Assembly: GCA_009869945.1 (NCBI GenBank)
Contig: WIXG01000144.1
Coordinates: forward strand, 114,608-178,607
Direction of reading: 5' to 3'
DNA length: 64,000 nucleotides
Source of the DNA: Mesaphorura yosii
Taxonomy: Eukaryota; Arthropoda; Collembola; Poduromorpha; Tullbergiidae
Shown here: one piece after another, positions 1 to 64,000 of the stretch
Position numbering within the stretch: the first letter of the stretch is position 1
How the letters are laid out: each line of letters opens with the position of its first letter
Position numbers and translations under genes: made by a program
Notes under the pieces: generated by a model
Databases searched by the model: none
Seen by the model: only the letters and a program-made list of their open reading frames with translations
Told to the model about the DNA's origin: nothing

Positions 1-819
1 AGGAAAAAGGACGGGATGGAGCGGTTAGCGAAGTGTTTTCTTGTCTCATTGGCGGCACTGCCAATCATCGCTGGAGTCGTAGATGCTGTCTTGGTTCACA
101 GGGGAGACGACAGACTCTTCCGGTACTTTAGGACAGAGTATCTGGGTCTGAATATCTTGGTCGGATTTGCACGGGGCTACGTGTGCATATTTCCGGTTCT
201 TACAAGCTCCTTCTTCGTGATGCTGGCGGTAAGTTACACACACTCGATGGACAACTTCCTTAGAAAGACAGGTAAAAGTAAAAGGTTAGAGTCTAAGAAT
301 CAAAGCAATTCAATCTCCATTCTTTTCCTGACTCACTCTAGATTCAATCCAGACAGGAGTGAGCTTCAGCTGAAAAGGGACCATCTCCTCTTCCGTGCGC
401 ATCAGGTGCTGCACCTCCAAGCCGCGGAATTCACAGGGAATCTAATTATGATGATATTTGGATTCGGCTGCCTGTTCCAAATCACGAGCATTTGCATCAC
501 AATTCAAATGGGAGCTAAAATTCAAGTCGTTAACACGATAGTCGTTGCATACCTGGCCACGGGTGCCACGAAAGCGTGTCTGAAGTTTGCAATGAAGTAC
601 ACAGAGGCTTCGAGAGAGTTTCCAGCTTCGTTCCAGGCTTGGTGCAAGGAAATGAAGAACGGCCAAATTGCTCTGCAGAAGGGCCAACGAGTCGAGTTTC
701 GGACTTATCGCCCATTCTACTTCAAAATCGGTAGTTTTCTACATATCACCGACACTACTTTCGCGGTAGCGTCATCGGACGTCGTTCTTCAAGGCGTTTG
801 GACGATTCTTCTAATGTAA
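1..819 (+). CDS. 7TM chemoreceptor (gustatory-receptor-like), 5' end cut by window
   Basis: The reading frame is open from the window edge to the stop at 817-819, so the methionine at 16 need not be the start; about 240-270 residues are visible where this family usually has about 380-400. Several hydrophobic segments are visible. The C-terminus (RPFYFKIGSFLHITDTTF, then a last hydrophobic stretch) has the layout of the last helix of insect Gr/Or-type receptors and resembles the ends of the three receptors at 8-12.6 kb. An 81-nt in-frame stretch (272-352, GT...AG with a pyrimidine-rich end, K/S/N-rich if translated) is probably an unmarked intron; splicing it keeps the frame and gives KTDRSELQ. 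The role would be a ligand-gated membrane channel in chemosensory neurons. This is inferred from topology, because the insect TYhhhhhQF motif is not obvious. It is a more distant subfamily than the tandem array. Confidence 0.55.
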   Translation, partial: RKKDGMERLAKCFLVSLAALPIIAGVVDAVLVHRGDDRLFRYFRTEYLGLNILVGFARGYVCIFPVLTSSFFVMLAVSYTHSMDNFLRKTGKSKRLESKNQSNSISILFLTHSRFNPDRSELQLKRDHLLFRAHQVLHLQAAEFTGNLIMMIFGFGCLFQITSICITIQMGAKIQVVNTIVVAYLATGATKACLKFAMKYTEASREFPASFQAWCKEMKNGQIALQKGQRVEFRTYRPFYFKIGSFLHITDTTFAVASSDVVLQGVWTILLM

Positions 820-1086
820 AGCAGTTCAAACCAGCTGGATTGTGGATAAGTAATGAGTATTTATTCATTTGCATTCAAAAAATGTAATATATACGAATTA
901 GCAACAAAGAAACCTGTTCGCAAAAACAAAGTGCAAGAGGGAAACTCATCGCTCGCTCAGCTGTCAGCTTGATTCTCACATCTTTTTTTCCACGCTTTTC
1001 GTGTTGTGGTATTTTGCGTCAGAGACATCGAATACCACGACTTAGACTAGACTGACAACTGAAAGAAGCTTATCTCAATTTTAATT

Positions 1087-2019
1087 ATGGTGATGAGTGA
1101 GGCCATCCTAATCCTTAAGCAGTCTGTGGAGGTTGCAGTCGAGACATTTCTACGGTCCATCGGAACTTCTGCCAATGGAGTATCATCGCCAATAGAAAAC
1201 GCTAACGCTGTCAAGTTAAGGGAGGAAGCTAATCGATTCATTAATGGGGCCCTGCAGCTGTATGGAGTTTGCATCCATACGGTAGCAATAATTCAGACTG
1301 AAGCAGAGAGTGAGTTCCATGAAGCTTTGACCTCCATTAAGTTGCTAAGTTCGCAGGTGAGGTGCATTCTATCGAAGCACTAATTTTATTTTTGTGTAGG
1401 CAAAATTTTGACCGACAGCATTGGAAGTTCCAGCAATCAGCAACTCAATGAAGCCGAAGCCCCTGACAAGTTTCCGTGTCCGCACTGCGATAAGACGTAC
1501 GCATTCGAACGCAATCTGGCCGAACACCTTCGTTATCATTCCAATCCGACAGCTCATATTTGTCCCGTCTGTCGAATGCATATAAAATCCCAGCGAAATC
1601 TCTCTGTTCACATGCAAATTCATGCTGGAGTCAAGCCCTTCACCTGCCCCGAGCCAGGATGTCAGCGATCATACAACCGAGCCTCCTCTCTGAGGGATCA
1701 CCTCCGTCGACACCTGCGGCCAGGAACCTTCGACTACGTGTGCGAAGTATGTGGACGTGGTTTCTATACCAAGAACGACTACAAGAAGCATTGCAAGGTG
1801 CACGGAACGGCGGAGGAGCGAAGGCGATTCAAATGTACCTTTGAAGGTTGCAAGGACAGCTTCACAGCCAAAGCCCACCTTGAGACTCACATGGTGGTCC
1901 ACACGGGAGAGCGTCCTCACAAATGTAGGCGCTGTGGCATGGATTTTAAGCACCTGAGCACACTACACAAGCACCAGAAGGCGGTCGGCAAATGCAAACC
2001 GCCACCGTCAAATGAATAA
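1087..2019 (+). CDS. C2H2 zinc-finger protein, six fingers
   Basis: Two exons: 1087-1309 and 1400-2019, with a 90-nt intron whose donor is GTGAGT and whose acceptor is TTGTGTAG; the phase matches (AG|A + GC). The product is about 280 aa. Residues 1-75 are a helical, finger-free N-terminal region. From about residue 99 six C2H2 fingers follow, starting CPHC...HLRYH, CPVC...HMQIH, CPEPGC...HLRRH, CEVC...HCKVH, CTFEGC...HMVVH and CRRC...H. One linker is the canonical HTGERPHKC, and long C-x4-C loops alternate with short ones. It is probably a nuclear DNA-binding protein; no target is evident. An alternative donor at 1357 (CAGgtgagg) exists but does not keep the frame with the main acceptor. The TAA stop lies inside an AATAAA signal. 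Finger identity is certain; orthology is not. Confidence 0.85.
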
Positions 2020-2020
2020 A
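2015..2020 (+). terminator. poly(A) signal overlapping the zinc-finger stop codon
   Basis: AATAAA at 2015-2020 contains the TAA stop at 2017-2019 of the zinc-finger gene. Confidence 0.5.
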
Positions 2021-2191
2021 ATTGGAACTGCCACTTCAGTCATTACGATTCAGTCTTCGATTAGATTACCAAACACCAGTATTTTGTATTTATTCGTGTA
2101 AAGAAATCAGCACTTATAAAAGAAATATATACCCGGTTATTTGTGTTTTTGATTTGTACGCAGATTTAAGTTTTAGTGTTTAGCTTAAGTC

Positions 2192-2821
2192 TTAAGTATG
2201 TCTGAACTCCACTTGAACAACCAGCGGTGGTCCTTCATCATCATCGTAGTCATGTTCATGTTCCTCGTGCATAAATGGAGGGTACTCCTCATGCCAATGA
2301 TCCAGGTCCTCGTACTCGGCGGCAGCATCCTCTTCCCACTCCGAGGTTTCAGCATCAGCAGCATCCACATTCACCTCCAATGATGTGTTGGAATCCGCCA
2401 AATCAGCTGCTGTGGGTGCAGGCGGTTGCAGAGTTTGCTGAATTGCTCTTTGTCTTGGGGCGGGTGGTGCGCGATCTCGTTCAGGAGTAGGTGGTCGATC
2501 CCAAAACACATTGATCTCGATTTGCAGCCGAACATCGAGGGCCATGAATGCGACTGTGATCAGAAGTGGAAGTTGGTACTTGTTTTCGTATGCGAGGTTA
2601 AAGAGCCTAAGCAGCGATTGCCTGTAGACAAGACAAGACACAGTACAGATTAATTTGGTCACTTTTGGAGTTAATTAATTCAATTGTGCAAATTGATCTA
2701 CTTACTTAAACACTCCATCCACTGAGTACGGAAGGAGTCGTCGAGAGAAAAGAGCTCCTGCAGCAGTTGTCCAGCACAGTCTACCAAATAGACTAGCCAT
2801 GGCACGTCCAGGCGAATCCAT
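2192..2821 (-). CDS. Uncharacterised protein with hydrophobic core and acidic C-terminal tail
   Basis: Two exons on the minus strand: 2821-2706 and 2621-2192, with an 84-nt intron (GTAAGT...CTACAG, phase 2), giving 181 aa. I do not recognise the family. The N-terminus (MDSPGRAMASLFGRLCW) is basic/hydrophobic, and a second methionine 7 residues in could also start. About residues 48-66 (YQLPLLITVAFMALDVRL) form one probable membrane or buried helix. Then comes a Pro/Arg stretch (RPPTPERDRAPPAPRQR) and a strongly acidic tail (DDDEGPPLVV near the end). Composition suggests a small membrane-anchored protein with a cytosolic acidic tail, which is inference only. Its 5' end lies about 360 bp from the truncated QNG1 exon on the other strand. 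Confidence 0.6.
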
Positions 2822-3176
2822 TTGGATTACGAATCCGTGATATAATTTACTTTACTGATTCCACAGTGCACTCCAAGAATTGATGGAATTAATTGTTGCA
2901 GCTGCTCTCGCCCTGCAATGATAAAATTCTTGCGTCCACTTCAATTTTGTGTACTTTCAAATCTCGTGCCTCGACTTCATCAAGCTCAAACGCACAGATG
3001 TGGACCAATTCTCGTCATTGCGTTACTCGAATGCCAGGAATTCTCATTTGTTTCTTTTATAATCTGTAACCAATGTCAATCAGCAACCAGAGCTCGTCGA
3101 GATCTTGGAAGAATAAATACTGTATTACTTTACAGAATGCCTTCCCATATAATTAAAAGGCATTTGTTTATCGTTT

Positions 3177-3678
3177 ATGTTTATCGCAGTCACGTTCTGG
3201 AAGCGAGCGCAGATCCTCATCGGAGACATTTGGGCATGCTTCCGTGGGGAGGGGCTCGGGACATTTCACGACATTGACGTGCTGACCATGTTTGCTGATT
3301 ACAGGTTTGGTCGTTTAGAATTCATCTCGAAACTCTCATCAAACGTTCCTGACGAATGATGATTGAATCTCCTACAGAATCCCGCAAGTGCTCCTCCACT
3401 TTGGAGCGCTTCGCTATTCGGCTCCCCTCCAAGCGCTCCTCGAAAGCAATGCCTTCCTCCAGAACGGAGACCGGCTCGAGGTCGAGATCCGTGGCGGCTC
3501 TATACTGGCAGTGGAGATGATTACGGAAAGGGTGCGGGAGAGATGCAAGAAGGAAGGTACAAATCGAATCAACGCCAACGCCGTGCTCGTGGACCACTTC
3601 CTCTGGGACTACCGGAGACAGCACGTGGAGGAGACGGACAAGCACCCTTTCCATAAGGTGCGGTGTGTTTACTACTGA
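3177..3678 (+). CDS. QNG1: Queuosine 5'-phosphate N-glycosylase/hydrolase (QNG1, DUF2419), C-terminal part only
   Basis: Exons 3177-3304 and 3378-3678 (73-nt intron, phase 2) encode the C-terminal half of QNG1 (formerly C9orf64), the enzyme that releases queuine from queuosine 5'-phosphate so that it can be reused in tRNA wobble modification. Recognisable family motifs are FWKRAQILIGDIW, TMFADYRIPQVLLHFGAL, the EVEIRG block, DHFLWDYRR and the terminal PFHKVRCVYY. The family is about 340 aa, but only about 142 aa are present from the first in-frame ATG (3177). An intact acceptor (TTATCGCAG at 3180-3188) precedes the first exon, so it was an internal exon. I find no N-terminal exons upstream; that space holds the minus-strand gene at 2192-2821. 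This is either a 5'-truncated duplicate or remnant, or a gene whose first exons lie elsewhere or are misassembled. Identity is confident; function is doubtful. Confidence 0.8.
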
Positions 3679-3685
3679 GCGAAGG

Positions 3686-3691
3686 AATAAA
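3686..3691 (+). terminator. poly(A) signal of QNG1 fragment
   Basis: AATAAA eight bases after the TGA stop of the QNG1-like exon, so the 3' end still looks functional. Confidence 0.5.
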
Positions 3692-4526
3692 GAATGAAGA
3701 TTAATGCACGGAGAAAATGTCCCGTGTTAAAATACAGTGCTGCTGTTTATTTAATTAATTTAAGTCTTTACGTGAAACTCTGTAATAAAAGTTAACTGCA
3801 TCTTCTACTTCTGAGCCAGGCCAAGGTCAACTTCTCAGCGCTCGGACACGGGCGAAAGCTCCGCTGATCACCTCATTTCTAATTCAATACTGAAAGCGCG
3901 ATGAAGCAGCAAATTGGAAATCCGAAAGACGGCAAAATCAAACAAGAAGCGATATCAAATTGTCGAGGAACGATACTCGTTTCAATTCCCTTCCGAGCAT
4001 CCCTTCGCAAAAATCGTGACATCTAAACTTATGTCTAATTCCAAATTGTATCACATTCCACTATCCAGAATTTCCAGAATCTAATCAACGGAGTTTCGAG
4101 ACGGACGTTACGTTACGTCAATCCTCCGTTTCGTCGGAAATCTAATTCAGTTTTGTCCAGAAGGAGTTTATTTGATTGATCCTCGGCGCATGCACATTAA
4201 AAAACAAAGTCGACAGTGAAGACACCGAGAGTGAGTGGCCAAGTCGTGATAAGATGGAACTGATGCGAATTATGCATGCAAGAAAACCAGAGCAGCTTGC
4301 ATTGAATTAAAAGCCATGCGTTTATACGAAGCTCCAGTGTTAAGAACGGAGAGACCAACTCGAGGAAGCTGATCTATTTTTAGAAGTTATGAGCACACAC
4401 AAGGCATTAGCATGCGACGGCAAAAGAGTCGAGGGTTGGATTAGCCTGCTGCCTTGTTATGCAATATAATTTAGTTATCCAGTCCACAGTCTCTTGACAG
4501 GATTAATTTTTAAGTTAGAGTTCAGA
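3692..4526. other. Intergenic, no gene recognised
   Basis: AT-rich spacer between the QNG1 fragment and the SET/MYND gene. Only short unconnected reading frames are present. It must hold the promoter of the SET/MYND gene, but I see no clear core element. Confidence 0.5.
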
Positions 4527-6226
4527 ATGGGCAGAAGGAGAAACAAAACTCCAAGCAGTTCAAACCCTGCAGCCGTTCTGGGACTGAAGTCTGATCTCAT
4601 CAGCTGTGACGTGTCCCCGGTTTATGGAAGGTAAATGTCCACAATGTTCCAAATCACAACAATCCAACAATCATCGTTTTGTCCAGGTTCCTCCGCGCCA
4701 AAGTGGACATCAAGAAAGGCGCCGTACTCCTCAAAGAAGACTTCCTCGTCGCCGGACCGAAAATCAATTCTGCCGCCTTCTGCGTCGGGTGCCACTCGGA
4801 ACTGTCGGAAGGGAGGAAGTCGTAAGTGGTTGTTGACATTGATAGAATCCACCATCTTTTAATCCGACTGGCCACCGTTCTTAACCCCTCCTTTTCTCTG
4901 GTGATCAGGACCCCCTGCAAATGTAAATGGCCGCTCTGCACCAACCTCTGCGGGAGTGCCTCTCCCTTCCACACGAGCTGGGAGTGCGGCTTCCTCCTGG
5001 AACACCGAATCGAGCCTCCAGCCAACCCTCTCAGCACCACACACGGCTGCCTGACTGTGCTCAGGTGCCTGGCACTCAAATTACAGAAGTCCAGCACGAG
5101 TTGGGAGAAACTCAATCATCTTCAGAGCCACTCCGAGTCGAGGCGCCAGATTCCGTCGGCACGGGAGGAGGTGGAGGGCTGTAAGAGTACGATACGAGGA
5201 GAGTGGGGGCTGAGGGAGCTGTTCTCCGATGAGGAGGTCGAGAATGTGAGTTGCTTTATTCACATGGATTTCTCTCGTAATCATTGCAAACCACCGTTAT
5301 AACTGCCGTCTGTCCTGTGGAAGGCCTGCGGGATCTTCGAAGTCAACTCGTTCGAAATGGGCGACTGCTACAGTTTCGGAGGCATATTCCCTTCATCCTC
5401 CATGTGCGCCCACGACTGCGTTCCAAACTGCTCACAGAACGAGTTGGCGGATGAGCGCTCGCTGGAGATCCGGGCCATAGTTGACATCCCAACTGGGGAG
5501 GCGATCAAACTCTGCTACGACTCTTGTTTAAAAGGAACCCTCCCCCGACAGCTCCAACTTCAAAGCACAAAACACTTCCTTTGCGCCTGCGCCCGGTGCA
5601 CCGACCCGACCGAACTCGGAACCCACTTCAGCACGCTCATCTGCGCCTCCTGCAAGAAGGGGTTCGTTACACGGGACAGTGAGTGGAAGTGCGCCCGCTG
5701 CCAGCACGTTTTCGAAGACTCTCAAGTGGACACCGTCGTTAGAAAGTACTCGGCCATGGCCTCCGTCATGGGGGACATCCAGTCAAAAGAGAAATTCTTA
5801 TTGCAATGCAAGCCCGTCTTCCACCCGAACCACTTTGTCCCATTTGGGCTCAAGTACAGTTTATGCATGGCTTACGGACGCGAAGACGGACGGATTGAGG
5901 AGCTGAGCAACGGGGCGGCTCACCGGAAACTCGAACTTTGTCAGGAGGTCATGAAAGTGCTGAACGTGCTCACTCCTGGATTGAGCATCTCACGTGCCAA
6001 CATTCTTTACGAGCAGCAGGCGGCGGAGGTACTGATTGCGAAGAATTTATACGATGGGGGAAGGTGCTCTAAGAACCTGATTAAGGGCAGGGTCAAGAAC
6101 GCGATTGGACTGCTTGAAGAGGCTATTCAGATTTTTGAGATGAACTACGCTACAATAGTGTTGGCGGAGGCGGCGAGAGACACGACTCTGAAAGAGTTGG
6201 AGGGCTGGTTGGGGGCGATGAAGTGA
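4527..6226 (+). CDS. SET and MYND domain protein, SmydA type
   Basis: Four exons: 4527-4630, 4687-4821, 4909-5245 and 5324-6226, with introns of 56-87 nt and consistent phases, giving 492 aa. Order: first SET strand block (RFLRAKVDIKKGAVLLKED, about 35-53); MYND zinc finger (C67-x2-C70, C83/C85, C90-x3-C94, H101-x4-C106); rest of SET with IFEVNSFEMG, the AHDCVPNC motif and GEAIKLCYD; Cys-rich post-SET (CACARC...CASC...CARC); helical C-terminal domain. This is the layout of the arthropod SmydA group (Drosophila SmydA-8 and relatives), putative lysine methyltransferases that can act on histone or non-histone targets. The usual NHSC core motif reads AHDC, so the SAM-contacting Asn is missing and activity is uncertain. 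AATAAA follows at 6250. Confidence 0.88.
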
Positions 6227-6249
6227 GGTTCTGAACCTTATGGATAATT

Positions 6250-6255
6250 AATAAA
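6250..6255 (+). terminator. poly(A) signal of SET/MYND gene
   Basis: AATAAA 24 bases after the TGA stop. Confidence 0.5.
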
Positions 6256-6661
6256 AAGGGATTCTTTATAAAAGTGGTTCTCAATTATTCAAGGCACTGT
6301 CACGCTAATGAATTTCAAGGCCGGATTATTCATCGAAAACCTCAGCTAAAATAACAATTTAGCTGGGGTTTTCGATTTTTGGCGATATTTTTGTTGAGAA
6401 TTTTCGGCTTTCATGAGTTTTGGGCGATACAGTCTGTATGGTATTATCACTTCTCTGGTCGAGAATGACCACCGGCATTTATCCCCACAGAGATTCCAGC
6501 CCCAACCAGCCCATAAATATTACCCTGATATGCAGATCACATGCCGGCGGCGAATTAATCGCCTTTGATCTTAATTCTAATCTTAACGCGTCATTTGCTT
6601 GGACGATAACTCATGAAAACTCATGCACCATCGCACGTGGTAATACTTAGGCAAAAACAAA

Positions 6662-6820
6662 AGAAATCTCAGAGCGGCGTTAATTAAATCCTTGTGCGCG
6701 ATACGAATGAGCATTGGCGGTCTGTATTACATAGAAAAGCCTGCAAAGTGCACGTTTGCCGATTTTATTGTCATTGGCACGATGAACATAATGCTGATAC
6801 TACATGCTGGGAGTAAATAA
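6662..6820 (+). pseudogene. Orphan C-terminal exon fragment of a 7TM chemoreceptor
   Basis: An open stretch of about 50 codons ending in TAA at 6818-6820 reads KSLCAIRMSIGGLYYIEK, then KCTFADFIVIGTMNIMLIL. It lines up residue for residue with the last helix of the receptors at 8153, 9688 and 11470 (for example SLAPIRLMIGGLYYMEK). No matching upstream receptor sequence is visible between the SET/MYND stop and this point, so this is the 3' stub of a lost tandem copy. It is still largely undamaged, which suggests recent loss or use as an exon of something else. Confidence 0.8.
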
Positions 6821-6831
6821 ATAAATACGGA

Positions 6832-7396
6832 TTACGGCTCAGGCCCGCTCAGAGTCCAAACATGTTGCTTCTCGGTTGTTCTCTTTACGAAACACACCAG
6901 GCGATACGAATTCGTAGTGTCAAGGACCCTGAGGACCATTGTCACGAATTCTAGGGGCAGCTGCTGCGGATTGCTGAATTTTGCCAGCCGATCTCTTCCG
7001 TACGGGATTTTGCTGGCTTCGTCCGTTTTCCCTTGCTCCAAGATGGAGAAGTAGAGCGGCGAGAATTCGTTGGAACGCGGCCCGACTCGTCGAGCATCGA
7101 AGCGCGAGCAGTTGGCAGTCAGTGGGCAGTAGAGAAGGCTCTCCAGCTCTGTCCAGGTGATCGTGTCCATTACAGACTTAAAATTACACTTTTCACTGCT
7201 GTCCAGTCCGTTGATTTGGAATGTCCATGTCCATTTCTGCTCTGGCGTGCCCGCCGCTCCGGCCGCAGCGTGGTGCAATTTGCAGGGTCCAAAATTCGCT
7301 CTGAAACAATATAGCCAGAAGTAATTTTAATAGAATCAATTGGCAGAAGGTTGGCGTGGCTGTGTTGTAAACTTACTCAAGTGTAATGATTGGCAT
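6832..7396 (-). CDS. Uncharacterised small protein (162 aa)
   Basis: Two exons on the minus strand: 7396-7377 (MPIITL) and 7300-6832, with a 76-nt intron (GTAAGT...TTTCAG, phase 2). I do not recognise the family. It has no membrane helix or clear signal peptide. It has scattered Cys, WTWTFQINGLD near the N-terminus, a LVCFVKR strand near the end, and alternating hydrophobic residues suggesting a small beta-rich cytosolic domain. The very short first exon is a weak point; the second exon alone is convincing as coding because its frame is open over 469 nt with a good acceptor. Its stop lies only 12 nt past the receptor stub on the other strand. Confidence 0.5.
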
Positions 7397-8152
7397 GTTC
7401 AACTTCAATACGAAAAAACGAACGCACGTGAAGAGGAATGAGTGAAATGTGGTAAATTGTAGACAGTACGTAATTGTAATGAGGAAGAGGATTCTTATCG
7501 AGAGTAGCAGCAAGGCTCAGCGAAAAGACAAGATCACGTCGGGTAAATATTTAATCAAGCGAATGCCAAGTTTGATAAGGCAACACAAATAATGACTCTT
7601 CCGTGAATGCGAATGTTGTGAGCGTCGTTAGTCAGCGCAGCAAACGCTACATTCTTCTCTTACGCGAAAGGCGTGTCAATTGTCGCACGAGTATGTGAAT
7701 GTGAATTTCCGATCATCTAAACTGAGTTCAAGCTGACTAATCTGCGCTTATCGAACCGATCAATCGATGGCATGTGGAATTTAATAGAAATCGATTTTGA
7801 ATTCGGCAAAATTGGCACAATTCCCCTACCACAATGAATAAAGGTTGCACACATTGCTCGAAAGCAATACGGGTAATTAGTTTAATAACAGTTTTTGCAC
7901 TTTCAGAACAGATACAGCATGCAAGAACAACCAACTATTAAAATGTTATTCATTTCATGTGAAAGAGGTCCGGGAAATTATTCGAATGCACGTGTAGAAA
8001 TCTTATAACTTTAATGGCTTTAGGATTACGATTACGAAAGTAGTCAATTATGAATCTAGGAGACAGTACAGAAAGCTTTCGGCTATTCGGGGGCTCGATC
8101 TCACACTCTCTCCGACCATGACCACACCACCGACCAACACGGATTGTTAAAA
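7397..8152. other. Shared 5' flank, no gene recognised
   Basis: AT-rich noncoding DNA between the minus-strand 162-aa gene and the first tandem receptor. It is presumably the promoter region for both, as they diverge from here. Confidence 0.45.
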
Positions 8153-9388
8153 ATGTTGACTCAACTGGAGCTGGATATAATCGAAAGGTATGCGACAGTC
8201 ATGAGCCGAGTTGGTATATTCCGAGTGGATTGGGATCCGGACACGAAAACCTTCGCCAGCACTTCGTCTTGGAAGAAACATGCAGCTGCTCTGATTTTGA
8301 CGTTAACGGGTCCTCTCCAGCTCGGGTTCGGCATAAAGGCTGGCCTAAATTTGCTCAACTCTGAAGAGCAAATCTCAAAGCTTGGGCTGCGACTGACACC
8401 GCTTTGTGCAATACCGGGCTACGCGGTGGTTTTGGCATGGAACATCGTGCTCCTAGCTCGTGCGAATGATTTGATGCACCTGTTCAATCAAATGATGATC
8501 TACGGTACGAAGAAAGGTAAGCCAAACCAAAATATTGTAAGAAAAAGAATTCACATACAGGTAATTCATGTAATTTACTCTAAAGGAATTGCGCCCAACC
8601 CGACTTTGAGGGCTAAGCTCTTCCACCACAGTCAACAAGCTTATTATTCGGTTGGCCTCGGTGTTTGTTTCATGCTGTTGATAGTCGAGTACTTCAATAA
8701 ACGTGCGGAGAACTGGAGTCTCTGCTACCTGCTGCTATTAACCGCCCACAACGCCTGCTTCGTAGGGTCTGGTACTTTTATACTCGGAGTCGTGCAGATG
8801 TACGTTTACTTCTTTCTGGTGGTTGCAAACGATGGGTTCCAGCTAGACCTGCGGGCCGCTTCGAGTTCGAAGGAGTCGAATGTAATCTCGAACATGGTCC
8901 ACAATTACAAGTCATTAAGTCTCCTGTGTGGATTGTTCAACGATGGGATCTGCAGAGAATTTGTTCCTTTGACCAAGTATCTGCTTTGTATGACAGCCAT
9001 GATTGGGTTCAGCGTGGCGACTTCGCTACATACAACCGATTTTGCAACAAGTGCATTCAAGTACACTTGGATTATGGGCCCGCTTTACATACTGGGCGCC
9101 CTTATCCTCGGCGGCAACATGATGAGTTCGATTTGGTATTCGGGGAAGGCTTACATACGAAAAATGAGATACCTTCTCGCCACGACACGTGGTAAGTCTG
9201 GGGTGGCCCCGCCAGGAGGCAGAAACGATGACGAGCAGCGCCTTGTAAGGTCGATATTCAAGTCTCTGGCCCCGATACGACTCATGATTGGCGGGCTGTA
9301 TTACATGGAAAAGGAAGCCACGTGTACCTTTGCGAATTTCACCGTGGTCGGTACCATGAATTTGATGCTGGTACTTTCGAGCAAATAA
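8153..9388 (+). CDS. 7TM chemoreceptor, tandem copy 1
   Basis: ATG at 8153 (MLTQLELDIIERYA), stop TAA at 9386. The frame is open throughout, but comparison with copies 2 and 3 shows a 69-nt insertion at 8517-8585 that has perfect intron ends (GGTAAG...AAAG, phase 1). Removing it gives KKGIAPNPTLRAKLF, matching KNGITHQVNTRAKYF and KDGISQSVSVRAKLF in the neighbours, so the mature product is about 388 aa. About seven hydrophobic helices are visible. The signature end is LAPIRLMIGGLYYMEKEATC followed by FTVVGTMNLMLVL. This is inferred to be a gustatory-receptor-superfamily ion channel of sensory neurons; the family assignment rests on topology, length, C-terminal pattern and tandem arrangement. 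The N-terminal WDPDTK motif is shared with the other copies. Confidence 0.8.
   Translation: MLTQLELDIIERYATVMSRVGIFRVDWDPDTKTFASTSSWKKHAAALILTLTGPLQLGFGIKAGLNLLNSEEQISKLGLRLTPLCAIPGYAVVLAWNIVLLARANDLMHLFNQMMIYGTKKGKPNQNIVRKRIHIQVIHVIYSKGIAPNPTLRAKLFHHSQQAYYSVGLGVCFMLLIVEYFNKRAENWSLCYLLLLTAHNACFVGSGTFILGVVQMYVYFFLVVANDGFQLDLRAASSSKESNVISNMVHNYKSLSLLCGLFNDGICREFVPLTKYLLCMTAMIGFSVATSLHTTDFATSAFKYTWIMGPLYILGALILGGNMMSSIWYSGKAYIRKMRYLLATTRGKSGVAPPGGRNDDEQRLVRSIFKSLAPIRLMIGGLYYMEKEATCTFANFTVVGTMNLMLVLSSK
8517..8585 (+). other. Probable 69-nt intron unique to receptor copy 1
   Basis: Starts GTAAGC and ends CTAAAG. Its length is a multiple of three and it has no stop, so it would also be read through. 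Copies 2 and 3 have no insertion here. Confidence 0.7.
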
Positions 9389-9389
9389 A
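9384..9389 (+). terminator. poly(A) signal overlapping receptor 1 stop codon
   Basis: AATAAA contains the TAA stop (9386-9388). Confidence 0.45.
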
Positions 9390-9687
9390 ATTGGATGTAT
9401 GTCACCCAAAATTACAGAAAATGCTAGTCGATATCTCTGTTACCATCGAATCAGCTCAATTCTGGTATTGTCGTTGTTGAACATAATAATGTAGATGTTA
9501 TCAAACTAATAGAACTATCAAATAAATCGATTTAGACTGAATTACATTATTTGCAAAATATTGGTCATGCCGTTCAATACTATCAAAGATCCCATTTTGA
9601 TTGCGAATTTTGCTACGCCACATTCCCGTTTTTCTGTTTTCTAGCTCCGCCGAATAGGTTGTAACTTCTGACTACGACACGGTGAAG

Positions 9688-10878
9688 ATGTTGACGCAGG
9701 TCGAGCTCGATATCATCGAATTCTACGCGTCCGTCATGAGCAAAGTTGGCTCGTTTGGACTAGATTGGGATCCCGAGCAGAAGATTCTCAGCCCTACGGC
9801 CCGGAAGCTGAAGTACTCCTTCACGTTCTTTTACCTCGTTTCAGCCCCACTTCAACTCTGGTTCATTTCGAGGGCTGTCCTGAAGCTGCTCACGTCTGAG
9901 GAACAAATTCTGAATCTTGGCCTCCGTCTGATGCCACTGTGTTTACTTCCGGCGTATTTCCTAACCTACCTATTTCACGTCGTTTTCTTCTGTCGCAGAG
10001 ACGAACTGGCCCATTTATTCAACCAAATGCTTGCAATCAGTTTAAAGAATGGCATCACCCATCAAGTCAATACGAGAGCAAAATACTTTCGGCATGGTCA
10101 GCATTTCTTCTACATGCTGGCAATCGGCGTGGTCCCACTGGCGATTGTTGGCGAGTACTTCCAGAAAAGGAACGAGAATTGGAGCAGCTGGGTCCTGGTC
10201 GGTTTTCTGGTCCATAACGCGTATTTTGATTGCATGGGAGTACTTTTGTTCATACTCGTGCAATTGTACGTGTACTTCTTCCTGGTGATTATGCACGACG
10301 GGTTACACGTGGACAAGGGCATGGAATCAATATCGACCGAGGAGCCGAACCCGAGCCCAGATCAAATCTTGACTACGGTTAGGCAAAAATTACACAATTA
10401 CAGAGCTATGACTCTGCTCTGCAAATTCTTCAATGCAACGGTGAGCCGAGAAATTGTTTTATCGTTCAAGTATTTGTTTTGCCTTGTGGGCATGATCGGA
10501 TTCAGTGTCGGAGTGCACATGCACCCGACGGACGTGCCAAGCACCGTGTTCAAGGCGGCGTGGGTCCTGGCTCCGATTTACGTGTGGGGCGCTCTGATAC
10601 TTGGCGGCGACAAGATGAGCTCCGTGTGGTACTCGGGAAAGGCGTACGTGCGGAAGCTAGAACGAGTGTCAGGACAAACAAAAGCCATGTCCGCGCCCGA
10701 GAGTGCCGGAAGCATGCCCCTCGAACGACGGTGGGCACGGATGGCTATCCGTTCACTGATTCCAATCAGCATCAACATTGGGGGCCTGTACCAAATGGAG
10801 AAGAAAGCCAAGTGCACGTTCATAAATTTCGTAATTATTGGGACCATGAACCTCATACTTATATTGTCAAGTCAGTAG
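9688..10878 (+). CDS. 7TM chemoreceptor, tandem copy 2
   Basis: Single-exon gene of 396 aa (MLTQVELDIIEFYASVMSKV), 300 bp after copy 1 on the same strand. Its length is normal for the Gr superfamily. Hydrophobic segments lie at roughly residues 40-60, 75-100, 130-150, 165-195, 265-285, 295-310 and 365-390. Conserved blocks shared with copies 1 and 3 are NLGLRLMPLCLLP, LAHLFNQML, VREIV/VSREIV before helix 5, KMSSVWYSGKAYVRKLE in the last intracellular loop and GGLYQMEKKAKCTF at the start of the last helix. It is probably a membrane chemoreceptor. The loop before the last helix is longer than in copy 3. The gene looks intact. Confidence 0.82.
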   Translation: MLTQVELDIIEFYASVMSKVGSFGLDWDPEQKILSPTARKLKYSFTFFYLVSAPLQLWFISRAVLKLLTSEEQILNLGLRLMPLCLLPAYFLTYLFHVVFFCRRDELAHLFNQMLAISLKNGITHQVNTRAKYFRHGQHFFYMLAIGVVPLAIVGEYFQKRNENWSSWVLVGFLVHNAYFDCMGVLLFILVQLYVYFFLVIMHDGLHVDKGMESISTEEPNPSPDQILTTVRQKLHNYRAMTLLCKFFNATVSREIVLSFKYLFCLVGMIGFSVGVHMHPTDVPSTVFKAAWVLAPIYVWGALILGGDKMSSVWYSGKAYVRKLERVSGQTKAMSAPESAGSMPLERRWARMAIRSLIPISINIGGLYQMEKKAKCTFINFVIIGTMNLILILSSQ

Positions 10879-11469
10879 ATTGGAATTGGAAAATAGTCAC
10901 TTGGCGCTAGGGTTTCATTTGCCCTTCATTTACCCTCAAATGAGACGAGGAAATTGAAATTTGCTGACTGCTTTGCCATCCATTTACTCTCAAAAATGGG
11001 AACGTAATTAATCGGAAATCGAAGATTCTGTGACGGCAGTGCGCTTTACATGACCTCCAATTATCTCAGTCTGGTCAATTAACTGGTCCTTTAATTATGA
11101 CTAAGAACCTGTAATTTATTTTTAACTGTCTACATAATTGTGTTGATCATTTTATCAAGTCAATAGTTTATGTACACGCTGTCTTATCATGCCTTAATTA
11201 GAAACGAAATCGTTGGCCTACCAAATTCCTGTGGAATTTTCCCAACATCGCAAAGCACCGTCGGCATGAGAGGAATGAGGTTTCAGAAATCTGAAAATTA
11301 TAGTGCTAAGTAAACTTAGATCACGTAATTAAGTAATTATACTGTCACAAACTGAACTCCATGCTCCTCAATAAAATCTGAAATTCAGTATTTACTCACA
11401 GTACAATTCTTGTAAACCTGATAGTGGCACCTTACAATTTTACTCCAAAAGTTTTCATTTCCCAGAAAG
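10879..11469. other. Intergenic spacer in receptor array
   Basis: AT-rich, no reading frame of interest. It separates receptor copies 2 and 3 and must hold the copy 3 promoter. Confidence 0.5.
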
Positions 11470-12591
11470 ATGCTGACACAGATTGAGATGGAGATAATCC
11501 AGAAATACGCTGTGGTCATGAGCCGAACTGCCATATTTGAGGTCGACTGGGATCCCGCATCGAAAACGTTAAGACCGACAAAATCTCGGTTGAAAAGAAG
11601 CGTGTCTTTGCTGTACACCGCTTGCAGTGCGACCCAAGTCTGGCTTACATTGAATACGGCTCTGCAGCTGATGAGCAACAAGACGCAGATCATGAATCTT
11701 GGCGTCCGGGCCATGCCGCTATTTATTCTGCCGCCATTCTGCCTGGTCTTCCTTTGGCATTTGGTGTTCGTCTTGCGAAAAGAAGATTTGGTGAGTTTCT
11801 TCAATCAAATGATGTCTCGTTCCCTGAAGGACGGCATTTCTCAGAGCGTCAGCGTCAGAGCAAAACTTTTTCGCCACAGCCAGCACGCAATGTACGTGCT
11901 CGCAGCTGGACTCAACCCGCTAGTCATCCTCGACGAGTATTTCCAGAAGAGCGCGGATAACTGGTGTCTCATCCCTCTTCTGATTTCACTCGTCAATACT
12001 GCATGGGTGGCCTGCCTCGGCGTGCTCCTTTTTGCAGTTACGGTACTCTACATCTACGTGTTCTTGACCATCACCAACGACGGGCTGCGAAAACAGAAAC
12101 GCGCATCTGACTTGGCTCGCATGGTTCACAATTACAGGTCACTAGCCTTGCTTACTCATCTTTTCAACGTGACCGTCTGCAGAGAAATTGTCCCGTCGCT
12201 CAAATATCTCTTCTGTTTCGTAGCCATGATGGGTTTCAGCATTGCGATTGGGCTACGAACAACCGAATTCTCTGGTAATGCAATGAAGTGGGTCTTCATT
12301 TCATCTGCGTTCTACATTTGGGGAGGACTGATCGTTGGGACCAACATGATGAGCTCTGTCTGGTACTCTGGAAGTGCGCACGTCCGCAGACTTGAGCGTT
12401 TGTCTCTTATCCAGGCGTCTACGAAATCTTTGAATGAATTACAAGAGCAGCTGACCACGATCAAGTCCCTGGCACCGATTCGAGTCACCATTGGCGGGCT
12501 GTACCACATGGAAAAGGAGGCCAAGTGTACATTCATCAATTTCATTGTTGTCGGAACCACGAATCTTGTTCTTGTACTATCAAGCAAGTAA
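11470..12591 (+). CDS. 7TM chemoreceptor, tandem copy 3
   Basis: Single-exon gene of 373 aa, ATG at 11470 (MLTQIEMEIIQKYAVVMSRT), stop TAA at 12589-12591. It shares the WDPASKTL N-terminal block, NLGVRAMPLFILPP, VSFFNQMM, the MVHNYRSLALL loop, VCREIVPSLKYLFCFVAMMG, NMMSSVWYSGSAHVRRLE and the terminal LAPIRVTIGGLYHMEKEAKC. It is the shortest of the three because the loop before the last helix is trimmed. It has the same inferred role as copies 1 and 2, with a different ligand range expected from divergence in the outer helices. Together with the stubs at 6.7 and 16.1 kb it shows an actively turning-over tandem family. Confidence 0.82.
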   Translation: MLTQIEMEIIQKYAVVMSRTAIFEVDWDPASKTLRPTKSRLKRSVSLLYTACSATQVWLTLNTALQLMSNKTQIMNLGVRAMPLFILPPFCLVFLWHLVFVLRKEDLVSFFNQMMSRSLKDGISQSVSVRAKLFRHSQHAMYVLAAGLNPLVILDEYFQKSADNWCLIPLLISLVNTAWVACLGVLLFAVTVLYIYVFLTITNDGLRKQKRASDLARMVHNYRSLALLTHLFNVTVCREIVPSLKYLFCFVAMMGFSIAIGLRTTEFSGNAMKWVFISSAFYIWGGLIVGTNMMSSVWYSGSAHVRRLERLSLIQASTKSLNELQEQLTTIKSLAPIRVTIGGLYHMEKEAKCTFINFIVVGTTNLVLVLSSK

Positions 12592-12768
12592 CAATATTAT
12601 CGTAGGATGGATTTCGATAGCAAAGCATAGTTTTGTGGATTTGTAGAGCTGAATCTGTATTAAAACCAAAATCATAGCATATGTTTACTCGCGGTTTCGT
12701 AGTAAATTTATTAGGACAAATTCACTGAAATACTGTAATGAATTATAAAGTCGTTAATTTCGTTAGCG

Positions 12769-12896
12769 TTAGCGTTGATTGCCGGTAGCTGTATTAATAT
12801 ACCACGCGTGTGTAGTGGTGGTCTCTTCATCGCCGTTTTTCGATTCTTCCGTTGGATCGGTTGTCTCCTGATCAGCTTGAAGTGTTGTTGTCTCCT
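12769..12896 (-). CDS. Possible alternative 3' exon (soluble tail) of the Thr-rich protein gene
   Basis: On the minus strand a clean acceptor (CTTTCAG) at 12903-12897 opens a 42-codon Thr/Glu-rich frame (EETTTLQADQETTDPTEE ...) ending in TAA at 12769. Its phase fits the donor at the end of the second exon (13987) of the gene at 13526-14503, and its Thr-rich style matches that gene. Use of this exon instead of 13665-13526 would replace the membrane helix with a soluble acidic tail. RNA support is needed; it could also be a separate gene's last exon. Confidence 0.4.
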
Positions 12897-13525
12897 CTGA
12901 AAGATTAAAAACGTAAAAAACATGAGATATTATCAAATCAATTACAGGCAAAAGGAAGGCGGAAGGGTAAATTTTCTGAGGCCATTACACAAACGACACA
13001 CATAAGATTCAAAGGTGGAGATTGAAACTAATCCGAAATGAGACTCATCTCAAGGTTTAACGTCAACACAGCGATAAACGTGAGCAATCAAGCAAAAATC
13101 ACAACAGTTATTTTGTCAGTAGTAAGCTGACGCTGACACAAGTGGAACTAGACGGACGGCCGACGAAGGACGCACACGAGTTCCAGAATGGTTTCAAAGA
13201 ATGTTCTACCTTCGCGGTAAGACCACACGATTCCGGGCAGGCTAAATGAATTCGACTGATCAAGTGCTTGTAAACATCAGCACCATGAAAAAGCCATTCC
13301 ACCATTTGGACTGACTGGCTCGCTGTGCTACAGCGTTACTGGAGTTAATGCAGTGGATATTTTGGATATGTACTTGAAGGATTACAAAACTGTCATTCGC
13401 ATTCGTATGCGTAGTCAGGCCTGAGAGTAATGAGATTGTATCATGGGTTCCAGATAAGAAGACGGGAGCGAGGTCGTGAAAGAATAAAGCAGAATAATGG
13501 CAGTGGCAGTAATAATGAAATCTGA
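12897..13525. other. Intron or 3' flank, no gene recognised
   Basis: Noncoding stretch between the membrane exon and the candidate alternative exon. No convincing coding exon is seen on either strand. Confidence 0.4.
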
Positions 13526-14503
13526 CTAAACTAATTTAGTGTAAGGTCTACAGTGCGGAAGCAAGATGGAAGTGAGCACTACACCAATGAGGACAAGGAG
13601 CAGGAATGCTAGGACGAGCACGTGCCAGCCAAAACTGGAAGTGTAGATTTGTGAAGCAGAAATAACTGCAAATGGAAGAGAAAAGATTAGTTTGCATTTG
13701 CACTAATTCGAAGTTCTATTAACGACGCGTTATTAATCTTTCTACGTATTGGGTTAATAATATTAATGAGTTACACTGCTGAGTAATAGTAACTACAGTG
13801 CATGTGCGAGCTCGAAAGTAGCAAGATGCAAGAGAAAATTCGAAGCCTGATTATTAAGCTTTCCCGCAAAGTCGATATTTTATTGTTCGCGTCTGATTAG
13901 AAAGTCAGAACAATTAAACTGGAGAGTAATTATGTTCGTATTAACCGTCAAGTCCGTCTAAAGTTCGATGTCTTAAAAATGCATACCGCTTTGCTGGTTC
14001 GGGGTTGTTGTTTCGTACTCGATTGACGCTGGATCTGCAATTTAGAAGATCAGCATCTCAGCTTCTCTGAGAATTCTAATCGAATGCCAGGTGGCAAGGC
14101 AGATTACGTCGCAGTAGAGGGCAGGAAATTTACCTGGCATTGGCGTCGTCGTCGTCGTCGTCGTCGTCGTCCGTCTTCTCCGGGGCGGTTTTCTCGTGGT
14201 CGTCGTTCTGTAGAAATTCTGGAGCGAATTAATCAGGAATTTGTCACCTCCACCTTTAATTTCTGGAGCTACTTCGACACAGTCACCGGCCTCTGTCCTT
14301 CGTGACCCTTCCGGGCACTCTGTCTGAGGTTTCACTGGTACACTGAACACTGAGCGGATGTGGCGCGAGAGTGGCCGTGGGTTCGTGTTCTGTTCACTGT
14401 CTATGCTGGGAGGAAGCACGAATGAATCACTCAACTTGAGGCAGATCACAAAAATGGTGAGAAGGCCAAGAAGAACCCACTGCCCAGGCGTTAAGGTCTT
14501 CAT
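13526..14503 (-). CDS. Secreted/type I single-pass membrane protein with Thr-rich stalk
   Basis: Three minus-strand exons: 14503-14134, 14034-13987 and 13665-13526, with phases that fit, giving 185 aa. I do not recognise the family. Order: signal peptide (about 1-28, WVLLGLLTIFVICL); short luminal segment with two Cys (TECPEGSRRTEAGDC); basic patch KPPRRRR followed by nine consecutive Thr (about 112-120); short linker YETTTPNQQS; one strong membrane helix (about 149-174, VLVLAFLLLVLIGVVL); 10-residue cytosolic tail. The Thr run is encoded by an uninterrupted CGT/ACG trinucleotide tract and is a likely O-glycosylation stalk. A small mucin-like surface protein is the best description. A different last exon at 12769-12896 is phase-compatible. 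Confidence 0.6.
14142..14170. repeat. GTC/CGT trinucleotide tract inside coding exon
   Basis: Nearly perfect (GTC)n run on the plus strand, coding for the Thr run (and adjacent Arg) on the minus strand. It is length-variable by nature. Confidence 0.8.
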
Positions 14504-16090
14504 CTTCAAAGGATTGTCAGTTCTGAAATCTGAACGGCTGCGTCTACAATGAAGTCTTACAATAGAAATCCACCGCCAAAGTGAGCGATACAGTCACAGT
14601 AATAGTGTAATGAGGTTGTGTAATTAGCACTTGTGAGTCACATAGGAATGACGAAAGTGGCAGCGTCGATTTTGTTCTCTGCAATTTTAACTTACCACAA
14701 CTTCCGATTATGTCTGGTTTCAAGGCTCGCAATTTAATGGGAGCTGAACACCTCGTATGGGAGCCATAAATGCTGTGCCCGAATTATACACGCATTTCAG
14801 AGCTTATCACCTCACGCGGACGGCGGACTGTGTCTGTCGCGTATCTCCGCAAGCAGATTCAGATCATTTACAGCACGGCACCGCATCTCACTCGTAAATT
14901 TCTGCACTGATCAGCACAGTAAACGTAGTAAATACTTCGTCGATGACGACGAAACACTCATTACTAATACTACAAATATTAATACATGCGGATTTAATTG
15001 GAAATTTACTGATGGGTTCAACGTCAACGTGGAATTTTTCCTCGAAAAATGTGCGGAATTCAGTTCAAGACTTCCATTTCGATGCCCGTCAAAGCAAATT
15101 CGACTCGACAGTCGACACTGATCTTAAAAGTACATTAGTAAATATGAAAACCAAGCTAGCGTAGTCTAGTGTTAAAGCGCTGAGGAGAGCAATGAAGGTG
15201 ATGATGACGATGACGAAGAGCCAAACAATTTAAGCATTTAACGTATTATCAGAAACAATACACAATATGCGTGTATAAAGGAACAGTAAATGATTCCAAT
15301 GCAGATGACACTGCTCCTATTTGGACGAGGTACTCCGCAACGCAGCACGCGTACGATACTCTCATCGTGTAAATGGGTAAATGAAATGGCAACAGTTGCT
15401 GATTGTGACTGTGAATGTGACTATAAGCACTATAAATTTTGCTACCATACAAGGCACGATTCGTCATAACGTGTAAACGATGTACTGGAATAAATTATCA
15501 TAAAATTACGAATTACCTCTCGCACCTGCAATCGCGGTATTCGCTAACGTAAATGAGAGTGTCGGCACCACCAAAGATGCAGTGGCAGAAGATGAAACAC
15601 GAGCACACAATCCTCAAATGCCAATTTTTACGAGATGCATAACAAAAACAGCAACGCAGCGCTTTAAAGTTGAATGCATTGTTTCAGTTTTTAGCATACA
15701 TTTTATGTAACGTTGCGTCAGAATAATTAAAAATAGGCTTCAAGCACTAAACACTCGTAAATATTTGCATTCCATGCTTGTTGATTGACGCATGTCACAC
15801 GTCAGTGCAGAATTCTTTTTGCATGCAGGTTCTGTCGAATTCACCGCATTGCACCGCAACGAGGAAACACTTGAGTATTTGTCCAATGGAAAGCCTAACT
15901 TTGCATTTGTCAATTGGAGTTTTATGAGTTCATGACACTGAGCTCGTCTGCTCGTGCTCGCGCGATTGAGTCGGTTTTACTCGATTCTGATGAAAAGTGC
16001 AGGCAGACTGCTGACAGGGCATCACCGCATGTGTATGAAAAATCAAAGTGAGGCACTTCAAAGGTGAGGTGAGTGCTTCTAATAATTCTT
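14504..16090. other. Intergenic, no gene recognised
   Basis: AT-rich DNA with only short reading frames; the longest (14943-15164, plus) has no domain or splice partner that I can see. It contains the promoter of the minus-strand Thr-rich gene. Confidence 0.45.
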
Positions 16091-16212
16091 ATGACTCCCA
16101 TTCGGGTCACCATGGCGGGGCTGCACCACATGTAGAAACAGATAAAATTGACACTGATCCACTTCCTCATCATGGGACCATGAACATGTTGTTTCTGATG
16201 TCGAAAAAATAA
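16091..16212 (+). pseudogene. Decayed C-terminal exon of a 7TM chemoreceptor
   Basis: Translation from 16091 gives MTPIRVTMAGLHHM, then an in-frame TAG, then KQIKLTLIHFLIMGP, then a frameshift into TMNMLFLMSKK and a stop at 16210. Compared with APIRVTIGGLYHMEKEAKC...INFIVVGTTNLVLVL of copy 3, this is the same last helix with one nonsense change and one frameshift. It lies 3.5 kb past the intact array, on the same strand, across the Thr-rich gene. Confidence 0.8.
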
Positions 16213-16595
16213 TTGGACAAAGGAGTATTGTAGAAAATTGTACTGAAGGTTGAGGTGAGCAATTCTTGAATTCTAACGTCACCAGCTCAGCTCATGAAAA
16301 GCCATGGCTTCAGCTTCTTTCCAAAATTAAAGCGAAACAGTAAGCTGTTTTATTAAAATTCGGTGTTTGATCTTGAGCAATTGATAAAATCCTTAAAATT
16401 ACACTAGTCTAATAGTTTTACAGTTTAACACTTGACAAAAATCCTATAGTAATTAGCAATTAACATTTAAATATCATCACAGTGAGATCAGACAGACAAC
16501 TTATGATTTGTCATTGTCACCTCCTATAAAGGGTCTTCAGTAAAATGAGTATTGGCACCGGAAGCCAGTTTGCGGCGAGTAAGCGCCTTTCTGAA

Positions 16596-19500
16596 TCAGG
16601 TCACTTGCTCCTGCGTCTGCACCTTGAGCTCGTTCAGCCCATTCATCTGCTGCCGCTGCTCCATTTTGCTCCGCAGTTTGTCCAGCTGAATGGCTCGTTC
16701 GTGTTGTACTTGCGTGACTCGCGGCCCGGCGCTCTTCTTCTTGTGCGGCAGCGCAAACTTAAGTTTGTGCCAGAGCCACGGGTCATTCCACTTCAGGTAC
16801 GTGTTCATCTTCATGTACATGCGCAGATCGTCGTCGTAAACGTCAGCCTCGGACAGGTCGTCCCCGATGAGGATGAGGATGAGACGGTTCGTCTTTTCGT
16901 TGAGCGCCTGCGAATGGGCAGTCTTGAACTCGAGTCGCGACCAGATGGACTCGACAAAGTTCTTGGAGAGGATGATGACTGTGCGGCGGGACTTGTCGAC
17001 AGACTGCACGATTTGGTCGGGGATCCAGTCGCCTGGTGTCCAGTCGCGGTAGTGCAGGCAGAGCTTGAAGCCTTCCTCCTCTTCCAGCCGGCTCACGAGC
17101 TGAGAAATTACCCACGCTTCGTCCTGCACCCAAATGTAAATCAGCCATTAGCATTAGCATTAATCTAACCTTGCCTACATGCCTTATCAGGATTTTCTCA
17201 CGAATCTCCTTAGATTTTATCCTACCTTGTGTGAGAAGCTGACAAACGCATCGTACACTTTCTCGTACTCCTCTTCGTCATCGGTGATGAAGAAGCAGGC
17301 GCCGAAGCCCTTCGAGTACAGGAAAGCGCGAATTGCCCAACCGTGCTTGATGTAGGTGACAATCAGGATCGCCGTGAATGCAAAGAGCAGCCCGGCAACT
17401 ACGGCCAACGCAAGCACGGAACTTGAAAGCCCATTGTCGTACAGGTAAGAGCAGTATTCTGCCTCCAGCGCCGTCTGGTCACTAGATAGCACGTGACGCA
17501 CGATGCTGGCGTTGCCTACGCCGTTGCCGTCGCTGCGGCTGATGCACGTGAGTTGCTCGTAGTCACCGATTTGCTTGAAGTATGTCTTGACGAGTTTGTG
17601 AAACTCGCAGTCTTCGCAAGAGAATTGGTTCTGTGCCAGGAAAACTGATAGCGATGAAGAGGGATTCGTGGCGTTGGTGCCAACAACAGGCGCGGGTGCG
17701 GCTGATGTCGATTCGTTGCCTGCAGCCTCTTCGGGAGAAATGAGGATTTTTAGGAAGCCCAGCGTATCGAGTTTGTTTTGGCTCAAGTCGATTCGCACGA
17801 TACTCGATGAAATGTCTGGAAGACAAATTAATAAACCAATGATAATTATCAATGATAAGCTTTGATAAGCAATGCAAATGCATACTTGACTTTTGGCTTA
17901 CTTTGTGCATGGCTCGCGCTCAAAAATCTGTATCCATTTCCAGCCAGATTCAGCACCACCTTGTAGCCTCTTGGAATGCGGATGGCCTGCGTGTTGGGCA
18001 CAAAATTCTGCAGTCGCCGGTGGGAGCAGTCGATTGCGACTGTCAAGTTGAAGGGAATCCGCCAGCACTCGCAGACTGAAGGACAGACGCCTTCGGAGTG
18101 GCCACTGCCTTTGGGTGGTTGGAAAGGGCAAATCAATTTTTCGGGCCCAATGCTCTTGAACAAGCCCCCAGCCAAAGCCGGCGGGGCAGCACAACGCAGG
18201 TCACTCGTCTCAAAATGAATTCCCTTCACTGCAAAGCGGTGGAATGCGAGTGTCCTGCAGTCGCAGTCGAGTGGGTTTCCATTCAGCTTCACAGCCGTGT
18301 TGCGTTTGTCCGAATCCTCCAGAAACAGCGCGGCGTGGTCCATGTCGACCGTAGAAATGTTGTTGGAGCGTAGGTCGAGAGTCAGCATCGTCGCAATGCT
18401 CAGGAAATTAATGTCATTCACGTGGAGCTCCGTCAGGGCATTGTGGCTCAGGTCGAGCGAGTTGAGGCGTAGGAACAAATTCTTCCAGTCGTCATAAATG
18501 GCAGGAATTTGATTTTTCGAGAGGTTCAGCGTCTGGAGCTTAGTGCAGAAACGGAAGAAGGACTGCTGGAAACCAGAATCGAGGAGAAACGCCGCTTCTG
18601 CGTGGGAACCGTCCGCCCCGTCGATGAGTGTGAATTGGGGACCGCTTCCGCTCCCCGATGCCGACGGGGGCTGCGCAGGCGGTGAAAGGCTCTGCAGGTT
18701 GTTGTTGCTCAAGTCCAATTCGAGAAGGGCTGTCAAGTACTCGAACGCACGAGCGTCAATTGAATCGATCTGAAAAAATACAAAAACAAGTGATAAACGT
18801 GACATAAATCAAAATGGATAAAAAAACAAACGCTTGAAAATGTCAACAGCACCCAATCAAAGCGAGTCAAGTGTGCTTGGTGAAATTGCCAATTAACCCG
18901 AAATAGCTAGAATTACGAATTAAGAGATTGGACAGAAATTACGGCAGGGGCAAATTACAGTTAATTAGGGATTAGCTTGAACTCATAGAAAAATTATACA
19001 GAACAAATGGCCACCCGCTCACTCATTCGAGCGAAAAATGTGAAGTGGCTTTTGTAGTTTGTACCATCATCGTGCGATTTATCGATCGTTGTGAAGTACT
19101 GATAACAGAATATAAGGCTCTGGCTGGCAGGCTCACTACGCATTGCAGTAATAAAAGCAGAGTCCCCGCGATAGACCGTGACATTCATTACTTCAAAGCT
19201 GAATAACAAGTGTTGGCTGTCCACAAGATGAAGACTTTAGTGTCCGTTATCGTAATTTTGGTTGTCTGCAGTGGATTTTGCAGTGCAGGTACGTTAAAGC
19301 GTAGAGTCCCGAAGCTCCGTTTATTAATGCTCGACGACGCCTATGATCAATTTCAGGCTACACCGGACCCACGAACCAAGAAGGCGTGGACCTGATCAAG
19401 TACTACGAAGGCTGGTACCCTAATTTTTACAACGATCCCGTCGGGATCCGCACTATCGGCTATGGGCACGCCTGCCACGTGTGGGACTGCTCCGTGCCCC

Positions 19501-22126
19501 TCAATGGCAAGTACCCCGTGCCCCTCTCCTTGACCAATGGTGACCTCCTCCTAAAGGACGATCTCTCCTACCCTGGCCGTTATGAGGCATGCATCCGTAG
19601 CGAAATCACGTACGCCAACCTGAACGCTAATCAGTACTCAGCCCTCGTCTCCTTCGCATTCAACCTCGGCTGCGGCAGCGTGCAAACTTCTACTCTCAAG
19701 CAGCTGCTGAACTCAGGCAACACGCTCGGAGCCTCGCTGGAGTTCGCAAGATGGATCAATGCAGGAGGAAACCCACTGCTCGGCCTTGCACGCCGTCGTG
19801 AATCGGAGCGCCAGCTTTTCTGCAAGTCGGGCGGATGCGAGACGCCCTGCGCCGGGTCGATCAATGCGGATTCGCTCAACATTCGCAAAGATCCCAACAC
19901 ATCCGCTTTCATCGTCGGGTCGTACACACAAAACACGAGGGTTGACCTCTTCTCACGTGTGACGGGCACAGTCGTGAATGGAAACCCGTATTGGTTCCGG
20001 TGTGGCCCCGGTTTCATTTCGGCGTCTTACGTTCAAATTGTCAACTCGGGAGCGTCGTGGTGTTCAGTCAACTAACTTGCTAATTGCTAATATTACTTGA
20101 GAAAGTTCAATAAAAACTGATTATCGATTGCTTACCAAATTATTCGCCATCCGGAGCGTCTCCAGTCTTCCCAGTCCCTTGAACACTCCACGAACCAGTC
20201 GTGTCACGAAATTATCGCTCAAGGTCAGCGACTTCAGATTCGGCGCCAAGAATCCTTCAAACTGCACGATTTGGTTGAGTCCCAGATCCAGCTGAGTCAG
20301 TGCGGGCAGCTTCGAGAACGCGTCTGGCGCCACCGTCGTGATCAGATTTGCACTGAGGTTGAGTGTACTCAAGTTCTTCAGCGCGGAGCCCCAAACAGGC
20401 ACGCGAATCAGTCCATCCGAAATCAGCTGCAGCATCTGCATCGAGCCACCGAGACCACCAAAAGCCGTCTCGTAGTTCGCCGTGAAGACGGCGCTCAGCT
20501 CGCTGGTCGCTGCGTGGTCGCCGTAAAGTGTCGTATTCGTTTGCGTTTGAGCATGTGCGAGGAAGATCGTCGGGTTGTTGTCCAGATACGAAATATACAG
20601 GCTCTGAAGGCGCTGGAGCCCGTCGAGGCGAGGAAGCACGGAAAAGTTGGTGTAGACCAGATCGAGGGTGGTCAGATTCCCCAGCCCGTCGAATGCATTG
20701 TAATGGATTTTGTTTAGATGAGTATTCTGTCGCAGTGTGAGCACACGCAGGCGGCCCAACCCGGAAAACGTATCCTCTCCAACCTCCCGCAGTTGATTGT
20801 TGCTCAAGTCCAGGAGCTCCAGGCTGCTGGGGAATTTCGTGTCATGCAGGCTTTGTATCGCATTTGAACTGAGGTCGAGGAGCTTCAGTCGCTTGTTCCC
20901 TTCGAAATCCGGCGTGCTTAAGAAGACCATCTGATTTTCCTTCAGATGCAGCTCCTGCAGCCGCTCCAGCGACGAAAAAGCGCCCTCCGGGATTCGGACG
21001 ATGTTGCTTCTCCTGAGTTCGAGGGTTTCTAACGATTGAATGCCGGCGACAAATGAAAAGAGGAGACTCGTGTTTGTGATTGGCAGCCCCGAGCTTTGCT
21101 TGTCTTGAGGAGGTTCGAAGCTGAAACCGACCAGGCGGGTCTTTGGGACTGAGATGGAGGCGAGGAAATCGTCCAGGTTCTGAAAATCAATGGAGGAGCA
21201 TAAAAATTAAGTTTAGACAGAAGTCAGGACAGTACAAAGGTGTTTGTAATCGCGATTCGCGATATTCGACGGTGTTTTGAATCACACGCATGGGAATTTC
21301 CGATAAAAAAAAACAGGTTTTAATGCTTTATTTACGAGCAAAGCGAGAAATTGCGAATGGATTGCGTTTTCGCGTTTCGTACGTGTCTTAATGCAATCCA
21401 TCACGAGCTTCCCACTAATTCATCTCTACCGACGCTTTAAACTTCAAATCTCCACAGTTTTTTACCCTCAGCTTAATTTCGTGCTGGTTTTCCTCGTCCC
21501 GCTGCTGCTGCGCGTCAAATTTTCCAACAAAATCTGCGTTCCGAGTTCTGAGTCCTGCCGTCGTGTATTTGGGTCCGAATTTAATCGCAATCGCGCTTGC
21601 TACTTATCAATGGAAAAACCCTTAATGTATTAACTCTTTTGAGACTTACCTCTTTCGTTAAGATAGGGCACAGGCTGAGCTTCAGCTTATAAAAGTATTT
21701 GTCACTGCCGCCCTCCAAATCGAGCCCCTGCAGGAGTTTCCACTCCATTTCACGATCAGGCGCGTAGGGATTGCATTTCACCGCGATCTGAATGAGGTTG
21801 AAGTCGTGGACATGGGCGCTGGCGACTGTCGAAGAGTTTGCTGCCGTCGTTGACGCTGACTCTCCATCGCTGCCGCTGCCATCCACGATTGCGTTGGGAT
21901 CATACTGGCCTGAATTAAGGACGAGGGTAACATTGTGCACTTCGGCAAACAGTGAATTGGGGCACAGCAGCTCCAGGCCATGCCGCCCACCACCCGATTT
22001 GGATTCACAGAAGCATTTCGGAGTGGATACCGAGTCACAGCTGAATTCGAACCCTCCTGCACTCGTGATCGTGGCACTGATAAACGCTATCAGGAGCAAG
22101 AACGAATGCGAATGTGCAGCATTCAT
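16596..22126 (-). CDS. Toll-family receptor (LRR-TM-TIR)
   Basis: Five minus-strand exons: 22126-21650, 21179-20136, 18769-17902, 17815-17226 and 17123-16596; all phases fit, giving about 1168 aa. Order: signal peptide (MNAAHSHSFLLLIAFISA); Cys-rich N-terminal cap (CDSVSTPKCFC); two long LRR blocks (LDLSSNAIQSL, LDLSNNQL, LNLSANLITTV and others); LRRCT with NPLDCDCRTLAF; the protostome-type LRRNT CPSVCECWRIPFN and another LRR; second LRRCT; TM at about 929-951; TIR at about 982-1130 with YDAFVSFSHK, RDWTPGDWI and DPWLWHKLKFALP. Family role: cell-surface receptor for a Spatzle-type ligand that signals through MyD88 to NF-kB for immunity and patterning. The third intron (18770-20135) carries a complete antisense lysozyme gene. 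TIR box motifs are intact, so signalling is expected. Confidence 0.92.
19101..19117 (+). promoter_or_regulatory. Candidate core promoter of nested lysozyme (GATA site + TATA box)
   Basis: TATAAGG at 19111-19117 lies about 110 bp upstream of the lysozyme ATG, with GATAAC immediately before it and a TCACTA initiator-like sequence at about 19132. GATA factors drive many arthropod fat-body and gut immune genes. I found no good NF-kB-type GGGRNYYYCC site in the same intron by eye. Confidence 0.4.
19228..20075 (+). CDS. Secreted GH24 (T4-type) lysozyme with C-terminal SH3-like domain
   Basis: Exons 19228-19288 and 19357-20075, with a 68-nt intron (GTACGT...TTTCAG, phase 1), giving 259 aa. Order: signal peptide 1-20 (VIVILVVCSGFCSA); GH24 muramidase domain about 28-165 with the catalytic triad spacing of phage T4 lysozyme: E38, D47, T53 in YYEGW...YNDPVG...TIGYGH (E-x8-D-x5-T); then SH3b-like domain about 178-250 (SINADSLNIRKDP ... 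ISASYVQIV). Cysteines are numerous, as in a secreted enzyme. It hydrolyses peptidoglycan, so its role is antibacterial defence or digestion of microbes. GH24 enzymes belong to phage, bacteria and fungi, so horizontal origin is likely; the intron and signal peptide show domestication. It lies antisense within an intron of the Toll gene, with poly(A) signal AATAAA at 20109. Confidence 0.92.
20109..20114 (+). terminator. poly(A) signal of nested lysozyme gene
   Basis: AATAAA 34 bases after the stop and only 22 bp from the Toll exon/intron border at 20136, so lysozyme transcripts may run into the Toll exon in antisense. Confidence 0.55.
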
Positions 22127-24068
22127 TCTCAAATCCGAATCTCGATCATCGGCGTACTCGAACTCCTTCACTAACCACTTGATAATTCAGCGATTCACTG
22201 ATTATTGTTCACTGATTCATGTTATGTAATGCTCCATTTGCATGGCAAAAGACGACTGGCTGATTGGGCACAGATGCAAATTACACCGGAGACGTTACCG
22301 TTAGGTTTGCTTGGCACACACACAGCGGGCAGCGGTTTGTTATCTTCCAGTGAGGACGATACACGATGCTGATGACTTCGTGCTGCTAACTGCTTGCACA
22401 ATGCAATGTCTGAAGATGAGCGGATTTCCGGTTCATCTTGCAAACAAACACAGCAGATTGCTCGCAGATGTGTTGTTCACTTCAGTTCACTTTGTGAATC
22501 GTGATTTCGTGATGTGCAAGCAGCACCGCACAGATTTAGGTCGTCCAAACAATGGATTAGTGGATTCAATGACTCTTCACTCCACGATCACAACTCCACT
22601 CGCACTCCAGCGGAGTACAAGAATAGAACTTCGGTTTATCTGATGCTGAACTTCGATCTTCTGCATTCGTTCAATTCACTGCCTCTGCTTGAATTTGGAA
22701 CACTTGAATTAGTCACTTTGTCGGTTGTCGACGTTTCTTATAAGCAATTCCAAATTCCAATGACCTGCACATAAAAATGTCCAAAGAAAGACGAATTGGT
22801 TAAGTAAAGCACTAAGCACTTTTGGTATTGTTGAAAGTATTGAGCAATCTCAGTCTCCGTGATCGTCGTCTTCGTGTCCAAGCACAAAGCACCAAGTACT
22901 TTACCACGTCCAACTCTCTCTTAACGTGGCTCAGCTTCGCTTAACCACTTAACGTGTTGATACATTAGGCAAACAGCAACAGCAGTATGATGGTAACGCT
23001 GGGCTGCTGGCTTTAGGTTTCTTTATCAATTACACTTTTAATCTCCACATGCAAGACGAATGGTAGGCAGTGAAGAAGGGGTTGACAAAAGAAACTACCC
23101 AAAACATCAACTAAGATCCTGTTGGGAGCGTAGTTATTAACGTAGCACGACCACTGCGACTGCGACTACATCGTTACGTTGTTGAAGGACATTCTTGCAT
23201 CTTTCTTAACTGACTGACTGACGACTGCACTACGCTAATTTAGCTTGTGGTATTTGTGTTTTTGTCTTTACTTGCCTTTCACCTCACGTAATGAATTCTT
23301 AGAAATCTTGCAGTGCTGAGTGCTTTGCTGTGCTGTGGTGCTTTATTGATATATTAACTTGAGTTATTAAGTATTGCGTGCTAAGCAAAACGGGCAAAAC
23401 CACAAGCAAAGTAATCATATCAAGGAATGGGAAGGAGATTTAGCTCCGAGGCATGAAAATGAACACGAAGTTAAAGGCTTAAAGACTGTCTGACTGCCTG
23501 ACTTGAGAGCTGAGAAATTGAGATGCAGATTTCCTACTAATTACTTTGTTAATCTTGGTCGTTGCTTTTGCTGTTGCTGCTGCGGTTTACTTAACCTAAG
23601 TCAACATAATGCATAATGCCGTGTGTACCGATGCCGTCTGCCGTCACGCGTACGAAGAATGAACCGAATGAACTATGATTCCCGATTGCCCAGACTTCGA
23701 TAATTAGCTAATTGCAGATGCTGTTTCGTTTTAGACAGGACAGGCAAATTGATGGCTATAATTAACTTCTTGCCTGAAAGCTGGCATCGAATTAGACTGC
23801 TGCGTACGAGAGAGGCTGAAGCACTGCCTGCACGAAGATGAACAAAGAGTTCGCTGATTGCGGATGGAGGAGGCAGGCTCAAATTCTTGTGCATGTGCTC
23901 CACGTTAAATCTCCAAGTCAAGTCTAAATGAAGAGTGAGGGCAGCAACTCAGCAATAGCAGCAAATAACTCACATACTCTTGACGTTGACTGTTGACGTT
24001 GACAGTACTGATTGATTGGAAGGTTGAGATCGAAATCGAATATTTGAAGGTGCAAATGCGTGAAAAAG
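22127..24068. other. Divergent intergenic region between Toll and RIOK1
   Basis: About 1.9 kb without a recognisable gene. It has many short direct words (GCACTAAGCACTT, AAGCACAAAGCACCAAG near 22800-22900) and small CTGCTG runs near 23560. It holds the Toll 5' UTR/promoter on one side and that of RIOK1 on the other. Confidence 0.5.
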
Positions 24069-26066
24069 ATGTTTGGACACCAAGTTGATAATTCCCCTGA
24101 AATCTGGACGAATCAGAGTGTCTTGAAGAACCCTACGATGCCTGGACTTCGGTTGGCTACCTCGGATGACGAGAAAGGTGACAGCGTTCCAGTTCCTGGT
24201 CAGTTTGACGATGCCAAGGAGGACAAAAGTGGTGGTGGTGATAAGCTGAATACCAGTACGAGGTAGGTAACCAGACAGTAATTAAAACACTGTTAAAGCG
24301 GTTTTGTATTTATTTCATTGCATGTATTTGACAGTGACGAGGTTGCTGACGCCCTTTTCAATCGTAATCTGCACGGAAAATCCACCCTCAACGGGGACGG
24401 TGATAATTACGAAGAAGGAGACTACGATCCAGAAGACGACGACGACGATGACGACGACGGTTACGAAATGTATGGAGACAAAGTCGTAGGGCCGAATTCA
24501 CAAACAAACAACCCGAAATCAGCACCGGAGGAAATGCTCAAGAAATTTGCCTACCGTATCAGCTTGGACAAATACGAAGGTGCCGACCTCGAACCCGAAG
24601 CCGCAACTCGGCTCATTTCGACGCAGAAGAAAATGGCTGCCTCCAAACAGAAGCAAAAGGACAAACGCGATCGTGCGACTGTGGAGCAAGTGATGGATCC
24701 TCGAACTCGAATGATTCTCTACAAACTCATGAGCAACGATAAGCTTGCGTCCATCGACGGCTGCATTTCGACAGGAAAGGAGGCCAACGTGTATCACGCC
24801 ACTGCACCCGCGCTGGACCTAGACAAGCCACCAGACTCTTTAGCAATAAAAGTCTACAAAACATCAATTCTCACATTCAAAGCTCGTGACAAGTACGTCG
24901 ACGGCGAATTTCGGTTCCGAGGCGGATACTGCAAACGAAACCCACGGAAGATGGTCGCTCTCTGGGCTGAAAAGGAGTATCGCAACCTGCTCCGCATTCA
25001 CGCGTCCGGTTCGATTCTCGTTCCTCGTCCAATGATTCTCAAGTCACACGTTCTGGTCATGTCATTCATCGGGAGCCAAGGTTGGCCCGCGCCGCTGCTG
25101 AAGGATGTCAAGTTTGATGAGCCACTGCCACAAGAAGTGAAGGACGTTCTCCAGAGCCAGAGTCCGACTCAACGAGTCGACACGACGGAGGATGAAGACG
25201 AGCGCCTGATGCACCAGCTGATTGCCAAACTGTACCGGGACTCGCTCCTGATTCTTTACCGCCTCTACAAACATTGCAAGCTTGTGCACGCCGATTTCTC
25301 CGAGTTCAACCTGATACTGAAGGACTGGCTGGACTTGTACGTGATAGACGTGTCGCAGTCGGTCGAGCACGACCACCCACGCAGTCTCGACTTCCTCCGC
25401 TCCGATCTCAAGAACGTACAAGACTTCTTCGGCAAACGCCATGTGCTGCTCGGCGACTACAAAACGGTTTTTGATTGGATCACGAGTCCAACGATCGGCG
25501 ACGGCAGTTATGAGCAGGTGCTAAGCGATATTCTGGCAAAAGGAGTGCCGCTGACTGAGAAATCGGAGGATGCTACGGCTGTGGTCGACGAAGAAGTGTT
25601 CAGACAGACTTTCATACCGAAGAAAATGACGGAGGTCGTGCATGCTGAGCGGGATATCAAAAAGGCAAAGGCGGGTCAGGAGCTGGTTTATACAAATATG
25701 CTGGGAATGAAGGCGGACTTGTCGGGGCCGCAAGATAAACCGGATTTGGAAACGGGGACATCCGATTCAGATTCAGAATCTTCAAACAGTGAAAGCGATG
25801 GTGACGGCGAAGGTGAGGACGACGGGACTTCCAAGTTCAAGAACTCAGCTCGACCTCGAGGCGAGACGGCGGAAGAGAAAAAGGTAAGCTTCAAAAGCGT
25901 GCATTAATTTCTTATCAGTTTCTGATTTCTGATTCGTTTGTTTTCATTACAGAACCGGAAGAAATTGGTGAAGGACGGCAAAGCTGAGAAACGCGAGACC
26001 AAAATGAAGAAGCACGTCAAGAAGAGGAAGGAGAAATTGTCACACGCGAACGCGAAAAGAAAATAG
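24069..26066 (+). CDS. RIOK1: RIO kinase 1
   Basis: Three exons: 24069-24262, 24335-25883 and 25953-26066, giving 618 aa. Start chosen at 24069 (MFGHQVDNSPEIW); an earlier ATG is in another frame. VPGQFDDA near residue 50 is the conserved RIOK1 N-terminal motif, followed by an acidic EEGDYDPEDDDDDDDD stretch. Kinase core: DPRTRMILYK, STGKEANVYHA (P-loop), SLAIKVYKTS (ATP Lys), RKMVALWAEKEYRNL, the catalytic loop LVHADFSEFNL and metal-binding VIDVSQSVEHDHP. The C-terminus ends MKKHVKKRKEKLS, as in human RIOK1. It acts in the cytoplasm in final 18S rRNA/40S subunit maturation. All catalytic residues are present. An insertion (QSQSPTQRVDTTEDEDE) before the catalytic loop and a Glu/Ser-rich linker are lineage-specific. 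It is convergent with MPV17L2. Confidence 0.96.
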
Positions 26067-26213
26067 ACCAAGAGTTCAAGTAATTCGTATATTCGTAGCA
26101 CGTAACTGATAAGAAATAACTTTATTAATTGTACCAGTGCGTATTAAAAAGGTAGTGCGTTCTCTGACTTTACACTGACTAGAATTTTATTCTTCGTCTA
26201 AGAATTAAGGCGA

Positions 26214-26969
26214 TTATTTGTAGTCTTCATCCTGTAAGTTTAAAACCAAAAAATGCGATTCCGGATTAAATAACATCGACGTCGACTGGAGCACGGCTTT
26301 GGAAGAGGAAGTTCTGATTTAACTTACGTAATGCTTGGAGTAAGACAGGAATACGTTCCAGAACACAGTGACTCCGTTCACGCAGAGGACCCGATACCTT
26401 GGCTTCAGCCAGAAGAAATTCGCAAACTGAATTGGTGGCCAGACTATGCAATCCCAAAGGTAAATGTTGGGGAATTTGAGCAGGAATTCAGCCCAGGACT
26501 CGGCCAGCGTCTTGCCCTCCAAGAGTGCCATACCCATTATGAACTGTACGTTAAAGCCCGGAGACGCGATAATCTGATCGAGCAGGATTTTCTTGAGGAT
26601 CACACCCTTCGACGTGCCAGGGTACCATTTGTCGAGGTATTTGTAAAAGTAGTGGTGCGGGGGTCCTTGCGTCAATCCGATTATCGTTATTCTACCTGAA
26701 AAACGATCGAAATCAGATTTGAAGAAATAGAATCAGGCAATCAGGCTACGCAACGGAGACGACAGCAGGAACTATATGAGATGAAACGTACCTAATCTGG
26801 CCCAATTAAAATGCTCCCGCACCTTACGCCTAATCTCAATGTGCTGCTCAACCGTATCACCAATGGCGAACAGAATTCCTCCGCTGATTGTGTTCGCAGC
26901 CAGTGCGTACTTCCCGGAGAACAAATTCTTCATGTAGACTGATATGCGAAATGGGGTTTGCGAAGACAT
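26214..26969 (-). CDS. MPV17L2: Mpv17-like protein 2
   Basis: Three minus-strand exons: 26969-26792, 26695-26328 and 26231-26214; the last exon codes only DEDYK before TAA. All phases fit, giving 187 aa. Family features: LAANTISGGILFAIGD (first helix), GLTQGPPHHYFYKYLDKWYP, ILLDQIIASPG, LKFPNIYLWDCIVWPPIQF and NFFWLKPRYRVLCVNGVTVFWNVFLSY, the Mpv17/PMP22 signature. MPV17L2 is an inner mitochondrial membrane protein needed for mitoribosome assembly in mammals. Length is typical. The end of the second exon could also read on to a TAA just past the donor (HYVS), so the tiny last exon is inferred from GTAAGT/TTACAG. It is 148 bp from the RIOK1 stop (convergent) and about 375 bp from the PPIE start (divergent). 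Confidence 0.92.
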
Positions 26970-27343
26970 GGCGAGATCAAACTGAGGTATGAAGCACTGA
27001 CAAACCCGACAGGCTCACAGGAGTCTCGACGTCTTAGGTCCTGGCCCAGATACGAGCTCCTCTGAACCCGGAGGCTTAATACTTAATTAATGGAATGTTA
27101 CGAGTATGATTGCGAGATAAATGTCAGGATCAATTTTACCATTACGAAGTCGTGATTTTTGCACGTGCGTTTCAGCGGCGATCTCAAGGATTCAAGCGGC
27201 AGAAAAGCGTAGACAAAACCGAACCTGTTTGACTTTTGCCTTTTGCGGTTCTGTCATCAAGTTCTTAGAATATTAAGGCGTTTTATTAGTGATTGTAATT
27301 AAACTGAAGCGTAGAATTAGCGTTCAGCTGTACTGATTGCAGG
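26970..27343. promoter_or_regulatory. Bidirectional promoter region between MPV17L2 and PPIE
   Basis: 374 bp separate the two divergent start codons. Both are housekeeping-type genes and no TATA box is obvious. Shared control is inferred from arrangement only. Confidence 0.45.
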
Positions 27344-28583
27344 ATGACGACACCCCAAGCACTGAAGCGTACAGTTTACGTTGGTAAGAAACATGGTCAA
27401 TTGAACTCAGTATGCAACATGGCAAATTGGCAAATCGATTACTTAATTTTAACTCTAATTCGCTGTTTGTTTTGCTTGGCTAGGCGGACTCGCCGAGGAG
27501 GTTGACGCGGACGTTGTTAAAGCCGCCTTCATTCCTTTCGGTGACATCACAGACGTTCAGATTCCTCTAGACTTCGAGACCCAAAAACATCGAGGCTTCG
27601 CGTTTGTCGAATTCGAGGTTCCTGAAGGTGAGAATCCTGAAATCCGATACTGATACGATACTTGTATTCAATAGTTGATTCAGTGATGATGGGTGATTAA
27701 TGTGACTCACAATTAATTATTAGATGCGACCGCTGCAATTGACAACATGAACGACGCCGAACTGTTTGGTCGAACAATTCGTGTCAACATGGCTCGGCCA
27801 ATCAAGGTGAAGGACTTCTCAACCCGGCCGGTCTGGCAAGAAGACTCGTGGCTGGCGAAGCATGCCGGTGAGACGCTGCAGGGCATCGAAAGAGATAAGC
27901 CCGCTGGAGAGGGTGAGGAAGGCGAAGAGTCTGCGGCTGCAAAAGACGCAGAGACCACTGCGGACGGAACGGTCGTTGGACCCGACGTGCGAAAGCCGAA
28001 GAATCCTCAAGTGTACTTGGACATTCAGATCGGAAAGATGACAGTTGGTCGCATGACTTTCGTTCTCCGAACCGACATTGTCCCAATCACAGCGGAGAAT
28101 TTCCGATGCCTCTGCACGCATGAAAAAGGATTCGGGTTCCAAGGTTCTGTGTTTCATCGTGTGATCCCTGGATTTGTAAGTAAATTGGCCTAATTAGCCG
28201 GTTCTACTTCTGATTAGCCCCCCACATTTGCTTTTTGCTGATGCAAACGCCATTTCTTTTATCAGATGGCTCAAGGCGGGGATTTCACGAAGGGTGACGG
28301 CACCGGAGGCAAGTCAATCTTCGGCGCCAAGTTCCAGGACGAGAATTTTACACTACGCCACTCCGCGCCCGGAACGCTCTCAATGGCCAATTCTGGGCCG
28401 AACACAAACGGCTCCCAGTTTTTCATCTCCTTCCAGCCCACCAACTGGCTTGACGGCAAACACGTCGTCTTTGGTCTCATCGTGAGCGGGCTCGACATCC
28501 TCAAGAAAATCGAGAAATTCGGCAGCAATTCGGGCAAGACGTCAGAGAAGATTACAGTCACGGCTTGCGGTGAACTCGTGTGA
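27344..28583 (+). CDS. PPIE: Peptidyl-prolyl cis-trans isomerase E (cyclophilin 33)
   Basis: Four exons: 27344-27383, 27484-27627, 27724-28175 and 28266-28583, giving 317 aa. RRM at about residues 9-85 with RNP2 VYVGGL and RNP1 HRGFAFVEF; acidic linker ([14 protein letters not shown]); cyclophilin A-type domain from about 152 to the end with [24 protein letters not shown] (catalytic Arg), [29 protein letters not shown] and [10 protein letters not shown] (cyclosporin-binding Trp). It is a nuclear spliceosome-associated prolyl isomerase that binds RNA through its RRM; the mammalian orthologue also binds the MLL PHD finger. All key residues are present. Length is slightly above the human 301 aa because of the linker. 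Confidence 0.97.
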
Positions 28584-29811
28584 ACTTCAGCATTTTAATT
28601 GTAATGGTTTTATTCATTATTACGGTCAACATGTTACAATTTAATAATAATGATGATTTATTGTAATTTAATACAAGTTATAGATACTTTTTTATATTCA
28701 TAATTTAATCTTGTTATAAATAACAACAATAAATCTGCTCTGCACCAACAATTTAATATTTGCAGCAGAATTCTATGTCTATGCCTTTCTAGCACTCTAA
28801 TGTCTAAATTCTTTATCTAATCTATGGCTTCTAGCTTCGCGAGTGACGCAGCATGCCGCGTCGTCCCGTTGCAAATTGCAAGGTTGCGCGAAACCGAGTT
28901 CGAATGTTGGGGGGGGGGCTCCTACAGCCGTTTGGCTTAATTAGGTACAAGTTAACACGTTGACGTTGACACTGATAAGATAAGATACTTGGTTTTTGGT
29001 TGGTTGGTTGATAATCTCTAGAGATCATTCATTAACTGGGTCTACATGTCTTTTAGTAATACATACATGAGTATATTTAACTTAACTAGCATGAGATTAA
29101 GATTAGAATCACAATGATAAGAGACGAGCCGCTTCTTTAGCAAGATGACTTACGTAATATTTACTGCTTCATTTCTAACTACTATGCAGCAGGTAGGTGA
29201 TAAGAGTATAGTAGGTAGAGTGTAGAGTAAAACACGAACACATTAATTCAATTGGGAATTGGGAGCAATTCGATATCGATACTAAAATACGCAGGGATCT
29301 GGGTCAGGATTCAGGAATTTGAGTAAGTTGCTTATTATCTGGTCAGGTTAAGTCAAGGATCCACGCCAGTCACTGATTTGATAACGATTATAGGATTGAT
29401 TTGATTAGAGTGCTGATAACACTGACTGATAAGTGACTGATTAAGTCGAGAAGCTCTTCAATTGCAGTGATAACCGGGTGGTTGAGGTTGAGATTACTGA
29501 CGTTACTTTACTGATAAGATTCGCAGCCGTATCGTCGTATGTGCCCTGCCGCGCCGTATCACCGTCGAAATGGCGTGGCAGGCGGCGCCAAGCTGTCTGG
29601 CGTGTCGAGCCACTGGTACGTGTCCTAATCATACGTTTGTGATTGTCTTGATGCAATTCTCGTTGCTTTCGCTGTGCTTATCAGCTGAGCAGCTTAAGCT
29701 TAGCGACTTTATTACCCTAAAAACTAACTCTACACTAATCCTTCTCATCTCCTTATCCTTATCACATTTATTCACTGACTGACTGCTATTACTATTACAC
29801 TAAAGCTACCA
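28584..29811. other. Intergenic, no gene recognised
   Basis: AT-rich 3' flank of PPIE followed by noncoding DNA. It includes a run of 10 G at 28909-28918. No coding exon was found. Confidence 0.5.
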
Positions 29812-29881
29812 TCACGCATTCGGATCACATTCAATTCCAGGAATCACAGGCAGATCTTCGCTTCCACTTCCACTTTCCATG
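29812..29881 (-). CDS. Candidate alternative 3'-terminal exon of the RIM/Fife-like gene
   Basis: A good acceptor (CTACTTTCTAG) opens 23 codons, SMESGSGSEDLPVIPGIECD and a stop at 29812. The phase fits the donor after the exon 32402-32342. It would replace the Gln-rich tail with a short Ser/Asp-rich one. This is speculative without RNA reads. Confidence 0.25.
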
Positions 29882-32148
29882 CTAGAAAGTAGACAAGAGT
29901 GAAAGAAGCTCATTTCTACATTATCTCGCACCTCCTCCATACAATACAAAAGATCATCAACATTCAACAGTTGATGACGTGAAAAGACGCTCAAAATTGA
30001 GAAAAATAGGAACAAGAACAAGATTCGGGATGTGAGAAGATGAAAATTGATTTTCTCCTCTCACAAAAGCATAAGTCTGCTCGACGGATGCAGATTGCAG
30101 AAGATCTTTTCCCTCTCATCTTCACTTCATTCCCATTTCGCCATTTATATTCAAATCCGGAACAGCAAATGAGTCTGACTCTGGCAAACGTTGCGTCTAA
30201 AGAGTGCTGCCTGTTACATGCAGTGAAAGTGAAAGCATCCAATAAACTGAATGAACTTTTATATTGCCACTTGAAGACTTGGATTTCCCGAATTTGCCAT
30301 TTATTTTGTTTGGGATCAGAATTCATTAAAATCCTGCACTGCACCCAACACATTCTTGAGTTTTGAGTCAAGAGTTTAGCGAAAGTGATTTTGACTTCTT
30401 CCACTCTTTCAGTTTCAATTCAATTCAAGGGTCTGATTTCTGATTTCCTTCGTAAATGTGCGAATCTGCGAAAAATGCGAGTGCTAACGGCGAATCTTCG
30501 TTGATATTGACTTCGTTCAACTTCCTGTGCGTTCAAAATCACAAGCTAAGTGCTAAGCTAATTTAATTACTGCTGCCTGTTAAAGTTGCTACCTGAATCA
30601 TCATTAGTTTCATTGAGTATAATGACTTATTATGGACCAACTGCAAACTGCCTAACTCACCTAGTTCTAAGACTACTGGAAGAGTATTTATTGTACTTTA
30701 TGTGTAGATGCTCAAATTACGTACAATGCCAACCAGCCAGCCAACAGGCGACAGTCTCATTACGCCAGTGCAATGCTTATTAGCTAAACTAAACTTACAT
30801 AATTTCCGTGAATAAAGTGCCTAATCGCACCGTGAGCGACTCGAAAGTGAAAGTGAATGTAAACTGCATTGCATGAAGTGTTCGCCCGGTGAATGGAATC
30901 GGAAACAGGAAACGAAGAAAAGTTCCACGCGAGCTCAATTCAATGGATTTTAATGAGAGCCCTGCCCAACTTTAACTTTCGCGTTTCGTCTCCTCGCTTT
31001 TGACAAAAATGTTCTACACGAGTGGCTCCGAAGAATACGCCCGCTTCCTTTCAGGCATTATAGTACTTATGCTCTTGTGTACTTGTAATTGGTTGCTGCT
31101 GCTGCAATTTAAGAACTTTGCTTCTTCAACAAGCAGTAAGCACTACTTTACTTTCCCTTTCACTTCTGCTTCCTGGTTTGCTTTGCTTTTCCCTGCGTTC
31201 CAGGTCCCAAAGGGCCTTGGTTACTAGGATTCTGGAGCCTATTCAGCAGTGATCAGCCAAGGAGGAAGCGAACTCTGAACGGAACAGAACAGGAAAGGTC
31301 ACAAAGTCAGAGTCAAATATGATAAATGAGGACCCAAAAACATGAACACGATACTCGAACACCGATTTATAAAGCTTTTGGGTTGGAAATCGAACCGAGC
31401 TGGTTTCTTCGAATAGAAAGCAAGACAGCACGGCGAGCTGGGCAAAGATCATCATAACCAGCCTGAGACCTGAAATGCTCACGCGATACGACTGGCCTGA
31501 AGCCTGCTGAGCTTGCACCAAAGTAAAAAGTATCAATTTATCTTAATTCCGCTCTATTCTACTGGGAATTTGTTCCGATCCTCTTTGCTGTTCTGTGTTG
31601 TGCAGCAAGCAGGAGTAGTAGCAGCAGCAAAGTAAAGAGATTAGCGTCCAAGTGCCAAACTACCAAAGCAGCAACTCGCAACAGCAACGAACGACTTTGA
31701 CTGACTGACTAGCAGGAGATTAAAAGTAAAATACAAATACAAAAGAGGAAAAGTGAAAATCCTTTCGCTGGCTCCTGACTTGACTGCCTGCCTGCCTGTC
31801 CGCTCGTCATTTCGATGGTGATTTGTGTTTTCGTGATTGGCACACACAGCGACTGACTTACTTATCTGTTGCATTGCACTGCATTTGACTGATAAGAGTA
31901 TTACAAAAATACGACTTTTATCACGCAGAATTGGTCAGGATTCAGAATTCAGGATCATCAAAGGTCAGGTCGGGTTTTCTATGTTAATATGCAAAGTAAA
32001 CTACGATACTAAAATATGTTTCTTATCTAGAATTCCAACGGCGCACGCGCAAGCGCATGTCTTATCTTTGACTGGGTTCTGGATTCTGGTAGACTGTAGA
32101 CGTTTCTAATCTTGTTTCTAGTTTCTTGAGCCGAACGCCTGCCTTGTC
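29882..32148. other. 3' flank or long 3' intron of the RIM/Fife-like gene
   Basis: No gene recognised. Short AT-rich frames only; GCCTGCCTGCCTG at about 31785 is the first of a dispersed word family described in the findings. Confidence 0.4.
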
Positions 32149-35100
32149 TTACTCTCGTGGCGCCCATTGTTGCTGCGGCGGCGGTTGTTGCTGCTGTTGC
32201 ATTGCGTGTTGTCTCCAGTTTTCATCTCCTCCGTCATTTATGCCGGCAGCACCACCACCAACACAAACACTACACGCACGATAAGAAAAACATACACGAT
32301 TCAGATTAACTGATTAAAAGATCGAATCATGATGTTGTTACCTTTTCCTCTGCTGCCGATTTCTGACGTCCGCTCCAAAATCTCTGAAATCAGCAGATGT
32401 GCCTGCAAGAAAGCAGGAATTGGACGTAATTAGGCAGATTAGGCTCGAATGCATCGCGACTGCGAAGAGTTGTGATTCTTACGTCTATTTGGTTGCTGCA
32501 GTTGAATTTGTCTGAGGGAATCCGTCCTCTCAAACTGCTGTCTTCTATTCTGCAAGTCAAAGCCGATTTCCCGCGGGTTCCACGCTGACTGCCGTCGCCG
32601 GGGCATCGAAGGGTCCCCACCGTCCGGGATTTCAGGCAGCAACCGGCCAAGGTAGTCGGGCACACGCTGTTGCTGGTAAGTAACCGAAGCTGCAACGGGC
32701 AAGACAAGAAAAATGATGAAGACAAGCGATTAATGAGACTAGCAAACGCTGAGATGGCATGGCAGACGAGGGAAGTGAAAGATTCGAAGGCATTCACTCC
32801 ACGTACGTACGGAATTAAACCTGAGGCAAAGAGAAAGTTGATTTTTCTATTTTCTGCTTAGTTGCCCATTACTCTATTACATCGCGTTATCTTCTGCTTT
32901 CTCGGAATCAGCTGCAATACGCAGCGGGCAGCTACTTGGCTACTTCGTTACCTGCGACTGCAATTTGACTTTCGACTGTGCGCTGTATGCACTGACTCGA
33001 CTCTTCTTAATTGAATCTTAGAAAATCGATAAGCTGGTTAATTGCTTACTTCTTCTCGATCTGTTGATGACTTCCTCCACTGCGACCGCGAACGAGCCTC
33101 GCCTCGACGGTGGGAGCGACCTTGGCATCTGCGGAGTCGACGGCAGACTCCCACGGCCTTCCTCCCCGCCAATCGCGTCCATCGCCGCCCGATCTGACTG
33201 CGCACTCCCTCGCCGCGAGGTCGGAGCACTGCGACACGTGAGCATGACTCCCGGCGGGCCAAGAGTCCCGAGCACCTCCCACGCCACTTCTGGCCGGAGC
33301 AACGACGACGCGCACGGGCTGGACTGCCCGCTCGACTCGTCCTGCTCCTCAGACTGCGACTGCGACCCAGCGCCGAGCCCCCGCATTCGCAGACGGCGAG
33401 CCAACTCCCGAGCGCTCGGCGTTGCACTGCCTTGAGCGATTTGAGCGATTGAGCCACGATGCCCTGACGTGCCCTTGCTCGAGAACGGGAACCAGACAGG
33501 TCGATCGTCAAGCGAGACGCGGCCCATGTCGACGTGGCATTCTCCGATGAAGTCTACCCCGCCTCGCACGAGCTCCATGACCAGCCATGAGTCGAAGAGA
33601 TCCTCTGGGCTCACTTTCGTGAAGAGCGTGCATTGATTCCACCGCGTATTCGCCATTTTGTCGCCGATTCGTAGCGTGATGATGATGTCGTTCAGATCAA
33701 GCGTCGAAGAGTCTTCTGGTCCGAATGCGATGTTGACGACAGCGATCTCCAGTGTGTTGTGAATCTCGTCATGATACAAGCGCAGTTGAATGCGGCCTTC
33801 AGACTGAAAGCAAAAAAGTAGTAGATAGTAAGTTAGTATTAAAATCGGCTTAAGATTCCGCTTACTGGGAGCCTCGGCAATTTCCTGCGGGTTGGTGACA
33901 GGTCGCCACGATCCGCGTTCGTATTTGGATTGGCATTGTATGCATAATCCGCGTTCTCATTGTTGGTCTCTTCCCATTCCACGGCGGTGGTTCCATCATC
34001 GTCTTCAGGTACGGTTGTATTTATCATTTGCTCACTAGAAAAAGAAAAGCGTAAAAGCGCATGCAGTCAATACTCGATTACTTTACGGAGAAATAAACTA
34101 ATAATTGTCCAATAAAATCCGATTAGAATGTAGCTCACTTATCGAAACACGCCAGTTGGAGCTCGACCGAATCTGGCGATGCGTCGAGCACCTTGCACAC
34201 TTCCTCAAATGTGAGATTCGTCAACTTGATGTTATTCCAGAACAGCACAACGTCTCCACGCCGAATCCCGGCGAAATCAGCTCCCGAGCCCGGAGTGATT
34301 CGAGCGACCCGAGCCCGCAGGTTGCCTGGACTGTTTCCGCGCGCACAGGAACAGCCACCGACGATTCGGAGCCCGAAACCGCGTGTTTGGTAGCCGCGGT
34401 CTTGCGGGTCTCGGCGGAGTCGGACGATGCGCGTTCTCTGCTCGTTGAGCTGCTCAGTCGTCGATTTATTGTCTTTTATTGTGTTGCTCGAGTCCACGTC
34501 GTCAATCACGATCTTAATTGCCTCGCCGTCCGTACTAGATCCCTGACGCTTCATGACGCTGTCGGGCTTCCCGCCTCCGTGGTTGAGGGGGTCGTCGGAC
34601 GTGGAACCGTGGTCGAGGGACGCGCACGACCGTGGCGTGCTGGAGGGTTTTGGAGCTGTGTTGTAGCTGCAATGTAAATGTAAAAGTAAAATGTAATCCT
34701 TGTAAATGGTTAATTCCTTAATCTAGTTGTAGTCGTACTCTTTATTCGTATTTCGTACATTGGCCTAATGGAAGAGTCGTGTCGGTGCATGATTTCCTCT
34801 AATGATCACTAATGAATGAATACGAAAGCTAAGTTTGTCTTTAATCCTCACTCCACAAATCACGCCTGACTCTTCACTCTGAGCTTCACTTTGAATAAAC
34901 CTTTCATCCTACTCGCGAGCCTACGCAATTTATCCTGATTCGTGACGTAGGTACTCGTTACACGTAAATAATGTCTATAATGTCATTGACTTACATTTGC
35001 ACTGATCTCCGCCTCGTGTCTGGGCGACTAATGATCAGGTTCGGATTCTCTTCCTTGCCTTTACCTCCTCCACCGGGCCCTGAACTTCCCGTGCCGCTGG

Positions 35101-38100
35101 AGTATCCAGATGAGCCTGTTGTCGAAACGGAGGTAATTGACGCGGATTCATGCTGCTGCTGCTGACTGGAGCCCGATTTATGGTGATGGTGACCTTCTTG
35201 CTGTCTGTCCCGTGTCTTGTGCCCGGTATGCTGCTGGTGCTCTTTTGGCTGGTGGTGGTGCTCTTTTTGCTGCTGCTGCTGTGGTTGCTCTGGAGCGGCA
35301 CCCGCGTTAATATTGTTCAGGTTTGCCAGCTGATTTGGGTCAATACTCCTCAGATCGCAGGATGCCCTTCTCGCCCGATTACCACCCACTCCAGGAAGGT
35401 TGAGCGTGCCCTCGCTTGCACCTCGTTCATACGATCGCTGGCGCTTCACGGCGGGAAGCTTCCCTTTCGCCTTGGCGGCGGCTTCTTTGTCGCCGCGTTC
35501 CTTGCCCCGCAGCTTCTCCGCAGTCGATTGCTGTACATTGTTGTTATCTTTCCGCGTGGTCGCAATCTCCGTATTACTTTTCGCTCTGACTTTCTCCCCG
35601 GGTGCATTCACATTCAAACTCAACCCCAAATCATGTTGAGAGGAAGCGCTCGAAAGCTGTGCGCCGGTCTGCTGCTGAAATTTGGCAATATCTCGAAGAG
35701 GAACATCGGAGTGTCTTCGTACGTCGCTGGGCTTTGGTGCGAGGAGCAAAACTTCAGTCTCTGAATCAGCACGATCGCCTTGTTGCAGACGGCGCGTGTC
35801 TGGACTTCGACGGATCTTCGTCTCGAATCCGACGCCCTCGAGCGCCTCGCTCTGCTCGATGCCCACCTGAACACGTCGAGCGATGATCGCCACGCCTTTG
35901 CGTCGGCAGACGGAGCAACGCCAGTTCACCTGCAACGAGACAATACAGCCGAGGTTAGGGCATAGCACGACAGCATGAGCCGAGGTCACTGACGGACGGA
36001 CGATGATGAATATAATCCAACGATTGCCCACACAAATTCTATTCTCGGAAGACTAATGACAGATTACCGCGTGCGATTACTGATGTGTTGACCAAGCATG
36101 CAATCTATATTTAGACAGAAGAGCAACGGACAAGAGCACTCTGCACTCGAGCACTACTTAAATCAAATCGTAATCAGCTTCCCTTCCAGTTTCCTCGAAG
36201 GCCTGAACTCCTTATTGCGAAATTACAAGTTAACCGCCCGCCCACATGAATCCAAGAACCATGAACGATGATCCTCATCCGAGAGTCTTGAATCTTCGCC
36301 CGCCCACAGCGCATAGCAGAAATGGAGATGGTGAAGCACATACGACGTATGAGTAAGGCGACGATTCAGGGTGAAATTAAAAGATTTAGAACGAAGATGA
36401 CGTACTAGACTTATGCAATACACGAAGACAACGAGGAACGAGACCACATAAGTTTTGAGAAGACAAGATGAAATGAAGATGAAGATGCATGCAAAGATTT
36501 GCTATTTGAAAGACGCAAGATACCCGAAGGGCAAAAGTTTGCACTCTTCGAACACGTTATTAAAAAAGTTTCCAGGCGCTGCGCTGTGCCGTTGCCATTA
36601 TTAATGGTGTATAATCTGAGAGGATGTAATTTAATCCTCATCTTGTGTCATTCATCTGCCTACGAACGAGATGAAGATGAAATTCATCCGTTACAGCTCC
36701 GAGTACCGAGTAACTAGTTACGCTGACAAGTTCTATAATTAGCAGCCCAGCAGCGCCCTTGTCAGATCGACCCGAGTGCTGCTTGGGGTTTGGATTCAAA
36801 GAATTCGAAGAATGGGCTCGAGATTGGGCTCAATTAGGATACAATTACAAGATGATGATGACAAGAATTCAGTAGGAATCCTCTTCACTTCATCTCTTCA
36901 AATGAAAGGACAACACTCGACTCAATTCGAGCCAAGGAGCAAATCATATTTCATCAGCAGCACAGCACGAGAGCGTCTTCTTTCTTTTTCTCGGGATTGG
37001 AACGTGGGAGTTAATAATGGGACTCGTCCAATTAGTGATTGATGAGTCAGTGAATATAAGGAGTTATCTGCAGCCTACGGAAATAATTATCGGACGGCAG
37101 AATCACAAATCAGACATCCAGCCAGCAATGGAATCATGTTACCACTTCAAGAATACAGCGACGGTCGACTCATAAGCGATTCACCTAAGACCTTGGCCCT
37201 TAAGTCCACATAAAGTAAGTGCGGATTAGTAAAATTCAAGAACGTGAAAAATTTGATACTGAATATTGATTTTGGTAATCACAAGCTAACTGGATTTACT
37301 GCGCTCGAAGATTTGGCATTTGGCTTTGGGCTTGTCTTTTGTGGGAACTGATCAATTGAAATTGGATGAATCTGGATCTCTCATGGTCTTTTCGCTTTCG
37401 ATATTGAATTACTGCAGCTTGCTGTTTATAACAACTGTAATCAAGTAATCATGCTGGAGCAGGTAAATTAAATGGGTATTGGAATACTACGCACTTGAAT
37501 TGAAACAGTGCACGTGCAGTGAAAGTTGTGATTAGCTTTGGCATCAGAATACTATTGAATTTTTTGTCTGCGGTCTGTGTATTCTAGATTTTCAATTCGT
37601 GAGCCTACAAAGCACAAAAGCCACTCACTCGCCTCACCAGAGCCAACTGCCAACCTGTAATTAATGTAAATTGAGTACTTCGGAGAACACCGCGGCAAGG
37701 CGTAGCAAGACCTGGTTTCTCAGTCACAGTCCAAATTCAATTTACATTTCGGAAATGAGAACGAAGCAGCAAAAAAAAATGTCAACTTCGCCTTAGAATT
37801 GAACGGAAGGAAAAGAACGCAAGGTCGCCATAAAACTCGTCAACTCGTTGGACAGGTTTAAATTTCGGGCCGCAGATGTGTTTTACGAGATCCACGTTCG
37901 TAATTGCCAGTTGCCAGCCGCTCTCGCAAATAATTACGACTACGACTGTGACTACGACTGAAAGAGCGAAAAGTCAAGATCCATGGAACATAAAACGCAT
38001 CTGTTGTCAAATTTCAACGCGGTACGGCACTTCAAGTATGCTTGCCTTGCCTTGTTTGTCATTTAGCATATTTAATTAATTGATTTGCATATTAAATTGC

Positions 38101-41100
38101 AGCTGCCGATGAGCGAATGCTGAACGCGAATTTGCCACACGGTACAGGACACACATGCGACGGCAGCGGGCCTACCAATTACTTCCACTCTGGTGGAAAG
38201 TCGACCAATTCGCGATCGCGACTTCAATCGTAATTGTATGGCTGTGGCGCGAATTTGTGAATGCTCAGCGTTGAGACGAAATGCAACTCAGCTCGGCCGC
38301 ATTCGGGGAAGAAAGCAACTGAACTGCGACATGATGAAAGGAAAGACGTAGCGGTAGTGGTTTAAATGCAGCTCTGCGTCGTGGTAAGTGAAAATTTCTC
38401 CTTTTTATTTCATGGTCCAGTGAAGCAAGAAATGTGTTTTAGTTTAAAACAGGCGCGACGCAGACGCCGTGATAAAAATAAAAGTCTGCTGTTATTATTA
38501 CAGCCGCTGCTACTGCTGTTCTGCTTCGTTCTCATCTTCAAGATGCGATTCAAGTGGCTGTGGCCTGGCCCATCTGGTAGAAGATGAAACATGAAACGAA
38601 CTGAAGCTGAAAACGACGACGACGAAAGAAGGAGACGATACGAACGAACCGGGAACAAAGTGAAAGTCAATCAATTGGCAAATCATCAAAACAATTTCTA
38701 TTTCTGGGTTGCTGCTTATTTCGCTGCTTCACTGGCGCCTGGCGCAGTGCGGCGCTGATAAGCAGCTAAGCCAGCCGGCCACATCACTGGATTTGGATTT
38801 GGGATTTGCAGAATTGATCTGCTTTCTTTCATCTCCACCTCACTCGGGCCCGTAACAATTTCGCAGAAGCGAGAAGCCGTGAATCGTGATAGGTGAGTTG
38901 GCGAATTTTTCTTCAGAAAAACAAAAGGAGAGCCTCGTCGCCTCGACGTTCGTGCGAAATTAAATTTACGACGTACAAATTTTTGAAATATTCACGCAGG
39001 CTAATAAAAGGCAGCTAAATGATCAAGAGACTTCTCGGGAAAGAAAGAAAGCGCCGCTCCAGCAGCGATATTAAACTTTATTTCAATTTTTTCTCATCAA
39101 GCTTGGCATTTTGTGCCGCGTGCTTTCACGAGCATCAGCGCCTGCCTGGAGAAAGGAGCCTGGCGTGATGCTACTGTCTGAGTGTATGTAAATTGGACAA
39201 TTGCAGGCACAACATGTCCCATGGGCATTTTATTCAATTCATGCGCTTTCACTCACTGCAGCCAGCCTTCAGCCTTCAACGCTCGACTCGACGAGTTTTC
39301 ACGATTCCGACTGCGCTTGCTACTTGCTTTCTGCTGTCTGCTTTCTCATTCGTCGAGATGCTAATTTCTATTTTTAATACTTTCGCATTCATTACGACTT
39401 ATTTTTGCTCAGCGCAGCAGCGAACGAATGCCCCAGTGAATCATGGCGTGACGTGACATGACGCGATGCTGCATGGTTTGTGGACGAGATGAGAAATTCC
39501 AAGAACGAAATTAAACTTGAATGGCACAGTCACAGCGCAGCACAAACAGGACGCGCACAGACACAGGCAGGAATTTAATAAGAAATAAAAGAATTATGAG
39601 AATTCAATCGTATATTAAAAAATACTTCCACCAGGGCCAAACAAAGCTCTGCCCCACGTACGTATGACTTGCCTGCCTGTGCTGCCTCTGCCAGCGTTTT
39701 AATAAGAATCTTAAGCCATGGCTTCAATTCGATCCGAACTCAGGGCCAGAGATTTCGCGTCGAGTTAAAAATAGCAGCCAGCCGCCGGCCGAGAGTCCAG
39801 CGAATAGAGAATCCAAAAATCCAGAAAATGATTGCGTCCGTTGTGGTTGCTCGCCGCGCACGGACGAAAAAATGGACGATGGAGGTCAAAAGGATCGGAT
39901 CGTCGTCAAGTGGAACATTCATAAAAACATGCCAGCCAAAAGAGCCCGTACCCATGCCGTCCCAACATATTGCACATAATCCCACCATGGCCATGTGAGC
40001 CTCAGATCATTGTAATCTGCACTGGAGTGGCTCACCCGAGCTCGAGAGATGATGCCGTATTATTGGAATGGGATTTGAGAGGAAATGCATCACTCACTCG
40101 GGCAGACGTAGTCGTCAGTCGTACGTGTCTGAGTGCCCGCGATGACGATGGCGATATTATTTGATAAAAGATCTCCAAGATGAAATAATTCCAGAATCCA
40201 GCAACGGCACGGCCAGCCAACCAGCTCACAAAATTGCTCTCGTTTTTATTTTTGAGCCGGACGAAGTACGAACGAACGTCATGCTTGCTTGCAAGTTGCG
40301 ATGCAATACGACGGTGAAAGACTGCTCAGCTCTGGCTGCTGACTCGCATGACGCTGGTCGCGTTCAAGCTCAATTTCGTAGGTGCTAATCCCAAATTAAT
40401 GAGTTAAGATCTCGGCCCTCACTCACCTCGTTTCCATCCGCATGACTCGAGTACGAGGCGCAGTCGTCGCAGACGCGAAGTCCGCACTCGGTGCAGTCGC
40501 GGAAGAACTCGTCGGGCTTCATCGCCTTGACGCACACACGGCAGCGGCCAACGCTTCCTGGGCGCCTGAAACGGGACAAAGACAAAATCATCAAATTGTG
40601 AAATCTTAATGGAATTCAATGGTCAATGACAATGGGAAAAGGCCACCGTATTTATTTTGCGTATTTGCGAATGCGACTTGACACGTGGCGTGGCGTGGCT
40701 CGGTCGCGTGACGCGACGCTCGACGCAACCGTGCCATGCCGTGTAAAGTCAAAGCCCTCCTGCTTGTTTTTGTTGGGTGTTCGTCTTGTTCGCAAATTAA
40801 ACTAATGAGAAACGAGCACGCAAGACGCGAGACAACATACATGAGCCACGCGCGAGCACGACGCACAAAACCAACAATCACGCGACAACGACAAGCCAGG
40901 TGCTAAACAAGGTTGGCTTTAAAGCATTCAAAGCCCATTTGTCCTTGTTTCGTGTTGTGAAGTGAAGTAAAGGAAATAATTAAACACGGCACACACGCGA
41001 ATGAACACGAAAGCGAGTTTGTCGCCTCATCGTCAAGTTCAGTACTTCGCTTGGCTTGGCCTTTCTGACAGCGACTTGGACGTTGATTGCCTATTAAACA

Positions 41101-44100
41101 GTAGCAAAAGTTTTGAATTTCGATTTCCATGCTGCCTGTTGCATGTGGCCTGTTGCCTACCTGCCAACTACCATGATTTTAATTAAATCGGACGCTATTT
41201 TAATTACCCGACTTAAACCCTTCGGAATGTCAAAATTCTTAATCCTGCGCTGCGCTGAGCAATTTATTCGATGGGCTGGCCTGGCGAATAGCGATTCGCA
41301 TCGCAAAGTAAGTGATACGCGAAGCCAACTCGCACGCGGTTTGTTTACGTATTTATTTATTCATTCAGACTCGCTGGGTGGATTACCAGACGTGAATTTC
41401 ATTAATTTAAATGAGAATGTGGAATGAACGATGACTTTGTCTGAAATTAAATTATATCGCAGTAAAGCACGGCAAAGCACGTCAAAGCACGTCTGTAAAG
41501 CAGCACGGCAGGACTCGTAATTCGTATTTTCGTATGCGCATTCATCATACCAAATGCCAAGCCAGCCTCGTGGACTACTTTCTCCTGCTCCTGCTATCAC
41601 CTGGCAGGCAAGCTGAGACGCTTGCTGAATTGCTTCGCCTCGCTTTGCCTTGGCTGGCACGGTTGAATTGCGATTGACGCAATTCCTTTCGTTCTCCTTT
41701 CTTCTTCTCCATTTAACCGTGCCATCCTTATAATAATGTTAACTCATCTTCTTCCCATGCGGCTCGTGCAGCACGAAGCACGGCTTTCTACTTCTCCGTA
41801 TTATAATAATAGCGGCAGCACGATCGGAGAAAGTTAAATCCTTGTGTTTGGAAGATATTTTATTTTTTATTGCTCCATCCAAATGCAATTTACTGGAATC
41901 ACGGCGAGCGAGTGAGTGAAAGACGCTGTCGAGCGAAGCTTGAAATGAAAAAAATAGGAAATGATGCGACAAATGTGTTCTAAACTGTTCCAATGTCACT
42001 TGAGACTAGAATGAAGCTACTTCACTTCTCTCGTGCTACTCGTGCATGGCGTGGCGGCCCAGACGAAGCGGGCCGCCGAGCCGAGCGCAGTGAAAGCAGA
42101 ATCAAGGTCCCAAGTCAACAGGACGCAATCGAACAGAAATCAAAAACCATAAAAGGTGTACTGTCTGCTGACGCTGACGAACGAAACGAACGGTGAACGA
42201 ATCTCACCAGAATCCCGCGAGCATAGCATCGAGACTGGAGAAAGTGTGGAGGAAGTACGTTGAATGGCCATAAAATTTTAGTTGGTTTACTTTTCTACTT
42301 TATTTCGTTCCATTTTACATGCATGAAAGCTCACGTTTGTTTGAAAGGTGAAAGCAGTCGGTGCAGTGCTGTGCTACGATTGGGAACATATTGAACAAAC
42401 GACAGCGCGCGCAACAGCTTTCTCTTACTTTCTCCACTTTCTTCTACATTATTACTATTGCCTACATTAATACTTGACTGGATACGGGAACGGGACTGGA
42501 ATATGACAATTTCCAACGCGTATCTTACCTTTATGACTTTCCATTCACATCACATAACATTAAACTTTCACTCGACTCGGAAATTGGAACCACCGCATCG
42601 CTTTCACCTGAACTCCGCTCGGCTCAGCGTGTGGTGCGGTCGCGTCGCAGTCTTTGGCTTTGACTTGGCTTGGCTATGCTCTATTCATTTTGGGTCTCAG
42701 TCTCTGGCGAGCCTGAAATTATGTTTTTATGACCCTTCAAATCCTTTCTCTCTCCCTTTCACGTCGCATTGTATTAAACGATATGAAATTCTGGTAATGC
42801 GGCCAGGCCCACTACAATTGTGTTTTAAAATTCGAGCGTGAAAAATTGCTGGTAAATTGCCGTTATTATATGATTGGATTATTATTGCCATTGCCTTTGC
42901 CATCGTATTCGTCGTGCTACGTCGATAACTCGATTTGGCACAGGTAAATTGCCATGCAGTGACTGCAATGCCCAAAGAAAGTGAAATACTGATGTGTGAA
43001 ACTGAGCTGTGCTGCGCGTGCAAGAAAGCACGCACGTGAGCAGAGCAGGAGAAAGTGTTTGTCTTTACGGTCCACTTGTCAATTTACTTTATCCTCTCAA
43101 TTCATCATCATTCCATGCCCGTGTGCCTGCTTTCTCCTGCTTGCTCCGATCTCATTTAATCATTTCCAACGCCAGTGCAAGTGCGTGCTTTCTCTTGTTG
43201 TCAATCTCTTTCTCGTTTCGTTTCCTGGCCTGGCCTGGCTTTCTCATTTACGCCATCAGGCCAAGTATCAGATGCTTTGTGGTCCAAAAACCAAATCAAA
43301 CGATTCAACGGCACTTTCAATCAAAATTTGACCTGACCAGGCGTGTATTTCACTGATAAAACACAGCCAGTATTGTATTTTTTAAGTGAGTGGATTAAAA
43401 TGAAAGAGATTAATTCGGATCAAGAGAGAAGACAGCTCGAGAACTAGAAAGGAGAAATGCCCGACAGGCCGTCCCGGTCCGGGCCAACTTTTCTGGCTGA
43501 CTAATTCATTTATGGGAGACACACGATTCGTTCGCCCCCGTCATCTCGTCCTCGTCACAACGAACGAAGCGCTGTCCAGTTAATAAATAATGCTCTGCTG
43601 GACAGGACAGTAAAGACAAGGACAAAGAAAGACAGGACAGCCGAGGGCCGAGACGTGAATAGAATAAAGCTGGGATCTGATTTACTCTTTATTTAGCATT
43701 CACAAGTCAGTGAGCAAAGTAAAGTAACTCAATGCTGAGCACTGCGTCTGTCTTTGACTTTTGAAAAGGCAAGCCAAAGCCTTTGAGATCGTGAGTATTT
43801 AAGAGCAGACACTTTTCCATTTCCTTTGCAATCAATTCCGCACTAAATACCGAGGAAAGTACGCCGCGCCGAGACTTTCACCATCGACTGGTCACATTCA
43901 CGTTCAGCGTGGAGAAAGCTCTTTGGTACTTGAGAGTTTAAAATAATGAGCAGCGACAAGACAAGCCACTACGACTTGAGCGTGACTTCTAGCATCTCTC
44001 CTGCTGCTCGGGCTGTAATGATGACCTGTGAGACAACTTTCTCCTCTTTTCTGCTTTCTCCGTTTCGCTGCAAGGCAATGGAGCTGTTTGAAGCGGAACA

Positions 44101-47100
44101 GAGATTAAACGACGAGCGAAGAGCAAACAGTCTCTGAAAGTAGCGAGAAGAGAAGAGGAAAAGTGTGTCATTTAATTTAAGGGAAAGAGAAATCAATGAT
44201 GATGATAATGATTTGCTGAGAAGATAAGAATTGAAATGAATGCCCGCCTGTGTAACTCTTTTATTTCCTGTTAAATCAGGCTCATGCTCGCCACGCCACG
44301 GTGTAACCTGCCGTGGCGCTGTGACTCGGCGCTCGGGAAAGTGAAAGTGATAAGAAGATTGTTGTTATCCATTTCATTTAATCTTGCATCCCATCTCACA
44401 TACCATCCAGACTCTGGCTCGGGTCTGTGACTGGGACAGACTCGGTGACTTCGAGTCAGTCGCTTTCCCTCGCTTTCTCCATTTTACATCCGTGGAGTGA
44501 CCTTTTTCCACTAAAGCCAAGAGAAAACAATGTCGTGACGGTGTATGGTGTGGATGCCGCCAACAGCAGCACGACAGCACAGCGTCAGTGAAAGTCAGTT
44601 GGTGAAAGTTGAAATTGAATTAGTTTAATGCATAAAACAGCAAGCAGACAATGTATAAAATAATGGGGCTCTTAAAACTTTACCCACTTGACAATGGAAA
44701 GTGAGTCTTAAAGGAGCACGGAAGATAATGTGATAGAAAGCGAGGAGAAAGCGACCGGCGTGGCCACACAAAAGCGATTGCACGGAATTCAGCCCACACT
44801 CAATTCACATCGCGTCAGCGTCATCGTCACAAATGAGATCGACGAGTCGAGCATGGAACGGTGTGAGTCGCGAGTTGCCCAATTCTCCACAAACATCCAT
44901 TTGAATTGGGATACAAAACACAAAATATTCTATATTTAACTTGTAATCTGATACCGTAAAGCATTTTCCAAAAGAAAAACTTTTCCTTCTGTTCTCCTGC
45001 CTGCCTTTGCAACGGCGCTGCGGTTTCATCAAATTCCAAGAAAGAAACAAGAACAGAAGAGGCGGACATCAACAAAGTTTCTCATGCTTTCTTTGTGCTT
45101 TCTCGAACTGAACCGACTTTGTTAACAAGCGAAGCCAAGTTTGATTTGTGAAGAGATAAAAAAAGCCCGTGGCGGTGGCGGCGCGCGGCGAAGAGTTTTG
45201 AGAGAAAGAAAGGAAATATGCTTACGGTTGTTCAATTTCTTTGAATTCCGCACTTGTTGGACTATCAACGTCCGTCGTGGTAAATTTTGGTGGCTCAATT
45301 TGCTGCTGATGCTGGTACTGAACGTACTGTTGCTGCTGTACCGTGATTTGTGTCTGCTGTATGCTGGCGTTCGCGGGCTTGCTGCCGGTTGAGAGACGAT
45401 TGGACACCGTCTCCTGGGCTTGCTGCAGGGTCTGTCGCAACCGTCCCATCGCACCGGGAGCCGGCGGGGAGGGTGAGCTGGAGGTGTTCGATGGAGAAAC
45501 GTTGTACGTGCTCGCGGTCGCACTCAGCGTCTCCGTGTTGGACACCATCTGCGAAAAGAAAGGCAATAAGATACAATAAGTCACAAGACGTAACTCCTAA
45601 GTCTACCGTAACGAAGTGCAAATAAAGAAATAACAATGTGCCATGTGCACGTCAAGGCATTATTCATAAATCCAAACTGTTGATAGATTATTTATTGCTC
45701 GTGCGAATGCGCTTTCTTTTTGGAAGCGGCAGCCAAACTTTCTTTTCTGAGACTGAAACCGTGTCTCGTCGTGTCTCGTCGTGTCTCGCATCGCATATCG
45801 AAAGCACACGTCGCACGTCGCGTAAAGCGGATAAATCTTTCGCCTGTCGAGTGAGTAATGATGGGAGCCAGTCAAGTCACAGCGTAGAAGCTGGCTGAGT
45901 CTGTACTGCAACTGACAAATGAAATGTCTCATAAAATATTACCTCAACCTGCCAACAGCTTGTGTACCAATAAACCGCATTCACACATTACCGAGCGGAG
46001 CGCTGCGCGGTGTATTTATTACCCGCAAAGAGAAAGTTGGCCGGTCGGTCGGTCGGTGGAGCCGCCGAGAAAGTCGTAAAGGCGTCAGCTCCCGATCTCT
46101 ACATAAATTAGAATTGAGTAGGCAGCCACGCGGGCACGCTGTCACTTTTATCTCTTTTTGGTATGCTCGCATCGCACCACATCGGAACGCCACGACATTG
46201 CAGGAAATGTACAGCGAATAAATTTGCTTTTATTTTTATTCTATTCATTCCTCACTCCGTAATCTCCTCGTGTACGTTTCACGGTGTGGCGTGGCGCGAC
46301 GCGACACGTCATCCAATCCATCTTATTATACGGCCGAATGACGCTTGACCACTTTGAATTTGTATTTGCACTCGAGAAAAGATAATCTCATCCTTTTCAA
46401 ACCGTGACTGAGCCTGGAGACTGGGCTGCTTTCTGGGTCGCGGCATTAAAAACAGGTTCGGGATTTTTGGTCCACCTCGTCAAGTGAAGTGCTGCTGCTA
46501 CTGCTGCCGATTCACAGAAGACACACGCAAATGCACAAATGTAAAGTGTAATGAAGTCTGGAGGACGGTCGGACTGCTTTCTCGTTTCTCCTCGAGGCTT
46601 CGGAGAAAGTGTGTCTGAGTTCGAGTTCAGGCATATATTTTGATATCGTTTACTTTTTACGATCCAGCAGCACAACATATGGCCGGAATCCTGTCACTGA
46701 ATGCTGCTACTCCTAAGCTCAGTCCTACGTATTTATATTATTATTATTATTGGCTGTCCACTCAAGAAAACTTTACGATGACACTGCTTGACTCAATTTT
46801 CTCATCCCACTTTCCACGGAACGTTGCTGTAAGGTGACCACTGCTGCTGCTGCTGAGTCTCGAGACTCGAGAGATTGGCCTGGCCGGCCTCATGATTTAT
46901 GTATACAGGAATATAATCACAAATTGCATGACCACGACCACTGTGGGCTTCTGCTCATACATTTTCCTATTATAGCAAGCAGTATGGCAAAATAAATTAC
47001 ATCCTCCGCACTCGCACTCTTTTCTGCTTTCCTCTGCCTTGAGTAAAGAACTCTCCAGCTCCATGCATGCTAATACATGGCTTGTAGACAGAATAGACTC

Positions 47101-50100
47101 GTGGAGTGTGTGGATTTCGGATTGTGGATGTTTACCTTGACCAATAACTGCTCTCCGCGGATTCGCATAGCAAATCCACTGCTGCCCTGCATTGTGCTTT
47201 AAAATAATGCCGCTGCTCAGAATAATTCTCTAAGCTTCCCAAGGCAAAGATAAAACCAAACCACCACCGCGCTCGCTCCTCGCTCGCTCACTCCCACACT
47301 TGAGAAGCCTGAGCTGTGATGCTGATACTACTTTTATTTTTGTTTCCATTTTTACGACCAGACACTTTTCGTTTTTGTGGAGTGCGCAGACATTCCCTTA
47401 ATGCCGTGTAATGATTTTAAGGTTAGCAAACAGCAGCAGCAAGTTAAGACAAAGTCAATTTAAGATTAAGCGCTCGGGATTGAAATTTATTTAGCGTTCA
47501 AGCGCGAAACACGAAATACGAAAAATGGCACAGTGTACGTAGGATTAACTTTCACTTGCTTTCCCCGTGAAACGCGTAAGCTTATAGCAGTGAAAGTAAT
47601 AATAAATTCCATTTGGAGTTTGTTACCCATAAACCACATTAGTGGTGCATTATAATCCCGGCAATACGTTGCAATAATGCGTCGAGTGAAGCACTTTCTC
47701 TCGAAAAGGCATCCTGCTTCCAGCAGCCCACGTCGGAGAAAGTCTGTATGTTATTTTTGGTATTTCGTGCCTGTTGTATTTTTTCTGTCAGCTTTTCGCT
47801 TCTCTCATTTCGGAATTCGCAGTCTTCGTCGTCTTCTTGCGAGAATCAATCGATAAACCCCGCTTGGAAAAAGCAAGAAAGCAAGTAAGAGAGCACACAA
47901 AGAAGATGCGAACGAGTGAAAGCATTTTTAAAGATTTTCGTCCATGCCAATTTCTTTTTTAATATTGAGCGGAAGAAAAGAGTCGTGTACGATATGAAGC
48001 GTATTTCGGCATTTTCCCAGCACACGGCGAGCCTGAACTTGAGTCTTGGCTTGGAGAAAGTCATATTATGAGTTTATTTCATTTTTCCTTTAATCTCTCG
48101 CTCTCGTTCACTCGCATTCGCGTCGTCTTTCGTCTCCTGTTCTCTGCTAGCACTCACGCTCGTCTCCATTAATATTTATTCCATACATTTCTATTTCTAT
48201 TCTTGTCCTCGAAATAATTCTTGTGCCTGTGCTTGCGCCTTCGCGCTCGCGTTTTCATTTCAATCCTTTGTGCCAGCGACACTTGTTCCTCGTGCCCATA
48301 ATAAAATCAATCCCGGCGCTCGCCATTGTTGTGTAAATGGGTGTATGCTTCTGGATTTGAGAGCGGAGAAGTAATCATAAAATATGCTGTAATGATACGA
48401 TGTGCTGGTGCTGGCAGCGGTAATGCCACGTATAAAATTGTACAACGCTTCACTGCTTCATTGCACGAAGCACTGTAAAGAAAGAAAGTAGTCGCGTCTG
48501 GCCCTCTACTTTTAGTGTGGACGCACACATGTTGCCCGACGCCTCCGCGCCGCCTCAACTTCTTCCGCTAAGCCTTTCAGACTACCAGCCAGACGACTAC
48601 TTTCACCACGTTTTGCATTGCATTGCTTTGTAGTACATGAGTCTGCCTGCCTGTTGCTTCAGTGCATGAAAAGAAGTGCGGTACAGACGTACAGGGCGGG
48701 CAGGCAGTAAACTTGACACACTTTCAAAAATGCGTTTTCGTTACGCTCTGGAAGCAAGCACGGCACGGCCCAGCGAAGAAAGAATAAAGAACTTTCTTTT
48801 CGCTGTTGCTACTCATCTTCGAGGCGAGGCTACGACGTATTACTTCTTAATTTCGACGGGCGAGTTTTAGACGGCAACAGTTTGCAAGGGCAGCTGAAAT
48901 GAAGGAAGGGGGATTTTAGCCTGGAAACTGAAAATCATTACGTTTACATGCGTGAGTCAGCATCTTGGAATGTTTCAGCATGGAATTCTTGGTTCCTGGA
49001 ATCGAAATGAATGAAATATTCGAAATATTCCAAATGAGGAGTGCCAGATAGCGCAACGGCATAAGAAGGCGGTTATCATTAAAAGTTGTTTACAATGCGC
49101 GAGACAACAACAGAAACGGAGTTTTTGCTTTCTTTATGCAGAATCCCATTTCCATTAAAATCCCGAAAACTGGTGTGAATGGCTCAAAATACGAAAATCT
49201 GCCGTATTATCAAATTTGCGGTGATCGGTCACCGTGGCTAATTCCCTAGTGGAAAATTCTTGGAATTTTTGTCCAAGTCTCCAGCAAGTGGCAAATTATC
49301 ACGAAGTCACTCTGGCAAACTTTGCTAGGATGACATGAAACATTCTAGGGCATTTGCCGCTTTGGTGTACATGGACATACATTCTGCACTTCGGTGCTTT
49401 CTGTTAAACTCAGTCTCAATTTGGTTGTGCATTGTGACGGTTGTACAACTCTGTTGTCTGATTCACATGTTTACACATAAATGGAGCACGCGTACAACAA
49501 GTACATTTTTACTTCTGGTGGTAAAATCACGTTTAAGTTGTCACACAATGAGTATACATATTTAAAGAGAAACACTGTCAAAGGAGCGGAGTACTACTAT
49601 TGCGATCAGCGCAAAATTTTTAGTCCAAATGATGTCATTTTCCATAATTACTTTTTAGAACCTGAGCTCCTGTGAAGTATCAATATGTGACGGTACATTC
49701 AAAACTTGCCCAAGAATCTACGGCAAGAAGGGACAACTTTATAGTGTGTATGGACTTGTAAAAGCAGAGGACATGAACGAATGCACACGGGCGAAGACCT
49801 TTCCTTTTGTATTTTCTCTCTTGCCGAACAAGTGCAAGCTAACATATGACATTCTTTGAAAAACATCGCACCATTGGGCAACCTGAGACAATCATCATTG
49901 ACTTTGAGGTTGCAGTACTAAGCGTGTTAACTGAGAAGTTCCCAAACGCAAAGATTCATGGCTGCTGGTTCCACTTCAACCAAAATATTTTCAGGAAAGC
50001 CCAAGAGTTGGGACTACAACAGCAGTACCAGTCAGACAAAGAATTCACATGGTTAATCAAACTGTTTTCTTGCTTGGCACTTGTACCACCTCGAGACGTA

Positions 50101-53100
50101 AAACGTAGATTTGCTCAAGTCATACGAATGATACCTGACACTCTTCATTCACTGACACACTACATGGAAGAAGTATATATTTGGAACAACTTCACTGAAC
50201 CACTTTTCCCAATTGAATTTTGGAACGTGTCCGAATGGGTGAATGGCGGTGTACCAAAGACGTCTAACTTCATGGAAGGTTTCTTAACTTAACAAAATAA
50301 TTAAAGCCAAAAGATCTCCTATGTGGAAGTTTTTGACTTCTTTAAGACATGTCCAGAGAAAGACGGAGACCAATACCGCCAAACTTAATGCTCCCGGAGC
50401 AATGCCAAGACTTCAGAGAAAAATATAGAAAACTAAACCATAAACTTGTTGACTTATGCCTTGGCTACAACACACGCTTTGGTTTGCCTCGTTTAAAAAA
50501 ATGGATATTTATACTCACCTTATGTGTCCCTGATTTTAAAAAATAATTTTTCATTTTTGTATTTGCCATTTTGTTTAAATTCTCAACGAAATTCTTTGCC
50601 AGAGTGACTTTTATTTGCTAAGTGACCGGAGCCTGAATTTGCCACGGTAACATGGAATCAAATTTGCAATGCCAAATACAAATACTTGACTTGGCTCGAG
50701 TAAGGGGAGTAGAAGAAAGGTCAAGCCTTCTCTCTACTGCCATGTCGTTCGTTAGTTTGTCTCTTGTGTGCAGTTGTTCTCAATTCTGTCCGCTGTGTCT
50801 GCTGTTCTTGTACAGCACTGAACTGGACTGGACTACTTTCTCCTCCTTTGCCATCATTGCCATCGCCATCAGTGTCTTTTTCCAGTTCACTTTAACTTAA
50901 TTTAGGCCATTGGCTGTCTCCGTGCTCTTTATTTGAATCCAATAACCTGAAACAGATGCGACCTGCGACCGATGCGACCAACCACCCAGAAGATGTAACG
51001 TACGAGTCTTACGTAGAAAGCAGAAGTAGAATGACCGACCTCATCGGCCTGCTCGTCGTGATCAACGTCTCCGTCGCGTGTTTCGCATTTGCCATTCGAG
51101 ACTCGTGGCCCGCAATCCCCATTCGCATCGCAGTCAGGCAAGGAAGACGAAGACACTACACAAATTTAATGTGAAATGTAATATCGGGATTGGGTTTCCT
51201 GAGCGTCTGCCTGTGCGTCTTCTTAGCCAAGCCGCGGCTTATTATTTGCCTAGTCAAATTTCCTATCATTTCCTTGCCCAGCGACAAGAAGGATGCGACC
51301 TTGTAACTCATATTCTGATTTCCTCCGTGCGATGCGATGCAATATACGTCGTCTAGTCGTCTTGTTACAACATCCTACTTATCATTGCTATTACGGACTT
51401 GGGACTTGTTGCTCGACTCGCTGCTTGTATCATGAAATAATTTAATGATGCCATAAAATGATGTACAGGTCCAGGCTTGGCTCGTAGAATAGAAAAGAAA
51501 GGACAGCATCGTCATTATTATGCAGCTCTCGTGCAGGATTTCCTGATTCCATCTCTCGTCATGCCAAATTAATTAGCGTGGGCTTTGGCGTTTGCAAGTT
51601 TGCATTCGCATTCGCATCTGCTTCGCTTTTGCGTCTTCTTTTTGAGGAGCAAGCGTCTTGACGTGATACAAGAAAATAATTTCTAACATGGCGAGAACAC
51701 AGTACACGCGCAAATGAGATGCAGACCAGTCACGAGCCACCAGCATTCACCACCCCGCGCCGTACAAGCAAGAGAACATAAATCTTAATTATGTATAAAA
51801 TACATCTGTTCTTTCTCCATCTCATCTCGCCTGCGTCTTGCGCCATGCACAGCTTCTGCTTCTGCTCTGCATCTCATCTCTGGCACATCATAACAAGAAT
51901 CGTCATTGCTGCAATTTGCCGCGCTTTATTCGCAATTCTCGTTTCGTGTTTCACATTTCTCCTCGTCTTCGCTTGCCTGCCTGCTTGTTATTCTGGACAG
52001 TGGCAGCGTAGTGGTCGCTTGTTTTCTTACGCCAGGCCAGTGCCGTTAATGCCTGCCTGCCCGCCGGTTTTCTGCACCAGCTTTCGTCACAGCTTTTGTT
52101 TTGCTTTCTTGGTCCAATTATTATCAGTATTCGACGAATTCGTGCATTCCCAATTTTCACATATTCGCGTGGGCCAGACAGTTTGCTGCATTGGTAATAA
52201 CTTACGGCTTCCATCGTGTCGTGAGTGTAGCAGCATTCGTGCTGTTGTTAAAATGGGCAATTTCAGTTGACAATGACCAGAGCAAATATTTGCCCGTAGA
52301 ATCGTCTCGCAATTACTCTGCGAGGAGTGCATTACGCGTGGCGTAGCGTGGTTTGGCGTGCGTAGCGTAGTTTATATTAGATTTTGGGCTTTAAATTAAT
52401 TGGAGTGAGTGATTTGAAGGCTGAGGCTGTTGCTGTTGTTATTGCACGCGAAACGAAATAAGAACAGACGAGGCCATGGCCGGCGATGCCACGTCAAGCC
52501 AAGCTGCCAAGTGCTGCACGCATCGCCGTTCCCAAAGAATGATCGATCGCATCTCATTTTCTCTTACGACGACGGTTGTGTACTATGACTACAACTACAA
52601 CTATATTACTGAGCCTGAGTCTTGGTCGGTTGGTCCTGGAAGCGCGAGGCGCAAAATGCCAAAATTAAAAACCGACAAGATGAACATTGAGGAAATGAAT
52701 TTTGGTCGGCGCGGCCTGGCAAAACGCGGCCAGGCTTCAAGGCTGCCTGCCTGCTTCAAGTTCATTACGCTTTTCCGTTTCTCGCTTGTCTTCGACGGGA
52801 GCTGCTTGACGCTGTAGCACACAGCTCCCGTCGTTAATAACATGGCCTAAATTATGCACAACTTTCTCTTTATATCATTAACGTACCCATTCTTGTCTTG
52901 TCCTGTCTTGTCTTGCACGGCCTGCACGCATTTCATTTCTTGTTGCTTGTACTTTTAATGCAAGGCAAGGAAAGTTGTGCTCGGCAAATGTAAACATTGT
53001 TAGCAAAAAGGTTGCCTTGTTCCAATAAATTATGTAAAGTATTCAATTACTCTTCGCGTGCTTTGTTTTGCGTTCGCAGTTCGCTTTGCGTATGTACAAA

Positions 53101-53385
53101 GTACGCAAGAACAAGGTTAAATGTTATTTTATTGAGAGCGGAGTGTTAGTGTGCTTGAGTTTCTTGCTGTTAGTTGTTTCTGAATCTGTGCCCTGCGCTG
53201 CCGAGTACCACTGCCGCGTGCGTGTAGCAATTCAATTTTGACTGTTTTCGGCTTGTCTTGTTCATTAAAGCAGTGTAGCGTCGCTGTTTGAAATAAGAAA
53301 CGCAAAGGAGCAAACGTACCTTCTTCATGAACGAGTAGACGTTTGTCGGCAACATTTTGACCGGCTGCTTGTCGGCTCTGGCTGG
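32149..53385 (-). CDS. RIM/Fife-type presynaptic active-zone scaffold (ZnF-PDZ-C2)
   Basis: Ten minus-strand coding exons: 53355(or beyond)-53320, 45548-45226, 40565-40427, 35929-34995, 34666-34139, 34034-33866, 33803-33050, 32689-32483, 32402-32342 and 32269-32149, all in phase, about 1090 aa. Eight-Cys FYVE-like zinc finger at C128/131, C144/147, C152/155, C171/174, split over two exons; low-complexity Ser/Gln/His linker; PDZ at about 560-652 (RGFGLRIVGG, GIRRGDVVLFWN, LTFEEVCKVLD); C2A-like domain at about 711-815 (IQLRLYHDEIHNTLEIAVV, RWNQ, GECHVDMGRVSLDDRPVWF) lacking Ca-binding Asp clusters; Gln/Pro tail. RIM and Fife proteins organise synaptic-vesicle docking and Ca channels. One C2 and the divergent finger favour Fife over RIM. 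The first exon has an acceptor at 53386, so upstream exons are likely and the start is uncertain. Confidence 0.8.
35930..40426 (-). other. Intron of RIM/Fife-like gene (4.5 kb)
   Basis: It splits the zinc finger between Cys 6 and Cys 7. No coding sequence was recognised. GGAGAAAG at 39148 is the first copy of the word that becomes dense upstream. Confidence 0.6.
40566..45225 (-). other. Intron of RIM/Fife-like gene (4.7 kb), rich in GGAGAAAGY
   Basis: No coding sequence was recognised. It holds ten exact GGAGAAAG/CTTTCTCC words (41578, 42237, 42428, 43048, 43130, 43911, 44037, 44054, 44473, 44744) and many AGTGAAAGY words. Confidence 0.6.
45761..45788. repeat. 10-bp tandem repeat GTGTCTCGTC, 2.8 copies
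   Basis: Direct repeat seen in the sequence within the large intron. Confidence 0.8.
49304..49319 (+). repeat. MULE inverted repeat, left inner copy
   Basis: AAGTCACTCTGGCAAA, perfect inverse of 50595-50610. Confidence 0.85.
49481..50546 (+). pseudogene. MULE transposase, frameshifted
   Basis: Pieces in order: a FLYWCH-like N-terminal segment (KYIFTSGGKITFKL ... YYYCDQRKIF, 49481-49675); DGTFKTCPRIYGKKGQLYSVYG from 49689, giving the first catalytic Asp, ending at TGA 49857; a shift of frame into PETIIIDFEVAVLSVL ... IHGCWFHFNQNIFRKAQELGL (49846-50292), giving the second acidic residue; and IIKAKRSPMWKFLTSLRHVQ in a third frame, then a stop. The DGTF and IIIDFEVAV motifs are those of the MULE DDE core. 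At least two frameshifts and several stops make it dead, and no intact copy is in the window. Confidence 0.8.
50595..50610 (-). repeat. MULE inverted repeat, right inner copy
   Basis: Perfect inverse of 49304-49319. Confidence 0.85.
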
Positions 53386-56300
53386 CTGAAGGAAATTTGA
53401 CTTGATGCGGACCAAAATGTGTGACACGTGCTCAGGATTCGAGTTCCGAGTTCATCTTGGACTTAATCTGCAATCTGCGGAATAGAAAAAGATAGCAGCG
53501 AAATTAGTATGAAATTAGCGACACGTGGCAAATTCAGAAGCATTTGGAGAGTATACTAACTGGATACGGATGCGGGTTCTTTTATTATGATTGACTACAG
53601 AACGCAACGGAGGCAGTTGGCAGTTGTTCGTATTCCAAAGCAAGCCAAATCCTCGAACGAAGCGTTCAAATCCCCGTGCCCCAAAAGCCCAACACGTGTC
53701 TAGGGCCCCGAAGCCACAACCAACCAGCCAGTCAGCCGAATGCAAGATAAACGTGCCATAATTCAAAATAATTGCCGAGCATTAGTCCCGAATGCTTATC
53801 CTGATCCCACCTGAATCTGCAATGCAAGCTGCCTCGTCGTGCTCTTGTATTATTTGTATATCCCTTGTTTTTGTTTCGCCAGGCTCAGGCTCAGCAGAGG
53901 AGATACGTATGCGAATTGGGAACGCGAATGCCAGTACGAAAAGGGATTTTATGCAAAAGAAGATTTCAGATTTCGGATTTGAGCCTGCCTCGTCGCACGT
54001 TCGTACTCGCAAGCAAAGGGAAGGTGTTTGTTTATTTGCGTAATGTCAATTTTACAGATTTCAGATTTGCAATTCGCGATTCGCGACTTGAAATCCGAGC
54101 AATTTGAATTCGAACTCGAATCCGGGACTGTCTCAGCCTCGGCTTTTCTTTGTGCTTGTCGTCCTTGAATTCAAATCCTGACTCGACAATGTAGAAATGG
54201 GATGGAAGAGAATGGAGAAAGTCATGGCAAGCATACATAGGAGAAAATGAAGTGCCTTCAACTTCTTTTGTTACTGTGTTATACGCTAACGTTATTCACT
54301 GTCATTGAGCTGCTGCCTTCGCAAGTGCATTGAAAGTGGAACTCTCGTATTTAATCAAACTTTTTGAACAATATCATATTTTAGATGCTCACTCAACCCA
54401 TTTCGCGTTTCGCGTCTTCCATTAAGGCACCGGCACGAGAGTACGTGGAGTACGTCGGTTGATGTGAAGTTAAGAGTGTGTGGTGTGATTTCCAAGGACT
54501 TTTAAAATATGCCTTCTAGGTAGAGCAGACGAATAGTGAATTGTGAATAGGGAGAGGAAGCCAGTATCCTGTTATGTAATCACACGTTATATAGAAAAGT
54601 AGAAATGCGAAATGCGATGGAAATGATGACGTTCGTTCATTTCTTGTGAGTTCGGTGCTCCTGCTGTTTGCTCAGAGAAAGCAAGAAGAGAAAGAAAGTT
54701 TGCGATTGCCTCACCATGCGAGGCCGGCCAGGCAGGTAACTTTCGCAGGCGAGCGGCCTGTGTACTTAATTCAAGACTTCTCTTTCTTCCGAGAACTTCT
54801 ACTTTTCCCTTCATTTTTCCGTAATGTAAGTGGCAGTCTATAAATTTTTGATTTTAAAATAAACTCGACCAACTTCAAGTCGAGTCGACTCTACTCGAAG
54901 CTTCGCTGTGCCGTGCCTGGCGAAGCTGTGAACTGGGAAGGCTCTAATTTTCCTGGGTGCTTTCTCCCCGAAAATTCAATCATAAATCTTTACATACCTC
55001 AAGGCTTTCTCTTTCCTTCCTAAACTAATAACACAAACACACGGAGCCTCGCTGCTTTCTCCAGTGAAAATTGCTTACTCGCTACTTTCTCAACGGTCCC
55101 GGCCGTATGCGAGTCGTGCAAATTTTTGCTCGTAATCAGCATCATAATTCAATGCGAAAAAATTAAGAAGTAAGTCCCGCAAGAGTTGAAAAATAAATTA
55201 AAACGAAGTCGGCGCGAGTCCGGAGGGAAAGCGCCGCGGTTCCCAAACAAGAAATAAAGAATTTATAGAGATAATTATACATTTATTTTATTAACCAGGG
55301 CAAGAGAGAATTATTCAGCAGGCTTGTTAATGCGGTGTAATTACAGAAGGCTCAGAGTTCCCGTGCGCCGTACCGGTGCGCCTGCCTTGCCTGCCCGCCT
55401 GTAATTGGAGAACTTTCTTCCGACCACAAATTCATAATTAATGCTTTTATTCATTCGAGTATTTATTTTATTCCATAGTTTGCAATTCGCAAACGGAATT
55501 TTGTAATGCTTCTCACATCGCGTCGCGCCGGACTCGACTCAGCACTCTACTCGGTTCGGCCCAGTCAGTGTTCTCTGCTTTGATCTCCTGGAGCCTATTT
55601 TTAACTTTGATCTTTGCCCAAGAGCTATGGGACGAACAAATAACAGCACACGTGTATGTGTTCGTGGAACGACGGGAGCACGCCAGCGCTTAACTTTCTG
55701 AATCCGGTTCAGTCATTCGTGGCTTTCGTGAGTATCTGAGCCAGTCATGTCATCCATCATCCAGTGACGCGATACGCGAAATACTTTTATGCCTCTTCAT
55801 TGATTCCACCTTCCTTCTACGTTACACTAATTTAACTTTAATACCCACTGGGGATTCAGTCGACCTGATTAGCAATGCAACAGGCGAAAACAAAAACATA
55901 TTTTCGCGAAACGCAAGTGGCGAATTAATTTCTACCTACACATTATTGGAACTTTACGGCCACACAATTCACCAAATATAGACGCAACTCGCGGCGGCGA
56001 AAATATTCGTATGAAGTCAAAAGTCGTGGCTGATTGTTGACGGAATGTCGATTCCCCGAAGTGGAACGGGAACACAAATTTCACTCGCACTCGACTCGAT
56101 TTATTTTCGGCCGGTCGAAAGGTTGGAAGTCAGAAACTTGTTGCAGATATTTTACTTATTACTCCTGCAGGGCAGGGTAACGATTATCGAGCTTGAAATA
56201 GATCGGTCCTTTCCAATTTGACATCCTGACCTTTGATTCTCAGTGCCATCATCGAAGTTGATAGTTGAATTTGAAATTGAAACCAGGAAGTTAAGTGCTT

Positions 56301-59300
56301 TCGACAAGGTGCATGCAATTTGCAAATTTGTTTTCGCCAATTTCCACGGTACTTCTACATTTTTCGCATGTTCTGTATCGAATTTGAGGAAAAACTTTCT
56401 AATTCTCGTTTGCAAACTTTCCATTCCAATTCCTCTGCTCATCGGACGGGAAAAATCGTCCTTTGTGCTCGGTGCGTGCGTCGTACATGAATTTCAATAA
56501 TTACAAGAGTAAATAGGCCAGGTCAGGCAGTTGGGTGCACATGAAAAGTAAACTTTCACATCATCAATGCAATGGAATGAACACAGCGACCAAATGGAGT
56601 GAGTTTTGTTGAAGCATTGCATTGAAACCAGCCGCGAAAGGCAGGCAGGGATTGCCTTTGAGGCTTTCACGAAAGTTAATTGCCGCAGCCAAATCAAATC
56701 AACTGCTTTCATTTCATTCATTCGACGTGCTTCTGTTTCTGTTTGTTGCTTTCGCTCCGCCGCTTTACACTGTACTGCACGGGCTTGGATTTGGAAACTT
56801 TTGCATTATTCAGCCTGAATTCCCACCAAAAGCCCATAAATCAATACACATTAAATACTGGAGGATAAAGCTTTACTTCTGACTGTGAACTGGGTCGGTC
56901 GTTGCTTTGCTTTGTGGTTAGTGCACTAGAATTCTGGAATTGGAGGGCTTAATTACAAACCGCGAGGCCTGGTATTGCCAGAAATGGAATGGAATTGAAA
57001 ATCCACTGCCAATGCAGTGCCGATGCCAGTGTCCATGAAGCCAAGCCGATTCTTGTTCTGTTCTCTGTTATTATTTTTTCAATTTGCTTCGTTTGCCACA
57101 AACACAAACGGCTGGCATGAAACACGAAAGTTGTGATATATATAGAAATTCACATTTCACAAAATGAAATTCGTGTTCACAATAGCTGGGTCGAGGATGA
57201 GACGAATTGAATGCTATGCTGGTTTGCTGGCTTGATTTTGAAATGTTGTTTTTCTTCTACTTCTGCTTCTGCTCTGAATAGGCTCTTAAATTGAACTTCT
57301 CCGGCGCATTGCATGTCGTCTGCGTTTTCGTTTTCCTTTCATGCCGCGCCCGCCTGAGTTTCAGTCCAGTCCGACATCAGCTTATGGCTTATGGCATTGG
57401 CATAAAAGAATTTTATATTAAAGTCAAAATGTTGTGTTTCATTTCATGGTTTGTACTTATTTATTTAGTGCTGCAGCTGCTTTGCTGAACCAGCATGTAG
57501 GCTTAGCGAGTGAAAGATCAAGAGAAAGTCTTCTCAAGCAAGGAAAGACAAAACACGAACTCGAATCAGACGCAAAAGCAAAGCGTCATCGTGAGACTCC
57601 CTGCTAGGCGGGCGAGCAGCTCGTTCCTGCTTCATAACACATGGGAGATCAACTAGAAAACGACGACAGAGATCAGATCACGCAGAGCAGCGCAGTGAAA
57701 GCGAGCGAGTGACTTGACAAAGAATGAGAAATTGGTTGGATAAAGTGAATCCATTTAGGATGAACTCGTCTGGCCCGCCATGACCTGGCGAGGCTTTCTT
57801 TTCTCTTCACCGTCCTCACTCGCTTGTCCCGTGCGGCCTATAATGCGATGAAGGTGACATTTGCCGTGTACGAGCACTCAAATCGACAAATACAAAACCA
57901 ATACACGACCCCACGACGGCGGAAGCAAGGCACTAATGCCAAGATGCCAAGGGATAAGGGTTTCGGGACAAGAAACGAGATGAGAGGGAATTCTTTCCGG
58001 TCGCGCCTGCCTTCTTTTGTGCCGCTCCGTCTGGCTGAATGCTTCTTGCGTCTTGCTCGCCGTCGTCGTCGCCGTGTGTGCTCGGAGAAAGCAACAAACG
58101 ATGATGATGATGACATAACTCAATTTATGGTGGCTTTCAGTGGTCCTCTGCGAGTTGCAGTAGCAGCGTAGCAGGCACAAAATATTATGTTCAATAACCC
58201 GACGACCGTGCCAGATGGAATGAAATACACGGGCGGAATTTGTAAAATATGGCACACTCAGAAACACAAGATGAAAAGGAAAGTAATTTGTAGTCCATAA
58301 TGTCTCCAATGTCGCGTAATTGGTTGAGGTCACAGCAGCAGCATCATAACATCGTCATGCACTCAACACGGCAGGCAGGCGAGGCAGCTTTCACTGAGAC
58401 TTTCACTTTCCTGCTCTGGCCAGCAAGGACTTCGGCTTACACTGCACTGCATTCATTTCATTTTGCGCGGTTCCGCCTTTCTCTTATCCGATTCATGCTG
58501 TAAATCATGCTCGAAACAAAAGGAAAGAGAAAGTTTGCAGTTTCGCAGCGAAGAGCGAATAGGAAGTAGAAAACGGTGGAGAGTGGCTGGCCATTAAAGG
58601 TCAGGCAAAGATCAAGTCACTTCGCTCAGCGCTCGAACTCGAACTCAAGCATCAACTCGCGTCTGCCTCTGCTGCATGTGCTCGTTCGCTCGTTAAGAGC
58701 AGCTGCTCAAATGGACCATGATGAAGATATTTTTAACCCGCGACGGGTAAAGTAAACTAAACTCCAGCGTCCAGCCAAGAGCACACAAGCAAAGCAATAC
58801 GCATCATAGGCCGAAGGTAATTTAGCAGTAATCACTTCCGACTGACGCTGGACACTAATTCATAACCAAATTCCCAGAATTTGTGGATGCGCGTCCGTCT
58901 GCTCATAAAGCAACGACGTAACATAACAAAATAAATACGCGGCCGGGCCGGACCGGACGATGACGCGGCGGACGGGAGTTCATATGACATATGAGCTCGA
59001 GTAAACAAACACGAGTAGAGAGAAATCGAAGCTGACGGAAGGTGAGATTACGAGCCAATAAGACGTCTACGTAACCTGGTGAGGTAAGAGCATTATTATT
59101 TAATATTAGTGTCAGTTTTTGTATTTTACTGCTGCTGGCTGTTGTTGTTGAACGCGTCAGGAAATGAAATTGATTCTATTTTTAGTATAATATCGGATGC
59201 TGCGACGCGGGCGAAAATGGTTGGGTGTATCACGACGAAAGACGTGGGAAGATCATAATCGCACTGTTGAGTATTAGGATTCAAATTACGGGATGCTTTC

Positions 59301-59573
59301 ACTTCACTCTAATCGCAACAGGTTCGGCAAAAGAGTAGGTTTCACGGTGGGAAAACACACAGCGCCAGCAATAATGAGGGTAAATTCCTATTTACAATAA
59401 GCAATAATAATAATAGTAAAATATAAGGTTCTTATTGCCATTGCTATTGTTTCGACTTCGTTGATGAGCATGAGCACGAAATGAACAGGGAGAGGTGAGA
59501 GCAGTGAGCAGTGGCGGAGAAAGTCCTCCGTAATCATAAAATGCAGACTGTATAAATAAATATAAATGTGCGT

Positions 59574-59607
59574 GCTGGCTGGCTGGCTGGCTGGTTGGCT
59601 GGCTGGC
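59574..59607. repeat. (GCTG)n microsatellite
   Basis: About eight units of GCTG with one G-to-T interruption. Confidence 0.9.
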
Positions 59608-60835
59608 GTGAGCGACGATGACGATGACGTGTTTGTACACGGAATAAGTTATGCCGTGCCAGCCTGTACGAAGTACGCGTACAAACCAGCAGTAGCAGTG
59701 AAAGTAATCTAGTACCTTGTCTTGCTCGCACTTGGCACACAGACAGGGCAAGGCAAGGCAGGCAGCAGGAAGGGCGCAACAGGTTTTGAATTTTCCTTCG
59801 GCGGCTCAGGCTCTGTGGATTTTGAGCTTATGTTCTCTTTTGCCCTGTTCTTATACTCAATGCTACAATGTATGCTGTTGCTTTCTCGTCGTCGTACATC
59901 ACGAATCTATCTTTGCTGCTACTGCTCTTTTTCCTGCCGCCGCTCATCTTTCTTTATTAGCTTTCTCTCGCTGCGCTGCACTCTGAATAAGAATGGAAAT
60001 GGTTGTAATACGAAGAGATGAGATGGACTCAACTTTCTTCACTTTTCTTCATTACACTTGTGCATTACGAGAGGACTGTGAGCTGGATTTGTACTCATTC
60101 CGTAATCTCTCGTTTTCTCCTTACTTTCACTCAGCTTTCACTGTCGCTGCTTTCTCCTCCTCCATGGGCACTCTATTGTCTGGTGATGCCGCGTCATCAT
60201 TTGTTGTTGATATCAATTTGTATGGAAATTCCGAGTATCGAATTGAAGCGAGTAGCGAGACACTTGCGAGATGTGAGTTGGTTGCACTTTTGCGTTGCGT
60301 CACTGTGCGGCGTGGCGCGGCGGAGCGCGGGCGCCATGGCCGTTGCATCCTGGAGAAAATTGTACTGTGCTGTACTTGCCGTACCGGAATTAACCAGAAG
60401 CCAGACAAGTAGTACAAAAGTTTTCGCGGTGTATCACTCGTAATCTTTTGGGAACAACTTTGCCCATGGAATCCCAAGTGATTTATTTTATCTTTAGCCG
60501 CCTGTGTCTATTTGCGCTGTTAACATCATTATTACGCTCCCAATGACTGCGCACCCGCCGTTGTCGTTGTCGCCCTGTGTCTCATAAAATCTTTATCCGG
60601 ACGATCGAACGGTAGCATTTAGCATTAGCGTTACCGCCAGTTCCAGCTTTTAACCCACATATCCAATAATAATGGTAACGATAATCTCATTATAACCAAC
60701 CCGACCACGTTCTCGATACGAGTTCAAACGCGTAAAGCGTAATGCGAACATGCATGCATAAAACCACCACCGTCCCCGCCACAAAGCCAGTACAGTCCAG
60801 AGTACAATTAAGAAAGTTTCAGGACAAAGTTTTCA

Positions 60836-60870
60836 CTTTCCTTTCCTTTCCTTTCCTTCCCTTCCCTTCC
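60836..60870. repeat. (CTTTC)n / (CCTTC)n pyrimidine tract
   Basis: Pure pyrimidine tract of pentamer units on the plus strand. Confidence 0.9.
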
Positions 60871-63800
60871 AACTTTGTAAATTACTTTTTACACTGCGTC
60901 ACACGCGTGACGCGCTGGCTGGCTGGCCCTTTGTGGTTCATGCCGAGCGCCCGGCTCGTCCTTGTCTGCCTGCCTGCCTGTTGGCATTAACATCACCATC
61001 ACAGTCATCATTCTCTTCTCATTACAATTGCCATTGCCGGCACTACTTTTTCTGGCGCGGGACTGGCAATCAGCAATTTCTGCCATGCCCTTTTGTCTTT
61101 GTCTCATGAAATTATGTAGGCCGGCCTCGAAACGAACCGCATTCATCATGAATGCACCTCGCATTGGTTTGAGTTTCTCGATACACGAAACTCAAATTCA
61201 CATTGCCCCGCGCTAGACACAAGCCGAGAAACGGACATAATTAAACGCCAGTGAAGGACGGCCAAGCCGAATTCGAGAATTCCCTTAGAATTAAATGAAA
61301 TATAATCAATAACTTTTAGCAAGCAGCCATGGCCCAAGCTAGCAGCAAAGTTGTTATTAAATTTCCATATTTTTACATACAAAACTCAAACCAGAGCTGA
61401 CATTACATTTATCACTCAGAATTATTCTGATTTGGGAGAAGAAAGCGCAAAACACGAAACGCAGAACGACAGACAATACGAGTGGGGACGCGAACGCGAA
61501 AGTTTCTTGTTCTTCTGAAAGAAAAGTTTTTTTTTAAAGTAACGTCAACGTGTGCGACTCTAATTAAATTATTCTCACTCAATACGGAGCGAACGAACGA
61601 GCGGGCTGGCTGCGCGTGGAGAAAGTTGGCCTGGCCTGGCGCGGAGAAAGCAGCAGCAGCTTCGTGGCGATGACATTTCAATATCCGTGCGATGCGATGC
61701 GCGATTGTAATGCAATGTATTGAGGGCATTGTGCGCGTGAATAAAATAGATTTTAGAACCTAATTGCGTTCTCCTGTCCTGTTCCGTACTTCTATCCATT
61801 TTCTACTTTCTCCCGTACGCGCGGCACAAATTTTCCTGTGCCGTGTCTCGAGTCTCAACCGACGGACCGAATCTCGTCTGGAATTCAGAACACATTTGTA
61901 TTATTTGTGGTCTTACTTTCCCATTGTACCATTGTGCCTATTGACAATTGAGAATGATGATGATGACGATGCCGACGATAGTGATCATCAGCTGCACGGA
62001 CACAATGCAGCTAAGCCAAGCCAGCGCACTACAATGTAATAATGTGATACTTTTGGGAGATTGGTTCAAATCAGCAGCAGTGCTGTTGTTGTGCGGTAGT
62101 TTTTATTTCCTAAACACGTACCTCGTCGCCCGTCGTGGTACAGCCCACAATAGTAGCAGTAGCAGCACTAATACATAACAATCAACAAAATGTATAATCT
62201 CTCCTGCTCACAAACTTTCTCTTCTCCTTCTTTGAAACTTCCTGAGGAACTTTATTATTCACCGTACGCCGCATTTACTGTGTATTGTGCTTTGTGCCTG
62301 GTGGATTGTTGTCCTCTATTTTTGTATCTGTGGTCTCGTACTTGTTTCCTTTGTCTACCTGCTCGCGCCCGCGTTTCTTAGAAAGTCAACCCACGATCAG
62401 GCGATCAGGCAGGATACGCCGAGGCGTAAAATACGAGTGCAGCTCTTCAACCATAACTAACAGTCTTACTTGTCTCAGAAATTGGCTACTTTTTCACTGC
62501 TTAACTTTTTCAGATCTCAGACGACCCACTCGCGAACTCGCACTCGAAATGGGAGCAAGGAGAAAGTTTAAACTTTTGATAGCCCAAAAGTTTCATGGTG
62601 CTCCTCGTCGCTGCCGAGCGATCGAGCTTGAAACTGGAAAAGCGTGATTTAAAAGTATACAAAAAGTAGCAAAGGAGCATAAGAGCGCATAAAATATACA
62701 AAGTGAAAGTAGTTACTAAAAATTTGGGGTTTCATTTGATTTTCTCGCGTGTTTGTGCTAGCGCTTTGCGCCTAGGAATTCAGCCGGCGACGACGACGAA
62801 AGCGAAAGACAAGAGACAGGCGCCTGGAGCATCAATTCTTTATCATCACGCAGCTGATTGCGACTACGAACTGCGATGCAAAGTGCAAACTCTTCTCAGG
62901 AATCTTCAGCCTTGCCTTGCATCAGACAGCAGCATGCCTTTCTTTTACTTTTACCTGTCCTTTCACAGTGTACCTGTGCCAGATTCAGGCTCAGGCTCAA
63001 GCCAGGATTTTGCATTGTATCGTGGCACGGCACAAAATAGAAATCGATTTTCTCGTGCTTTTGCTTTTGTACCTTTCCGTGGCGGTGGCGGTGGCGTGGC
63101 GTGGCCGTGGCTTCCTTTTTTTACAATTTCTGTGCCATGCCTGCCTGCTATGCTTTGGCTTGGCTTGCGTTGTCTTCCAATTTCCTCTTACGTAACACTT
63201 TTGTTTGTGAATCATCCTGCTATCAACATCAACACACTCCAGTCAATTTCTCACAAGTCACAAGTCGGCTCGTCGAGTGTGTGTATTGGAAAACAAATCA
63301 ATTCAAATTCCAGTGAACTCTGAATTCTGAATTCCGCATCGCATCGCGAGTTTAAATTGAAAACGGACCGAAATTGGCTCAATAATCTATCGAGTCTAGT
63401 TGCCAGTCTAGTTTGAGGCTTCAAACCGGAATGGAATTCCTTATGCCTGCCGTCAGTTGTCAATATAATTATGGAAATGACAAATTCTTTCCATTGCATT
63501 GGCCATTTTACGCGCTTAGCGCTTTATATGATGAAGAATAAAAGAAAAGGCAGAAAAGAAGCTGACGCTGAAGCTAAGCTCATCAGAATCGGGATTAGAA
63601 TTAGAATTCGTATTCTGGAACACGTTGACGTTATATCGTGAGCGTGCTTTGGAAGATTGCTTCATTTTCGAATACGTGTGACATTGTTATGGCTTGGCTG
63701 CGAATTCGACCAATGAAAAATGAAAAATAGTTGCGACTTGCCATATGCGATTTTATGGCTCCCATACGTCGACGGCTACGGCCCCATTTCACATTTTAAA

Positions 63801-64000
63801 GTATACCGAGTGAAAGATGAATTACAATAATAACCCAGATAACCACGGTTAGTCGGCACATAATTGGATGGCAATCGCCAAATCGGGGGTTAGTTGAACA
63901 AAAGATCGAATCGGGCAAAATTATTGGTTAATTATGGGGCTGACTCAATAAATGGTTAATTGGGAAATAGCCACTTTGAATAAACGGTCCACTGTTGGGA

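Follow-up and report, generated by a model that had tools for sequence, protein, structure and literature searches.

A predicted GH24 lysozyme gene lies antisense within an intron of a Toll receptor gene in the springtail Mesaphorura yosii

In the genome of the springtail Mesaphorura yosii (assembly GCA_009869945.1; 93 Mb, 1127 contigs), a complete coding gene for a predicted GH24 (phage-type) muramidase, secreted-looking and with an SH3b-like tail, is contained in a single opposite-strand intron of a Toll receptor gene. The pair lies in a 64,000-nucleotide stretch of DNA that we call the window and is interior to its 178,607-bp contig (C144, WIXG01000144.1; Table 1). A profile search and a protein search of the genome returned two GH24 matches, this lysozyme and one other, and both predicted genes are intronic in unrelated host genes, one antisense and the other sense.

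Table 1. Features of the Toll receptor gene and the lysozyme gene nested in it (window coordinates).
Feature	Position	Strand	Description and evidence
Toll receptor gene	22126-16596	-	five exons, spliced frame of 1168 aa; Pfam, relatives, HMM
Toll exons	22126-21650, 21179-20136, 18769-17902, 17815-17226, 17123-16596	-	all borders GT-AG, one joined frame
Toll intron 2, host of the nested gene	20135-18770	-	1366 bp, phase 0, GT-AG
GH24 lysozyme gene, 259 aa	19228-20075	+	exons 19228-19288 and 19357-20075; Pfam, phmmer, HMM
Lysozyme intron	19289-19356	+	68 nt, GT-AG, phase 1; directly after the signal-peptide-like stretch
TATAAG, possible TATA element	19111-19116	+	0.18 expected; present at least once in 17% of shuffled sequences, within chance
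AATAAA, possible poly(A) signal	20109-20114	+	its end is 21 nt short of the Toll exon 2 border

Results

The Toll gene and its second intron

The host protein combines a leucine-rich-repeat ectodomain (LRR_8, 3.4e-58) and a cytoplasmic TIR domain (2.8e-19; both Pfam) in one chain, its signal stretch and membrane span being judged by eye, and among solved structures it is closest to Drosophila Toll (4lxr) and an Aedes Toll (7b1b). Signalling to NF-kB via a Spaetzle-type ligand is a trait of Toll receptors; here the predicted receptor is assigned from its domains. Besides intron 2, the introns of the gene measure 470, 86 and 102 bp.

The first-pass annotation had described the host intron as joining two leucine-rich-repeat exons of a minus-strand Toll gene, and this join holds up. 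With the exon border marked by a slash, the donor reads TTG/GTAAGC and the acceptor TTTTTTCAG/ATC; the frame is preserved over the join, and the leucine-rich-repeat period is unbroken there. Among the sites scored by our HMM in 15000-23500, the donor outscores 98.5% of GT sites and the acceptor 99.4% of AG sites. Homology is continuous as well: a single phmmer stretch, pairing Toll residues 426-763 with residues 286-616 of Aedes Toll, spans the junction at 507/508, and another Toll of the same genome (L018) aligns to residues 203-758 as a single BLAST piece with 26% identity, its introns lying elsewhere. An intron at the aligned place was absent from all five paralogs aligned for introns (L014, L015, L017, L018 and L019, out of nine other TIR matches in the genome), the register of the leucine-rich-repeat alignment being uncertain.

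The nested gene and its product

Inside this intron, the same annotation had placed a complete plus-strand gene with its own TATA-like element, signal peptide, 68-nt intron and AATAAA. All of the coordinates that could be checked are right: the coding sequence opens with an ATG at 19228 and closes with a stop at 20073-20075, and by eye the N-terminus is signal-peptide-like, so that the protein looks secreted. As for the TATA-like element, TATAAG is present but its frequency is within that of shuffled sequence.

The lysozyme matches PF00959 far beyond chance (2.2e-31, 109.2 bits against a curated Pfam cut-off of 22.3), and alignment shows that it retains the Glu, Asp and Thr that we take, from the known roles of these residues in T4 lysozyme, to form the active site. 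Its C-terminal tail scores 19 bits against SH3_3, below the Pfam cut-off of 27, and phmmer aligns it with solved fungal SH3-like domains at E values of 1.8e-5 to 6e-4. Among solved structures the closest is 8b2s (2.1e-35), a fungal GH24 muramidase from Trichophaea saccata. It joins a GH24 catalytic module to an SH3-like wall-binding module, which is N-terminal in the fungal enzyme, whereas the candidate counterpart in ours is C-terminal (PMC10394673, excerpt).

Tails of the SH3_3 type resembling that of the lysozyme are also found elsewhere in the genome, at C342 and C182 and more weakly at C105. Another is carried by an Amidase_2 peptidoglycan hydrolase (L036 5529-6342, on C616; 6.9e-26 and 2.8e-10), whose gene is not nested in the gene-finder predictions and is perhaps another acquired antibacterial gene.

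A second GH24 gene, also intronic

The other GH24 gene (L012 7003-8122) lies within an intron of a ceramidase-like gene and has the same orientation as that host (L012 6570-8433, C128:39570-41433). Positions 20-72 of the neutral ceramidase profile (PF04734) match before it and positions 69-110 after it, also on that strand, and the two flanking ceramidase exons can be spliced in frame over a distance of 1864 bp; in the other ceramidase gene, on C70, positions 20-262 lie in a single open frame. Our gene finder, which has no model for same-strand nesting, fused the GH24 gene with the ceramidase. The predicted GH24 protein has 245 aa encoded in three exons and lacks an SH3 tail; Asp replaces the catalytic Glu and Lys replaces the Thr, so the enzyme may be inactive. 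Each of the two GH24 genes has a phase-1 intron following its signal-peptide stretch, as expected if the copying went through DNA.

Support for the nest and alternatives to it

The gene finder, a purpose-built two-strand HMM with no prior against antisense nesting and with stop codons omitted from its output, returns the exons of both Toll and the lysozyme, with the window in training and also with the window and L012 held out. When nesting is forbidden, its best path is just 4.1 nats worse, and the Toll splice therefore rests mainly on the homology across the junction. This small cost is the opening for a reading in which the Toll exons on either side are parts of different genes and the lysozyme is intergenic. 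Such an arrangement would, however, require an additional 129-bp exon with no known match and leave one receptor half without a TIR domain, and it runs against the continuity with both Aedes Toll and L018; we consider it very unlikely. That an assembly chimera or a microbial contaminant put the lysozyme there is barely credible: GH24 is widespread in phages and bacteria, but the gene has a spliceosomal intron and a signal peptide, its codon use matches that of Toll (GC3 0.681 against 0.685), its paralog has an intron at the corresponding place, and the Toll exons are intact on both sides. Contamination in particular was rejected on account of the host-like intron, the host-like codon use and the paralog in the same genome. 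As far as sequence can show, the antisense nest is real.

Relatives of the GH24 genes and search for traces of insertion

Relatives of the lysozyme were found in 1080 phage and 984 plasmid records, all below 60% identity, and a scan of genome contigs with only two degenerate patterns gave three loci; viral contigs gave one and one. A GH24 tree of 15 rows, including 10 bacterial or phage loci and only one fungal row, left 10 of its 12 inner branches open. Three cysteine places can be named by motifs of the fungal enzyme: one follows GYGH, and the others are within TSCV and VGCG. The complete set occurs in only three of the 15 rows, those of the fungal protein and of both animal proteins. Elsewhere, the bacterial rows L028 and L029 have two of the three cysteines and 9kbt has one, while L030 covers the last place alone; since L028, L029 and 9kbt fill some of these places, the shared cysteines are a hint and no more.

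A look for target-site duplications and other insertion scars in 18600-20300 found none, which counts against an account by insertion. The repeats in that interval are an 18-nt direct pair, both copies of which lie in the lysozyme exon, and a 12-nt inverted pair.

Frequency of nesting

We ran the gene finder on 223 kb, comprising the window, ten stretches picked for GH24 or TIR, one picked for the amidase and five random stretches (from 60 drawn). It predicted 68 genes, 53 of them with at least 300 coding bases, and 122 introns with a median of 90 bp, nine being at least 1000 bp long. Antisense nesting was predicted for the lysozyme and for one further case (L021 5625-6031), which we hold doubtful because its link to the host, a mitochondrial-carrier-like gene by eye, is a 92-bp terminal exon. 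Among the 17 genes predicted in the five random stretches (L031-L035), none was nested. Because the 223 kb are mostly non-random, we claim no genome-wide rate of nesting.

For comparison, intronic genes make up about 6% in D. melanogaster (PMC3786989, excerpt), and 4.3-8.7% of genes are in nested structures in seven vertebrates, the rates in human and mouse being about half that in Drosophila (PMC8467205, excerpt). According to the same excerpt, 74-78% of simple human and mouse nested pairs are on opposite strands, and nested genes are mostly young duplicates inserted into introns, mostly on the opposite strand. At 6% per gene, finding two of two GH24 genes nested has a probability of about 0.004, a post-hoc sum over two related genes.

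Possible coupling of sensor and effector

The first-pass annotation had proposed that the two genes could be coupled, and a regulatory unit of this kind could work by transcriptional interference, by antisense transcripts covering the 5' splice site of Toll, or by shared open chromatin. In its favour, the genes are on opposite strands, both are of immune type, and the possible poly(A) signal falls 21 nt short of the Toll exon edge, so that the 3' end of the lysozyme could overlap the Toll 5' splice site. We scanned 18770-19227 with assumed kB motifs. Strict sites were absent (0.01-0.03 expected, so their absence says little), and loose sites numbered three against 1.8 expected, which is no excess in what is a weak test; a Toll-driven lysozyme promoter was rejected as a candidate on this count. 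GATA-type sites numbered four against 1.39 expected in the same interval (4.3% of shuffles), this being one of eight motifs, with two regions tried. Also against a regulatory unit, nested pairs in Drosophila diverge in expression, which is taken as a sign of interference (PMC8467205, excerpt). Coupling thus finds no backing in the sequence, and we regard the nest as a regulatory unit as improbable. A bolder proposal has two parts: that acquired lysozymes survive preferentially inside active host genes, and that lysozyme RNA extends to the 5' splice site of Toll and adjusts how much receptor is made, so that sensor and effector form a cis-linked pair. This seems to us more doubtful still. We expect Toll and the lysozyme to be controlled independently, and infer that either transcription unit would influence the other weakly and incidentally at most.

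Other features of the window and genome

No Rfam family and no tRNA was found in the window. At 8153-12588 there are tandem repeats of a predicted membrane-protein gene with similar starts (MLTQLELDIIERYA and similar); a Pfam search with the first copy gave nothing at a threshold of 0.01, and these proteins may be chemoreceptors. Beside Toll, at 24069-28580, are ordinary conserved genes for RIO-kinase-like (by eye), Mpv17/PMP22 and RRM-cyclophilin proteins. Elsewhere in the assembly (L043 and L044, C420:24688-32376), three condensation domains lie in a single open frame of 3156 aa, on a contig that may be a contaminant; a beta-lactam pathway has been reported in Collembola, where a peptide synthetase with such domains is expected (PMC10051947, excerpt), and the frame thus gives indirect support to a springtail source.

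Discussion

Taken as a whole, the account that we favour, and think likely, is that a microbial-type GH24 lysozyme gene was acquired and then duplicated in the lineage of the animal, one copy having come into the opposite-strand intron of a Toll gene. The anatomy, the homology and the catalytic residues are direct observations; acquisition from a microbe and insertion through DNA are our interpretation. The lysozyme gene has a putative promoter region and poly(A) signal, a predicted signal peptide and a spliceosomal intron of its own, and would most likely be transcribed independently. We infer that it is expressed and active, in which case the secreted enzyme would cut bacterial peptidoglycan, with the SH3b-like tail as its wall anchor.

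Uptake of this kind has precedents. Fungal-type GH24 lysozyme genes are known from gall midges, likewise in an arthropod nuclear genome and with introns in some copies, and such genes are also listed for a mite and a fungus gnat; there, however, three copies are in tandem, nesting is not mentioned in the excerpt, and springtails are not named in the text (PMC8455502). The phage-type lysozymes of bivalves likewise entered animal genomes, where they gained introns and were duplicated, although these are other animals and the excerpt does not mention nesting (PMC5303276). The arrangement has precedents too: the GMC oxidoreductases in an intron of flotillin-2 (PMC1847477, excerpt) and 2mit in tim2 (PMC3786989, excerpt) are likewise protein-coding genes in opposite-strand introns, but they belong to other gene families and are conserved across several insects. 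Antisense nested genes being common and fungal-type GH24 being known in arthropods, the Toll/lysozyme nest is a further example of two established phenomena, the nesting of genes on opposite strands and the uptake of GH24 lysozymes by animals. A search of open-licence papers found no nested Toll/GH24 pairing, in agreement with the first-pass annotation, to which no such pair was known. What is new here is the second GH24 match, in which the catalytic Glu has become Asp and which is likewise intronic, in a ceramidase-like gene.

That both GH24 genes are nested is the result that most deserves further study. With an antibacterial enzyme of microbial type inside the gene of an immune receptor, and another copy nested at a different locus, the case is clean and testable. 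Two questions can be put to it: does insertion into introns of expressed genes help acquired genes to persist, and does nesting link effector and sensor? If the two genes are uncoupled, the lysozyme would be one nested gene more, and a reminder that annotation easily loses intronic genes.
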